Assembly: GCA_945869735.1 (NCBI GenBank)
Contig: CAMBPQ010000017.1
Coordinates: 1-52,257, forward strand
Length of the DNA stretch: 52,257 nucleotides
Origin: Planctomicrobium piriforme
Lineage (GTDB): Bacteria; Planctomycetota; Planctomycetia; Pirellulales; UBA1268
Direction of reading: 5' to 3'
Part shown: piece after piece, positions 1 through 52,257 of the stretch
Numbering within the stretch: the first letter of the stretch is position 1
Layout: each line of letters opens with the position of its first letter
Made by a program: the position numbers and the translations under genes
The notes under the pieces: model-generated
The model's input: the letters and a program-made list of their open reading frames with translations, nothing else
The model's database searches: none
Told to the model about the DNA's origin: nothing

Positions 1-261
1 CTCCGGCAAAGGGGCTGACTAAGCAACCGCATCTTTACCGCATGACGCCGCAGGATGCTTCTTTCTCTCCATGGTCCGCCCGGCAGGGACGTGCTTCCGG
101 GCGGCGGAACGCCGCCGCCTGCGGGCTGCCGCCGCGAGGCGGCGGGCCGCATCAGACCGTCGAGGCGGTGATGCCTTGCTCGAGATCGCCCACGCCCCGA
201 CGCGTTGAGGGCTCGCCACGCTGTGCGATGACCACGCCGCTGCCCGCACTTCTCGGAGATC
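1..261. other. 5' edge without a supportable gene
   Basis: I see no convincing gene here; the open frames on both strands are Arg/Ala-rich and look like high-GC noise. The right end is relevant to the next gene. A sialate O-acetylesterase normally has a signal peptide and then a strand such as LPALFSDHMVLQ before the part that starts at 262. A short stretch reading LPALLGDRAQ lies near 241-270 in a different frame, so the original 5' end may be frameshifted or replaced. The bases around 270-330 are also visibly more AT-rich than the surroundings. Confidence 0.4.
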
Positions 262-1752
262 GTGCCCAGGCGTATTCAGAACCCGTTCTTACCCACAGAT
301 TCTGCTGAAGACCCTAGAAATAAGGTCTGGGGCAAGGCCGATCCGGGTGAAGCCGTGACGGTGACCCTCGGCGGCCAGACACATTCGACAACCGCGGCGG
401 CTGACGGCTCGTGGCACGTGTTCCTCGACCCAGTGCAGGAGTACGGCGGCCCGCACACGCTGACTGTCAAGGGAAAAAACACGGTCGCCTTCGATGACGT
501 CCTGATCGGCGAGGTCTGGGTTTGTGCCGGGCAGTCGAACATGCAGTGGAGCTTGGATCAGGTGAACGACTCCGATCTCGAGAAGGTGGCCGCAAAGTTC
601 CCGAACATCCGCCTGGTGTCAGTGCCGCAGGTTGGCACGCAGGAGCCCCAATGGAACTTCAACGGCAAGTGGCAGGTCTGCTCGCCGGAAACGGTCAGTG
701 GTTTCTCGGCCGTGGGTTATCTCTTCGGCAAACAACTGCATCACACGCTCGGCGTGCCGGTGGGGCTCATCAACAACGCCTGGGGCGGCAGCGCCGCCGA
801 GGCCTGGGTGAAGCGGGAAAAGCTGGCGGCGAATGAGAAGTTGAAGCCGTTGCACGACCGGTGGGTGAAGATGGAGGAGGGACTCGCGGCAGCCGCGGCG
901 GAGTTCGAGACGAAGCTGGCGGACTGGAAGGCGGCCGCCGAGAAGGCGAAGGCGGAGGGACAGCCGGCGCCGAATCAACCGATCAATCCGGATGGCCAGA
1001 TGAGGGGCAATGCCCGCCCCGGCAACATCCACTCCGGCGTGCTTACGCCCTCGATCGGCTACGGCATCAAGGGAGCGATCTGGTATCAGGGCGAGTCGAA
1101 CGCCGGGAGAGCCTATCAATATCGCGAGCTCTTTCCGTTCATGATCAAGAGCTGGCGGGAAGAGTGGGGCCTCGGCGAGTTCCCCTTCTACTGGGTGCAA
1201 CTCGCCGACTTCGGCGGTGAAAAAGCCGCGCCGGCGGAGAGCAACTGGGCCGAACTTCGCGAGGCCCAGACGATGACGATGACGGTGCTGCCGAATACCG
1301 GCGAGGCCGTGATCATCGACATCGGCGAGGGGAAGGACATTCACCCGAAGAACAAACAGGACGTCGCCAGGCGGCTCGCCCGCTGGGCCTTGGCCGAGAC
1401 CTACAAGGTGCCAGGCATCACCGCTCGCAGCCCGCTCTACAAGTCGATGGAAAAGCAGGGGTCGAAGATCGTGCTCTCGTTCGACCACGCGACGGGAGGA
1501 TGGCGTCCGTTCGATGTCGCCGAACTAATCGGCTTCACGATCGCCGGAGCCGATCGGAAGTTCGTGGTGGCGAAGGCTGTGGTCCTCGGGGACGGCCGCA
1601 TCGAAGTCTGGAGCGAGACGGTGGGCGACCCGGTGGCCGTGCGCTACGCCTGGGCCGACAATCCGGTGTGCAACATGTACTCGGCGGCCGGCCTGCCCCT
1701 CACCCCGTTTCGCACCGACGACCTCCCGGGCATGACCTCCGAGGCAAATTGA
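262..1752 (+). CDS. sialate O-acetylesterase-like SGNH hydrolase, N-terminus abnormal
   Basis: This is an SGNH-fold carbohydrate esterase of the sialate O-acetylesterase type, which removes acetyl groups from sugars. The 496-residue frame (GTG start) shows the block-I motif GQSNMQW with the nucleophile Ser92, then NNAWGGS, then WYQGESN near residue 274, and the Asp-x-His pair D359/H361 in DIHP. Residues 200-245 form a charged Ala/Glu/Lys helix insert. There is no signal peptide, and the first beta strand that precedes VWGKADPGE in the family is missing; the start MPRRIQNPFL does not look like a natural N-terminus. The catalytic parts are intact, so the gene is either mis-started through a frameshift or 5'-truncated. 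The family assignment is firm; whether it is functional is not. Confidence 0.82.
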   Translation: MPRRIQNPFLPTDSAEDPRNKVWGKADPGEAVTVTLGGQTHSTTAAADGSWHVFLDPVQEYGGPHTLTVKGKNTVAFDDVLIGEVWVCAGQSNMQWSLDQVNDSDLEKVAAKFPNIRLVSVPQVGTQEPQWNFNGKWQVCSPETVSGFSAVGYLFGKQLHHTLGVPVGLINNAWGGSAAEAWVKREKLAANEKLKPLHDRWVKMEEGLAAAAAEFETKLADWKAAAEKAKAEGQPAPNQPINPDGQMRGNARPGNIHSGVLTPSIGYGIKGAIWYQGESNAGRAYQYRELFPFMIKSWREEWGLGEFPFYWVQLADFGGEKAAPAESNWAELREAQTMTMTVLPNTGEAVIIDIGEGKDIHPKNKQDVARRLARWALAETYKVPGITARSPLYKSMEKQGSKIVLSFDHATGGWRPFDVAELIGFTIAGADRKFVVAKAVVLGDGRIEVWSETVGDPVAVRYAWADNPVCNMYSAAGLPLTPFRTDDLPGMTSEAN

Positions 1753-1844
1753 CTGTCCGTCCCTCCCCAAAACAGATACACTAAGCTCGGCCGGAATCTG
1801 GCGGCACGGCCGCCGCTCCGGGAGTACGACACGGAGGGCGACTC

Positions 1845-2978
1845 GTGATGGACCGGATGCCATTCTGTGGAGCGGCCGTCGTCGGACTGCTCCTGCTTAT
1901 CGCCTCGGGATGCTCGTCGCGCCGCGGCGAACGTGAGATCGGTGCGGAGCGGGTCGAGCCCGAACTCCAAAACAATCCGGTCCGCACCGCGGTGCCGGTG
2001 GTGATTGCGAACCCCCGCGCCTACGAGGCATCTCGGCCCCGGCCCACCACGGCCCGCATCGCTGAGCCGGGTCGTTTGGCTGCGGCCGTGACCGCGGACC
2101 CGGCGGCTCGAGTCGATGAGCGGGCCGAGATCCGCGACATGCTCAGTGCGTATCTGCGGGCCTTCAACCAGCACGATGCCACCGCTCTCGTCGCCCACTG
2201 GACCGCCGCCGGCGAGAACATCGATCTCGACTCCGGCGAGGTGACGGCGGGACAGGAGGCTGTTCGAGAGGTGTTCACGGCGTTGTTCGCGGACGATACG
2301 GCCGCAACCATCGATATCGACCTGCAGGCGATTCGTCCGGTGAGTGCTGATGTGGCCGTGGTCGATGGCACGTCGCGGATTATGTTCGGTGACGGCGACA
2401 GGGCTGGCAGTCGCTTCTCGGCGGTCGTCGTCAAGCAGGATGGCCGCTGGCTCCTCCAGAGCGTCCGCGAGGCGGCCCGTCCGGAGGCCCCAGAGGCGCC
2501 GCGACCGCTCGAGGAGTTGTCGTGGCTGGTTGGTATCTGGGAGGACGTCGGTCCGGGGGTAACGGCGAGCACACGGTGCTACTGGAGTGCCGGCAGGGCG
2601 TTTCTGATCCGCACGCACGCCGTCTCGGCGGACAGTGATGAACCCCGGCCCGAGGCCGCAAACGACTCTATCCCCGGGCTTCTGCCCGCGGCCGACGTCG
2701 CTGGTCGCGAGGTCACGGAGATCATCGGCTGGGACCCGGAACGCCGGGCCATCCGGTCGTGGACCTTTACGTCGGACGGCCGCTTCGCCGAAGGCGAATG
2801 GACTCGCGATGGCGACACCTGGAAGGTGCGGATCGAGGGTCGTGGCGGCGACACCGGCCGTGACGGTGAATGCACGCTCGTCCGCGTGGGTGCCGACGAG
2901 GTCTCGGTGCGGGGACTGGGCGACGGCCTCGCCGCCGCCTTGGCCCCGGCCTGCGACTTCATCCGCATCGCACGCTAG
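1845..2978 (+). CDS. lipoprotein with SnoaL/DUF4440-like domain
   Basis: This is a 377-residue exported protein. Residues 1-23 form a signal peptide ending in the lipobox-like IASGC, which suggests lipid anchoring. After a Pro/Arg-rich linker, residues of about 92-205 fit an NTF2-like fold of the SnoaL/DUF4440 type (AEIRDMLSAYLRAFNQHD near its start, and a VVVKQDGRWLLQSVRE-type end). The C-terminal half (about 215-377, ELSWLVGIWED onwards) resembles the barrel domain often attached to it in planctomycetes. Substrate and role are unknown. GTG 1845 has a GGAGG at 1833-1837 with good spacing; ATG 1848 is the alternative. Twelve bases separate it from the next gene, so the two may be co-transcribed. 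Confidence 0.78.
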   Translation: MMDRMPFCGAAVVGLLLLIASGCSSRRGEREIGAERVEPELQNNPVRTAVPVVIANPRAYEASRPRPTTARIAEPGRLAAAVTADPAARVDERAEIRDMLSAYLRAFNQHDATALVAHWTAAGENIDLDSGEVTAGQEAVREVFTALFADDTAATIDIDLQAIRPVSADVAVVDGTSRIMFGDGDRAGSRFSAVVVKQDGRWLLQSVREAARPEAPEAPRPLEELSWLVGIWEDVGPGVTASTRCYWSAGRAFLIRTHAVSADSDEPRPEAANDSIPGLLPAADVAGREVTEIIGWDPERRAIRSWTFTSDGRFAEGEWTRDGDTWKVRIEGRGGDTGRDGECTLVRVGADEVSVRGLGDGLAAALAPACDFIRIAR

Positions 2979-2989
2979 CGTGCCCCCTG

Positions 2990-3913
2990 ATGCGGCGATA
3001 CCTCGAACTCGTCGCCAATGCGTTTCCGCTCTGGGTGCTCGCAGCATGCGGGCTCGCGTTGGCCGAGCCGAGTTTTTTCGCCTGGTTTCGCGGCAATGCG
3101 ATTGTGGCCGCCCTCGCCGTGATCATGCTCGGCATGGGGATCACGCTATCGGTTGGCGACTTCACGCGGGTGGCCACGCGGCCACTGGCCATCGTCACTG
3201 GATTCGTGGCGCAGTTTCTGATCATGCCGGCGGCCGGCTGGTCGGTCGCCACGGTGCTGGGCCTGGAGCCGCCGCTGGCGGTCGGGCTGATCCTCGTGGC
3301 CTGCTGTCCCGGCGGCACGGCCTCGAACGTGGTCACCTCCATCGCCCGGGCAGACGTCGCCCTCTCCGTCGTCATGACAGCCTGCTCGACGATCGCGGCG
3401 GTCGTCCTCACTCCGCTGCTCACGAGACTCTTCGCGGGCCGGCTCGTCGAGGTCGATGCCCTCGGGCTCTTCGTGTCGACGATCCAGGTCGTTGTGCTAC
3501 CGGTTGCCGTCGGCGTGGCCGTGAACCGGTTTCTCCCCAGGCTGGTCGTCGCGGTGCTGCCCGTGGCCCCGGTCGTCAGCGTGCTGGCGATCGCGATGGT
3601 CTGCGCGAGCGTGGTCGCCCAAAACGCCGAGGCCGTATGGACGAGTGGGCCGCGACTGATCGCCGCGGTCGTGGCCCTTCACGGGCTCGGCTTCGGCGTC
3701 GGCTATCTGTTCGCGCGGGCCTTTCGCTACGACCTGACGATTTCACGGACGATCTCGATCGAGGTGGGCATGCAGAACTCGGGGCTCGGCGTCGTTCTCG
3801 CCCAGAGGCACTTTCCCGCCGAGCCGCTCACGGCCGTGCCGTGCGCGATCTCGAGCGTCGTCCACTCCGTGATCGGCAGCCTGCTGGCCGGCTGGTGGCG
3901 GCTGTCGCGCTGA
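2990..3913 (+). CDS. bile acid:sodium symporter family transporter
   Basis: This 307-residue membrane protein has about nine or ten hydrophobic segments and belongs to the BASS (SBF) superfamily, which imports organic anions with sodium. Family signatures include the segment VACCPGGTASNVVTSIARADVALSV (about residues 102-126) and the later EVGMQNSGLGVVLA (about 253-266), which correspond to the crossing helices that form the Na+ and substrate sites. The longer open frame starts inside the upstream lipoprotein gene and its extra residues are Arg-rich noise, so I start at ATG 2990. The substrate cannot be read from sequence; keto acids or other carboxylates are as plausible as bile acids. It converges on the next gene with a 14-base gap. 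Confidence 0.88.
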   Translation: MRRYLELVANAFPLWVLAACGLALAEPSFFAWFRGNAIVAALAVIMLGMGITLSVGDFTRVATRPLAIVTGFVAQFLIMPAAGWSVATVLGLEPPLAVGLILVACCPGGTASNVVTSIARADVALSVVMTACSTIAAVVLTPLLTRLFAGRLVEVDALGLFVSTIQVVVLPVAVGVAVNRFLPRLVVAVLPVAPVVSVLAIAMVCASVVAQNAEAVWTSGPRLIAAVVALHGLGFGVGYLFARAFRYDLTISRTISIEVGMQNSGLGVVLAQRHFPAEPLTAVPCAISSVVHSVIGSLLAGWWRLSR

Positions 3914-3927
3914 CGCTCTGCGGCGGT

Positions 3928-5022
3928 TCAGCGTTTCGTTGCCTTTGTCGTCGCCATCTGGGGACGCTTGACGAAATAGACCTTGGGGTCGTCGATGACC
4001 CACGGCGTGCTCCATGTGCGGCCGTCGTCGTGGGTACAGACATTGAAGAAGAACGTCTTCACCATCTCCGTGCGGTAGCCGTACGGAAACTGCGACGTGA
4101 TGTGGTCGTCCATCGTGAGCTCATCCACGCCGGGGCTCGCGAAGTAGTGCACCATGCCGTCAGGTGTAAACGACATGCCGAGTGTCCACCAGCCGAGTTG
4201 TGAGATTCGCGGTCCGCGGATCTCGCCGCCGTTGCGTCCGCTGCGAACACGGAGGTAGGCACCATCCTCCTTCACGCGGCCGTCGTGGCTGCTCTCGAAG
4301 CAGACGAACATGCCCGGCCAGTATTCCTCGAGGCCGAAATCACCCTCATCGGGATGGTCGTCGCCGGTGATGATCGCGTGCGTAAAGCATCCGGCACGGA
4401 AGCCGAAGCTGGGGCCGCTACGGTTTTCCCACTGCTCGAAGGGGGGCATGTAGACGCGGACGGTGATGCTCGGGCTGTCAGCCACCGACATACTGCGGCC
4501 ACTGTACTTCGAGAGGTTGTAGATCAGATCGTCCTGCTGCATCTGGGAGGTGACACGGCCGGGGATACCTCCGCGAAGCGTGGCGACGAGCAAACCGTGC
4601 TCGCTTCCCTCGAGTCCGGGGGCGGGCAGTTCGACCCGCTTGACGACGTCGGGCGTGCCCCGCTTCGGACCCTCGAACCAGCGGCCGTTGGTGCTTTTGG
4701 CAAGCGGGCCCCGCATCCGCTTGTCCTGCTCCTCCGAGCTCTTCGGATGGTTGTAGCGCCAGGCCCACTTCTCGTCCTCGAAGTCGTCCACCACGTTTTT
4801 GACGAGCGACCCTGAGCCGGGCAACAGGACCGGCTTCTTGGGAGCGGGGGGCTGGGCGACTGCAGGCACAGAGGCGACCCGCTTCGGCGACTTGGTCGTG
4901 GTCGATGCACTGCGATTACTCGAGCCACCGGCGGCCGTGGCGACGCCGGCGGTGAGGCCGAGGCACGCAGCTACCAGGGCCACGCGTGCCGGGAGCGAGG
5001 ACAGGTGCGGGCGGTGCGACAT
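3928..5022 (-). CDS. exported protein, possible lectin/glucanase-like fold
   Basis: This 364-residue protein has a signal peptide (residues 1-31, ending in TAGVATA). A low-complexity Ser/Thr/Lys/Pro linker runs to about residue 65. It is followed by a globular domain with many aromatic residues and Gly (VDDFEDEKWAWRYNHP, then repeated beta-like stretches with FGFRAGCFTHAII, WPGMFVCFESS and LGWWTLGMSFTPDGMVHYF). This pattern recalls the concanavalin-like jelly roll seen in exported planctomycete proteins, but I recognise no catalytic motif. A surface-bound or periplasmic carbohydrate-interacting protein is a guess. It faces the transporter gene tail to tail. Confidence 0.72.
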   Translation of the reverse strand: MSHRPHLSSLPARVALVAACLGLTAGVATAAGGSSNRSASTTTKSPKRVASVPAVAQPPAPKKPVLLPGSGSLVKNVVDDFEDEKWAWRYNHPKSSEEQDKRMRGPLAKSTNGRWFEGPKRGTPDVVKRVELPAPGLEGSEHGLLVATLRGGIPGRVTSQMQQDDLIYNLSKYSGRSMSVADSPSITVRVYMPPFEQWENRSGPSFGFRAGCFTHAIITGDDHPDEGDFGLEEYWPGMFVCFESSHDGRVKEDGAYLRVRSGRNGGEIRGPRISQLGWWTLGMSFTPDGMVHYFASPGVDELTMDDHITSQFPYGYRTEMVKTFFFNVCTHDDGRTWSTPWVIDDPKVYFVKRPQMATTKATKR

Positions 5023-5360
5023 GATCCCGGGTCTCCGAAACAGCGACGAAGCGGAGGGACATCCCCTCCACCTCGATTGGTATCGGACGGAATGATGGCT
5101 TTCATCGCTACAGTTTCGGGTGACCGGTCATGTCGCAGGCGTGTTGCCGACTCGGCCCGAGCCCCCGAGCCCTCGGAGCCGTCCTGCGATGACCAGATCG
5201 CCCATGTTCCGCGGGAAGCGGTCGCCGTCTGTCGCCGGTGCGGAGTCGGTCTGGCATAGCAATCGAGAAAACGTCATAGGTCTGGCTTCCGCGTGCGAAC
5301 GGGGCGCTCAACGCTCCCAGCACGCAGCCTGTGATCCAACCCCCGTGTGGCCATGATTTC
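5023..5360. other. 338-bp intergenic region between divergent genes
   Basis: The region separates the 3928-5022 gene (minus) from the PDZ gene (plus) and should hold both promoters, but I cannot identify convincing -35/-10 pairs. A plus-strand frame at 5094-5259 ends in a Cys-x-x-Cys pair reminiscent of a small zinc motif; I do not call it a gene (see rejected list). None of the dispersed repeats of this window occurs here. Confidence 0.4.
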
Positions 5361-6221
5361 ATGTCGACGCCTTTCTACCGTTTCTCTGCGGGCCTGCTGT
5401 CTGCGTTGGCGATCGCCTGGAGCCCTCTTGTGCCCCCCGTCGCCGCTGAGCAGCCACGTTCGCATCTTGAGCCGGCGCGAGGCGCGGCTGGTGGTCCACA
5501 GTCATCGGTAGATCTCGGTCTCACCCTCTCCCGCGCGTCGGCCGTGCTCCGGCAGCAGTTGGCGATCAAGCGCGGTGCAGGACTTGTGGTCGAGGCGGTC
5601 GCCCCCGCGTCGCCAGCGGCTCGGGCCGGCTTCGCCCAGCACGACGTGCTCGTCAGACTCGGCGACCAACTGCTTCTGCTGCCCGAGCAGTTGGATGCCC
5701 TGCTCGCGGCTGCGGAAAAGGATGTGCGGCTCGAATGCACGATTCTGCGGGCGGGACGCGAGGTCGTGATTCCGCTCACGGATGGCGGGGTCGGTGCGAT
5801 GGGCGGGTCCCACGCCACAGCTGCCTCCGGTGGACTGCGTCCAACGGCATCATCACTCGCGCTGGTCCAGCAGCACGTCGCCAAGAACGGATCCGTCGCC
5901 GCAGGCGGCCTGCGGAGGCTCGCCGACGAGACACTCGTCAGACAGGATGCCGATTATCAGATCCGTCTTATCAGCGGCGATGAGACGACGCTCGTCGTCT
6001 CCGATCCACAGGGCCGTGTCGTCTTTAACGAATCGATCGATACGCCCGAGGGCCGCCGCCGCATGCCGTTGGTGATCCAGGACCGCGTGGCCGAGATGGA
6101 ACGGATGCTCGAAGGCCGGTCGCAGCCGATCGCCTCGGGATCGAGGCCAACTGCGGCGCCGAAGCCTCTGGCCCGGGCGGAGATCGGCAGCCTCGACGTC
6201 AAGCCGATCGAGCTGCGCTGA
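5361..6221 (+). CDS. exported PDZ-domain protein
   Basis: This 286-residue protein has a signal peptide (about residues 1-29, ending in PVAA). A PDZ domain covers about residues 50-130: GAGLVVEAVAPASPAARAGF is the ligand-groove and helix region, followed by HDVLVRLGDQLLL. No protease domain is attached, so it is probably a periplasmic adaptor or substrate-binding protein, not a DegP-like enzyme. The C-terminal third has a small beta-rich segment (YQIRLISGDETTLVVSDPQGRVVFN) and a Pro/Ala tail. ATG 5361 directly precedes the signal sequence; the GTG 30 bases upstream adds only non-conserved residues. The gene ends 30 bases before the convergent long gene 6252-8831. Confidence 0.78.
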   Translation: MSTPFYRFSAGLLSALAIAWSPLVPPVAAEQPRSHLEPARGAAGGPQSSVDLGLTLSRASAVLRQQLAIKRGAGLVVEAVAPASPAARAGFAQHDVLVRLGDQLLLLPEQLDALLAAAEKDVRLECTILRAGREVVIPLTDGGVGAMGGSHATAASGGLRPTASSLALVQQHVAKNGSVAAGGLRRLADETLVRQDADYQIRLISGDETTLVVSDPQGRVVFNESIDTPEGRRRMPLVIQDRVAEMERMLEGRSQPIASGSRPTAAPKPLARAEIGSLDVKPIELR

Positions 6222-6251
6222 GCGTCGCGTGCCGGTCGGCGCTCCTGCTGC

Positions 6252-8831
6252 CTACCAGTTCACCTGGGCGATATCCGGCGACCAGCCGCCCCCGGCGGGC
6301 GGGCGACGCGGTGCCTGTGTCTGCATCGAACGCCAGGGATCGGGCCCGGTGAATGCGCCTCCGGGGAGGCGGACCACCCATGGGCCGGCTCCCCTCGACA
6401 TCCGCGCGAACGACTCCTCCAACTGCCGACGCTGAATCTCCTGCTGCCGTCGCTGCCGCCGCCGGTCGGCCTCGGCCGTCGCCGTGGCGTAGGCGATCCG
6501 TGCCTGCTGTGAGGCCTCGGCTGCGGTACGGATCGCGTCTTCGTATCGCTGCCGCTCCATCAGCGACCGGGCCGAGTCGACCGCGGTAGCGGCGCTCCGG
6601 ACATCGGCCTGCACGCCCTCGGCGTACCAGGCCGCGACCCGGCGGATGAGGGAATCGGTCTCGTCGATGTCGCTGGCTGCCTGTTGCGCAAGTCGCTCGT
6701 CCTCGATGGCGAGCTCTTCGCCGCGGGATACGGTGCTGTCGGCCGCCTCGACGAGCTGGGCGGTCTGCCTCAGGTCGGGCCGCGGGCTGCGGAGCCCCTG
6801 GTCGGCCACCTCGATGATGCGTCCGGCCTCACGGCAGCGTTCGTTGGCGCGAACCCGATCGGTGCGCTGTGCCTTCAGCCGGTGCTCCAAGTCCGAGACA
6901 CGTGCGGACGCCTTGTCGCGGCGTCCCGGCAGCGTCCGACGAAGTTCCTCGAGATCGGTGAGTCGATCGGTGATGGCCGCGAGGCAGCGATCCACCCAGT
7001 CTTGCTGGCGAACCGTCTCTTCGAGGAGTGCCACGCCACGGAGATGGTGCTGTCGCTCAGGCGCCAGCGCGTCACGTGCGTCGTTGATCAGCGTTCTCAC
7101 CCGCCCCAGACCATCGTTGGCCTGGGTCAGATTCTCGGCGACGTCGGCCCAGGAACTCTCCGCGTAACCGGCGGCCAGTTTCTCGAGGGCTCCGGCGGCG
7201 GCCAATCGCCTGGCGTCAAGCGGCTCGACACGGGCCGCGCAGGTGGGGAGGAGCTCGTCGGCCTTCGCCCGGGCCGCCACGAGGCTTTCGACGAGCGCGA
7301 ACGCTTCCGTATTGGCCCGCTCGGCGCGTTCGACATGCGAGAGTGCCGGGTTGAGTTCGCCGTCGTCGAGCAGTTGTGCCGCGAGTCCGGCATGACTGGC
7401 TGCGGCCTCGATCCGGTCATCGGGATTCGCCCCCGGCTCGGTAAAGAGCCAGCCCTCGGCACGGTGGTGCTGTACCTTTTGGACGATCTCGCCGGTGAGA
7501 GCGATCGCTTTCAGCCTGCGGTCGTCGGCGGCCTCGAGCGCGTCGACCCGCCCACCCATGGCCGCGAGCGCAGCGCGGGCCTCTTCGAGTCCGCCGCGGG
7601 CCGCGATTGGGTCGCTCTCCACCTGCTCGCCGGCCCGAGTGCGGTTTCGCGACACCTCGGCCATTGCCCTCTGGAAAGTCGCGGCTGATCGGCCACGGCG
7701 GGCGACGCCTTCGAGCCGGCTCGTCGCCTCGGCGAGCTCCCTGTCGATCGTCACCGCTCCCTCACGTGCTTTTTCATGCGCCTGTTCCAGCGCGTCGAGT
7801 GGTGCCTTGCATTCACCAGCTACGGCGTCGAGTGGCGGACGAGCCTCGGCCGAGTCGAGCAGTTTCATGGCCTCGTCGGCGGCGCTCGTCCCCAGAAACC
7901 ATTCGGCCTCGATCGTCCGCTGGGCTTTCTCCCAGACGTCCATGAGGCCGAGCCAGCGCTCGCGATGGCGAGCGATCGCCCCCTGCACGTTGTCGTAGGT
8001 GGAACGGGTCATGCCCTGCATCGGCGTCGCGAAGTCGGGGTCGGCGTGCGGCAGCATCCGGTGCCGCTCCTGCTGGCCGTCGAGCATGTCGGAGAGCGCC
8101 ACCACCTCACTTTTGAACGCCGCCAGTTTTCCGTGGGCGGCTCGCATCCGGCTTGCGTGCCGCGCCGCCTGCACGAGCAGGCCGCCGAGCAGGCCGGCCG
8201 TGCCGAGGCCCAGGAGTCCGAGAGGGAGCGTCCGCGTCTTGAAGGCGTGGGCCGCCTCCGCCCGCCGCCGCTGTGCGTCGGTCTGGTCACGGATCCACTG
8301 CTCTGTGCCGCTCACGAGCTCGGCGAGACCCTTGTCGAAGAGACCGTCCTTGGCACGGGGCACGAACCTGATGGCGATCAGTTCCTGCTCGAGCGTCCGG
8401 CGGTCGAGTCCGGCCGACGCCTCCATCGCCCACGGCACGTCCATCGCGAGCTGCCGATCGCCGACGTCGAGCACGATCGTGACGTCGCCGGCAGGATTGA
8501 AGCCGCCCCGGTCACCGCGCGATTCCTCGCGCCAGCGGGCGACCACCTTCTCCAGCAGCCGTGTCGCGTCCTGATCGCTTCCAGCGGTGTCGACCACCAC
8601 CACACGGTAGTCGCGGCCCGTCTGCTTTTTGGCCGCTGCGATCGCCGCCCGTGTCTCGGTGAAGTCGTCCTTCACGCCGCTGACAAACACGCGGGGTGGT
8701 TCGTCACGTTCTGGGACGGCGGGGATGGCAGGCTCGTCGGCGGAGCCACGGGCCGCGGTCACGAGCACCGCGAAGACGAACGACATCAGGACGACGCGAA
8801 GGAAAACGAGGTGGCCGCAGGCGATATGCAT
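6252..8831 (-). CDS. TPM-domain protein with long coiled-coil region
   Basis: This 859-residue protein has a signal peptide (residues 1-32; a second possible start lies at Met16). Residues of about 45-185 resemble a TPM domain (YgcG/TLP18.3 type): RVVVVDTAGSDQDATRLLEKVV, then VTIVLDVGDRQLAMDVPW. One transmembrane helix follows at about 203-222 (Leu/Gly-rich). The remaining 600 residues are almost entirely charged Ala/Glu/Arg helix with heptad-like patterns, ending in a Gln/Arg-rich stretch and a Pro/Gly tail. This suggests a periplasmic TPM head joined through the membrane to a long coiled coil in the cytoplasm. Known TPM proteins act in envelope or photosystem maintenance; the function here is unknown. 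It is the last gene of the minus-strand run that begins at 17192. Confidence 0.68.
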   Translation of the reverse strand: MHIACGHLVFLRVVLMSFVFAVLVTAARGSADEPAIPAVPERDEPPRVFVSGVKDDFTETRAAIAAAKKQTGRDYRVVVVDTAGSDQDATRLLEKVVARWREESRGDRGGFNPAGDVTIVLDVGDRQLAMDVPWAMEASAGLDRRTLEQELIAIRFVPRAKDGLFDKGLAELVSGTEQWIRDQTDAQRRRAEAAHAFKTRTLPLGLLGLGTAGLLGGLLVQAARHASRMRAAHGKLAAFKSEVVALSDMLDGQQERHRMLPHADPDFATPMQGMTRSTYDNVQGAIARHRERWLGLMDVWEKAQRTIEAEWFLGTSAADEAMKLLDSAEARPPLDAVAGECKAPLDALEQAHEKAREGAVTIDRELAEATSRLEGVARRGRSAATFQRAMAEVSRNRTRAGEQVESDPIAARGGLEEARAALAAMGGRVDALEAADDRRLKAIALTGEIVQKVQHHRAEGWLFTEPGANPDDRIEAAASHAGLAAQLLDDGELNPALSHVERAERANTEAFALVESLVAARAKADELLPTCAARVEPLDARRLAAAGALEKLAAGYAESSWADVAENLTQANDGLGRVRTLINDARDALAPERQHHLRGVALLEETVRQQDWVDRCLAAITDRLTDLEELRRTLPGRRDKASARVSDLEHRLKAQRTDRVRANERCREAGRIIEVADQGLRSPRPDLRQTAQLVEAADSTVSRGEELAIEDERLAQQAASDIDETDSLIRRVAAWYAEGVQADVRSAATAVDSARSLMERQRYEDAIRTAAEASQQARIAYATATAEADRRRQRRQQEIQRRQLEESFARMSRGAGPWVVRLPGGAFTGPDPWRSMQTQAPRRPPAGGGWSPDIAQVNW

Positions 8832-8869
8832 GGTGTCTCCAGGCGCTGATGCTTCCGAAAGGGATGGGA

Positions 8870-8943
8870 AGAGTGTATCTGCGAGGGAGGGCTGCCTTCC
8901 ACGCCCCCGAGCCGGCGTTCCACGGAAGTCGAATGCGCTCTAG
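8870..8943 (-). repeat. family 1 repeat, shortest copy (terminal repeats only)
   Basis: Read on the minus strand, it begins CTAGAGCGCATTCGACTTCC at the stop codon of the glycerol dehydrogenase gene (TAG, 8942-8940). It continues into a CGTGGAACGCCGGCTCGGGGG block that is shared with the copies at 29039 and 43531. The opposite end (plus strand from 8870, GAGTGTATCTGCGAGGG) is a degenerate match to the other terminus of the family. The central core and the hairpin module are absent, so this looks like an internally deleted element of 74 bp. Confidence 0.55.
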
Positions 8944-10118
8944 CCGCCGGAGGCGAGCGTCCGGCGGCCGAGGTCGTCGGCCACCGCGATGGCCGCGGCG
9001 ACGGCGGCGGCGTCCACGGGAAAGGGCATGTTGTGGATCGTCTCGCCAGCCATGGTTGCACGATCGGCGATCACAGGCGTCGCAGCACCGGTTGCCTCCG
9101 GGGGCAGGCCAAGCTGGCCGAGCGTGACGGGTAGCCCCGTGTGGACGAAGAAGGAGGCCACTCGCTCGGCCTCCGACTCGAGGGCCGCCCGGGCCGCCGC
9201 GTCCGTCGCCGCCCGCTGCTCCAGGACGAGCTGCACGAGCGTGCCGAAGGCGACCTTCTCGCCGTGGAGCGCGTCGTGTATCGCTGGTACCGCGGTGAGG
9301 CCGTTGTGGATCGCGTGCGCGGCGGCGAGGCCAGCCGATTCGAACCCCAGACCCGAGAGCAGCGTCGCGGCCTCGACCACCTGCTCGAGCGGGTCGTCGG
9401 GGACATGTCTTCGGCAGGCTTCAAGCGCCGCCACGCCATGCTCAAACACCACGTCGCGGCACAGCTGCGCCACACCGAGGGCCGCGCGGGTGGAGCGGCC
9501 GCCGCGCATGTTCGGCTTCCCCGCAGCGACGGCCGCGCGGGCCTCGTAGAAAGTGCTCATGGCGTCACCGATGCCGGCGGCCAGAAAGCGAGGCGGGCCA
9601 TCGGCGATTACCTGCGTGTCGACGAGGACGAGGTCGGGAGAGCGACGGTGGATTTCGTAGCCTGCGACCGCACCTGTGTTCGGCCCCTCGTCGAAATAGA
9701 TGACTGACAAGGCGCTTGTGGGTGCGTCGGTCGAACAGACGGTCGGACACGACACGAAGGGCAGTCGCAGGGCGGCAGCCGCGGCCCGCGCGGCGTCGAG
9801 TGTCTTGCCGCCGCCAGCCCCGACGATCACCGCGGCGTCGAGCGATTCCGCTTCCCGACCGAGCGATTTGATCTCGCGGCGGCTCGATTCACCGCCGAAT
9901 AATCTGACGCGGTGCAACCAGCCGGCCTCCGCGAACGCCTCGGCCCATGTGGGGGCGAGCCGGGTAATAGCGGCGTTGCCGGCCACGATGAGCACGGGGC
10001 CGACGAGTCCCACTGCCTGCATCTCGTCGGCCAACCTGTGGGTGATGCCTGGGCCCTGGACGTAACGCAAGGGCGCGCAAAAGACGAGCGGGGGCAAAAC
10101 TGGCGAACGCTGCGGCAT
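8940..10118 (-). CDS. gldA: glycerol dehydrogenase (iron-type alcohol dehydrogenase fold)
   Basis: It oxidises glycerol to dihydroxyacetone with NAD+, or acts on a related polyol, using a divalent metal, normally zinc. The 392-residue length is a little above the usual 360-370. The NAD-binding Gly cluster is GAGGGKTLDAA (about residues 100-110), with CSTDAPTSALSVIY after it. The metal ligands expected from the family are present: D185 in GIGDAMST, H268 in AAHAIHNG and H285 in HDALHGEK. The upstream open frame continues through the EF-hand gene, so I start at ATG 10118, just after that gene's stop. It sits 10 bases downstream of the EF-hand gene. Its TAG stop coincides with the terminus of a family 1 repeat. 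Confidence 0.88.
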   Translation of the reverse strand: MPQRSPVLPPLVFCAPLRYVQGPGITHRLADEMQAVGLVGPVLIVAGNAAITRLAPTWAEAFAEAGWLHRVRLFGGESSRREIKSLGREAESLDAAVIVGAGGGKTLDAARAAAAALRLPFVSCPTVCSTDAPTSALSVIYFDEGPNTGAVAGYEIHRRSPDLVLVDTQVIADGPPRFLAAGIGDAMSTFYEARAAVAAGKPNMRGGRSTRAALGVAQLCRDVVFEHGVAALEACRRHVPDDPLEQVVEAATLLSGLGFESAGLAAAHAIHNGLTAVPAIHDALHGEKVAFGTLVQLVLEQRAATDAAARAALESEAERVASFFVHTGLPVTLGQLGLPPEATGAATPVIADRATMAGETIHNMPFPVDAAAVAAAIAVADDLGRRTLASGG

Positions 10119-10128
10119 GGACGACACG

Positions 10129-10983
10129 TCAGAACCCGCCGATCTCGTCGGCATTGAGTCGCGGCGTGCGGGGCATGAGGGGCGTGGGGCTTTCCGGCCG
10201 CCCGCTTGGGGCGGACAGAGGGCCACGAGGCTGTGGGGTACGGCCCGAACGTGGAGCGGGGAGCAGACCGCCACGGAATACGGCGCCGCGACCATCAGGC
10301 ACCGCCGCCGCCGTCGTCGGCGCCCGGAGCGATCCGGTCTTGCCCGGCAGACGTCCCGCTTTGAGATCGCCCCCGGTTGTGAGCGAGCCGTAGCCTGGCC
10401 GTGCGGCGGGGGCACCGGCACGAATCCCTCCCATGGCGGCGCCGGTCCGCGTTGGTGTTGAACCGGCCGCCGCGGGACCGGCCTTGCTGGCGTTGGCCGG
10501 TGGGGCTGAGGAAGAGGTGGTCCGCGCCGGTGCCGCCAGCGGCATGTCAGGCACTCGCGTGCCCGGTAGGGAAGGTCCGGCCGGCGGGTGCCTCCGCGGT
10601 TGCGGCGGGATGTCCGCTGCGACGCTCGGTTCGTCCGCAGCATCCGTCACGCGAGGCCTCCCTGTGAGCGGGTCGATCGCCGCGTTGAGCTGCATCTCCA
10701 ACCGGCTGCGTCGCATCCGGGTGCGGGCGACAACCGCTTCCGACTCGTCGATCGTGCCGTTGCCGTCGAGGTCCCATTTCCGCACCAACTCCTCACGTGT
10801 CATGCCGACGGTCGTCGCGCCAGAGTCAACGCCTTCGCGGAGGCCGCCCGTCGGGTCAAGATCAGCCGGGGCTTGGGCCCGTGCTGAGTGTGGCGAGGCA
10901 GCGATCAGAAGCCCCAGCGCGGCCGCCATGATGGGCAGCCCGATGGTGAGAGTGTGCTGGCGATGGGCTTGGGCGCGGAGCAT
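10129..10983 (-). CDS. exported EF-hand protein, Pro/Ala-rich
   Basis: This 284-residue protein has a signal peptide of about 36 residues (hydrophobic run IMAAALGLLIAAS, cleavage near ARAQA). A single canonical EF-hand calcium loop covers residues 71-82 (D71, D73, N75, T77, D79, E82) within MTREELVRKWDLDGNGTIDE. The remaining 190 residues are disordered-looking Pro/Ala/Gly/Arg sequence without motifs. Single-EF-hand exported proteins of this kind are common in planctomycetes and usually lack an assigned function. It lies 49 bases downstream of the ABC transporter operon and 10 bases upstream of gldA, so it is probably on the same transcript. Confidence 0.75.
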   Translation of the reverse strand: MLRAQAHRQHTLTIGLPIMAAALGLLIAASPHSARAQAPADLDPTGGLREGVDSGATTVGMTREELVRKWDLDGNGTIDESEAVVARTRMRRSRLEMQLNAAIDPLTGRPRVTDAADEPSVAADIPPQPRRHPPAGPSLPGTRVPDMPLAAPARTTSSSAPPANASKAGPAAAGSTPTRTGAAMGGIRAGAPAARPGYGSLTTGGDLKAGRLPGKTGSLRAPTTAAAVPDGRGAVFRGGLLPAPRSGRTPQPRGPLSAPSGRPESPTPLMPRTPRLNADEIGGF

Positions 10984-11032
10984 ACGACGACACTTCCTGG
11001 AGTGCGGGGAGCACCTGCGGCCCCGCCGTATA

Positions 11033-12100
11033 TCAGTCTATCGGCTCCGCGGGCTGCGTCGCCAGCGACTGCATCAGGCGGTGTGCCGCGGCGGCGGCGT
11101 CACCCCCGGCCCGTTCCAACTCCCGCGCGGCGACATGGCAATGAACGACGTGGTCGCCGACGGTCGACTGCGGCGGATCGACCGTGCGGCAGATACTTTC
11201 GGCGAGCGGACAGCGGGTATGAAAGCGGCAGCCCGCCGGAGGATTGGCGGGGCTCGGCACGTCGCCGGGCAGCACGATGCGGCTCCGCCGCTTCCGCAGA
11301 TCGACCGAGGGCACCGCCGAAAACAGCGCGATGGTGTAGGGATGCAGCGGCGCCAGACGGAGTGTGGCGGCCGGCGCCCGCTCCACGATCCGGCCGAGGT
11401 ACATGACAGCCACCTCGTCCGCCACGTATTCCACGGCCGACAGGTCATGGGAGATGAAGAGGTAGGTGAGGCCGAGCCGAACGCGGAGTTCAACCAGCAG
11501 GTTCAGCACCTGTGCCTGGATTGAGACGTCGAGCGCCGAGATCGGCTCATCGAGCACGAGGAACTCAGGCTCGAGGACGAGCGCCCGGGCGATCGCGATG
11601 CGCTGCCGCTGGCCTCCCGAGAACTCGTGCGGGTAGCGGTCGAGTGCCGTCGTCGGCATACCGGTACGATCAAGCGCGGCCGACATGCAGTTGGTCCGGT
11701 CGGCTTGGTTGCCCATGCCGTGGATGACGAGCCCCTCCTCGAGGATCCGTCTCACGGTCATGCGGGGGTTGAGTGATCCGTGGGGATCCTGAAAGACGAT
11801 CTGCATCCGCCGCCTGAACTGCCGCAGTTCGGCGCCACGCAGCGCCCGCACGTCACGGCCGGCGACTGTTACGCTGCCGGCTGTGGGTTCGACGAGCCGG
11901 AGGATGCTGCGGCCGACCGTCGTCTTTCCGCAGCCACTCTCGCCGACGAGGCCGAGCGTGCGGCCGCGGGGGATCGTGAAACCAACCCCGTCGACCGCCC
12001 GCACCGCGCCGACCTGCCGACGCAGCAGCCCACGACGGATCGGGAAGTGCGTCGCCAGATCGGTGACGGAGACGAGCGGGGCGTGGGCGGCGTCGATCAT
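11033..12100 (-). CDS. oligopeptide ABC transporter ATP-binding protein, OppF/DppF type
   Basis: This is the second of two ATPase subunits that power the peptide importer encoded here. It has 355 residues. Walker A is GESGCGKTT (residues 53-61), the signature motif is [15 protein letters not shown], Walker B is [11 protein letters not shown], and the switch His lies in [10 protein letters not shown]. The C-terminal oligopeptide-transporter extension with CRFHTRCP and further Cys residues is present; in this family it can hold an iron-sulfur cluster. It overlaps the upstream ATPase gene by four bases (ATGA), which implies translational coupling. It closes the five-gene transporter operon, and the EF-hand gene follows after 49 bases. 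Confidence 0.93.
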
Positions 12101-13155
12101 GAGCGGACCATCCCCACGGGCCGCGGCTCGCCGAGCCTCCCGGCATAGTGGCAGCGGACAAAATGGCCGGGTTCGATCTCGAGAAGTTCGGCGACGGCGG
12201 CGGAGCAGGCCGGGCCGTCGGCATCCGGCTGATCACGGGCATACGCACACCTGGGATGGAACCGGCAGCCCGCGGGAAAGTGGTCTGGCGCAGGCACCAT
12301 GCCCGGGATCGTCACGAGCGGCGGACGCACGATCGAACCTCCGGCCACCCGCAGTACCATGTCGGGATCGGGCCGCGCGGCGAGCAGTCCGATTGTGTAG
12401 GGATGCAAGGGCTGCCGAAAGAGCTCCTCCGTGGCCGCCCGCTCGACGATCCTCCCGGCATACATCACGGCCACCTCGTCGCACGTCTCCGCGACGACGC
12501 CGAGATCGTGTGTGATCAGCAGGATCGCAGTGCCGAGCCGCCGTCGCAGGTCGGCGAGTAGGTCGAGAATCTGCGCCTGGATCGTAACGTCGAGGGCCGT
12601 GGTCGGCTCGTCCGCGACCACGAGGTCGGGCTCGCACGCCAGTGCCATGGCGATCATCACCCGCTGCCGCATGCCTCCCGAGAGCTGGTGCGGATACTCG
12701 TCGAGCCGCCGTTCGGGGTCGGCGAGCCGTACGAGCTTCAGCATCTCGAGCGCCCTGGCCCGGGCGGCCTCCCGAGAGCAGCCTTTGTGCAGGAGCACCG
12801 CCTCCGCCACCTGCGCGCCCACGGTAAACACTGGATTCAGGCTCGTCATCGGCTCCTGGAAGATCATCCCGATTCTCCCACCGCGAATCCTGCGGAGCTC
12901 TTGCTCCGGCAGCGACACCAGATCGACCGCCCCACCCGCGCCGTCGAGCAGGATCGACCCCGATTCGATCACACCCGGGGCCGACACGAGCCTGAGGATC
13001 GACATCGCCGTCACGCTCTTGCCGCAGCCGCTCTCGCCGACCAAGCCGAGCGTCTTGCCCCGGTCGATCGACAGCGACACGCCGTCGACGGCTGGTACGC
13101 GTCCGCCGGGAGTGTGGAAGGAGGTCACCAGATTACGGATATCGAGGAGCGGCAT
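12097..13155 (-). CDS. oligopeptide ABC transporter ATP-binding protein, OppD/DppD type
   Basis: This is the first ATPase subunit of the peptide importer, 352 residues from ATG 13155. The longer open frame upstream runs into the permease gene and gains only Arg-rich residues. Walker A is GESGCGKSV, the signature [15 protein letters not shown], Walker [13 protein letters not shown], and the switch His is in [17 protein letters not shown]. The C-terminal extension contains [13 protein letters not shown], the Cys-containing module found in OppD/OppF/DppD/DppF. It begins four bases after the permease stop and overlaps the next ATPase gene by four bases. Confidence 0.93.
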
Positions 13156-13159
13156 GGTC

Positions 13160-14227
13160 TTACTTCCGCGCCTCCCGCAGCCTCGGGTCTGTGGCCTCCT
13201 GGAGGCCCTCGCCAATGAGGTTATAGGCGAGCACCGTCAGGAAGATCGCCGTCCCCGGAAAGAGCACGAGCCACCACATCCCGAGGTTGCTCCTGGCACC
13301 GTTTAAAATCGAGCCCCAGCTCGCCGACGGCGGCGGTGGCCCGAAGCCGAGAAACGAGAGCCCGCTTTCGGTGAGGATCGCCGACGCGATGCCAAACGTG
13401 ATCGGCACCAGGATCGGCGCCAGGGCGTTGGGGAGAATGTGCCGCAGCATGATCCGCGCCGGACCGGCGCCAACGGCCCGCGCGGCCATGACGTATTCAC
13501 TGCCTTTCAGCCGGAGGAACTCCCCGCGTGTGAGCCGGGCGATACCTGTCCAGCCGGTCATGCCGATGATGGCCATCGTGTGCCAGATCGTCGGCTTCTC
13601 GATGATGGCGAGAATCGCGAGGATGAGCACGAGCGTGGGAACGCACATCACGATTTCGGTGAGGCGGCTGGTGAGCATGTCGACCCAGCCACCGAAGTAA
13701 CCGCCGATCGCCCCTACGATGATGCCGATCGTGCCCGCGATGCCCATCGACACGAAGCCCACGAGCAGCGCCACCGTCGTGCCGTGGACCATCTTCGCGA
13801 GCACGTCGACGCCCGCCTGGTCGGTGCCGAAGGGGTTCGTCCAACTGGGGCGGCCCTGATCCATCGCAGGGTTTTCAGGACGGCCCGGCCATTCGTTGGC
13901 GCGGACGCTGCGGTATGGATCCTGAAAGAAGAGCGGCCAGATCGCCCAGCTGCCCGGATCCTTTTCCGCCAGGTTTCTGGGGTAGGTACCGCGAAACTTG
14001 TCTTTGGTGAAGATCGCGGGCTCGAACCGGCGGTCGAAGTAACCGAGGCACGGCGCGTAGAGTTGACCCTTGTAGCGGCAGAGCACGGGCTTCGTGCCGG
14101 CGATCGCCGGCGCGAACGTGGCTACGAGGATCAGCAGCGCGACGAAAGCCAGCGCGGCCATCGCCAGCGGCCGCCGTCGGTAGCGTCGCCACGCCTCCAC
14201 CCAGAATCCGTGGGAACGCTGCATCAT
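13160..14227 (-). CDS. peptide ABC transporter permease, YejE/DppC type
   Basis: This 355-residue inner-membrane subunit has one N-terminal helix (about 22-44), a long external insert (about 45-125) and five further helices. The EAA-type loop that contacts the ATPases is [26 protein letters not shown]. The [24 protein letters not shown] segment is typical of DppC/OppC. The insert, with [14 protein letters not shown] and later [19 protein letters not shown], resembles the large extracytoplasmic loop of YejE-type permeases (microcin C/oligopeptide importers) more than plain DppC. It overlaps the upstream permease gene by four bases. Confidence 0.9.
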
Positions 14228-15210
14228 GCCACGCTCACCCGGGGGTCGACGAGGCAGTAGAGCACGTCGGCGAGCAGCTGGCCGAGCAGCGTGAGCACGC
14301 TGAACATCAGCGCCAGCCCCATGATCGTCGGGTAATCACGCTCGCGGATGCTCTCGAAGAACAGCCGGCCCATCCCGGGCCAGGTGAAGATTTGCTCGAT
14401 GATGATCGAGCCGCCGATGAGCGCGGGCAGCGACAGGCCCAGCAGAGTCACAAGCGGAATGAGCGTGTTGCGGAAGGCATGTCGAAAGAGCACCCGCCAC
14501 GGTCCCGCCCCCTTGGCCCGTGCCGTGCGGACATAGTCCTGGCGAATCGCCTCCTCCATCGTGGCCTTGATGAAGCGGCTGTCGTACGCGAGGCTCACGT
14601 AGGTCTGGCAGGTGACCGGCAGGATCATGTGCCGGGCGACGTCGAGGATGCGGGGGCCAAGCGATGCGTCGGCCGGCAGATCGCTCATGCCGAAGAGCGG
14701 CAGTTCCCAGGCCGTGCCGCGGAGCCAGACGGCGAACAGCACCTGCAGGAAGAGGGCCGCCACGAATGTCGGGAACGAGTAGAGCGCGTAGAGCAGAAGG
14801 CTCGTGGCCCGTTCGTCCATGCGGCCGCTGCGGGCCGAGGCATAGAGCCCCAGCGGCACCGCCGCGAGCCAGATCAGCACGAACGCGCTGCCCGATACCA
14901 GGAGCGTGGGGCCGATCCGCTCGCCGATGAGTGTGGTCACGGGCTGCTTGCGGGTGATCGAGCGGCCCAGGTCGCCCCGCAGGAGGTTTCCAGCCCACTG
15001 GAGGTAGCCCTCGGGCCACGACTTGTCGAGTCCGTAGGCCCGCTGCATCCGCGCGTAGTCTTCGGCCGTGATCTTCCGGCTCGGATCCTCGCCCATCTGG
15101 GCCGAGAGCGGGTTGCCCGGCATGTTGCGGGCCAGCGCGTAGACGATGCAGGTGATCGCCGCCAGCGTCACGCATCCCAACAGCAGCCGACGCAGCAGGT
15201 AGGTGGCCAT
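14224..15210 (-). CDS. peptide ABC transporter permease, DppB/YejB type
   Basis: This is the second permease subunit, 328 residues, with six hydrophobic helices. It begins MATYLLRRLLLGCVTLAAI, the standard start of DppB/OppB-type permeases; the upstream extension of the open frame lies inside the binding-protein gene, so ATG 15210 is used. The EAA loop is EAIRQDYVRTARAKGAGPWRVLFRHAFRNTLIPLVT, the C-terminus ends VLYCLVDPRVS, and NMPGNPL follows the first helix. It starts two bases after the binding-protein stop and overlaps the next permease by four bases, so the whole set is read as a unit. Confidence 0.92.
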   Translation of the reverse strand: MATYLLRRLLLGCVTLAAITCIVYALARNMPGNPLSAQMGEDPSRKITAEDYARMQRAYGLDKSWPEGYLQWAGNLLRGDLGRSITRKQPVTTLIGERIGPTLLVSGSAFVLIWLAAVPLGLYASARSGRMDERATSLLLYALYSFPTFVAALFLQVLFAVWLRGTAWELPLFGMSDLPADASLGPRILDVARHMILPVTCQTYVSLAYDSRFIKATMEEAIRQDYVRTARAKGAGPWRVLFRHAFRNTLIPLVTLLGLSLPALIGGSIIIEQIFTWPGMGRLFFESIRERDYPTIMGLALMFSVLTLLGQLLADVLYCLVDPRVSVA

Positions 15211-15212
15211 GG

Positions 15213-17192
15213 TCACTCCTGCCGCGGCTTCCACAGGCTGCCGGCGCCGGGTGAGTAGTGATACGGTCCCCGGGGGCTGAACACGTAGCCCCGCAACTCC
15301 TTCGAAAAGCCATAGAAGCTGTTCCGCCAGAAGAGCCAGGTGTAGGGCTGGTCCTCGTAGAGCAGTTCCCGGATCCGGGCATACTTCCCGGCCCGCCGGT
15401 CGCGATCGAGCTCGCGGCGGCCCTCCGCGAAGAGGCGGTCGACTTCGGGATTTGAGTAGCCGCAGTAGTTTCGCATCTCGCCGGTCTTCCAGATGTTCTC
15501 CGAGCTGTCGGGATCGGTGCCTGTTCCCCAGCCAGAGATGCAAGCCTGGAAGTTCTTCTTCTGCATCATGTCCTGCAGTGCCGTGACCTCGACCGGCCGG
15601 ACGTTGACGACGACGCCGATCTGTTCGAGGTTCTCCTTGAGCAGTGTGCAGATGGCGATTCGGAACGGCTGCTGGTTGACGAGCATCGTGAACTCGAAGG
15701 GAACGAGACGTCCGTCGATCTCCTTGTCTCGGACGCCGTCGTTGTCATGGTCGGTCCAGCCCGCCTCGTCGAGGAGTGCCTCGGCCTTGTCGAGATCCTG
15801 CTTGTAGGGATCGAGTCGCTTCGTTCCCGCCATCCACGACTTCGGTGGGAAGGCGCCGGCGCACGGCTCGTACATCCCGAGGCAGATTTTCTCGAGCATC
15901 CGGTCATGGTCGAAGGCGTAGCTCATCGCCCGCCGGACACGGCGGTCGGAGAAAAAAGGAGTGCCGATATTCCATGCGAAGTGGAAGCTCACCCACTCCG
16001 GCGCCGTTGCCTTGGTGTTGAGCCTGTAGTAGTCGTCGTCGACGGTCTGCGTCGTCCACTGCTCCGGCTGGAGGATCATCTCGTCGATGTTGCCCGACCG
16101 CAGCGCCAGAAGGGCCGTGTTGGGATCTTCGATGATGCGGAAACGGATGTCCTTGAAAAAAGGTTCGTCGCGCACCTTGCGGCCTTTCACCTCGCTCCAG
16201 CTGGCCCGCCTCCGCAGGACAATCTCCTGGCCGCGCTTCCGCGAGACGATCTCGTAGGGCCCGCCCGACACCGGCTGCTCCTCAAGCGCTACGTGCTCCG
16301 GGCTGTCCTTGAGGGTCGGATCCCGCTCCCAGGTCGGTTCGTAGACATGCCGCGGCAGGACGGGGAAGTTGATGTTCCAGACGTTCGTGGCCAGCGGCTC
16401 CTTGTGGAAAAACACGATGGTGCGGTCGTCGTAGGCATGAACACCCCGCATCTGGTCGGTGCCGCTGCGGACGGCCGGCACGGGCACCCGCGGGTCCATG
16501 ATGACCCGATAGGTGAAGGCGATGTCATGGGCGGTGATCGGCCGGCCGTCGCTCCACACGAGATCATCCCGCATCACAACCTTGTCAGACAGGCCGTCGG
16601 CGCTCGTCTGCCAGTGGACCACTGTCTCGGCGTTGGCAAACGGCTCCAGATCGCGATCGTAGGAGAAGAGCCCAAAGCCGGTGAGGCCGAGGATGTCGAA
16701 CTCCGCGGTGGAACTGATCAGGATCGGGTTGGTACTGCCGAGGTCGCCGGCGACGTGGCGGTCGATGCGGGCGTTGAGATCGGCCTCGCCATCCGTGGGC
16801 AGGCGGCCGAGGGCCGAGAGTATTGTGGCGTTCGCCTCGGGCGAGTCGTTCATCACGGCCAGCGCCTCGGAGACTGTGCAGATCGGCGGCTCATTGGCCT
16901 GTTGGTGCCGCACGATGGCAATCGCATCCTTGACAGAGCGATCGACCCACTTGGCATCGCGGTCGAGCGCCTCGAGTGCGGGGGGCTCGAAGTCGAGCGG
17001 CGAGGTTGGCGGTGATGCCGGCTCCGCGGTGGCCGCCTGCGTGGCTGGCGCTTCAGGCTCCACGGGCGGCGTCCGATCGTCGACACGGCTACCGCAGCCG
17101 CAGGTGGCGACGAGCACGAGCAGGGCCACGGCCCGGAACCGGCGGCAAAGTCGACCACGATCTGGAACCGACTGGCCAGGGTACGGGGGCAT
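15213..17192 (-). CDS. peptide ABC transporter substrate-binding lipoprotein (SBP_bac_5)
   Basis: This 659-residue extracytoplasmic receptor delivers peptides or similar ligands to the permeases. The signal peptide ends in VLVATCGCGS, so either Cys could be lipidated. A Glu/Pro/Ala linker (about residues 40-75) precedes the SBP_bac_5 domain: VVMRDDLVWSDGRPITAHDIAFTYRVIMDP is the family signature near residue 215, followed by VRRAMSYAFDHDRMLEKI and WKTGEMRNYCGYSNPEVDRL. It is longer than typical DppA (about 535) because of an N-terminal segment of about 100 residues without a recognised domain. I start at Met10 of the open frame (17192); GTG/ATG positions further out add only charged residues. 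It heads the operon. Confidence 0.9.
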   Translation of the reverse strand: MPPYPGQSVPDRGRLCRRFRAVALLVLVATCGCGSRVDDRTPPVEPEAPATQAATAEPASPPTSPLDFEPPALEALDRDAKWVDRSVKDAIAIVRHQQANEPPICTVSEALAVMNDSPEANATILSALGRLPTDGEADLNARIDRHVAGDLGSTNPILISSTAEFDILGLTGFGLFSYDRDLEPFANAETVVHWQTSADGLSDKVVMRDDLVWSDGRPITAHDIAFTYRVIMDPRVPVPAVRSGTDQMRGVHAYDDRTIVFFHKEPLATNVWNINFPVLPRHVYEPTWERDPTLKDSPEHVALEEQPVSGGPYEIVSRKRGQEIVLRRRASWSEVKGRKVRDEPFFKDIRFRIIEDPNTALLALRSGNIDEMILQPEQWTTQTVDDDYYRLNTKATAPEWVSFHFAWNIGTPFFSDRRVRRAMSYAFDHDRMLEKICLGMYEPCAGAFPPKSWMAGTKRLDPYKQDLDKAEALLDEAGWTDHDNDGVRDKEIDGRLVPFEFTMLVNQQPFRIAICTLLKENLEQIGVVVNVRPVEVTALQDMMQKKNFQACISGWGTGTDPDSSENIWKTGEMRNYCGYSNPEVDRLFAEGRRELDRDRRAGKYARIRELLYEDQPYTWLFWRNSFYGFSKELRGYVFSPRGPYHYSPGAGSLWKPRQE

Positions 17193-17267
17193 GGGGACCT
17201 CATGGCGCGGGAAAACCACGATGCTACGTGGGCGAAAGCGGCGAGGTCAACTTCCGCAGCGCCCCGG

Positions 17268-18476
17268 TCAGCCGGGGAATCGGTGGCCGAGTTTCTCCCG
17301 CTTGGTGGCGAGGTAACGCTCGTTGAACTCGTGCACCGGTGGCAGGATCGGCACTTGATCCACGACCTCGAGGTCGAAACCCCCGTAGATGAAGGCGTCG
17401 GTCTTCTTTGGGTTGTTGGTCAGCAGCCGGACCTGCCGCAGCCCCAGGTCTTTGAGCAACTGGATGCCCACGCCGTAGTCGCGAGCATCAGCCTTGAAGC
17501 CGAGCGCCAGATTCGCTTCGACGGTATCGAGCCCTTGATCCTGGAGTTGGTAGGCCCTGATCTTCTCCACGAGGCCGATGCCACGCCCCTCCTGAGGGAG
17601 GTAGACGAGCACGCCGCAGCCCTCGCGGCCGATCATGTCGAGTGCGATATGGAGTTGGTCGCCGCAGTCGCACCGCAGGCTGTCGAGAAGATCGCCCGTG
17701 AAGCACGACGAGTGGAGTCGCACGAGCGGAGCAGCCGCTGCCGCCAGATCGCCCATGACGAGCACGAGGGGCTGCTGCGATTCGAACTTCACCCCGTAGG
17801 CGATGATCCGGAAGCGGCCCCACTTCGTCGGCAGGTCGGCCTCCGCGATCCGCTCCACGAGTTGCTCGCGGGTGCGGCGGTATCGAATCAGTTGCTCGAT
17901 GGAGATGATCTCGAGCTGGTGCTGTCGGGCCAGGGCGAAGAGCCCCTCCCGGTCGGCACGGTTGCCGGACTCATCGAGGATTTCGCAGAGCACGCCCGCT
18001 GGCGGCAGTCCTGCGAGCCGCGCCAAGTCGACGGCAGCCTCGGTGTGGCCGGCCCTGCGAAGCACGCCGCCCTCCTTGGTCACCAGCGGGAAGAGATGGC
18101 CAGGGCGGACGAAGTCGGTGGGCACGCTCGCGGGATCAAGGATCGTGGCGATCGCCGTGGCCCGCTCGGCGGCCGTAATCCCGGTGCGTGCCGTCCGGTG
18201 GTCCACCGGCACGGTGAATGCCGTACCCAGAGGCGTCGAGTTTGACTCGACCATCATCGGCAGTTCGAGTCGCTTGGCCACTTCCGGCAGGATCGGCATG
18301 CAGACCTGCCCCCGGCCCTCCCGGATCATGAAGTTCACGATTTGCGTGGTAGCGTAGCTGGCCGCACAGACGAAGTCGCCCTCGTTCTCGCGGTCCTCCG
18401 CGTCGACGACGATCACCATGTCGCCTCGGGCGATGGCGGCGACGGCGGCCTCGATGGTGGAAAAACGGGTGGGCAT
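17268..18476 (-). CDS. ribBA: bifunctional DHBP synthase / GTP cyclohydrolase II
   Basis: It supplies both entry steps of riboflavin synthesis: ribulose 5-phosphate to 3,4-dihydroxy-2-butanone 4-phosphate, and GTP to the diaminopyrimidine. It has 402 residues from ATG 18476 (an alternative start lies 42 bases upstream). The RibB half shows DAEDRENEGDF (residues 25-35), RTARTGITAAERATAI and HTEAAVDLARLAGL (144-157). The RibA half shows the zinc Cys C258, C269 and C271 in HSSCFTGDLLDSLRCDCGDQ, then LPQEGRGIGL and RDYGVGIQLLKDLG. The usual Glu of HSEC is Ser here. No FMN riboswitch is visible in the 118 bases upstream, which are shared with a divergent gene. Confidence 0.95.
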   Translation of the reverse strand: MPTRFSTIEAAVAAIARGDMVIVVDAEDRENEGDFVCAASYATTQIVNFMIREGRGQVCMPILPEVAKRLELPMMVESNSTPLGTAFTVPVDHRTARTGITAAERATAIATILDPASVPTDFVRPGHLFPLVTKEGGVLRRAGHTEAAVDLARLAGLPPAGVLCEILDESGNRADREGLFALARQHQLEIISIEQLIRYRRTREQLVERIAEADLPTKWGRFRIIAYGVKFESQQPLVLVMGDLAAAAAPLVRLHSSCFTGDLLDSLRCDCGDQLHIALDMIGREGCGVLVYLPQEGRGIGLVEKIRAYQLQDQGLDTVEANLALGFKADARDYGVGIQLLKDLGLRQVRLLTNNPKKTDAFIYGGFDLEVVDQVPILPPVHEFNERYLATKREKLGHRFPG

Positions 18477-18594
18477 GCGGTGCGCCGGGAGAGGGTGGCG
18501 AGCGGAGACCGCCTCCATTATAGGATGCAGGTGGGCAGCGACCGCGGCGGTCGGCTGCGGCTGCCGCCTGGTTGATGGTGAATTCGGGGCTTCC

Positions 18595-19449
18595 ATGCTC
18601 GACCGTGAGGAATACATCGAACAGGCCTACCTGTTTCGGTCATTCGCCGAGCGGCTCAGCGGCGGGATTGCGGCCCAGGAGGCGCTCGTCGCGATTGGCC
18701 AGGAGGTGCTCGCCACGTCCAAGTTGCCGATGGCCCTCGACTATCTCGCCGGCGAGTTGAAGCTGGTCGGCACGCTCTCCACGGCCATGGCACGGCTGCG
18801 GCACTATTTCACCGACTTCCAAACATTCGTGATCGCCGCTGCCGAGGAGGAGGGGGGTCGGTTCGACATGCGGACGGCGCTGGCGATGCTCGAGCGCGAG
18901 GCGGCCTACCGCGGCGAGGGCACGACGCCGCAGGGGCTTTTTCTTTACCGCTTTGAGTGTCTGTCACGAAACCGCCTCGACTATGTACGGGGCCTCGCCG
19001 CAGTCGGCAAGGATGACATCTTCGACAGCGACTGGAAGGCTTGGATCGAGACGGTGTCACGGCAGGTCGGACTGGTCGACCTGGCTGATCTGGTCTTTGT
19101 GCGGAGCCCGGAGTATTGGCGTATCGGCAGACGGGACGCGCTCCTATCGGGCCAGGTCGTCCCGGAGCCCGATCGGGCGATCCTCTTCGGTGAGAAGGAG
19201 GGGCGGATCGCTCGGGCCAACCGCGGCAAGGACCCGCTTTTCTTTTTCGCGGCGCTGCAGCGGCAACTCGGCTACCCGGCCGTGCCACGGGTCACGCCCT
19301 TCGCGCCGTCGGCGGAATCACCGGCGCTCCTTGCCCGCCGCATCGAGCGGCTCGAGATGCGGGTCAAACTCCTCGAGGAGGAGTCGCGGGGCGGCATTGA
19401 CCTCTCGCGGTTTGACCCCAAGAACGTTTCCAGGCCACGCGACGAATGA
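18595..19449 (+). CDS. conserved protein of unknown function
   Basis: This 284-residue soluble protein begins MLDREEYIEQAYLFRSFAER. I recognise it only as a type conserved among planctomycetes, with no assigned activity. It is mostly helical, with the pattern LGTLSTAMARLRHYFTDFQTFVI and a Phe/Tyr-rich middle (PQGLFLYRFECLSRNRLDYVRGL). A short predicted coiled coil near the C-terminus (RRIERLEMRVKLLEEES) suggests an oligomer. The longer open frame overlaps ribBA's 5' end on the other strand, so ATG 18595 is preferred. It overlaps the glycerate kinase gene by four bases (ATGA), implying coupled translation but not necessarily a shared pathway. Confidence 0.7.
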   Translation: MLDREEYIEQAYLFRSFAERLSGGIAAQEALVAIGQEVLATSKLPMALDYLAGELKLVGTLSTAMARLRHYFTDFQTFVIAAAEEEGGRFDMRTALAMLEREAAYRGEGTTPQGLFLYRFECLSRNRLDYVRGLAAVGKDDIFDSDWKAWIETVSRQVGLVDLADLVFVRSPEYWRIGRRDALLSGQVVPEPDRAILFGEKEGRIARANRGKDPLFFFAALQRQLGYPAVPRVTPFAPSAESPALLARRIERLEMRVKLLEEESRGGIDLSRFDPKNVSRPRDE

Positions 19450-20825
19450 CCCTCGCAGCCATCAGGGCCGACGTCGATAGCATCCGCATGGCTGCGATCG
19501 ACGCCGTGCGGCCGGAGGCGCTTCTGCCCACGAGGCTGGCCCTCACTGGCAGTGAACTCCTGCTCGACGGCAGCTCATTTTCCCCGCCCGTGGCCCTCCG
19601 CAGCCGGGTGGTGGTGGTGGGGGGCGGCAAGGCGGCCGCGGGAGTGGCCGCCGAGATCGAGCGGCTGCTCGTACCTGCGACGTCGGTCGGCCTCCCGGTC
19701 GCGGGCCTCGTGAGCGTTCCCGAGGGCTGCGGCCGGCGGCTGGCCCATGTCGAGGTCCGAGAGACGCGGCCACTGGCCGCCAACCTGCCGACGCCGGCGG
19801 CCGTCGCGGCGACTCACGAGATGCGGGCAATGCTCGCGGAACTGGGATCCGACGACCTGGCGATCGTGATCGTGACAGGCGGCGGGTCGGCGCTCATCGA
19901 GGAGCCTCGTGACGGCGTGTCGCTCGCCGGCACAATCGCCCTTGCCCGCCATCTCTCGGCGGCCGGCGCCGGTATCCGTGACCTCAACACCGTGCGGCAG
20001 CCGCTCAGCGTGGTGAAGGCGGGAGGCCTCGCCCAGGCGTGCTCGGCCGGACGGCTGGTAACGCTCGTGCTCTCCGACATCATCGGAAACCCGCTCGACC
20101 TGATCGCGTCGGGGCCGTGCATGCCCGTGGCCGCTAACCCCGTCGCCGCCCTCGACGTGCTTCGGCGCTACGCCGCCCTCGACGTCGATCCAGCGATCAC
20201 GCGACTGCTCGAGCGCGAGGCGGCGGCGTGGCCCCGCGATGCCGCCGCGGCCGGAGGCGACTGGACGACGCCGCGGGGTTGCCGCGTGAGCCACGTCCTC
20301 CTCGGCACCAATGCCACGGCGGTCGAGGCCGCGGCTGCAATGGCCCACCGGCTCGGCTACGACACGACGGTGAACTCGTCCGCGGCCGACGACGAGTCGG
20401 CCGCGGAGGTGGGTGGACGGCTCGCGCGGGATGCAGCGCGGCTGCTCGATGCGGCGGCGGATGGTCGCCCGCGGGCGATCGTCGAAGGAGGTGAGGCAAC
20501 CGTCGTTCTGCCGCGCGACCACGGCCGTGGTGGCCGCAATCAGCAGACTGTGCTCGCGGCGCTTGCCGTCTGGAGTGGCGACTGGCCTGCGGGGCTGGCG
20601 GTGGCGAGTATCGGCACGGACGGCGAGGACGGCCCGACCGACGCAGCCGGGGGCGTGGTCGACGCCGACGTGGCGGCCGCGGTGGCCGAACGGCGGCTCG
20701 ACGTGGACACCGCGGTCCGTAGGTGCGACGCCTACCCGCTGCTCGACGCGGTCGGCGGCCTGATCCGTACCGGGCCGACCGGCACCAACGTCGCCGACGT
20801 GCGGCTCATCCTCTTCCGGCCATGA
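19446..20825 (+). CDS. glycerate 2-kinase, DUF4147/MOFRL family
   Basis: It phosphorylates glycerate with ATP to 2-phosphoglycerate, joining glyoxylate/serine-derived carbon to glycolysis. The 459-residue length is normal. The N-terminal DUF4147 domain has VVVVGGGKAAAGVAAEIERLL (about 56-76), the ITGGGSA-like VTGGGSALIEEP (about 143-154) and the segment LNTVRQPLSVVKAGGLAQA. The C-terminal MOFRL domain shows GGEATVVLP, GRGGRNQQTVLAAL and SIGTDGEDGPTDAAGGVVD. Upstream coupling to the 284-residue conserved protein is by a four-base overlap. A hydroxypyruvate isomerase-like gene lies just beyond the repeat region, so both may serve glyoxylate or C3-acid metabolism. Confidence 0.93.
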   Translation: MTLAAIRADVDSIRMAAIDAVRPEALLPTRLALTGSELLLDGSSFSPPVALRSRVVVVGGGKAAAGVAAEIERLLVPATSVGLPVAGLVSVPEGCGRRLAHVEVRETRPLAANLPTPAAVAATHEMRAMLAELGSDDLAIVIVTGGGSALIEEPRDGVSLAGTIALARHLSAAGAGIRDLNTVRQPLSVVKAGGLAQACSAGRLVTLVLSDIIGNPLDLIASGPCMPVAANPVAALDVLRRYAALDVDPAITRLLEREAAAWPRDAAAAGGDWTTPRGCRVSHVLLGTNATAVEAAAAMAHRLGYDTTVNSSAADDESAAEVGGRLARDAARLLDAAADGRPRAIVEGGEATVVLPRDHGRGGRNQQTVLAALAVWSGDWPAGLAVASIGTDGEDGPTDAAGGVVDADVAAAVAERRLDVDTAVRRCDAYPLLDAVGGLIRTGPTGTNVADVRLILFRP

Positions 20826-21304
20826 CTCCCGGGCTCTGAGGAAGCGCAAGTACGTAAGCCGTACGGCTACCCGTCAAGAAGCCCCAATCGCGAGCGCGTG
20901 GAATGCAGGTAGCTTCGAGACGATACCGGAATGGTTCACCGGCGGAGACGTGCTCGGTGCCGAGGGATTTTGCTACAGGATGCCCGCGTGGCCGACAGGG
21001 CGTTGCTCGTGAGTCGCAAAGATTCCCCGGCGTCTGCGCGTGTCACCCTCGGCTCCTCACGATCGAGAATCGTTTCGATCATCCGTGCGGCTTGCCGCTC
21101 CTCAGGAAGCCAAGCGCGGGGAATACGGTTCCCGTGCCACCCCGCTCCGCGTCACTGGCGCGGTCGCCATCCGCACACCCGTCACTCGCGCTTCGGGCTT
21201 CTTGGAACCGACGACGACACCTTCCGCCAGAAAGCCCACCGGCGTGATCTACCCGTCTGCCCGGCCACGGCGGTCCCGTGATTTCGCTGTAGGCTCGCGG
21301 CCGG
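20826..21304. other. intergenic region between convergent genes, holding a family 2 repeat
   Basis: This 479-bp gap separates the ends of the glycerate kinase and hydroxypyruvate isomerase-like genes. Bases 20874-21130 are the family 2 repeat described below. The right part (21131-21304) has only a degenerate echo of the same material (GGGCTTCTTGG near 21196) and no gene that I can support. Confidence 0.6.
20874..21130 (+). repeat. family 2 modular repeat, copy 1
   Basis: Order on the plus strand: module P (20874-20912, GAAGCCCCAATCGCGAGCGC...), module R (about 20928-21044, containing GATTTTGCTACAGGATGCC and GTCGCAAAGATTCCCCGGCG), module Q (about 21050-21100, CTCCTCACGATCGAGAATCG...) and a second shortened P (21102-21130). 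The same modules occur in inverse orientation at 23290-23626 and 27350-27594. P also occurs inside family 1 copies at 39517-39553 and 43357-43395. It lies wholly between convergent genes. Confidence 0.8.
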
Positions 21305-22234
21305 TCACACGTCGCAGAGCGCGACGGCTTGCTCAAGCCCCGCAAGGGCGTCGCGGGTGGGGATGAACTCTTGGCCAACGTAGCCCGTGTAGCCGATGTC
21401 GAGCAACTTCCGCATCAGCGGCGGAAAGTTAATCTCCTGGTTCTCGTCAAGCTCACCCCGGCCCGGGCAGCCGGCCGTGTGGATGTGGCCGATCACGTCC
21501 TTGCACTGCTCGACGCGGCGGATCAGGTCGCCGTTCATCACCTGCACGTGGTAGAAGTCGAATAGCAGTTTGACGCGGGGCGAGCCGACCTTCCGCACGA
21601 TGTTCGCCACAGAGTCGATGTCGTCTCCCTGGTAGCCGGGATGCCCCTTCATCGGATGCGTGTCATCGCGGGTGTTGAGGTGTTCGAGGCAGATCGTCAC
21701 GCCCTTCTTTTCGGCGTGGGCCGCGATCTGCTTGAGGCCCTTCACGCAGTTGGTGGCCCCCTCGTCGGCCGAGATCTCACCACTCGTGGGGTCCTCGGCG
21801 TCGCGCCACTTGTAGCCTGTGAAGGCGATCACGGCTGGGAAGCCGGCCGCCGCACAGGCGTCTATCATCTCGGAGGTTCGGGCAATCACCTCGTCGTGGT
21901 AGCGCGGGTTGTTGAATCCCTTCATAAACGGTGCGCCTGGCATGCCGTTGGGCGCCAGGGCGCAGATCAAGCCATGCTTTTTGAGCGTGGGCCAGTCCTC
22001 GGGGGCGGAGAGCTCGATTGACACGCAGCCGAGATCCTTGGCGACCTGGCACATTTTCTCGGTGGTCCACTTGTCGCCGGCGACGTTGTAGCACCAGTGG
22101 ACGAGCGACTGTTTGATGCGGCCCTTCATGGGGTGATCTCCTTGCGAGGCGTGTGCGGCACGCACCTGCGGCACGGCGGCTGCGATGCTGGCGGCTGTCG
22201 CGAGCATGGTGCGGCGGGTGACTTCAATACCCAC
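21305..22234 (-). CDS. Tat-exported hydroxypyruvate isomerase-like TIM-barrel protein
   Basis: This 309-residue protein of the AP-endonuclease-2/xylose-isomerase-like superfamily is closest to hydroxypyruvate isomerase (hydroxypyruvate to tartronate semialdehyde). Two Glu expected at the active site are seen: E184 in ICLEHLNT and E289 in [15 protein letters not shown] and [14 protein letters not shown], which carry metal or substrate His, are also present. The N-terminus [23 protein letters not shown] is a Tat-like signal, so the protein is probably exported, unlike classical cytoplasmic Hyi. Many planctomycete paralogues of this type exist, and a sugar or keto-acid epimerase/isomerase role outside the cytoplasm is equally possible. 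It diverges from the UDP-glucuronate decarboxylase gene with a 46-base gap. Confidence 0.82.
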
Positions 22235-22280
22235 AGCGGTACACTATCACGACCACGTCCCACGGGAAAGCAGCTCACAA

Positions 22281-23255
22281 ATGCCATCCATTAAACGGAT
22301 TCTCGTCACCGGCGGTGCTGGCTTTCTTGGCAGCCACCTCTGTGAACGTCTGGTCGACGTGGGGCATGATGTCATCTGCGTCGACAACTTTTTCACCAGC
22401 CAGAAGTCGAACGTGGCTCATCTGCTCGGCCGCGGCAACTTCGAGCTTCTGCGGCACGATGTCATCCATCCGCTCTGGCTCGAGGTCGATGAGATCTACA
22501 ACCTCGCCTGCCCCGCGGCCCCGGGCCATTATCAATACAACCCTATCAAGACGATGAAGACGAGCGTGATGGGGGCGATCAACGTGCTCGGCATGGCCAA
22601 GCGGTGCCGGGCGAAGGTGCTGCAGGCCTCGACGAGCGAGGTCTACGGCGATCCCGAGGTGCATCCGCAGCCGGAGAGCTATCGGGGTTCCGTCAATCCT
22701 ATCGGTCCGCGGGCCTGTTACGACGAGGGCAAGCGTGCGGCCGAGACGCTCTTCATGGACTACCACCGCGCCAACGGCGTCAACGTGCGCATCGTGAGGA
22801 TTTTCAATACCTACGGGCCACGGATGCATCCCTTCGACGGTCGCGTGGTCTCGAACTTCATTCGCCAGGCACTTGCCGGCGAATCGATCACCATCTTCGG
22901 CTCGGGGTCCCAGACACGCAGCTTCTGCTACCGCGACGACCTTGTCGAAGGCATGGTCCGGATGATGAACGGCCCCGACGACTTCATCGGCCCGGTGAAC
23001 ATCGGCAACCCGGGCGAGTTCACGATCCGGCAACTCGCTGAACTGACGCTCGAACTCACGGGCTCGCGTTCGCAGGTCATCGAAAAGCCCCTGCCAGTCG
23101 ACGATCCGGAGCGACGGCGGCCCGACATCACGCTGGCGAAGAAGCACCTCGGCTGGGAGCCGACGGTGCCGCTCCGCGAGGGTCTTACTAAGACGATCGA
23201 CTGGTTCAAATCGGTCAGCATCGGGGACTTCCGCGCCCCAACGCCAAACTACTGA
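22281..23255 (+). CDS. UDP-glucuronate decarboxylase (UDP-xylose synthase)
   Basis: It converts UDP-glucuronate to UDP-xylose with tightly bound NAD+ and feeds polysaccharide or glycan synthesis. This is a 324-residue extended SDR. The Rossmann motif is GGAGFLGSH (residues 11-19). The catalytic set fits UXS enzymes: E120 in STSEVYGDP, and Y147 and K151 in YDEGK. Other family signatures are [17 protein letters not shown] and [17 protein letters not shown] 22281 starts the conserved [12 protein letters not shown]; the longer frame overlaps the divergent gene. The product may join the envelope-related genes of this window, but no glycosyltransferase follows it directly. Confidence 0.95.
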
Positions 23256-23657
23256 CCTCGCTGGAACCTTCGTGAGCGGTTTGGGGTGGCGGGCGTATTC
23301 CCCGCGCTCGCGCTTGGGGCTTCCTGGCGGCAGGAACTAGCGAGCGGCCCGCCACACGGATGATCGAAATGATTCCCGATCGTGAGGAGCCGGTCGGAGG
23401 CACGCGCAGACGCCGGGGAATCTTTGCGACTCACTGGCGGCGCCCCGTCGGCCAGGCAGGCATCCTGTAGCAAAATCCCCCGGCGGCGAGCATGTCACCG
23501 CCGGTGAACTAATCCGGGACCGATTTGAGGCCGCGCGTATTCCCCGCGCTCGCGGTTGGGGCTTCCTGAAGAGCGGCACGTCGCACGGATAATCGAAACG
23601 ATTCCCGATCGTGAGGAGCCGGTCGGTGTGCGGGACGAATGCGGGCCGCTCCTTCGG
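23256..23657. other. intergenic region between convergent genes, holding a family 2 repeat
   Basis: Most of this 402-bp gap between the UDP-glucuronate decarboxylase and VanZ-like gene ends is the family 2 array. I see no coding sequence. The few dozen bases at each edge carry no clear terminator hairpin with a T run. Confidence 0.6.
23290..23626 (-). repeat. family 2 modular repeat, copy 2 (one and a half units)
   Basis: Plus-strand order is P (23290-23326), Q (23350-23396), R (23400-23517), P (23532-23569), Q (23580-23626), so it is a direct repeat with a 242-bp period in which the second unit stops after Q. The second Q (GATAATCGAAACGATTCCCG...) differs from the first at a few positions. 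Its orientation is opposite to copy 1. It is located entirely between convergent genes. Confidence 0.82.
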
Positions 23658-24062
23658 TCACGCGTTGCGGCGAGTAATTGTGAACACGACGGCGGCGACG
23701 GCCAGCAAGCCCCCTGAGATGCCGATGCAATCGTAGACCCAGTCGAGCGGCTCGGCGGACCGGCTGAAGAGGGGCTGCGTGAGTTCGTCGACGATGCCGA
23801 ACGCGGCCATTGCGGCCCCGAGCCAGCCGGCCGTCCATACCGTCCAGCGGCCTGACACGAAAAGCGTCGCGCTGGCCAGCGTCGCGAGTCCGGCGTAGGC
23901 GATGAAGTGAAGCGTCTTGTCGGACGGGGCATTTGGCCCGAGGAGTTCCTCGGGCCGCGGATAGTGGGTGGCGCACACCAAGACGACCGTGTAGGCAACG
24001 GTAGCCAACGCGAACAGCCGTGACATCCTCGGGCAACGGTTGGCAGATCCTGACGTCGGCAT
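23658..24062 (-). CDS. VanZ-like membrane protein
   Basis: This 134-residue protein has four hydrophobic segments. The VanZ-type signature is visible: LGPNAPSDKTLHFIAYAGLA near residue 42 (Asp-Lys-x-x-His in the first loop) and later FGIVDELTQPLFSRSAEPLDWVYDCIG, with the conserved Asp-Glu and Asp residues. VanZ confers low-level teicoplanin resistance in Enterococcus, but most VanZ-like proteins are uncharacterised. The start is uncertain: ATG 24062 is chosen, ATG 24026 begins closer to the first helix, and neither has a good Shine-Dalgarno site. It diverges from the ACP gene. Confidence 0.75.
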   Translation of the reverse strand: MPTSGSANRCPRMSRLFALATVAYTVVLVCATHYPRPEELLGPNAPSDKTLHFIAYAGLATLASATLFVSGRWTVWTAGWLGAAMAAFGIVDELTQPLFSRSAEPLDWVYDCIGISGGLLAVAAVVFTITRRNA

Positions 24063-24205
24063 GATGCGTTCGAGCGGACTGGGGGTGGCCGCACTCGGTG
24101 GCGGGAAGAGCTTCGAGAATACACGGTTTTTTTGCTCTTCGCCCGTGAGGTTTCGCCCGCTATCCTCCCCTTCCCACCCGTCCACATGCCTGGAGGTTTT
24201 GTCCC

Positions 24206-24472
24206 ATGGATCGTCAGGAACTGTCGGCTGTTGTCCATGAACTCCTCGAGAAGGAAACCGGCGAGACGTACCCGGGCCTGCAGGAGTCGACGTCGCTGCG
24301 TGAAGGACTGAACCTCGATTCGCTCGACATGGCCGGTCTTGTCCTCCACATCGAGACCCGGTTCGGCATCCAGATCGAGACTGAGTTACTCGAGGACATC
24401 ACAACCGTGGGCAACATGCTCGACGTGCTGGACCGCAAACTCGCCGCCCAGGCCGGCAGGCAGGCGGCCTGA
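24206..24472 (+). CDS. acyl carrier protein
   Basis: This 88-residue ACP carries growing acyl chains on a phosphopantetheine arm. The attachment site is Ser39 in LNLDSLDMAGLVLHIE; the usual DSLD motif and the following acidic helix are present, and the rest shows the four-helix pattern. It has a clear Shine-Dalgarno (GGAGG at 24192-24196, nine bases from ATG). It is the first gene of a cluster with a ketosynthase-like protein and a ketosynthase, which implies that it is a dedicated carrier and not the housekeeping AcpP. The partner acyltransferase and phosphopantetheinyl transferase are not in this window. Confidence 0.9.
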   Translation: MDRQELSAVVHELLEKETGETYPGLQESTSLREGLNLDSLDMAGLVLHIETRFGIQIETELLEDITTVGNMLDVLDRKLAAQAGRQAA

Positions 24473-24534
24473 CGCCCACCGCGCTTCCGGCGGTCGGTGG
24501 CCGGGTCTCCCTTTTCCGACACGGACGTCACCCC

Positions 24535-25413
24535 ATGAACGCACTTCTCCAGCCTTCGTTCCGCGGCCAGGCCGGCTTCGCGATCCGCAGCCATGCCTTC
24601 CTGGAAACGCCGCTCTCCGGCGTGGCAGCCCTGCGGGACGCGGCGTCTCCACCCGCCGCCCCGGTGCTTCCCACGCGGTTTCTCAGACACGCTGACGAGC
24701 ACACGGTCGTCGCGATCCGCGCCGTGCTGGCGGCGGTCGCGGCCCTGCCAAGACCCGTCTCGTTTGATACCAGCGGCGTCGTCGCGGCACCCTGCCAGGC
24801 TGGACGAATCGCGGCCGCCCGGTCGTTGGCCCTGCTCCGCACCGGCGGGGCCGTCACGGTATCGGCGCACCTGGCGCCGCAATGCTGCCTGCACTCGCTG
24901 GCCGGCGCGGTGAGCGTGGCGCTCGGGATGCACGGACCGCACATCGGCGTCGGTGGTGGTCCCGGTGCCCTTGCGGAGGGGCTGTTCGCTGCCATGTCGC
25001 TCTTTCAGCCGGGGTCGGCTTCCGGCTGCGATGCCGTCTGGTTGATCATCACCGAGTGGGCTGCCGAGCCCGTGCTCGATGCAACGGGGGCGGCCATCGG
25101 CGATCCCGTCTGCCGTGCACTGGCGATGTTGCTCGCTCCAGCCGCCATCGCTGACGAAGCACGGGTCGACGTGTCGCTCCACGTCCACGTCGCTGACTCG
25201 TCGACCATGCCTGATGACGGGAAAGAGAGCGATCTTGCGGCCCTCGCACGGGCGATCGAGATGTGCGCGACCGGAACGGCGCTCACGTCGTGGACCGTGA
25301 CAAGTCCGTGGGGTATCCAGTTTCGCGTGGCAGCCCGAGAGCCGGCAGCCGTTCCCGTCATCCGACGACAGGTATCGACCCCTGACCGTGTCCTGACGTG
25401 GGAGGCGGCATGA
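24535..25413 (+). CDS. ketosynthase-like protein without catalytic Cys (chain-length-factor type)
   Basis: This 292-residue protein of the thiolase fold resembles the short ketosynthase-like family annotated as beta-ketoacyl synthase chain length factor. The segment HSLAGAVSVALGMHGPHIGVGGGPGALAEGL (residues 120-150) aligns with the ketosynthase active-site region, but the Cys expected after GPH is replaced by a Gly-rich stretch. Active-site His residues are also not evident. It may form a heterodimer with the downstream ketosynthase, as KSbeta does with KSalpha in type II polyketide systems, but that is inference. It overlaps the ketosynthase gene by four bases (ATGA), which fits a fixed stoichiometry. 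Confidence 0.75.
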   Translation: MNALLQPSFRGQAGFAIRSHAFLETPLSGVAALRDAASPPAAPVLPTRFLRHADEHTVVAIRAVLAAVAALPRPVSFDTSGVVAAPCQAGRIAAARSLALLRTGGAVTVSAHLAPQCCLHSLAGAVSVALGMHGPHIGVGGGPGALAEGLFAAMSLFQPGSASGCDAVWLIITEWAAEPVLDATGAAIGDPVCRALAMLLAPAAIADEARVDVSLHVHVADSSTMPDDGKESDLAALARAIEMCATGTALTSWTVTSPWGIQFRVAAREPAAVPVIRRQVSTPDRVLTWEAA

Positions 25414-26645
25414 GCGGCTCGCTGTCGATGAATCGCGAGCCCGTGGTGATCACCGGCGTGGGCGCGGTGTCACCGCTGGGCTGCGAGTTCGGTGAGATCG
25501 CCGACAACCTGCTCGCGGGCCGCTCGGGCGTGCGGTCCGTGCCCCCGGGGGCGTATGCGCGGGACGGGGTGCAGTTCGCAGCCCCGGTCGAGCGGATTCC
25601 TGAGCCGCCGGCCGACGTCTCTGGTCTCTCCCCCGCGGAGTTTTCCGGGCTCGATCGGCTCGAACAACTCGCCCTCGCGGCTCTCGCCTCGGCGCTGACC
25701 GACGCCGGCCTGCCCCGCGACGGCGGGCCCAGGATTGGCCTCGTGCTCGGTCTCGGCGCCGAGCGTCTCAGGACCTGGGAACTCGACTTTCTCGAGGGCG
25801 GTACGCATGTCTTCGGCGACAGCCGCGACCGCACGCTCGTCCAGCGACTGGCCTGTCGGCTCGGCATCGTCGGCCCGGCAATGACGGTGGCCGCTGCCTG
25901 CGCTTCGAGTGGCTATGCGCTGGCGATGGGTCGCACCTGGATTGACTCCGGCTGGGTCGACGCCTGTCTCGTCGGGGGATGCGACATCCTGAGCCCGACG
26001 GCGATCGCCTCCTTCTACAACCTCCGGGCGCTCTCGAGGCGGAGCGACGATCCCTCCAGGGCCTCACGGCCTTTTGATTGCGACCGCGACGGATTCGTGA
26101 TGGCGGAGGGAGGGGCATTTTTCATGCTCGAGCGTGGGTCCGAGGCCCGGGCCCGCGGGGCGCGAATCCGTGGTGAGCTCGCGGGCGTCGGCATGTCCAG
26201 CGACGGCGCGCACATGGTGATCCCGAGCGAGAATCCCGTGCACGCGGCCCGGGCGATCTCCGCGTCGCTCGTCGACGCGGGCGTCCGCCCCGACGAGGTC
26301 GACTACGTCAACGCGCACGCCGCTGGCACACGCGTGGGGGACATCGCAGAGGCCGGCGCAATTCGGCTGGCGCTCGGCGACGCGACCGACGGCATCCCGG
26401 TGAGTTCCACCAAGAGCATGTCCGGCCACATGATCAGCGGCGCTGCGGCCTTCGAGGCGGTCGCCTGCCTCGTCGCCCTCGAGCGGCAGGCCGTTCCCCC
26501 CACCGTCAACCTCGATCGGCCGGACGTGCATTGCCGCCTTGACCACGTTCCACACGTCTTTCGCCCGCGGCAGGTCCGCGTGGCGGTGAGCAACTCGTTC
26601 GGCTTCGGGGGCTCGAACCTCTGCCTCGTGTTCCGCGCGGCCTAA
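25410..26645 (+). CDS. beta-ketoacyl-ACP synthase (FabF-like)
   Basis: It condenses an acyl chain with malonyl-ACP. This 411-residue enzyme shows a full catalytic triad: C164 in AAACASSGYA, H303 in YVNAHAAGTRVGD and H340 in TKSMSGHMISGA, with K335 just upstream. The PFDCDRDGFVMAEGG and NSFGFGGSN signatures of FabF-type enzymes are present. ATG 25410 overlaps the preceding gene by four bases, which argues for a functional pair. NAHAAGT replaces the usual NAHGTST at the first His motif, a small deviation also seen in specialised ketosynthases. With ACP and the ketosynthase-like partner it forms a minimal type II set; dehydratase and reductase genes are absent. Confidence 0.92.
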   Translation: MSGSLSMNREPVVITGVGAVSPLGCEFGEIADNLLAGRSGVRSVPPGAYARDGVQFAAPVERIPEPPADVSGLSPAEFSGLDRLEQLALAALASALTDAGLPRDGGPRIGLVLGLGAERLRTWELDFLEGGTHVFGDSRDRTLVQRLACRLGIVGPAMTVAAACASSGYALAMGRTWIDSGWVDACLVGGCDILSPTAIASFYNLRALSRRSDDPSRASRPFDCDRDGFVMAEGGAFFMLERGSEARARGARIRGELAGVGMSSDGAHMVIPSENPVHAARAISASLVDAGVRPDEVDYVNAHAAGTRVGDIAEAGAIRLALGDATDGIPVSSTKSMSGHMISGAAAFEAVACLVALERQAVPPTVNLDRPDVHCRLDHVPHVFRPRQVRVAVSNSFGFGGSNLCLVFRAA

Positions 26646-26709
26646 GGGCCGCGGCCAACCTCCCGTATCCACCACTATCAACATGCCCTGCCGCCAGGAG
26701 ACCACCACC

Positions 26710-27333
26710 ATGACGAAGCCCAGCCTGCCGCCAGCCGATCTCGCCACAATCGACGTCCTGCTCTCGCACCTGGTCGATCACTGGCATCGCTTCGAACCCG
26801 ACCATTCCGAGGAGGGGCTCCGCGGGCGAATCTGCGACCTGCATCGCTACAACTTTCTTCTCTGGCACGAGGAGGACGTCGCCCGTGCACCGAACGTCTC
26901 CGACGGGCGGATCGCCCAGGTGAAGCGGGCGATCGACCGCTACAACCAACTTCGTAACGACTGCATCGAGAAGGTCGACGATTGGCTCATCGCCGAACTG
27001 GCCGACCGTGGCATCGTCGCGGCACCATCGGCCCCCGCCGCCACTGAGACGCCCGGCGCCGCCATCGACCGGCTCTCGATCCTTGAACTCCGTCGCTATC
27101 ACATGCAGGAGCAGGTCGAGCGGAAGGACGCGACGCCTGAACACATCGAGAAGGCGGCGGGCCGTCTGGCGATCCTCGATCTCCAGCAACAGCACCTGAT
27201 CGATTCAACCGACCGCCTGCTCACCGAGATTTTTGCCGGTGAGCGTCCGCTCCGCGTCTTCCGTCAGATGAAGATGTACAACGACCCGACGATGAACCCG
27301 TATCTCTACAAGGCCGCCGCGAAAGCCGCCTGA
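26710..27333 (+). CDS. DUF4254 family protein
   Basis: This 207-residue helical protein belongs to DUF4254. Family features are HWHRFEPDHSEEGLRGRICDLHRYNFLLWHEEDVAR near the N-terminus, DRYNQLRNDCIEKVDDWL, and DRLSILELRRYHMQEQ in the second half, with QMKMYNDPTMNP at the end. No enzymatic role is known; members are often found near lipopolysaccharide or glycan genes. ATG 26710 is preferred since AGGAG (26696-26700) sits nine bases upstream; ATG 26683 would place the site inside the gene. It follows the ketosynthase by 64 bases and may belong to the same transcript. Confidence 0.85.
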   Translation: MTKPSLPPADLATIDVLLSHLVDHWHRFEPDHSEEGLRGRICDLHRYNFLLWHEEDVARAPNVSDGRIAQVKRAIDRYNQLRNDCIEKVDDWLIAELADRGIVAAPSAPAATETPGAAIDRLSILELRRYHMQEQVERKDATPEHIEKAAGRLAILDLQQQHLIDSTDRLLTEIFAGERPLRVFRQMKMYNDPTMNPYLYKAAAKAA

Positions 27334-27349
27334 GGTGTGCTCGATGCCA

Positions 27350-27594
27350 CCCGGATTCCCCGCGCTCGCGCTTGGGGCTTCTTGACGGGAGTCACATACT
27401 CCCGATCGTGAGGAGCCGGGGGTGGCACGCGCAGACGCCGTGGAATCTCTGCGACTCACGAGCGATCCTCAGTCGGCCACGCAGGCATCCTGTAGCAAAA
27501 TCCCCCGGCGCCGAGCATGTCACCGCCGGTGAACCAATCCGGCGCTGACTCAATGCGACCCGGATTCCCCGCGCTCGCGCTTGGGACTTCTTGA
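27350..27594 (-). repeat. family 2 modular repeat, copy 3
   Basis: Plus-strand order: P (27350-27384), shortened Q (about 27400-27418), R (27424-27542) and P (27559-27594), giving a direct repeat of P with a 209-bp period. Module R ends with the inverted pair CGCCGG and CCGGCG around a nine-base loop (27523-27543). Its orientation matches copy 2. It fills the convergent gap between the DUF4254 and squalene-repeat genes. Confidence 0.82.
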
Positions 27595-27618
27595 GGGATG
27601 ACGCGGCCGCTTTCGTGG

Positions 27619-28725
27619 TCACTTCTTCGGCAGGCAGTACGACAGGCCGAGCAACGCGTAGCTCGTGACGAGATCAGCCTCACCCTCCATCCAGCGTTCG
27701 TTCGGGTTCACCCACGAGCCATCCTCCCGCTGCCGAGACAGAATCGCGGTCGAGAGTTCGTCCCGCCAGCGGTGCTCACGGCCGGCGGCGTCGGTGAACG
27801 TCTCGACGCCGAGCGTGTCGAGGGCCTTGGCGGCGGTGTGGAAGTAATAGAAGAGCCCGGCCTGACCCATGCCGGGATTCTCCTCGAAGGTGTAGTGCTT
27901 CTGGAGCCATGCGATCGCCGCCTTGATCCGCGGGTCGTCCGGCGTGAGGCCGGCGAAGATCATGCTCTTCAGGCCCGCATAGGTCATTGAGCCGTAGCTC
28001 CGCAGGCCTCCCTCGGGCGTCTTGCCCGCCTGGCTCTCGCCGCCGGCCGCGGGCGTGTAGTAGAAGCCACCATCGGGATTCTTCTCCGCGAAGGGAAGCG
28101 GGTTGTGGGGCCCGGGCAGGTTTTGAGTCCGTGACACAAACTCCAGGGCCCGCTGGATCGCCGGATCGTTTTCGCTGGTGCCCACGGTCCGCAGGGCCTC
28201 GATCATGAACTGCGTGTTGGAGAGGTCGGGTCGCGACTTCTTGCCGTAACCGGCGCCGCCGTAGGCCGGGTCGCCCTTGCCCTTATTCTCACCGTCGTCC
28301 CATTGCAGTTTTTTGACGAACTCGGTCGTTCCCTTGATCTCGTCGGCGAGGCCACCGTCGGCATTGCACGCGGCCAGCGCGAGCATCGCGATCGAGGTCT
28401 CGTAGTTGGCGACCGGGGAGTCGGGGGCGTAGATGCCGCCGTCAGGCTGTCTGAACGAGAGCAGGTAGGTGAGACCCTTCTTCACGGGCGGTGCATCGAC
28501 GGGCATTCCCGAACGCACCAGGGCCGTGACGGCCAGAGCTGTCACAGCCGGGCCGACGTCTGCCGAGAAGCTGCCGTCGTCGGCTTGTTCCTTCTCGACG
28601 AGGAAGGCGGCCCCCTTCGTAAGCGCAGCGCGGATCGTAGCGGGGTCGGCGGCGCGGGCCGCCGCAGGGCCGCCGGCGAGCGCTAGCGCGAGGATGAGAA
28701 CGAGTGATCGAGGGGCAAAACGCAT
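27619..28725 (-). CDS. exported squalene/oxidosqualene-cyclase-repeat protein
   Basis: This 368-residue protein has a signal peptide (residues 1-26, ALAGGPAAARAA). The rest is an alpha/alpha toroid of prenyltransferase/squalene-oxidase repeats: LVEKEQADDGSFSADVG, LSFRQPDGGIYAPDSP, and later LSRQREDGSWVNPNERWMEG near the C-terminus. The QxxDGxW/QxDGG repeats are structural; the DxDD motif of true cyclases is absent, so no cyclase activity is expected. Such exported proteins are numerous in planctomycetes with unknown function. The upstream extension of the frame passes through a family 1 repeat, so ATG 28725 is used. Confidence 0.85.
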   Translation of the reverse strand: MRFAPRSLVLILALALAGGPAAARAADPATIRAALTKGAAFLVEKEQADDGSFSADVGPAVTALAVTALVRSGMPVDAPPVKKGLTYLLSFRQPDGGIYAPDSPVANYETSIAMLALAACNADGGLADEIKGTTEFVKKLQWDDGENKGKGDPAYGGAGYGKKSRPDLSNTQFMIEALRTVGTSENDPAIQRALEFVSRTQNLPGPHNPLPFAEKNPDGGFYYTPAAGGESQAGKTPEGGLRSYGSMTYAGLKSMIFAGLTPDDPRIKAAIAWLQKHYTFEENPGMGQAGLFYYFHTAAKALDTLGVETFTDAAGREHRWRDELSTAILSRQREDGSWVNPNERWMEGEADLVTSYALLGLSYCLPKK

Positions 28726-29035
28726 GGCTAAGTTCCCACGGAGGCGCAGGCCAGCGGCTATTGCCGCGTCTGAGAAAGCATAGGTACGGGAGGGCACGCC
28801 AGCCAAGCAGCCGGACGGCTTATGAGCGGTGAACTTTTCACCGGCTCGAGCGGCGGCGGCGACGTGCCTCCATCGCACCTGCCTGTGGCGGAGCCGCGAG
28901 ATGGCACCTTGGAGGAGGGAGGCAAGGGGGTCGGCGAACGCTCGAAGAGCGGCTGCGCCGCCGCGGCGATAGAGCGACGAGACTTTTGCCACCCCCGAGC
29001 CGGCGAGCCGGCGATCCACGGAAGTCGAATTCGCT
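28726..29035. other. 310-bp intergenic region with a family 1 repeat
   Basis: This gap lies between the stop of the 29036-29605 gene and the start of the squalene-repeat gene, both on the minus strand. Most of it (28869-29039) is a family 1 repeat. The left 140 bases (28726-28868) carry no gene; they contain a small inverted repeat, GTGAACTTTTCAC (28829-28841), and must also hold any promoter for the squalene-repeat gene. Confidence 0.55.
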
Positions 29036-29039
29036 CTAG
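28869..29039 (-). repeat. family 1 repeat, copy without the hairpin module
   Basis: Minus strand from 29039: CTAGAGCGAATTCGACTTCC, then CGTGGATCGCCGGCTCG and GGGGGTGGCAAAAGTCTCG. The core GAGCGTTCGCCGACCCCCTT (28945-28926) follows, and then the other terminus, seen on the plus strand from 28875 as GCACCTGCCTGTGGCGGAGC. That terminus matches GCATCTGCCTTTGATGGAGC at 43326. About 40 bases containing module P of the longer copies are missing. The left-type terminus contains the TAG stop of the 29036 gene. Confidence 0.6.
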
Positions 29040-29605
29040 GGAGCAACGGGGAGCGCCCGCGGAAAGGCCGGCACCTGCTTCGGCGGAAGGTCCCGGCCCT
29101 CCTCCAGTCGCCACTCTTCCCGCTCCTCGTCGCCGGCATAGTAGACGAGCCAGGCCGTCTGGTCGCCGTCGCTGGTGGCGCTGCAGTCCCAGTGGACATA
29201 GTTGTCGGGAATGTCGACCTGCTTGATCTTCGCCGGGAGGATGTCCCGGCGGATCAGCATGTACAGTTCGCGGTTGGAGAGATGATCAGTGAAGTCGAGA
29301 ACGATCCGCTTCTCGTAGAGCGCTTCGATTGTCCGCCACAGCCGCTCGTGCACCTGCTCGTCGTCGAGCGTGCAGGCGGGCTGGAGCGCCAGTTGCGGCT
29401 CAAACCAGCGGGCTAACGGCGTCAGCGGTGCCAACTCCCAGGCGAGCATCGATTCGAGAAATCGATTCTCGGCGGGTGTGGGCAGGTTGCGGAAGTCGAT
29501 CTCCCAGATCGATTCATCAAGGTAGGGCTCGATCGCCGTCCGTAGCTCGCCGTTGCGGAGCAGGCAGTCGATCTCTTCCGGTTCGGGATGATGGGTGAGA
29601 GGCAT
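29036..29605 (-). CDS. conserved protein of unknown function
   Basis: This 189-residue acidic protein has no signal peptide or membrane segment. Notable stretches are NGELRTAIEPYLDESIWEIDF, NRFLESMLAWELAPLTPLARWF and HLSNRELYMLIRRDILPAKIKQVDI. I do not recognise the family; it is of a type seen in planctomycetes. ATG 29605 begins MPLTHHPEPEEIDCLL; the upstream part of the frame is unlike coding sequence. It is 221 bases downstream of rpiB on the same strand. Its TAG stop coincides with the terminus of the family 1 repeat. Confidence 0.68.
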   Translation of the reverse strand: MPLTHHPEPEEIDCLLRNGELRTAIEPYLDESIWEIDFRNLPTPAENRFLESMLAWELAPLTPLARWFEPQLALQPACTLDDEQVHERLWRTIEALYEKRIVLDFTDHLSNRELYMLIRRDILPAKIKQVDIPDNYVHWDCSATSDGDQTAWLVYYAGDEEREEWRLEEGRDLPPKQVPAFPRALPVAP

Positions 29606-29826
29606 GCCGGATGGGTTCCTCGGGGCTGTTGCCGGTGGCCGATGACAAATCGAGCCTCGGACGTGCAGCTCCGACGATACCAACGCCCCACACCGCTTCA
29701 ATGATTTTCGAGCGTTTTTTTTCGGTCTTTTCGCGGCCGGCGGCGGTACGACCGTTACGACACGACGACTTTCCGCCGCTCCCCGCGGTGGCCCCATTTG
29801 CCGAGGCCACAGTGGCTACGCAGTCG

Positions 29827-30306
29827 TCAGCTGCCGGCGTGGGATGGGCTGGCTTTACCATCCGTGCAGGCGGTCTCGAGCGCCGCGATCTTCGCCACGC
29901 GGCGGGCGTGGCGGCCCCCCTCGAACGGCGTGGAGAGCCAGGTGCGGATGATCTTGTCCTGCAACTCGGGACCGAGCAGCTCCGCCGATAGACAGAGCAC
30001 ATTGAGGTCGTTATGGCGTCGGCTCATCTCGGCCGTGACCTCGTCGTGGCAGGTGGCGGCCCTGACACCCGGGAGTTTGTTGGCAGCGATCGACATGCCC
30101 ACGCCCGTGCAGCAGAGCAGGATGCCACGGTCTACGGTCGCGTCGCTCACTCGGCGGGCGACGTCGGCGGCGATGTCGGGGTAGTCGACTGCCTGCTCGC
30201 CGTCGGAGCCACAGTCAATCACCTCGTTGCCAATCCGCTCGAGGAGTCCGATGAGTCGACGGCGTGCAGCCACGCCCCGATGATCGCTGCCAATTGCAAT
30301 CCGCAT
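29827..30306 (-). CDS. rpiB: ribose 5-phosphate isomerase B
   Basis: It interconverts ribose 5-phosphate and ribulose 5-phosphate. This 159-residue RpiB/LacAB protein starts at ATG 30306 with MRIAIGSDHRGVAARRRLI. The active-site Cys lies in GILLCCTGVGMSIAANKLPGVRAA (about residues 63-86). DYPDIAADVA, RRHNDLNVLCLSAELLG and WLSTPFEGGRHARRV are also family-typical. The upstream extension of the frame enters the YrdC-YwlE gene's end. It lies 47 bases downstream of that fusion gene; the order YrdC, YwlE-like phosphatase, rpiB matches the ywlC-ywlE-ywlF order of Bacillus subtilis. Confidence 0.94.
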   Translation of the reverse strand: MRIAIGSDHRGVAARRRLIGLLERIGNEVIDCGSDGEQAVDYPDIAADVARRVSDATVDRGILLCCTGVGMSIAANKLPGVRAATCHDEVTAEMSRRHNDLNVLCLSAELLGPELQDKIIRTWLSTPFEGGRHARRVAKIAALETACTDGKASPSHAGS

Positions 30307-30353
30307 GGGTCCAGAAACTCCCTCGAACGCCGGTCCAATGCCGTTGCCGCGGA

Positions 30354-31493
30354 TCACGTGATCCGACGTTCGACCCCGAGTGTATCCATTCTGGCGACCA
30401 AATGCCCGTGGATCTGGCGGGCACATTTTCGGTAGGTCTCGAGGGGCCCGCCGACAGGATCAAGCACATCGCGGCGGTCCGGCGAGAGCATGGCCACGCG
30501 GCCGCCCGCCCCGGGAAACTGGGCCAGGATAGCGGCCCGGTGTGCGGTGGTCATCGTCAGGATAATGTCGGCCTGCGACACGAGCGACTCGGTGAGCGGC
30601 TGACTCTCGTGGCCGCCCAAGTCGCCGCCCATCTCGGACATCATTTCGACGGCGTGGGCGCTGGCGGGCCCGCCCCCCCAGGCCGCGAGGCCAGCGCTCG
30701 ACACCACCACGCCGTGCCGTTCGACCTGATCGGGTTGGCAGCCGAGTCGCTCGGCCACCATGACGCGAAACAGCGACTCGGCCATCGGGCTGCGGCACGT
30801 GTTGCCGGTACAGACGAAGAGCACCATGAGGCTCGAGAGCCGCCGCAGCGTCTCCTCGCTGACCACGCCTGGTCGGACCATTCGGAACGAATTGCCGTTG
30901 AGTTCGATCGTCGAGGCGGGCTGCGCGTAACGGGTGCGGCCATCGTCGATCACCAGCGCCAGTGAGCCCGGGCAGCGTTCGATGACATCGGCCGCGGTGA
31001 CGGCCTGGCCTGCAGCAGGGTTTCCGGGTTCCGCGAGCAGCACCGGTCCGGCGAGCATGCGCATGCAGTCGGCGAGCATCGGGTGCCCGGGAATGCGAAG
31101 CCGCAGTCGCCCCCCGCCGACGATCGCGGTCCGGGATGCCTCGGGAAGGCGGTGCACGAGGCTCTCGGTGTGGTCGTCGGGAATCAGCATCGACACCGGC
31201 CCCGGCCAGCAGCGGCGAGCAAGACGACGGCCGACCGGTGAGATCCGCGGTGCCCAGTCAAGCGCCTCGTCAGCGCTTTTGAGTGCGAGCGTGAGGAGAG
31301 GCTCGCCATCCCACCCGGTCACGATGCCGCCGAGGCGGGACGTCGCCGGCCCCGAGCGGCCGCTGGCGGCCACGACGTAGTCTGTTTCGGTCGGAAAGGC
31401 GACGCAGTGGCCCTCCGCGAGCGCCTGCACCGCGCGATGCACGACATCACGGGCATCTTCGGTGCGGCGCAGATCGATGACCATCGACGGCAT
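30354..31493 (-). CDS. YrdC/Sua5 domain fused to YwlE-like (arginine) phosphatase
   Basis: This is a 379-residue fusion. The N-terminal domain (about 1-215) has the YrdC/Sua5 fold that makes threonylcarbamoyl-AMP for tRNA t6A, with FPTETDYVVAAS and RRCWPGPVSMLIP. The usual Lys-x-Arg (KGRP) catalytic motif is not seen, so this half may be inactive. The C-terminal domain (from about 223) is a low-molecular-weight phosphatase: C228-T-G-N-T232-C-R234-S and general acid D345 in RDVLDPVGG. Thr at position 232 is the residue that makes B. subtilis YwlE arginine-specific; tyrosine phosphatases usually have Ile there. ATG 31493 is chosen; 31559 and 31484 are alternatives. It precedes rpiB. Confidence 0.85.
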   Translation of the reverse strand: MPSMVIDLRRTEDARDVVHRAVQALAEGHCVAFPTETDYVVAASGRSGPATSRLGGIVTGWDGEPLLTLALKSADEALDWAPRISPVGRRLARRCWPGPVSMLIPDDHTESLVHRLPEASRTAIVGGGRLRLRIPGHPMLADCMRMLAGPVLLAEPGNPAAGQAVTAADVIERCPGSLALVIDDGRTRYAQPASTIELNGNSFRMVRPGVVSEETLRRLSSLMVLFVCTGNTCRSPMAESLFRVMVAERLGCQPDQVERHGVVVSSAGLAAWGGGPASAHAVEMMSEMGGDLGGHESQPLTESLVSQADIILTMTTAHRAAILAQFPGAGGRVAMLSPDRRDVLDPVGGPLETYRKCARQIHGHLVARMDTLGVERRIT

Positions 31494-31575
31494 GATGGAG
31501 CCGGCGGCCTGAACAGCCGAGGAACGGAAGCGCCGATTCCTCGTTAAACCGGCTGACATTCACTAATGTCTCTGA

Positions 31576-31605
31576 AAAATACTCCGATTTGACTGGCTGA
31601 GTCAA
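31576..31605 (-). promoter_or_regulatory. possible sigma-70-type promoter for the YrdC-YwlE gene
   Basis: On the minus strand, TTGACT (31605-31600) is followed after 18 bases by TATTTT (31581-31576). This is an AT-rich island in an otherwise GC-rich region and lies about 80 bases before the chosen start. The -35 box is half of a perfect inverted repeat TTGACT-GGCTG-AGTCAA (31589-31605), which may be a repressor site. The assignment is by eye and the spacer is one base over optimal. Confidence 0.35.
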
Positions 31606-31783
31606 GAATCGTCGTCTGGGCAAGACGCGGCGGGAGCGGACTCTTGGCCAAGGTTTTCCCGTAACCACGGCCCGGGTCGCCGGGAACCTTGGGTTCGGCC
31701 GGCTTTTCGGCTTGTGGCGGCGTAGTGGGCTCCGGTATCTCTCCGCAGCCTCCGCCGCTACACCCCGGGCAACCGCACCCTCG

Positions 31784-34700
31784 ATGGCCATGCGCGTCAC
31801 CACGATCCAACGTCTTTCGCCGCGGCTCCTTGCCGCGCTGGCCTTGTGCGTGGTCGTCGTGCCGGCCAGGGCCCAGTCGGTTGCCGAACCGCTGCCACTG
31901 CCGCCGGTCGCAGCGGGGGACAACTCACCGGTCACCACGGGGAGGACCAACCCCGCCGACGTCATCGTGGAAGTCCGGATCGAGGGCAATCACGCCACCG
32001 ACGTGTCGAAGCTGCCGAAACTCGTCACCCGTGCAGGCCAGATCTTCGATTCCCAGGCGATCGAGGATGACGTGCGCACGCTCCATCGCTCGCGAAAGTT
32101 CGTCGACGTGCACCCGAAGTATGTCCGGGTCGCGGAGGGGATGGTCGTGATCTTCCAGGTCGTCGAACGGCCGATGCTCCGCTACGTGAAATACGTGGGC
32201 AACGACCGGGTGAGCACCCGCACGCTCCGCAAGCAGGCGGAGATCGACGTGGGCGACGCGATGGACCCCTATGTTGTCGAGGAGGCGCGGCGACGGATCG
32301 AGTCGCACTACCAAGAGAAGGGCTACGAGACGGCGCGGGTCACCACGGTCGAGGGCGACAAGGCCGGCGACAAGGGGGCCGTGTTTCTCATCGACGAGGG
32401 GCTCAACCGCAAGGCACTCTGGACGAGTTTCGTGGGCAACACGATTGCCAGTGATGCGCGGCTCCTGACCCAGATCAAGTCGAAGCCCGGCGTCTTCTGG
32501 CTGATCGGCGGCAATATCGACCGCGAGGTGATCGAGCAGGATGTCGAGACGCTGACGGCCTATTACCGCAGCCTTGGCTTCTTTCAGGCGAAGGTGGGCC
32601 GTGAGGTGGAGGTCGTGCACGAGGGGTCGCGGGCCTGGACGCACCTCACGTTCGTAGTCAATGAGGGGCCGCGATACACGATCCGCAATGTGTCGTTTGT
32701 CGGCAACAGCAAGTTTAAGAACGAGTTTCTCGAGCGCGACATCAAGCTCAAGGGAGGCGAGCACTTCAACCAATCGAAGATGGATGCCGACTTAAACCTG
32801 ATCCGCGATATCTATGGCGGCCGTGGCTTCGTCTTTGCCGACATCCGCGCCGATCCGCGGTTCCTCGAGGAGCCGGGCCAGCTCGACCTGGTCTACAACG
32901 TGACCGAGGGGCAGCGCTACCGCGTCGGCAAGATCAACGTGCGGATCCGTGGGGAGCACCCGCACACCCGGCACAGCACGGTGCTCAACCGCCTCTCACT
33001 CCGTCCTGGCGACATCCTCGACATCCGCAAACTGCGTGACGACGAACGGCGGCTGAAGTCGAGCAGCCTGTTCCTCGCCGATGCGTCGAAGGGCGCGGGG
33101 CCGAAGATCGTATTTTCCAAGCCCGATCCCTCCGACACTCGCGTGGCCCAGGAGCCCGAGCCGCAGCGTCCGCCGGGCTTCCGTGGCCAGAGCCCCGACG
33201 ACGAAGCCGATCACGTGATCGATCTCGTGCTTGATGCCGAGTGGAATGACCAGCCCCAGCAGGCGGCTGGCACGGGAGGGCCGGCTCCGAGCCCGCCTCC
33301 GAGACAGCTGAAGCCGATGTCGACCCCGCCCGCGGCCGTGGCCGCCCAGCCGGTGTGGCGCGGTCAAAGCCCCCAGTATCCATCCGCGCCGCCGCAGCCG
33401 TGGCAGCCGGCGGCCCAACAGCAGGTGCAGCCCGTGGCTCCTGGGCAGCCGATGCAGCAGCCAACCTGGGGCGGGGCGGCCTTGGCCCCCCAGGCCCCCA
33501 ACACGCTCGACTACTCGCGAATGGTCGCGCCGCCGCCGCCGGTCTACACCGTGCAGCAGCAGGTCACGCCCGGGTTTCCCGGCCAGCCCGGGATCCTGCA
33601 GCCCGCCGTGGCCGGGGGCGGGCCCTTCGGTGCGACTCCCGTGGCTCAGTTCGATCCCAATCAACCGGGCGCCTTTCAGCAGCCGGGGATGGTGCCCGAC
33701 TTCGCCGCCGACCCGTCGCAGGTCTATCCGGGGCAGGAGCCTTACGTGATCGTCGATGTCGACGCCGAGGAGACGCAGACCGGCCGTCTCATGATCGGTG
33801 CTGGCGTCAACTCCAATGCCGGCCTCGTGGGCAACATCGTCGTCGACGAGCAGAACTTCGACATCCTGCGGCTACCACGCAGCTGGGATGACATCAAAAA
33901 CGGCACCGCTTTCCGGGGAGCCGGCCAGCGATTCCGGCTCGAGGCCGCGCCGGGCACGCAGCTTCAGCGGTACATGGCCACGTTCCAAGAGCCCTATCTC
34001 TTCGACACTCGGATTGGCCTGTCGCTCTCGGCCTCCTATTTCACGCGGTACTTCTACGACTGGGCGGAAGCCCGGACTGGTGGCCGGATCGGCCTCGGCT
34101 ACCAATTCCAGTTCGCCCCCGACCTCTCGATCAACACCGGCTTCCGCGGCGAGAGCGTCGATGTCTTCAATCCGCGTGTGCTTGCTCCCGACATCGTCAA
34201 CATGCTCGGCACCAACTCCGTCTACGGCTTCAGCGCCGGCTTGGTCCACGACACCCGAGACAGCCCGTTCCTACCGACCCAGGGTCATCTTGCAACCCTC
34301 GAGTTCGAGCAGGTGATCGGCACCTTCTCCTATCCCCGCGGCATCGCGGAGGCACGGCAGTATTTTCTGCTCAACGAGCGTCCCGACGGCTCCGGCCGCC
34401 ACGTGCTCTCGATCGGCTCGGTGCTCGGCTTTTCGGGAAGCGACACGCCGGCCTACGACAACTTCTTTGCGGGCGGCTACAACACGATTCGCGGCTTTGT
34501 GTTCCGCGGAGCGAGCCCCCGCCAGAACGGCCCCACCGGTGGTCAGGCGATTGTCGGTGGCCCGTTCCAGTGGCTCAACACGATCGAATACATGTTTCCG
34601 ATCACGGCCGACGACACCCTCCGCGGCGTGGTCTTCACCGACGTCGGCACGGTCGAGTCGAACGTCTCCATCAACAACATGCGCGTGGCCCCCGGCGTGG

Positions 34701-34825
34701 GGCTACGGATCACGCTGCCGGCGATGGGGCCGGCGCCGATCGCGCTCGACTTCGCCGTCCCGGTGGCATATGCCCCGTACGACAGCAAGCAACTCTTCAG
34801 CTTTTTCGTCGGCTTCGCACGATGA
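31784..34825 (+). CDS. bamA: outer membrane protein assembly factor BamA (Omp85)
   Basis: It folds and inserts beta-barrel proteins into the outer membrane, which supports a Gram-negative-type envelope. The protein has 1013 residues, about 200 more than typical. It has a signal peptide (1-31, ending VVVPARAQS), then POTRA domains to about residue 480 (for example IEGNHATDVSKLPKLVTRAGQIF and RYTIRNVSFVGNSKFKNEF). An insert rich in Pro, Gln, Gly and Ala lies between the last POTRA strands and the barrel (about 446-653), and the barrel follows (about 654-1013). Barrel loop 6 shows IRGF (about 904), the equivalent of the VRGF/Y motif. The C-terminus ends in SFFVGFAR. ATG 31784 starts the signal peptide. 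It overlaps the next gene by four bases. Confidence 0.93.
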   Translation: MAMRVTTIQRLSPRLLAALALCVVVVPARAQSVAEPLPLPPVAAGDNSPVTTGRTNPADVIVEVRIEGNHATDVSKLPKLVTRAGQIFDSQAIEDDVRTLHRSRKFVDVHPKYVRVAEGMVVIFQVVERPMLRYVKYVGNDRVSTRTLRKQAEIDVGDAMDPYVVEEARRRIESHYQEKGYETARVTTVEGDKAGDKGAVFLIDEGLNRKALWTSFVGNTIASDARLLTQIKSKPGVFWLIGGNIDREVIEQDVETLTAYYRSLGFFQAKVGREVEVVHEGSRAWTHLTFVVNEGPRYTIRNVSFVGNSKFKNEFLERDIKLKGGEHFNQSKMDADLNLIRDIYGGRGFVFADIRADPRFLEEPGQLDLVYNVTEGQRYRVGKINVRIRGEHPHTRHSTVLNRLSLRPGDILDIRKLRDDERRLKSSSLFLADASKGAGPKIVFSKPDPSDTRVAQEPEPQRPPGFRGQSPDDEADHVIDLVLDAEWNDQPQQAAGTGGPAPSPPPRQLKPMSTPPAAVAAQPVWRGQSPQYPSAPPQPWQPAAQQQVQPVAPGQPMQQPTWGGAALAPQAPNTLDYSRMVAPPPPVYTVQQQVTPGFPGQPGILQPAVAGGGPFGATPVAQFDPNQPGAFQQPGMVPDFAADPSQVYPGQEPYVIVDVDAEETQTGRLMIGAGVNSNAGLVGNIVVDEQNFDILRLPRSWDDIKNGTAFRGAGQRFRLEAAPGTQLQRYMATFQEPYLFDTRIGLSLSASYFTRYFYDWAEARTGGRIGLGYQFQFAPDLSINTGFRGESVDVFNPRVLAPDIVNMLGTNSVYGFSAGLVHDTRDSPFLPTQGHLATLEFEQVIGTFSYPRGIAEARQYFLLNERPDGSGRHVLSIGSVLGFSGSDTPAYDNFFAGGYNTIRGFVFRGASPRQNGPTGGQAIVGGPFQWLNTIEYMFPITADDTLRGVVFTDVGTVESNVSINNMRVAPGVGLRITLPAMGPAPIALDFAVPVAYAPYDSKQLFSFFVGFAR

Positions 34826-36024
34826 CGCCCGTCGCCAGACACACCGATACGGACCACCACGGGGAGCGGATCCTCGTGGTCTGCACGCAGTACATTGGCG
34901 ACACACTGCTGGCGATCCCGTTCCTGCGGAACCTCAGACGGACCCACCCCGCCGCCGTGATCGATGTCTGTGCCCAGGGGGCTGCCCGGGCCGTGCTCGG
35001 CTCCTGTCCCTACGTCGACGAACTGGTCCCCTGGCAACGGCCGGGGCGGGAAAGCCGCGGCAGCATCAGCGGCGCGGTGGCCGGCGTCGCGGCCCAGGCT
35101 GCGTGGCTCCGCTCGCGCAGGTACGCCAAGGCGTACCTGCTCAAGCCCTCGTTTTCGGCCGCGGCCCTGGCCGTGCTGGCTGGCATTCCGCAGCGGGTCG
35201 GGTTTGCCGGTGAGAGCAGCGTGTTGTTGACCAGGCGGGTGCGCCGGCGCCGCGGCCGCCATCAGGTCGAGACCTACCTGGACCTCCTGCGGGCCGAGAA
35301 TCTCCCCGTCGACGACGGCCACAACGAGAACTGGGTGTCGTCCCAGGCGGTCAGCCGCGTCGCCCCGATCGTCGACCGGATGCCCGCCGGCCGAACGAGG
35401 GTGTTCGTAGCGATGCGGTCGACCGATGCACTCAAGCACTGGGATACGAACCGCTGGCGGCGGCTCGTCCACTGGCTGGTCGAGGAGCGCGGCTGCGAGA
35501 TCGTGCTCAGCGGTGGTCCGGCCGACATCGCCGCCCATCAGGCCTTTCGGGAGAGCGTCGGTGCCGCAGCCGCGCACGTACACGACTTGTCGCAGGCGGT
35601 GCCACTTACCGACACGGCGGCACTGGCGGCGCGGATGCATCTGTGCATCGGCGTCGACACTGGGCTGGTGCACCTCTCCGCCTCGGTGGGCGTGCCCGCG
35701 GTCGTGCTCGTCGGCCCGACCGATCCCAATCGCTGGTCGCCGTGGCGGATACCGTGTGCTGTGCTCCGCTCACCCCGCGTGCAGTGCTCGCTCGCCGAGC
35801 GGTGGCTGACCGCCATGGGGGCGACTGACCATCTCCGCTGGCCGCTTGGCAGGGCTGCGGTCGACGACATTCCCTACGACGACGTCGTCGCGGCCGTCTC
35901 GGGGTTCCTGCCGGCCCCGCTGGCAGTACGGACAATCGACCTCACGCGAGATGGCTTCCGCTACGAGGTGGTTTCGCGGCCTGCCGCGTCGGTGTCGCCC
36001 GCGTTTTCCACGGCGGTCGACTGA
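34822..36024 (+). CDS. glycosyltransferase family 9 (heptosyltransferase-like)
   Basis: It is predicted to transfer a heptose or related sugar onto lipopolysaccharide core. This 400-residue GT-B protein begins, after a short leader, RILVVCTQYIGDTLLAIPFLRNL (about residues 16-38), the start of ADP-heptose:LPS heptosyltransferases. The C-terminal domain has CIGVDTGLVHLSASVGVPAVVLVGPTDPNRWSP, which carries the nucleotide-sugar-binding residues, preceded by a Lys-rich segment (STDALKHWDTNRWRRL) typical of WaaF. ATG 34822 overlaps the bamA stop by four bases, so translation is probably coupled. Its last 64 bases overlap the tail of the convergent BaiN-like gene. The acceptor cannot be told from sequence. 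Confidence 0.87.
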   Translation: MTPVARHTDTDHHGERILVVCTQYIGDTLLAIPFLRNLRRTHPAAVIDVCAQGAARAVLGSCPYVDELVPWQRPGRESRGSISGAVAGVAAQAAWLRSRRYAKAYLLKPSFSAAALAVLAGIPQRVGFAGESSVLLTRRVRRRRGRHQVETYLDLLRAENLPVDDGHNENWVSSQAVSRVAPIVDRMPAGRTRVFVAMRSTDALKHWDTNRWRRLVHWLVEERGCEIVLSGGPADIAAHQAFRESVGAAAAHVHDLSQAVPLTDTAALAARMHLCIGVDTGLVHLSASVGVPAVVLVGPTDPNRWSPWRIPCAVLRSPRVQCSLAERWLTAMGATDHLRWPLGRAAVDDIPYDDVVAAVSGFLPAPLAVRTIDLTRDGFRYEVVSRPAASVSPAFSTAVD

Positions 36025-37280
36025 AGCACGGCCTGCGCCGCGGCCGTGCCGGCCACGAAGCCACTGGCCCACGCCCACTGGAAGTTGAAGCCGCCGATCC
36101 GGCCGTCGACGTCGAGCACCTCACCGGCGAGGTGCAGGCCTGGGCAGATGCGGCTTTCCATCGTCTCGAGGCGGACCTCGGCCAGAGGCACACCGCCCGC
36201 CGTGGCCTCGGCGACGGTGAAGCCGCGATCGCCGGTGATCGGCAGCGGCGTGGCCGCGACGAGTGTTGCGAGCGTTTTTCGCGCGTCCCGTGGGGTGTCG
36301 CCAGTGGCGGGCACACCCGCGAGGTGAGCGAGCATGCGGGCGAGGCGGTCGGGCAGCCGCTCGCGAAGCACGCTGAGCGGGCCGCGGCGTTGGCCCTCGA
36401 CGAGCATCTGATCGACCGTCTCGCTGGTCTCGCCGGGCAGCCAGTTGAGCGTGAGCGTGACGGCGGGATCGTGATGCCGGGCCACGAGCCAGTGTCGGCT
36501 GATGTCGAGCACGCCCGGTCCAGAAAGGCCCACATGCGTGCACAGCGTGCTGCCTGTTGTCGCGAGGAGCCGCCTGCCGCCACCGGCGCGGAGCGTGAGT
36601 TCCGTGGGCATCGTGAGGCCCGAGAGCGCCGTGATCCAATGGTCCTGGGGCAGGAGCAGCGGCACGAGCGCCGGCACGATCGGTGGCGTGAGGGTGTGGC
36701 CGAGACCGCGGGCCAGTTCGTGGCCGCCGCCATCCGAACCCGATTTCGGCAGTGACTTGCCGCCGGTGCAGAGAATCACGCGGCCGGCGCGAAACGTGCC
36801 GGAGTCGGTCGTCGCCACGAAGCCCGTGTCATCTCGATCGAGCCGTGCGATCCGCGCAGGATGGAGGAGACGGCCACCTACCCGCGCGGCCTCGCGGACG
36901 AGCGCCTCGAGCACCGTCCGCGCCGAGTCGGTGACCGGGAAGAGCTTGCCGGTGTCCTCCTCTTTCATGGCGACGCCCGCAGCGGCGAAGAATCGCACCG
37001 TGTCGGCGACGCCGAACCGGCGGAGCACCTTGCGGATCGCCGGCGGAGTGCTCCCTGCGAAGTCGGCCTCGGTCACGGCGACGTGCGTGACATTGCAGCG
37101 GCCACCACCCGCAACGAGGATTTTGGCTCCGAGCTTCCGGGCCCCGTCGACGGCGACGATCCCGAGCGGTCGACCCGCTGCTGCGGCGGTGCGTCCGGCC
37201 CACGTGGCCGCAAAGAGCCCCGCTGCCCCGGCGCCGATCACGAGAATGTCGGCGGTGGTCGCCCCCGGGGTCGCATGCAT
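35961..37280 (-). CDS. BaiN/HI0933-family FAD-dependent oxidoreductase
   Basis: This 439-residue flavoprotein has the dinucleotide-binding start DILVIGAGAAGLFAATWAGR (about residues 11-30). It also has the family-typical KLGAKILVAGGGRCNVTH, GRVILCTGGKSLPKSGSDGGGH and the C-terminal SRICPGLHLAGEVLDVDGRIGGFNFQWAWASGFVAG. This identifies the HI0933/BaiN group, whose members are flavin reductases of mostly unknown substrate; one is linked to bile-acid dehydroxylation. Its 3' end runs 64 bases into the convergent glycosyltransferase gene, an overlap long enough for transcriptional interference. No partner gene is adjacent. Confidence 0.9.
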   Translation of the reverse strand: MHATPGATTADILVIGAGAAGLFAATWAGRTAAAAGRPLGIVAVDGARKLGAKILVAGGGRCNVTHVAVTEADFAGSTPPAIRKVLRRFGVADTVRFFAAAGVAMKEEDTGKLFPVTDSARTVLEALVREAARVGGRLLHPARIARLDRDDTGFVATTDSGTFRAGRVILCTGGKSLPKSGSDGGGHELARGLGHTLTPPIVPALVPLLLPQDHWITALSGLTMPTELTLRAGGGRRLLATTGSTLCTHVGLSGPGVLDISRHWLVARHHDPAVTLTLNWLPGETSETVDQMLVEGQRRGPLSVLRERLPDRLARMLAHLAGVPATGDTPRDARKTLATLVAATPLPITGDRGFTVAEATAGGVPLAEVRLETMESRICPGLHLAGEVLDVDGRIGGFNFQWAWASGFVAGTAAAQAVLQSTAVENAGDTDAAGRETTS

Positions 37281-37430
37281 CGTGCTACTGTGCCACCGGC
37301 GGACGGAGACGGATCATGACCTCGATTGTGACGCGGGCCACCCGCGGGCATTCGGCCACGAGCACACCGGCCACGCCCGTCGCGAGTGTCCATCCTGTCG
37401 CTCGCTGATCCGTCGCTGGCATGGTTTCTC

Positions 37431-38417
37431 CTACCAGCGGTGGTGGACGAGCGGCCGAATTGCATCGTCGTAAATCGTCTGTACGGCGGCCATGGTGGCG
37501 GCATCGGGCTGCGGCAGATCGGCCGCCTGGGCGTTGTCGATGACCTGCGCCGCGTGGCGGGCTCCGGGGATCACGCACGTCACTGCCTCGAAGGCGAGGA
37601 TCCAGCGCAGTGCGAACTGCGCAAGCGTCGCCCCCGGCGGCACGAGAGCCTTGAGCCGCTCGACGGCCGTCAGGCCGGTGTCGTAGTCGACGCCGGAAAA
37701 GGTCTCACCACGGTCGAATACGGCGCCCTCGCGGTTGAAACCGCGATGGTCGTCGGCGGGAAACTCCGTGAGTTGCGTGAATCGGCCGGAGAGCATGCCA
37801 CTGGCGAGCGGCACCCGGGCGATCACCGCCACCTGCCGTCGGACCGCCTGCTCGAAGAAGAGCTCGGTCGGCCTGAGTCGGAAGGCGTTGAAGATGATCT
37901 GCACGCTCCGCACGTTGGGATACTCGATCGCCTTGAGCGCCTCCTCGACACGCTCGACGCTCACGCCATAAAACGCGATCTTGCCGGCGTCTACCAGGTC
38001 GTCGAGCGCGGCGAACACCTCGGGGCGGTAATAGACATCGGTGGGCGGGCAATGCAGCTGCAAGAGATCGAGCCGCTCGACGGCGAGGTTTTTCAGGCTG
38101 CGGTCGACGAATCCGCGGAGGTTCTCCGCCGTGTACCCCGAGCTGACGTGCGGGTTGAGCCGGCGGCCCGCCTTGGTGGCGACATGGAACGGCTCGGTCC
38201 GCTCCCGCCGCAGCTGGGCAATGAGCCGCTCTGAGCGGCCGTCGCCGTAGACGTCGGCGGTGTCGAAGAAGGTGATCCCACTGTCGAGGGCCGCATGGAG
38301 CGATTGCATCGAAGCGCTCTCCTCGGCACCCCCCCACTGGCTGCCGCCGATGCCCCAGGCCCCGAAGCCGATCTCGGAGACTTTCCAGCCCGTCCGTCCA
38401 AATGCGCGTGTGTTCAT
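37431..38417 (-). CDS. aldo/keto reductase
   Basis: This 328-residue NAD(P)H-dependent carbonyl reductase begins MNTRAFGRTGWKVSEIGFGAWGIGG. The catalytic tetrad of the superfamily is complete: D52 and Y57 in FDTADVYG, K82 in VATKAG, and H122 in LLQLHCPP. The nucleotide-binding C-terminal part includes LAQFALRWILAFEAVTCVIPGARHAAQVIDN. The physiological substrate is unknown. It diverges from the downstream membrane-protein gene and is separated from the BaiN-like gene by a 150-base gap in which I see nothing. Confidence 0.92.
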   Translation of the reverse strand: MNTRAFGRTGWKVSEIGFGAWGIGGSQWGGAEESASMQSLHAALDSGITFFDTADVYGDGRSERLIAQLRRERTEPFHVATKAGRRLNPHVSSGYTAENLRGFVDRSLKNLAVERLDLLQLHCPPTDVYYRPEVFAALDDLVDAGKIAFYGVSVERVEEALKAIEYPNVRSVQIIFNAFRLRPTELFFEQAVRRQVAVIARVPLASGMLSGRFTQLTEFPADDHRGFNREGAVFDRGETFSGVDYDTGLTAVERLKALVPPGATLAQFALRWILAFEAVTCVIPGARHAAQVIDNAQAADLPQPDAATMAAVQTIYDDAIRPLVHHRW

Positions 38418-38457
38418 GTGCGGCAGTGTCTTCGATCAGCGCGTACACTTCTACTGC

Positions 38458-39348
38458 ATGCAGCCCGCCCGCCCCCTGACCGACGCCTCCCACTGGTGGC
38501 TCGACCGCCGGGCGTGGCTGCTGGCCGCACTCGGGGCGATCATGGTCGCCAGCGGGCTTGTGCATGTGCCCGTGTGGGCGGTGCTCGGCGGCCCTTGGGA
38601 GGGCCCTGTCACCTGGCGGAAGCCGATCCTGTTTGGCATCTCGGGAGGGCTCACGAGCCTCTCGCTGGGCTGGATCTGGTCGAAGCTCCCGTGGCGGTGG
38701 GGCGACGCCTGGCTCGCCGCGGCGACGGCATGGGCGCTGTTCATCGAGGTAGTGCTTATCGACCTGCAGCGGTGGCGGGGCGTGGGCAGCCACTTCAATC
38801 GCGACACGCCGCTCGACTCAGTGCTTTTTGACGCGATGGGGGCGCTGATCGTCGGCGTCACGCTGGTGTCGCTCGACCTCGCCGTCCGCCTGTTCCGTCA
38901 CCGGCCCCTGATGGCCGCGGACATGCTCCTGGCCGCGCGGGCCGGCCTCGCCCTGCTCGTGGTCTCCTGCCTGCTCGGGATCTGGGTGGGTATCCACGGT
39001 GAGATGCAGCAGAGGATCGGCCTCGAACCCACGCGGCTGGGCGCCGCAGGCGTGCCCAAGTTCCCTCACGGCGTCGCAATCCACGCGATCCAGTGGCTGC
39101 CGGCAATCGCGTGGGTGGCGAGGAGGGCTGGCATCGACGAGCGGATGCGGTGCCGGCTCGTGGCCTCGGCCACCGCGGGCACACTGCTCGTTGCCGTCTA
39201 TGCAGTGCTGCAGACGGCGCTCGGTCGCGCGAGGTTCGACACCACGCCCCTGACGGCGGCCGTGCTCGCCGCGGGAGTGGCGGGGCTCGCTATGCCCGTC
39301 GCCGTCACGGCCTGGGCGATGGTTGCGGGCCGGCGTCAGGCACGCTGA
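38458..39348 (+). CDS. integral membrane protein of unknown function
   Basis: This 296-residue protein starts at ATG 38458, right before MQPARPLTDASHWWLDRRAW; the longer frame upstream overlaps the divergent aldo/keto reductase. Seven hydrophobic segments are visible (for example WLLAALGAIMVASGLVHV, ALLVVSCLLGIWVGI and AGTLLVAVYAVLQTAL). A conserved-looking WRKPILFGISGGLTSLSLGW and EVVLIDLQRWRGVGSHFN between helices 2 and 4, and PHGVAIHAIQWLPAIAW with two His, are the most distinctive stretches. I do not recognise a family. The convergent gap after it holds a family 1 repeat. Confidence 0.7.
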   Translation: MQPARPLTDASHWWLDRRAWLLAALGAIMVASGLVHVPVWAVLGGPWEGPVTWRKPILFGISGGLTSLSLGWIWSKLPWRWGDAWLAAATAWALFIEVVLIDLQRWRGVGSHFNRDTPLDSVLFDAMGALIVGVTLVSLDLAVRLFRHRPLMAADMLLAARAGLALLVVSCLLGIWVGIHGEMQQRIGLEPTRLGAAGVPKFPHGVAIHAIQWLPAIAWVARRAGIDERMRCRLVASATAGTLLVAVYAVLQTALGRARFDTTPLTAAVLAAGVAGLAMPVAVTAWAMVAGRRQAR

Positions 39349-39400
39349 GGACGGCCCGCCGCGGCCACTCCCGACCCACGAGCAACCGGGGTAGATCTTT

Positions 39401-39591
39401 CGAGAGCATCCGGCTTTGTTGGATCGCCGACTCGGGGGCGGCAAAAGTCTCGTCGCTCTATCGCCGCGGCGGCTCATGCGCTCCTCGAGCGTTCGCCGAC
39501 CCCCTTGCCTCCCGTCAGGAAGCCCCAAGCGCAAGCGCGGGGAATGCGGGTAGCACCCCGCCCCGCTCCACGAAAAGCAGATGCGATCTAG
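39401..39591 (+). repeat. family 1 repeat, long copy with hairpin module
   Basis: Plus strand: a degenerate left-type terminus (39401-39425, GAGAGCATCCGGCTTTGTTG), then GGGGGCGGCAAAAGTCTCG. The core GAGCGTTCGCCGACCCCCTT (39487-39506) follows. Next come module P (39517-39553) and the right-type terminus GAAAAGCAGATGCGATCTAG ending at 39591. The right-type terminus contains, on the minus strand, the TAG stop of the 39588 gene. Length is about 191 bp. This copy is in a convergent gap. Confidence 0.7.
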
Positions 39592-41429
39592 TGGACGGCG
39601 TGGCGGGTCCACGTGCGGAAGTCGTACTGCAAGGTTTCCTTGCCGTGCTCGATCACGAGCTCGTCGCCGTCGAGGGCCTGTTGCACCCACGGGTTGCCGA
39701 GGAGCGGGAAGGAGTCGTAATCGACGACCGCTCCATCGACCGTGTGCTGGGCGGCGTAAGGCGTGCCGTGGGGGCGGTAGGTGATGTCGAGCATGTGGCC
39801 TGAGAGCGACGTGAACGCCAGCCGGGGCCGCTCGGTGGCGAGTCGCGAGGTGTCGATCACGGTGCGTGCGACGATCGCGGTGGCGAACCGGTCGAGCTCG
39901 GTGTCATTGCCGCCGCCAGCGAACGGCGCGAGCGGTGACGTCTCCAGAATCCAGCCGTTTCTGCGGGCGTCGCTCGTGAGGACGTCGCAGCGTTCCTGCG
40001 ACCGATGGTCTGCCCAGCGGGCCGCACCGAAGAGGCGAAAGGCGAACAGCATCGAGCCGGCGTGGCAGCAGACCCAGCCGTCCCGCTCGATCCGCTTCAC
40101 GATCGACCCCGTCGTGCTGAACGGCACCTCGATTCGCCAGTAGGGATAGTCGTCGGGCACAGCCGTCACGCCGACGAGCGTGCGGCCGTGCTGCAGGCTC
40201 TGCGAAAATGGATTCTCGCCGTAGCCGAAGGCGTTGGCCCTGTTTTCGGCGAGGTCGTAGGGCCGATAGGCATTCTCCTGGAGCGGCATGAACGAGCTCT
40301 GCGGGTGCGGCGAGACCCACTTGAGCATCTGCCGCCGCGACTCCTTGTAGTGATAGTCGCGGGGCGACTTCACGAGTTCCCACTCGCTTGCCAGGGAATA
40401 GGCCAGCTCGTGGTGGATCGTGATCCGAAGATTGCGGGTGCGGCTGGCGCGATGCGTGAACGGCTCATCCCGATCGGTAGCGATCCGGGTGAGGATTGTC
40501 GGGGGCTCGTAGGGGCCCGGGAACGCGAACCAACCGGAGTGGTGTTCACAGAGGCCCGCCACCGGCCGCTCGGCGCCAAAAAACAGCCAGCCGATCGCCG
40601 CGGTGCAGTCCATCGCGTCGGGGCCTGTCATGCTCGAGGCGAAGTACTTCGCCCGGCTGGCGGGCGTGACGTGGTAGCCCTGGTTCCACGCGCACGCCAT
40701 GTGCAGGAGCATCGTATCGAGCGTGAGGGTGGCCCGATGACGGAGCGTTTCATCCTGTGCGAAGTCGGCGAGCAGCTTCATGGCGGCGAGGTTCACGCCG
40801 AGATAGGTTGGAGCACCGTATTCGGCGTTGTTGCGGTGCACGATCTCGTCGAAGGAGCCGAGCAGCCGCTCTCGCGTGGCGGCGCGAATGCCGGCGGAGT
40901 CGAGGCCGTCGGCGTCGACGAGGTCAGGCCACTGCTCGGCTGCAATCAAGGCTGCCCCGTCGCTCAGCAGCCGAAAGTTCAGAGCACCGTAGCCCCGCCA
41001 CTCCCGGTGGCCGTAGCGGCAGACGTAGTCCTTGATTGCGGTGGCGATCCGTTCGGCCGTGTCGGCAGGCAGGTGCGGGCTCTCCCGGCAGAGCATCCAG
41101 GCATGCACGAGAGCATGCTTGTTAAAGGGGTCGGGAATCGCCGACGGAGCCTTGGGGGTGGCGGTGCGGTTGGCCTCCTCGGCGGCCGCAAGCCAGCCGG
41201 ATACGGCCCGCTCGACGTCCTTCCCAGCCAGCAGTCGGGCGACGTAGGGCACCATCGCCTCCTTCGCGAAGGCCGGCCGCTTCGGTTCAATCGCGACGCA
41301 GCGGCCCACAAGATCGGCGGCGCGCGAGTCGGCGGCTCGCGGATGATCGGCTCCAGCCATTCCGACGACCAGCGCCGCCGTGCAGGCCCCGCCGACGAGC
41401 AGGAGGATGAACTGCCAGCGACTCATCAT
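39588..41429 (-). CDS. large exported or anchored protein, possible toroid-fold hydrolase
   Basis: This 613-residue protein has an N-terminal hydrophobic segment (SRWQFILLLVGGACTAALVVG, about residues 2-22) acting as a signal peptide or anchor. The first 300 residues are helical with many Trp/Tyr (KDYVCRYGHREWRGYGALNFRLLSDGAALI, then ACAWNQGYHVTPASRAKYFASSMTG), like an alpha/alpha toroid. The second half is beta-rich, with WRIEVPFSTTGSIVKRIERDGW and FAFRLFGAARWADHRSQ. The overall organisation recalls polysaccharide lyase or heparinase-like toroid plus sandwich proteins, but I cannot place catalytic residues. Start: ATG 41429 (or the next ATG); 41468 is less likely. Its stop coincides with the end of the family 1 repeat. 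Confidence 0.66.
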   Translation of the reverse strand: MMSRWQFILLLVGGACTAALVVGMAGADHPRAADSRAADLVGRCVAIEPKRPAFAKEAMVPYVARLLAGKDVERAVSGWLAAAEEANRTATPKAPSAIPDPFNKHALVHAWMLCRESPHLPADTAERIATAIKDYVCRYGHREWRGYGALNFRLLSDGAALIAAEQWPDLVDADGLDSAGIRAATRERLLGSFDEIVHRNNAEYGAPTYLGVNLAAMKLLADFAQDETLRHRATLTLDTMLLHMACAWNQGYHVTPASRAKYFASSMTGPDAMDCTAAIGWLFFGAERPVAGLCEHHSGWFAFPGPYEPPTILTRIATDRDEPFTHRASRTRNLRITIHHELAYSLASEWELVKSPRDYHYKESRRQMLKWVSPHPQSSFMPLQENAYRPYDLAENRANAFGYGENPFSQSLQHGRTLVGVTAVPDDYPYWRIEVPFSTTGSIVKRIERDGWVCCHAGSMLFAFRLFGAARWADHRSQERCDVLTSDARRNGWILETSPLAPFAGGGNDTELDRFATAIVARTVIDTSRLATERPRLAFTSLSGHMLDITYRPHGTPYAAQHTVDGAVVDYDSFPLLGNPWVQQALDGDELVIEHGKETLQYDFRTWTRHAVH

Positions 41430-41558
41430 CGGCGTTCCCAGAAGAATCTTGGCACGGTCACGCCTCACGCTCCTCTTCGAGGCCGAGAGCTTTGCCGATC
41501 ATGGCGGCTGGAGTCTCGAAGCACAGTTTATCCCGTCGAGCCCCCGGCGGCTCACCTG

Positions 41559-43253
41559 TCATGGTGCGGACGAGGCCGGGACCATCCACTCAAGCGGCCC
41601 CGCCTGCAGCCAGACCAACAACCCCATGAGCGTGGCGAGGGCGAGTGAGTGCGGAAACACCCGGCGCAGGATCGTCCCTTCCCGGCGCTGTGTTCCCGTT
41701 GCAGTCGCCGCGACGACAATGCTCTGTGCGTCGATCATCTTTCCCATCACACCGCCGGTGCTATTGGCCGTGCAGATCAGGAGCGGATCGAGGCCAAGCT
41801 GCTCGGCCGTCACCCGCTGCAGGCTGCCGAACATCGCGTTACTCGACGTGTCGGATCCGGTCAGGGCCACGCCAAGCCAGCCCAGGAGCGGGGCAAAAAA
41901 GGGGTACCACCTGCCCGTGCCCGTCAACGCGATGCCGAGCGTGACGTCGGTGCCCGAGAAGCGGGTCACGAAGGCGAGTGCGAGCATCGCCGCGATCGTG
42001 GCGAGCGGATCGGCGAGGACAACGAGGTTGTCCCACCAGATCTGCCAGGCCCGTCGCCACCGGAGACCGAGCCATGGAATCGAGGCGAGCGCCGCGACGA
42101 GGATGCCCGTGCCGGCGGCCGAGAGCCAGTTGAGTCGGTAGACGGCCCGTTCGATCTCCCGTGGTTCGCGGGTGGCGGGGGGAACCTTGGCAATCCGGCC
42201 GTCAAGGAACGGTACCGGGAACTCAGGTGCCACGACCTCGAGAGGCAGGGCCACCAAAATGCCACGGCCATCAAGCACGGCCTTCACCGGCGGTAGTCCC
42301 CAGGCAAAGACCGTGATGGACAGGAACGCCCACGGCATCCATGCCCAGGCGATCCGACCGACGGGATCGGCCCCCTGGGGAATCGCGACTTGGGCATGAG
42401 TCGTAGGCATCCAGCCTTCGTCATGCCGCCAGGTCGATACGGGCCTCCAGAAGTGGAGAAAGGTCGCGACCGCGACGAGGCTCACAATGCCTCCGACCAC
42501 GTCGACGAGCGCCGGGCCGACAAACGCGGCCATCGCGAACTGTGTCACCGCAAACGACGCTCCGCACACGAGCACCGCCGGCCAGACGCCGACGAGCCCC
42601 CTCCATCCGGCCATCGTGCAGACCATCCACGCCGGGACGAGCAGAGAAAAAAATGGCAACTGGTGGCCGGCCATCACCGAGAGCGCCTGCTCGTCCAAGC
42701 CGGTGACCTTCGCGAGCGTGATGATTGGCGTGCCGAGGGCCCCAAACGCGACCGGGGCCGTATTGGCGATCAGGGCCAGACAGGCGGCCTCGACCGCCGG
42801 GAAGCCCGCGCCGACCATCAGAGCGGCCGAGATGGCGACGGGCGCGCCAAACCCCGCTGCCCCCTCGAGGAACGCGCCGAACGAGAAGGCGATGAGCAAC
42901 GCCTGCAGGCGATGATCGGAGGAGAGCCCCATCACCGACCGCTTCATGACGTCGATCGCCCCGGCCTCTACCGAGAGCCGATACAGGAACATCGCGGTGA
43001 CGACGATCCAGCCGATCGGAAACAGGCCGAAGAGGCCGCCGTGGACCGCAGCCATCGCGACCGCGTCGCCCGGCATGCCAAACACGGCACAGGCGATCAG
43101 CATCGCGGCCGCAAGGCCGGCAAGGGCCGACCGCAGGCCGGACCATCCTGCGAATGCCAGCAGCCCGAGCAACACAACCATCGGCACCGCTGCCGCCAGT
43201 GTCGACGCGATCGGTGAGCCGAGCGGATCGTACGAGTGTTGCCAGACCATCAC
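41559..43253 (-). CDS. L-lactate permease (LldP/LctP family)
   Basis: This 564-residue importer of L-lactate and glycolate is proton-coupled, with a dozen or more hydrophobic segments. Family signatures are FLEGAAGFGAPVAISAALMVGAGFP (about residues 128-152), NTAPVAFGALGTPIITLAKVTGLD and, near the C-terminus, GWLGVALTGSDTSSNAMFGSLQ and ANSTGGVMGKMIDAQSIVVA. Length is normal for the family. No lactate dehydrogenase operon is adjacent. The start is ATG 43253 (a second ATG follows directly). A family 1 repeat fills the gap between this gene and the DUF1501 gene upstream on the same strand. Confidence 0.94.
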   Translation of the reverse strand: MMVWQHSYDPLGSPIASTLAAAVPMVVLLGLLAFAGWSGLRSALAGLAAAMLIACAVFGMPGDAVAMAAVHGGLFGLFPIGWIVVTAMFLYRLSVEAGAIDVMKRSVMGLSSDHRLQALLIAFSFGAFLEGAAGFGAPVAISAALMVGAGFPAVEAACLALIANTAPVAFGALGTPIITLAKVTGLDEQALSVMAGHQLPFFSLLVPAWMVCTMAGWRGLVGVWPAVLVCGASFAVTQFAMAAFVGPALVDVVGGIVSLVAVATFLHFWRPVSTWRHDEGWMPTTHAQVAIPQGADPVGRIAWAWMPWAFLSITVFAWGLPPVKAVLDGRGILVALPLEVVAPEFPVPFLDGRIAKVPPATREPREIERAVYRLNWLSAAGTGILVAALASIPWLGLRWRRAWQIWWDNLVVLADPLATIAAMLALAFVTRFSGTDVTLGIALTGTGRWYPFFAPLLGWLGVALTGSDTSSNAMFGSLQRVTAEQLGLDPLLICTANSTGGVMGKMIDAQSIVVAATATGTQRREGTILRRVFPHSLALATLMGLLVWLQAGPLEWMVPASSAP

Positions 43254-43318
43254 GGCAGGATACCGGAGGAATCAATTCCCCCGCGGCAGGCCGCAGGCGG
43301 TGCTCTGTTCGACGTCCG

Positions 43319-43531
43319 CTCGAGCGCATCTGCCTTTGATGGAGCGGGGTGGGGTGCTGCCCGCATTCCCCGCGCTTGCGCTTGGGGCTTCCTGTCGGGA
43401 GGCAAGGGGGTCGGCGAACGCTCGAGGACCCTTCGGCGGATCCTCGCCCCGGGCGACTATCGGCAGAACCGCGCAGCGGCGACTTTTGCCGTCCCCGAGC
43501 CGGCGTTCCACGTAAGTTGGATCCGCTCTAC
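43319..43531 (-). repeat. family 1 repeat, longest copy
   Basis: Minus strand from 43531: GTAGAGCGGATCCAACTTAC, CGTGGAACGCCGGCTCGGGG and ACGGCAAAAGTC. A private 50-base stretch precedes the core GAGCGTTCGCCGACCCCCTT (43425-43406). Next come module P (43395-43357) and a right-type terminus reading CTCGAGCGCATCTGCCTTTG from 43319 on the plus strand. About 150 bases are alignable by eye with the 39401 copy. The first bases supply the TAG stop of the DUF1501 gene. The element is 213 bp. Confidence 0.72.
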
Positions 43532-45018
43532 GCCATCAGATCCGTCACCACTCGCGCGTGCTCGACGCCGGTCAGTTTCTGGTCGAGGCCCAGGTAGCGG
43601 TAGGTGAGCCGCTCGTGATCGAAACCGAGCAGCTGCAGGACCGTAGCGTGGAAGTCGCGCACGTGCACGGGATTCTTGACGATGTTGTAGGAGAAGTCGT
43701 CGGTCTCGCCGTAGATCTGGCCGGGCTTTGAGCCGCCGCCGGCCATCCACATCGTGAAGCACCGCGGGTGGTGGTCGCGGCCGTAGTTCTCCCGTGACAG
43801 CCCCCCCTGCGAATACACCGTGCGGCCGAACTCGCCCCCCCAGATCACGAGCGTGTCGTCCAGAAGCCCACGGGTCTTGAGGTCCTGGATCAGCCCATAG
43901 CAGGGCTGATCGATGTCTTTGCAGCCGTTTTTGAGGCGGCCCACGACATTGGCGTGGGTGTCCCAGTGATTGAGATAGAGCTGCACGAACCGCACGCCGC
44001 GCTCCACCATGCGGCGTGCCATCAGGACAGAGTTGGCGAAGGACCCAGGTTTCTTGACCTGGTCGCCGTAGAGCGCCAGCGTACTTTCCGACTCGCTTGC
44101 GATGTCCGTCAACTCAGGCACGCTGGACTGCATCCGGAAGGCCATTTCGTACTGGGCGATCCGGGTTCGCGTCTCGGGATCACCGATCTGCTCGAGCGTC
44201 CGCTGGTTGAGCGCTTGGAGGCCATCGAGCGTCTGGCGGCGGACCGCGGCGGAAACGCCGGGCGGATTATTGATGTACAGGATCGGATCGCCCGCGCTTC
44301 TAAAACTCACCCCGGCGTATTCGCCCGGCAGGTAGCCGCTTGACCAGAGCCGGGCGCCGATCGCCTGGGCCTGCTCCGGCTTGGTTGATTGTGCGACCAA
44401 CACCACGAACGTGGGCAGATCCTTGTTGAGGCTGCCCAGGCCGTAGCTCGTCCACGAGCCCAGGCAGGGCCGACCGGAGATCTGGTTGCCCGTCTGCATG
44501 TAGGTGATCGCCGGCTCGTGATTGATGGCCTCGGTGTGCATGCTCCGGATGAAGCACATGTCATCGACCATCTTCGCCGTGTGCGGCAAAAGCTCGCTCA
44601 CCCACATGCCGCTCTGGCCGTGCTGGGCAAACGTGAACTTCGAGGGTGCGATCGGAAACCGCGTCTGCCCACTCGTCATCGTCGTGAGCCGCTGGCCGTT
44701 GCGGACGCTTTCCGGGAGGTCCTTGTCGTACCAGTCGTTCATCACCGGCTTGTAGTCGTAGAGATCCTGCTGGGGCGGGCCCCCGACCATGTGGAGATAG
44801 ATCACGTGCTTTGCCTGTGGCGCGAAGTGGGGGCCGACGGCGCCGGCGACCTTCTCCAACCCGGTCGCGGCGGCGGAGGTATTGCCGAACGCGGCCCCCT
44901 CCTGCATCAGCGACGCAAGCGCGGCGCCACCGAGGAGGTGGCTGCCCTGCTCGAAAAACCGCCGGCGCGTGAGGTTGAGGCCAAGCTCATCAAGCGGAGA
45001 ACAGAGCGGTGGGTTCAT
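43528..45018 (-). CDS. DUF1501 family protein
   Basis: This 496-residue exported protein has an N-terminal twin-arginine motif ([26 protein letters not shown]). Planctomycete-typical DUF1501 features are [56 protein letters not shown], and [17 protein letters not shown] with the paired His. The fold resembles alkaline phosphatase/sulfatase-type enzymes but the metal ligands are not clearly retained, and its function is unknown. It lies 16 bases downstream of the PSCyt1/DUF1549/DUF1553 gene on the same strand, the standard planctomycete pair. Its stop is supplied by the family 1 repeat. Confidence 0.93.
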
Positions 45019-45034
45019 CTGCGGGGCTCCTCGA

Positions 45035-48000
45035 CTACTTACAGAGGACTTCGTCCAGATTCAGCAGTTCATTGGCGAGCATCGCCCAGCTGGCGAGGAG
45101 CACAGGATCAGTAGCCCGCGGCTTCGAATCGCCGATCACGATCACCTGCTTCGCATCTTCCGGATGGGCCTTGTACCACTCCGTCAGATCGGCAAGCGAC
45201 TTCTTTACGATCGCGAGCTCCTCCGACGTGAACGGCCGGGCAAGTAGCCGTTCGGCCAGAAAAGTGATCCGGGCATCATCGGTCGCGCCGCCGACCTCGA
45301 GCGCCCGGTCGGCGAGTGCCCGCGCGGACTCAACAAACTGCGGATCGTTCAGCGTGACGAGGGCCTGCAGCGGCGTGTTGGTCCGCTCCCGCTTCACACA
45401 GCAATTCTCCCGCGAAGGGGCGTTGAAGATGTCCATGGAGGCGGGCGGAGCCGATCGCTTCCAGAACCAATACATGCTGCGGCGATAGACGTTCTCCCCC
45501 TTGTCTGGCGTATAGCGGTTTGTGTTGCCACCCATCGAGACGGCCTCCCAAACGCCTTCCGGCTGGTAGGGCTTCACGCTGGGGCCGCCGATCTGCTTGA
45601 CGAGCAGACCACTGGCCGCCAGGGCGTAATCGCGAACCATTTCGGCGTCCATACGGAACCGGGGCCCGCGGGAGAGGAGCCGGTTTGCGTGGTCCTTCGC
45701 AAGCTTCTCGGGCGTCGTCACGGCCGCCTGCCGATAGGCCGCGCTCGTCACCATCAGCCGGAAGAGCTGTTTGATATCCCAGCTGCTCTCGCGAAACTCG
45801 ACGGCCAGCCAGTCGAGCAACTCCGGATGGCTCGGTAGTTCGCCGGTCGTGCCGAAGTCGCCACTGGAGCGAACCAGCCCCGTGCCAAACACTTCCTGCC
45901 AGAACCGGTTGACCGTCACGCGGCTCGTCAGCGGATGGTCTTGGAGCAGGAGCCACTGGGCGAGGCCGAGACGGTTCTTGGGCAACGCCTCCGGAAATGG
46001 CGGCAGGATATCGGGCGTGTTGGCCTGCACTTCGTCTTTCCGCTGGTCGTATTCACCGCGGTCGAGAACGTAGGCCTTTGCCATTTCGTTCTTCTCGTTC
46101 ATCACGTGCGCAATCGTGCCGCGCTGGCGGATCGCGGCATGTTCGGCCTCGAGTGTCGTGGCGGCAGCTGTGGTGGCGATGAACGCCGAGTCTTCTGTGC
46201 CGAGCCACCAGTCGTAGAGTCCGCCGGCGGCCTTCGCGCGTTCTTCCGGCGGCAGTTTCACAATATCGGCGATCAACGGGGCACGGGACATGCCCTCGAC
46301 CTCGGCGGCCGAGAGGGCTCGGCCCCAGACGGACAGTCCAGCGAGGCCGACGCCATGCGCCGTAGCCCCCTGCAATCGGCCACCGATCGTGAAGGGTACC
46401 TCGGTGCGAATCGAGTGCTTCTTGAACTTGTTGTTTTCGACGTTCGGCTTCTGTTGGACCTTGCCGTCGTAGGAGATCGTCACGCCCTCCGCCTGGCCGG
46501 AGCCGTCGTACGTGACCGATACGAGCGTCCAGATGTCGGCCTTGAGCTGGTCCCTGGCCACCACCTTGAGCGCGTCTTCCGGAAAGGAGTGGATCAGGTG
46601 CATCCCGATCCGACGCCCTTGAACCCAGACGTCCCAGCCGCGATGGGCGTTAGCCTCGTCCATCCGCGCGACGATGGCATAAGACGAATCGTTGGCCGCC
46701 GGCCGCAGCCAGAACGTGACGCTGAAGGGCTGATCGTGCTCGAAGTCGCCTGCGGTGGCGAGCTCGCCCGCCTTGCCATCGAGGAGGATGGCAGGCGATC
46801 CGCTCGGGCCGGCCTGCCAACTGGTCGAGGCGGTGAGCGGCAACTCGGTCTGCTTTCCAACCAGGCCGGCGCGGGTCGTGGTCCCCTGCCCTTCGGTAAG
46901 CGCGAGCTCCACCAGCGGCGTGTCCTGCGGGAGCGACGTGGCGACGGTCACCGGAGTGGCGGCTTCGATCCAGGCGTCGAACTCTGGCTTGGCAGCTTTC
47001 TTGCGGGCATCGACGATGGCCTTCGCCGCTGGAATCTCCTTCTCGAGCACCGCGAACCGCGGCAGGTCTTCAGGCTTTGGCACCGGCAGGATGGGTGGCG
47101 TGTCCTGAACATTGCCGTCCATCGCGGCCTGCGTTGTGTTATTGAAGAAGGCCGAGAGTTCGTAAAACTCCCGCTGCGAGACCGGATCGAACTTGTGGTC
47201 GTGACAGACGGCGCAGCCGGTCGTGAGTCCCATCCAGACGGCCGACGTGGTCTCTGTCCGGTCTCGGGTGTAGAGGACGAGATACTCCTCATCGATCGAG
47301 CCCCCCTCGCTCGTCGTCATATTGCAGCGGTTGAAGCCACTGGCGATGCGGTTGTCGAGAATCTGCTCGGGCGTGGTGTCGGGCCCGTGGTCGCTGACCA
47401 AGTCCCCCGCCAGTTGGAGGATCGTGAACTGATCGAACGGCATGTTGCGGTTGAAGGCATTGATCACCCACTGCCGGTAGGTCCACATCTCCCGGTAGTT
47501 GTCCATGTGGATGCCGTGCGTGTCGGCGTAGCGGGCGTAGTCGAGCCAGTGGCGGCCGCGGTGCTCGCCCCATTCGAGGCTGGCAAGCAGCGCGTCGACG
47601 AGCCGCTCGTAGGCGTCGGGATGGGGATCCGCGACGAACGCATCGATGATGGCCGGCTCGGGCGGTAAGCCGGTGAGGTCGAGGGCGAGCCTGCGGGCCA
47701 GCACCCGCCGGTCGGCTTCGGGGGCGGGTGCGAGCCCTTCCTGTTCGAGCCGGGAAAGGATGAAGCGGTCGAGCGGGTTTTTCACCCAGCCCTCGTGCTT
47801 CACGGCCGGTGGTGTCGGTCGCGTGGGAGGGATGAACGACCAGTGCGGCTGGTATTCCGCGCCCTCGGCGATCCAGCGCTTGAGCAGTTCCTTCTGCTCT
47901 GGGCGCAGTACCTTCTTGAGCGCCGGCGGCGGCATGACCTCCTCGGGATCGTCCGAAAAGATGCGGTCGAGCATGACGCTCGAATCCGGATCGCCTGGGG

Positions 48001-48208
48001 CGATCGCACCCGACTCCACCGCCTCGTCCCGCCGGTCGAGACGCAGGTCGCCCTTTCGGCTGGCACTATCAGCCCCGTGGCAGGAGAAGCAGTTCTCCAC
48101 CAGGATCGGCCGAATGTCCTTGTTAAAGTCGAGCCCGGAGGCTCGGCCGGCCGGCCCCGCAACAAGAACCGAAAGCAGGCAGACATAGTCAAATCGGAAC
48201 AACCGCAT
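45035..48208 (-). CDS. PSCyt1 / DUF1549 / DUF1553 exported protein with LamG-like domain
   Basis: This 1057-residue exported protein has a signal peptide (about 1-25). The PSCyt1 module carries a haem-binding CFSCH (residues 40-44), followed by DUF1549 ([23 protein letters not shown]). A LamG/concanavalin-like domain sits in the middle ([23 protein letters not shown]), and C-terminal DUF1553 shows [20 protein letters not shown] and SGDFG-like repeats, ending near the gene end. This is the standard planctomycete architecture, whose role is unproven; electron transfer linked to polysaccharide breakdown has been proposed. ATG 48208 has an excellent Shine-Dalgarno (GAGGAG six bases upstream). It is the first gene of the DUF1501 pair. 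Confidence 0.92.
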
Positions 48209-48581
48209 GCGATCTCCTCGTTGCGGACACGCTGCAACCCAGAAAAGTCGCAGCATTCAGCAGTACAAACCAAGGAATCGGCGTTGCACTCCGCCGTCCG
48301 CCAGCATCGTAGACTCTAGCACCTGATCTGGACCGAGACAACGCGGTGCCATGCGGGTTTCAAGCCCTTTTGCGGACGGCATTTCCGAAGAAAACAAGGG
48401 CCATGCCCGCAGCTCTGGCGGTGCCGGGAACTTTCCGGTGGGCAGGAGCGTCCAAGGGATGGTCCGGCTTAGACTTCTGACGCAAGTCCCGGCCCGTTGG
48501 AACGCCGGGGCCGCGGGACCGTTATCCTGGCGGGCCCGCCTCCCTTCGCTCCGGGGCCCACGCAACGATGGAGGATTCACG
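48209..48581. other. 373-bp region between divergent genes
   Basis: It separates the PSCyt1 gene (minus) from the alpha-2-macroglobulin gene (plus) and must hold both promoters. The minus-strand side has the Shine-Dalgarno of the PSCyt1 gene (48214-48219). The plus-strand side has GGAGG at 48570-48574. I see no convincing promoter boxes, no repeat copy and no gene. Confidence 0.45.
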
Positions 48582-51500
48582 ATGCCCGCTTCTTCGGCAG
48601 CCGCACGTGCGCGGGTCGCGCTCGGGTTTTTCGTTCTGGGCCTCGTCTTGGTCCTCGGGAGCGCGGTCGTGAACGGCCGTCCGGCGCGGGCGGACGACGC
48701 TGCCGACGGCCCGCGGGCGGCGGCGTGGAAGCGCGTGCAGCAAGCCTTCGACGAGGGCAAACCCAAGACGGCCGCCGAGGCGCTCGGGGGCATCGAGCAG
48801 GCGGCGCTCCAGGACAAGGCCTGGGCCGAGGTCGCGCGGGCCATCGCGTCGCGGATTCTCGCCGAGACGGGCGACCGGCCGCCGGACGATCCCGAGCGGC
48901 TCATCCAGCTCGCGGCCGCGGTGGAGAAGGCGCCTCCCGAAACCCGCGGCGTCCTCGAAGCCATCCGCGCCAACTGGACGTGGGGCTATTTCCAGATGAA
49001 CCGCTGGCGGTTCCAAGAGCGCACGCAGGGCGGCGCCGACCCCAAGGACCTTGCGAAGATCGCCGAGTGGGACCTGTCCGGAATCGTAAAGGAGATCCGC
49101 ACGCGGTTCACCGCGGCTGTGGGCGCGCCTGGCAGCCCGGAGCGGACGGCGCTCCAGAAGCTCCCGGTCGCCGAGTGGTCGGCGATCATGAAGCCTGGCG
49201 CGATGCCCGACGCCTACCGGCCAACGGTGTGGGATGTGATCGCCCATGATGCGCTTGAGTTCGCGGCCTCGGGCGAGCGCGGGCTCGTCACTCCGGAGGA
49301 CGCGTTCGAGCTCGATGCAGACTCCCCCGCGCTCGGCTCGCTCGACGAGTTCCGTGCCTGGATGCCCGAGGCTGCTGCCGGCTTCAGCGACAAGGGCTCG
49401 CCCTTCGTCGAGGCCGCGGCGCTGTTCCGCGCGCTGCTCGAGTTTCACCGCACCGATGCCGACCGCTCGGCGCTTTTCTCGACCGACCTCGATCGGATCC
49501 TGTGGGCGAGCAGCTCGGCCGTGGGCCCGGAGCTCGCCGAGCGGAAGCAGGCGGCGCTCGAGGCCTTCATCGAGCGCGCCGGCGACCACGAGACGGCCGC
49601 GCTCGCCCGCTTCCACCTCGCCCAACTCGTCCGCGAGGCCGGTGATCTCGTCGAGGCCCGCGCGATCGCGCTGTCCGGCGCGGAGGCGCATCCGAAGTCG
49701 GTAGGCGGCGCGATGTGCCGCAATCTCGTCACGGAGATCGAAGCCCGTGATCTCGCGCTCGTCACGGAGCGGTCGTGGGCCGCGCCCTGGCCCGTCGTGC
49801 GCGTGAACTACCGCAACCTTGCGAAGGTTCACCTGCGGTTGGCAAAGGCTGACTGGGAGGGACGCCTCAGGGGGGGCAAGCTGCACGCCGGCTGGCACGA
49901 CGACGCCGATCGGACTGCGATCCTCGCGCTGCCCGCCGTTCGCACGCATGCCGCCGATCTGCCCGCGACGCCGGACTATCAGCCCGCGCACCATGACATC
50001 CCGGTGGCCATGGCGTTTGATGCGACGACGCTCGATCCGGGGGCCTATTGGCTGATCGCCAGCCACCGCGACGATTTTGGCGCGGCCGACAACGTGGTGA
50101 TCGTCACGATGATCCGCGTCACGCGGCTCGCGGTCGTGGCGGAACAGTCGCATCAGGTCTTCGCGGGGCGGCGGCCGGGCCAGGGCGGCCTAGTGCCACT
50201 GGCCGGCCACGTCGTCGACATTGCCAGCGGCGCGCCGGTGGCGGGAGCCACGGTCCAGATTCACGTCCGCGCCGAGCAGGGAAACCCGGGGGCGTTTCTC
50301 GCCGGAGCCACGGCGACCACCGACAAGGAGGGCCGCTACGAGCTGCAGGTCGATCTGGGGGTCCACCAGTACCGTGAGGTCGTGGTCGTGGCCAAGGCCA
50401 CGCTCGACGGCAAGCAGCACCAGGCCGACACCGAGCCGACGGGTGTATTGCCGAGCGTCGTCCCCGACCGCATCGCGACGGTCGTGCTTGTCACCGACCG
50501 CGGCATCCACCGCCCCGGCCAGATCGTCTTCTACAAGGGGATCGTGTGCGCCGGTGACCGGGTGAAGGGGGAGTATGGCGCCGTGGCCGACCGCGACGTG
50601 GAGGTGACGTTCCGCGACTCAAACGGCCGCGAGGTCGCGAAGGCCAAACACAAGACCAACGCCAACGGCTCGTTCCACGGCAACTTTCCCGTGGCCTCAG
50701 GCGCGCTGCCGGGGCAGTGGTCGATCCTTGCCAAATGCAAGGACCAGAGCGGCATTGTCCAGAGCGAGATTGGCGTCCGCGTCGAGGAATACAAGCGACC
50801 GAAGTTCCTGGTCACGCTTGCGGCACCGGAGAAGTCGGTGCCGCTCGGCGGCGACGTCGTGCTCACCGGCACGGCCACGACCTACACCGGCCTCACCGTC
50901 GCCGACGCAACGGTGAAGTGGCGGGTGGAGCGGCAGGTGCGGTGGCCGAGCTGGTGCCGCTGGTTTTTTCCAGGGCTGCCCTTCGGCGGCGAGGCCCAGC
51001 GGATCGCGAGGGGCGTGGCGAAGACCGACGCCAACGGAAAGTTTACGGTCACGTTCCCGGCGCAGCCCGACCGCGGCGTGCCCAAAGAGTCGCTCCCCGT
51101 GTTCACGTTCCAGGTGACGGCCGACGTCACTGACACTGGCGGCGAGACCCGCTCCGCCACACGGAGCGTGAGCGTGGGCTACACCGACGTCGAGGCGACG
51201 CTGGCAGCAAAACCCTGGCAGGCGGCCCGGGGCGGCGAACCGGCGGCGGTGGAGCTTGCGATCTCGACGACGACGCTCGACGGCGTGCCCCGCGGGGCCG
51301 CCGGCACGCTCACCGTGTCGCGACTCGTGCAGCCGGCCGAGGTGGTGCGCAGCGACTTCTTTGACACACGCTCCGTCCCGATGCCGCGGCGCGGCCGCGG
51401 GCCAATGCGTGGGAGACAACCCGGCGCTGCGATCCCGCGGCCAAGACCCGCGCCCGTCGAGCCCGATCCGGCCGACCCTGAGACCTGGGCTGCGGGCGAG

Positions 51501-52257
51501 GCGGTGGTCACCGACAAAGTCTCGACCGACAAGGAGACAGGAAAGATCGTGGCGACGGCGAAGCTGAAGCCGGGTCTCTATCGAGCCGTCTTCGAGATCC
51601 CAGCGCAAGGCGATGTGCCGGCGGTGAAGGCCCAGCAGCTCGTCGAGGTGATCGATCCCGCGGCAGAACGCTACGGCGTGACGCGGGCCTTCGTGATGTT
51701 TCCCGAGCAGTCGACGGTCGAGCCGGGAGCCGAGTTCCGCGCGGTCGTGGGCACGGGCTACGGCACGGGACGGGCGCTCGTGGAGATCACGCAAGCTGGT
51801 GAGGTGATAGAGCGCTTCTGGACCGATGCGAAGCGGACGCAATGGCCGGTGAGCCTGAAGGTGACGGAGGAGCGGCGTGGCGGGTTCACCGTGCGCGCCT
51901 GGATGGTCCGCGACGGCCGGCTCGCGGTCGAGTCGCGGACGATCGACGTGCCCTGGACGAACAAGAAGCTCTCGGTCGCGTGGGAGCGGTTCACCCGCCG
52001 CGTCGAGCCGGGAGCGAAGGAGGTCTGGCGGGCGAAGATCACGGGCGCGGGCGATCCGGCGACACCCGCCGCGGCCGAGTTCCTGGCGCTGGCCTACGAC
52101 CAGTCGCTCGACGCGCTCGCCCCGCATCAGTGGCCGGGAGACGGCCTCACGGGCATATTTCGCCGCGAGACGAACTGGACGCGCATGGGCTTCACGAACG
52201 CGGCCGCCGGCTTCTACCACGTGCTGGGCACCTTCGACCTCCGCATGGCAGACGTGC
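48582..52257 (+). CDS. alpha-2-macroglobulin family protein, 3' end beyond the window
   Basis: The frame stays open from ATG 48582 to the right edge (1225 codons visible). ATG is seven bases after GGAGG (48570-48574). The N-terminus has a hydrophobic segment (residues 12-28, VALGFFVLGLVLVLGSA) that acts as a signal peptide or anchor. Helical sequence follows to about residue 400. Macroglobulin-like beta domains come next, including the MG2 segment VTDRGIHRPGQIVFYKG (about residues 637-653), which matches the family's TDRPIYRPGQ, then DRDVEVTFRDSNGREVAK and VEEYKRPKFLVTL. A 40-residue Pro/Arg/Gly-rich insert lies at about 927-965. Bacterial members are periplasmic protease traps or MG-domain scaffolds. 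The thioester site, if present, would lie beyond the window, so it cannot be judged. Confidence 0.88.
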   Translation, partial: MPASSAAARARVALGFFVLGLVLVLGSAVVNGRPARADDAADGPRAAAWKRVQQAFDEGKPKTAAEALGGIEQAALQDKAWAEVARAIASRILAETGDRPPDDPERLIQLAAAVEKAPPETRGVLEAIRANWTWGYFQMNRWRFQERTQGGADPKDLAKIAEWDLSGIVKEIRTRFTAAVGAPGSPERTALQKLPVAEWSAIMKPGAMPDAYRPTVWDVIAHDALEFAASGERGLVTPEDAFELDADSPALGSLDEFRAWMPEAAAGFSDKGSPFVEAAALFRALLEFHRTDADRSALFSTDLDRILWASSSAVGPELAERKQAALEAFIERAGDHETAALARFHLAQLVREAGDLVEARAIALSGAEAHPKSVGGAMCRNLVTEIEARDLALVTERSWAAPWPVVRVNYRNLAKVHLRLAKADWEGRLRGGKLHAGWHDDADRTAILALPAVRTHAADLPATPDYQPAHHDIPVAMAFDATTLDPGAYWLIASHRDDFGAADNVVIVTMIRVTRLAVVAEQSHQVFAGRRPGQGGLVPLAGHVVDIASGAPVAGATVQIHVRAEQGNPGAFLAGATATTDKEGRYELQVDLGVHQYREVVVVAKATLDGKQHQADTEPTGVLPSVVPDRIATVVLVTDRGIHRPGQIVFYKGIVCAGDRVKGEYGAVADRDVEVTFRDSNGREVAKAKHKTNANGSFHGNFPVASGALPGQWSILAKCKDQSGIVQSEIGVRVEEYKRPKFLVTLAAPEKSVPLGGDVVLTGTATTYTGLTVADATVKWRVERQVRWPSWCRWFFPGLPFGGEAQRIARGVAKTDANGKFTVTFPAQPDRGVPKESLPVFTFQVTADVTDTGGETRSATRSVSVGYTDVEATLAAKPWQAARGGEPAAVELAISTTTLDGVPRGAAGTLTVSRLVQPAEVVRSDFFDTRSVPMPRRGRGPMRGRQPGAAIPRPRPAPVEPDPADPETWAAGEAVVTDKVSTDKETGKIVATAKLKPGLYRAVFEIPAQGDVPAVKAQQLVEVIDPAAERYGVTRAFVMFPEQSTVEPGAEFRAVVGTGYGTGRALVEITQAGEVIERFWTDAKRTQWPVSLKVTEERRGGFTVRAWMVRDGRLAVESRTIDVPWTNKKLSVAWERFTRRVEPGAKEVWRAKITGAGDPATPAAAEFLALAYDQSLDALAPHQWPGDGLTGIFRRETNWTRMGFTNAAAGFYHVLGTFDLRMADV

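Follow-up and report, generated by a model that had tools for sequence, protein, structure and literature searches.

A four-gene block with a truncated, cysteine-less ketosynthase partner is a candidate acyl-ACP elongation module in Pirellulales

A block of four genes in the planctomycete Planctomicrobium piriforme may form a dedicated acyl-ACP elongation module, in which a heterodimer of a ketosynthase (KS) and a truncated, inactive relative (sKS) would borrow the remaining steps from fatty-acid synthesis (FAS) and feed its chain into an envelope lipid, with lipid A as the most probable one. We give this reading as a whole an even chance of being correct. The block encodes an acyl carrier protein (ACP), sKS, KS, and a DUF4254 protein, and lies in a stretch of 52,257 nucleotides (the window), which is an entire contig of a 3.17 Mb genome that is 95% complete. 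Together, KS, sKS, and ACP work like a KS/chain-length-factor (CLF) set in the general sense, with a catalytic KS and a partner that lacks the active-site Cys and has a predicted thiolase fold; membership in any of the known pathway families is not claimed. As an inactive KS partner, sKS is probably of a type without earlier description. Planctomycete envelopes are unusual, and, to our knowledge, the lipid A chains of these bacteria are hardly known. If the bolder version of the proposal, given below, is true, chain-length-factor enzymology, known from polyketides, would be serving core envelope work.

All four genes are present on the + strand. The ACP (24206-24472, 88 aa) has a DSL phosphopantetheine site, a match to PF00550 (2.2e-8), a homologue in more than 60 related loci, and its own Shine-Dalgarno sequence, GGAGG at 24192-24196, 9 bases ahead of the ATG. 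It is followed by sKS (24535-25413, 292 aa), which we classify as a CLF-like partner from a structure model and a fold search, and by KS (25410-26645, 411 aa), which has a complete C-H-H-K set and both KS domains (PF00109, 1.4e-40; PF02801, 7.5e-32). The sKS stop and the KS start share the ATGA at 25410-25413, giving a 4-base overlap, with GGGAGG immediately upstream of the KS ATG. The last gene, with a DUF4254 domain (PF14063, 2.3e-49), ends at 27333; its likelier start is the ATG at 26710 rather than the upstream in-frame ATG at 26683, because of an AGGAG site and the starts of relatives. The first-pass annotation had listed these same elements, down to the separate Shine-Dalgarno sequence, the missing Cys, and the overlap, and had found the block to be without malonyl transferase, reductase, or dehydratase; we likewise detected no MAT, KR, DH, or ER within the four genes. 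The housekeeping fabD-fabG-acpP-fabF set of the same genome is on another contig (contig 16). A sigma-70 promoter scan gave no match, which carries no weight either way.

The identity of sKS is apparent from structure prediction rather than from domain searches, in which its sole Pfam match is sub-threshold (PF13723, E 0.057) and only one of 16 diverse sKS sequences has even a weak match. The predicted fold is of the thiolase type (pLDDT 83.8, pTM 0.83). In Foldseek, the first match to the model is ApeC (6qsp_B, E 1.2e-7) and the second is 7f28, an Acinetobacter aryl polyene structure, and VIA-align gives Z scores of 17-18 for CLFs and FabFs alike. The model aligns with the whole length of FabF, with the second half much reduced, so that sKS is not a plain N-terminal half of a KS. 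At the site aligned with the active Cys, the window protein and most relatives have GGGP, with GGGT, SGGQ, and others also found. The predicted fold of sKS is that of a truncated chain-length factor, yet it could be assigned to no sequence family. The CLFs of aryl polyene (APE) systems are likewise half-size partners with a single thiolase domain (PMC8358021). Profile comparison links sKS to FabF (E 3.6e-5) and to a streptomycete CLF (E 1.5e-4), both over partial length, and not to the APE CLF profile (E 0.33, for a profile of two sequences); therefore, sKS may have shrunk independently of the APE CLFs. There was also no profile match between sKS and its own KS lineage (E 0.28).

Two features argue for a fixed KS/sKS heterodimer, in which sKS would complete the acyl channel of KS. 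First, the two genes overlap by 4 bases in 49 loci and by 1 base in 16, that is, in 65 of 72 loci, as would be expected of a pair made at a fixed ratio. Second, the two proteins have complementary segments. In FabF, a segment with an S-P-x-x-V-P motif lies at what we take to be the subunit interface. All 70 KSs have 57-58 residues where FabF has 65, a loss of 7-8 residues, and none of the 70 has the motif in that segment, whereas such a motif is kept in 72 of 74 sKSs. The exact motif is also absent from the other KSs compared, but their segment is at least as long as that of FabF. In the mechanism that we infer, KS and sKS would be obligate partners, with Cys-His-His chemistry on KS and an interface segment from sKS lining the acyl channel, so as to set the length or shape of the chain. 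The pair would then be a compact system for studying chain-length control by an inactive KS partner.

The residues of KS suggest how the chain may be handled. In FabF numbering, C163, H303, K335, and H340 are kept in all 70 KS sequences, as are D265, G399, and F400, and the FabF gate residue Ile108 is replaced by Ala or Gly throughout. Asp265, which is retained in KSs that free the chain at every round, is found in every KS compared in an earlier study except actKS, which retains its chain over repeated rounds, and ApeO and Iga11 have Ala at 399 (PMC7138838), where the window KS has Gly. Since the gates of KS are of the FAS type, the chain is probably let go after each condensation and then reduced by housekeeping enzymes. 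Elongation would take place on the ACP of the module, with each beta-ketoacyl-ACP released for reduction and dehydration by FabG and its housekeeping partners, and with malonyl units coming from FabD, much as in the NodF/NodE or AcpXL sets. An acyltransferase would then place the finished acyl chain on an envelope lipid, for which lipid A is the best candidate. The first-pass annotation had raised the borrowing of fatty-acid synthesis enzymes as a possibility; we consider it the most likely mode of action, and the genome's own set on contig 16 is in keeping with it.

Conservation of the block in other planctomycetes, which had been set as a check, is extensive within one family. Of 60 genomes searched in the window's family, its own genome counted, 56 contain sKS, as do 2 of 38 in the remainder of the order; among 396 genomes sampled from the order, 7 outside the family have it. 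Across 294 genomes from the phylum, other classes gave full-length KSs only, the window's own sKS excepted, and a search through about 85,000 species returned 63 loci, all with planctomycete titles save a few that are apparently misnamed. The ACP-sKS-KS-DUF4254 order is kept almost throughout the family. Because order and overlap are conserved across more than 60 contigs, the block is more than a chance arrangement. A near-universal family module that combines a KS/CLF-like pair with an ACP of its own would mean a private lipid in part of the outer membrane.

Not every conserved gene nearby is a likely member of the pathway. Upstream are a UDP-glucuronate decarboxylase, that is, a UDP-xylose synthase (22281-23255, + strand; match to PDB 2b69, E 7e-125), and, divergently oriented, a VanZ-like membrane protein (23658-24185, - strand; true start probably further inside), which scores above the NCBIfam vanZ_1 cut-off. 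Both genes had been correctly recognized in the first-pass annotation, and their closeness had been taken as a clue to an envelope lipid. This clue carries little weight, since a long family-wide synteny that also takes in an isomerase-like gene, a glycerate kinase, and a riboflavin gene explains the proximity of the UDP-xylose synthase and VanZ genes alike. No UDP-xylose synthase was seen adjoining the outgroup ACP-sKS-KS sets, and the two genes look like mere conserved neighbors, the synthase being probably outside the module.

A few relatives depart from the common arrangement. In one, the usual locus holds ACP-sKS-DUF4254 but no KS, and an sKS-KS pair lies apart from it, by chaperonin genes (L102 and L103; G004:C159 and C537), and a similar lone sKS-KS pair is found in G010 (L057). 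It seems that the sKS-KS pair moves as a unit, or that the draft genomes G004 and G010 are mixed. In another (L104, G022:C2), isomerase-like and GFO/IDH/MocA oxidoreductase genes, of the sugar-metabolism type, stand between KS and DUF4254, which is still present.

The envelope destination itself is better indicated by neighbors in other lineages. A DUF374 gene directly precedes the ACP gene on the same strand in L084, L089, L183, L184, L185, and L186, which are all the loci with a visible upstream side among the KS lineages closest to the window's family. DUF374 proteins have been identified as LpxJ, the late acyltransferases of lipid A (PMC6148475). In G528 and G651 (99% complete), the genome has no DUF374 gene besides the one by the set; a second is present in G501 and G666. 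Only adjacency counts here, since DUF374 occurs in 91 of 98 genomes of the order, with or without sKS, which makes co-occurrence uninformative. The window genome has LpxC and a single DUF374/LpxJ-like gene, on a different contig from the block, and within the window's family neither DUF374 nor an oxoamine synthase adjoins the block. From these neighbors, the likeliest role of the module would be to provide the enzymes of an envelope lipid with a special acyl-ACP, lipid A being the likeliest destination. The earlier idea of an envelope-linked lipid thus gains from the DUF374 and oxoamine synthase neighbors and little from the proximity of the UDP-xylose and VanZ genes. In two relatives, a WsaF-type double glycosyltransferase adjoins the block (L087:3064-6216, L096:5952-9071), a hint of a surface glycan context.

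A second outgroup lineage points to another lipid. In L106 and L182, the ACP, sKS, and KS genes are found together with DUF6134 and an oxoamine synthase of the SPT/BioF type. The chain could accordingly be joined to an amino acid to form a sphingolipid- or sulfonolipid-like base, in an acyl-ACP-dependent reaction like that of AcpR and SPT; specialized ACPs are known to feed SPT in Rhodobacteria (PMC9386255), and an oxoamine synthase 47% identical to that of L182 is encoded on C12 of the window genome (L204:8977-14671, G000:C12), with genes for a flavin monooxygenase and an epimerase-type protein downstream. We think this reading improbable for the window. The C12-type enzyme is present in 10 of 60 family genomes, compared with 56 for sKS, too patchily to be a general partner there, and L105, L106, and L182 have KSs that fall in a clade of their own. 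A lipid A destination remains our preferred reading.

The phylogeny of KS bears on the remaining alternatives. In a careful tree, the sKS-partnered KSs form one clade (24 rows, support 100/100) with no other members. This clade is distinct from planctomycete FabFs, among which the genome's own FabF clusters, and from E. coli FabF and FabB, NodE, and streptomycete KSalpha. The first-pass annotation had asked whether KS would group with housekeeping FabF or with type II families, and it is distinct from both, with KSalpha represented by three streptomycete plasmid references only. A FabB-like aryl-polyene KS sits with FabB in the same tree, away from the sKS-partnered KSs. The careful tree left out the ApeO-type KS; a quick tree places ApeO-type and Bacteroidota polyene KSs elsewhere, but on long branches, so that their separation from the sKS-partnered KSs is provisional.

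One such alternative is that the block is a small secondary-metabolite set, in which KS and a CLF make an aryl polyene, or another polyene or polyketide, that is excreted or membrane-bound. ApeO-ApeC is similar in that a catalytic KS is joined to a half-size thiolase-fold partner and ApeC is the closest match to the sKS model; the KS-CLF-ACP logic is shared, and APE chains are likewise lipid-linked. The neighbors differ, however. The block and its conserved flanks are without CoA ligase, ammonia-lyase, dedicated KR/DH, thioesterase, and LolA/MMPL export genes, unlike the APE-type sets L197 and L221, and KS retains the FabF-type Gly399, where ApeO and Iga11 have Ala. That the set is conserved almost universally in the window's family, like a core function, and that KS lies outside the type II KSalpha clade also speak against a polyene or polyketide, which we regard as unlikely. 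It is more doubtful still that KS/sKS serves general fatty-acid synthesis as a variant condensing enzyme, without a dedicated pathway: KS is 38% identical to both E. coli FabF and its own FabF, and the NCBIfam model that fits it best is TIGR03150 (fabF), but it scores 347.1, below the equivalog cut-off of 493.75 that its own FabF (594.6) exceeds, has a private ACP, and falls in a clade made up of sKS-partnered KSs only.

The elongation module that we favor shares parts with several known systems. Like NodF/NodE, it would be a lone ACP-KS pair, with the ACP just ahead of the KS, that borrows the rest of fatty-acid synthesis, although no sKS-like gene lies by NodE in the two regions seen and the KS is of another clade. 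The rhizobial acpXL-fabZXL-fabF2XL-fabF1XL-adhXL-lpxXL set, for the very long chains of lipid A, similarly has its own ACP and two KS-type proteins with a lipid A type acyltransferase alongside, as in our six outgroup loci, but it includes a dehydratase, a dehydrogenase, and LpxXL, whereas in the window's family DUF374 is elsewhere. The first-pass annotation had likened the block to a minimal type II set, and the tight coupling of KS, an inactive KS homologue, and an ACP bears this out, as do the fold search, the gene overlap, and the complementary segment. The likeness does not extend to the classical aromatic lineage: there the CLF is full-length (~400 aa), the KSalpha clade is separate, and KSalpha has Asn265 and Ser398 where the window KS, with its FAS-like gates, has Asp and Phe.

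Less is to be said of DUF4254 (26710-27333), for which the model is all-helical with good confidence (91.3) and many residues that are invariant and polar. Foldseek gave no match under 0.001, VIA Z scores were below 8, which is meaningless for helical bundles, and there is no sequence relative in the PDB, so that the fold offers no informative structural match from which to read a function. In the literature searched, a single paper names the family. DUF4254 follows KS in the window's family only, and its genes outside that family adjoin unrelated genes; it would be a family-specific helper, and the block gives DUF4254 a testable setting. In a bolder version of our proposal, which we put forward tentatively and expect to be wrong more often than right, the KS lineage and a new, independently shrunken chain-length factor would make an unseen acyl chain for a glycolipid of the Pirellulales outer membrane, be it lipid A or another, with DUF4254 a new acyl-handling protein of one family.

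Two further KS-like proteins are encoded in the same genome, with the active Cys replaced by Glu (L099:7339-8763, G000:C16) and Asp (L101:3919-5184, G000:C88), and by the latter, at the contig start, is a KS fragment with NAN in place of the catalytic NAH. Finally, an intergenic repeat of about 200 bases, with copies about 85% alike, occurs in the window at 20871-21068, 23374-23569, and 27400-27597, as well as on other contigs of the genome, and two copies in the same orientation flank the four-gene block.
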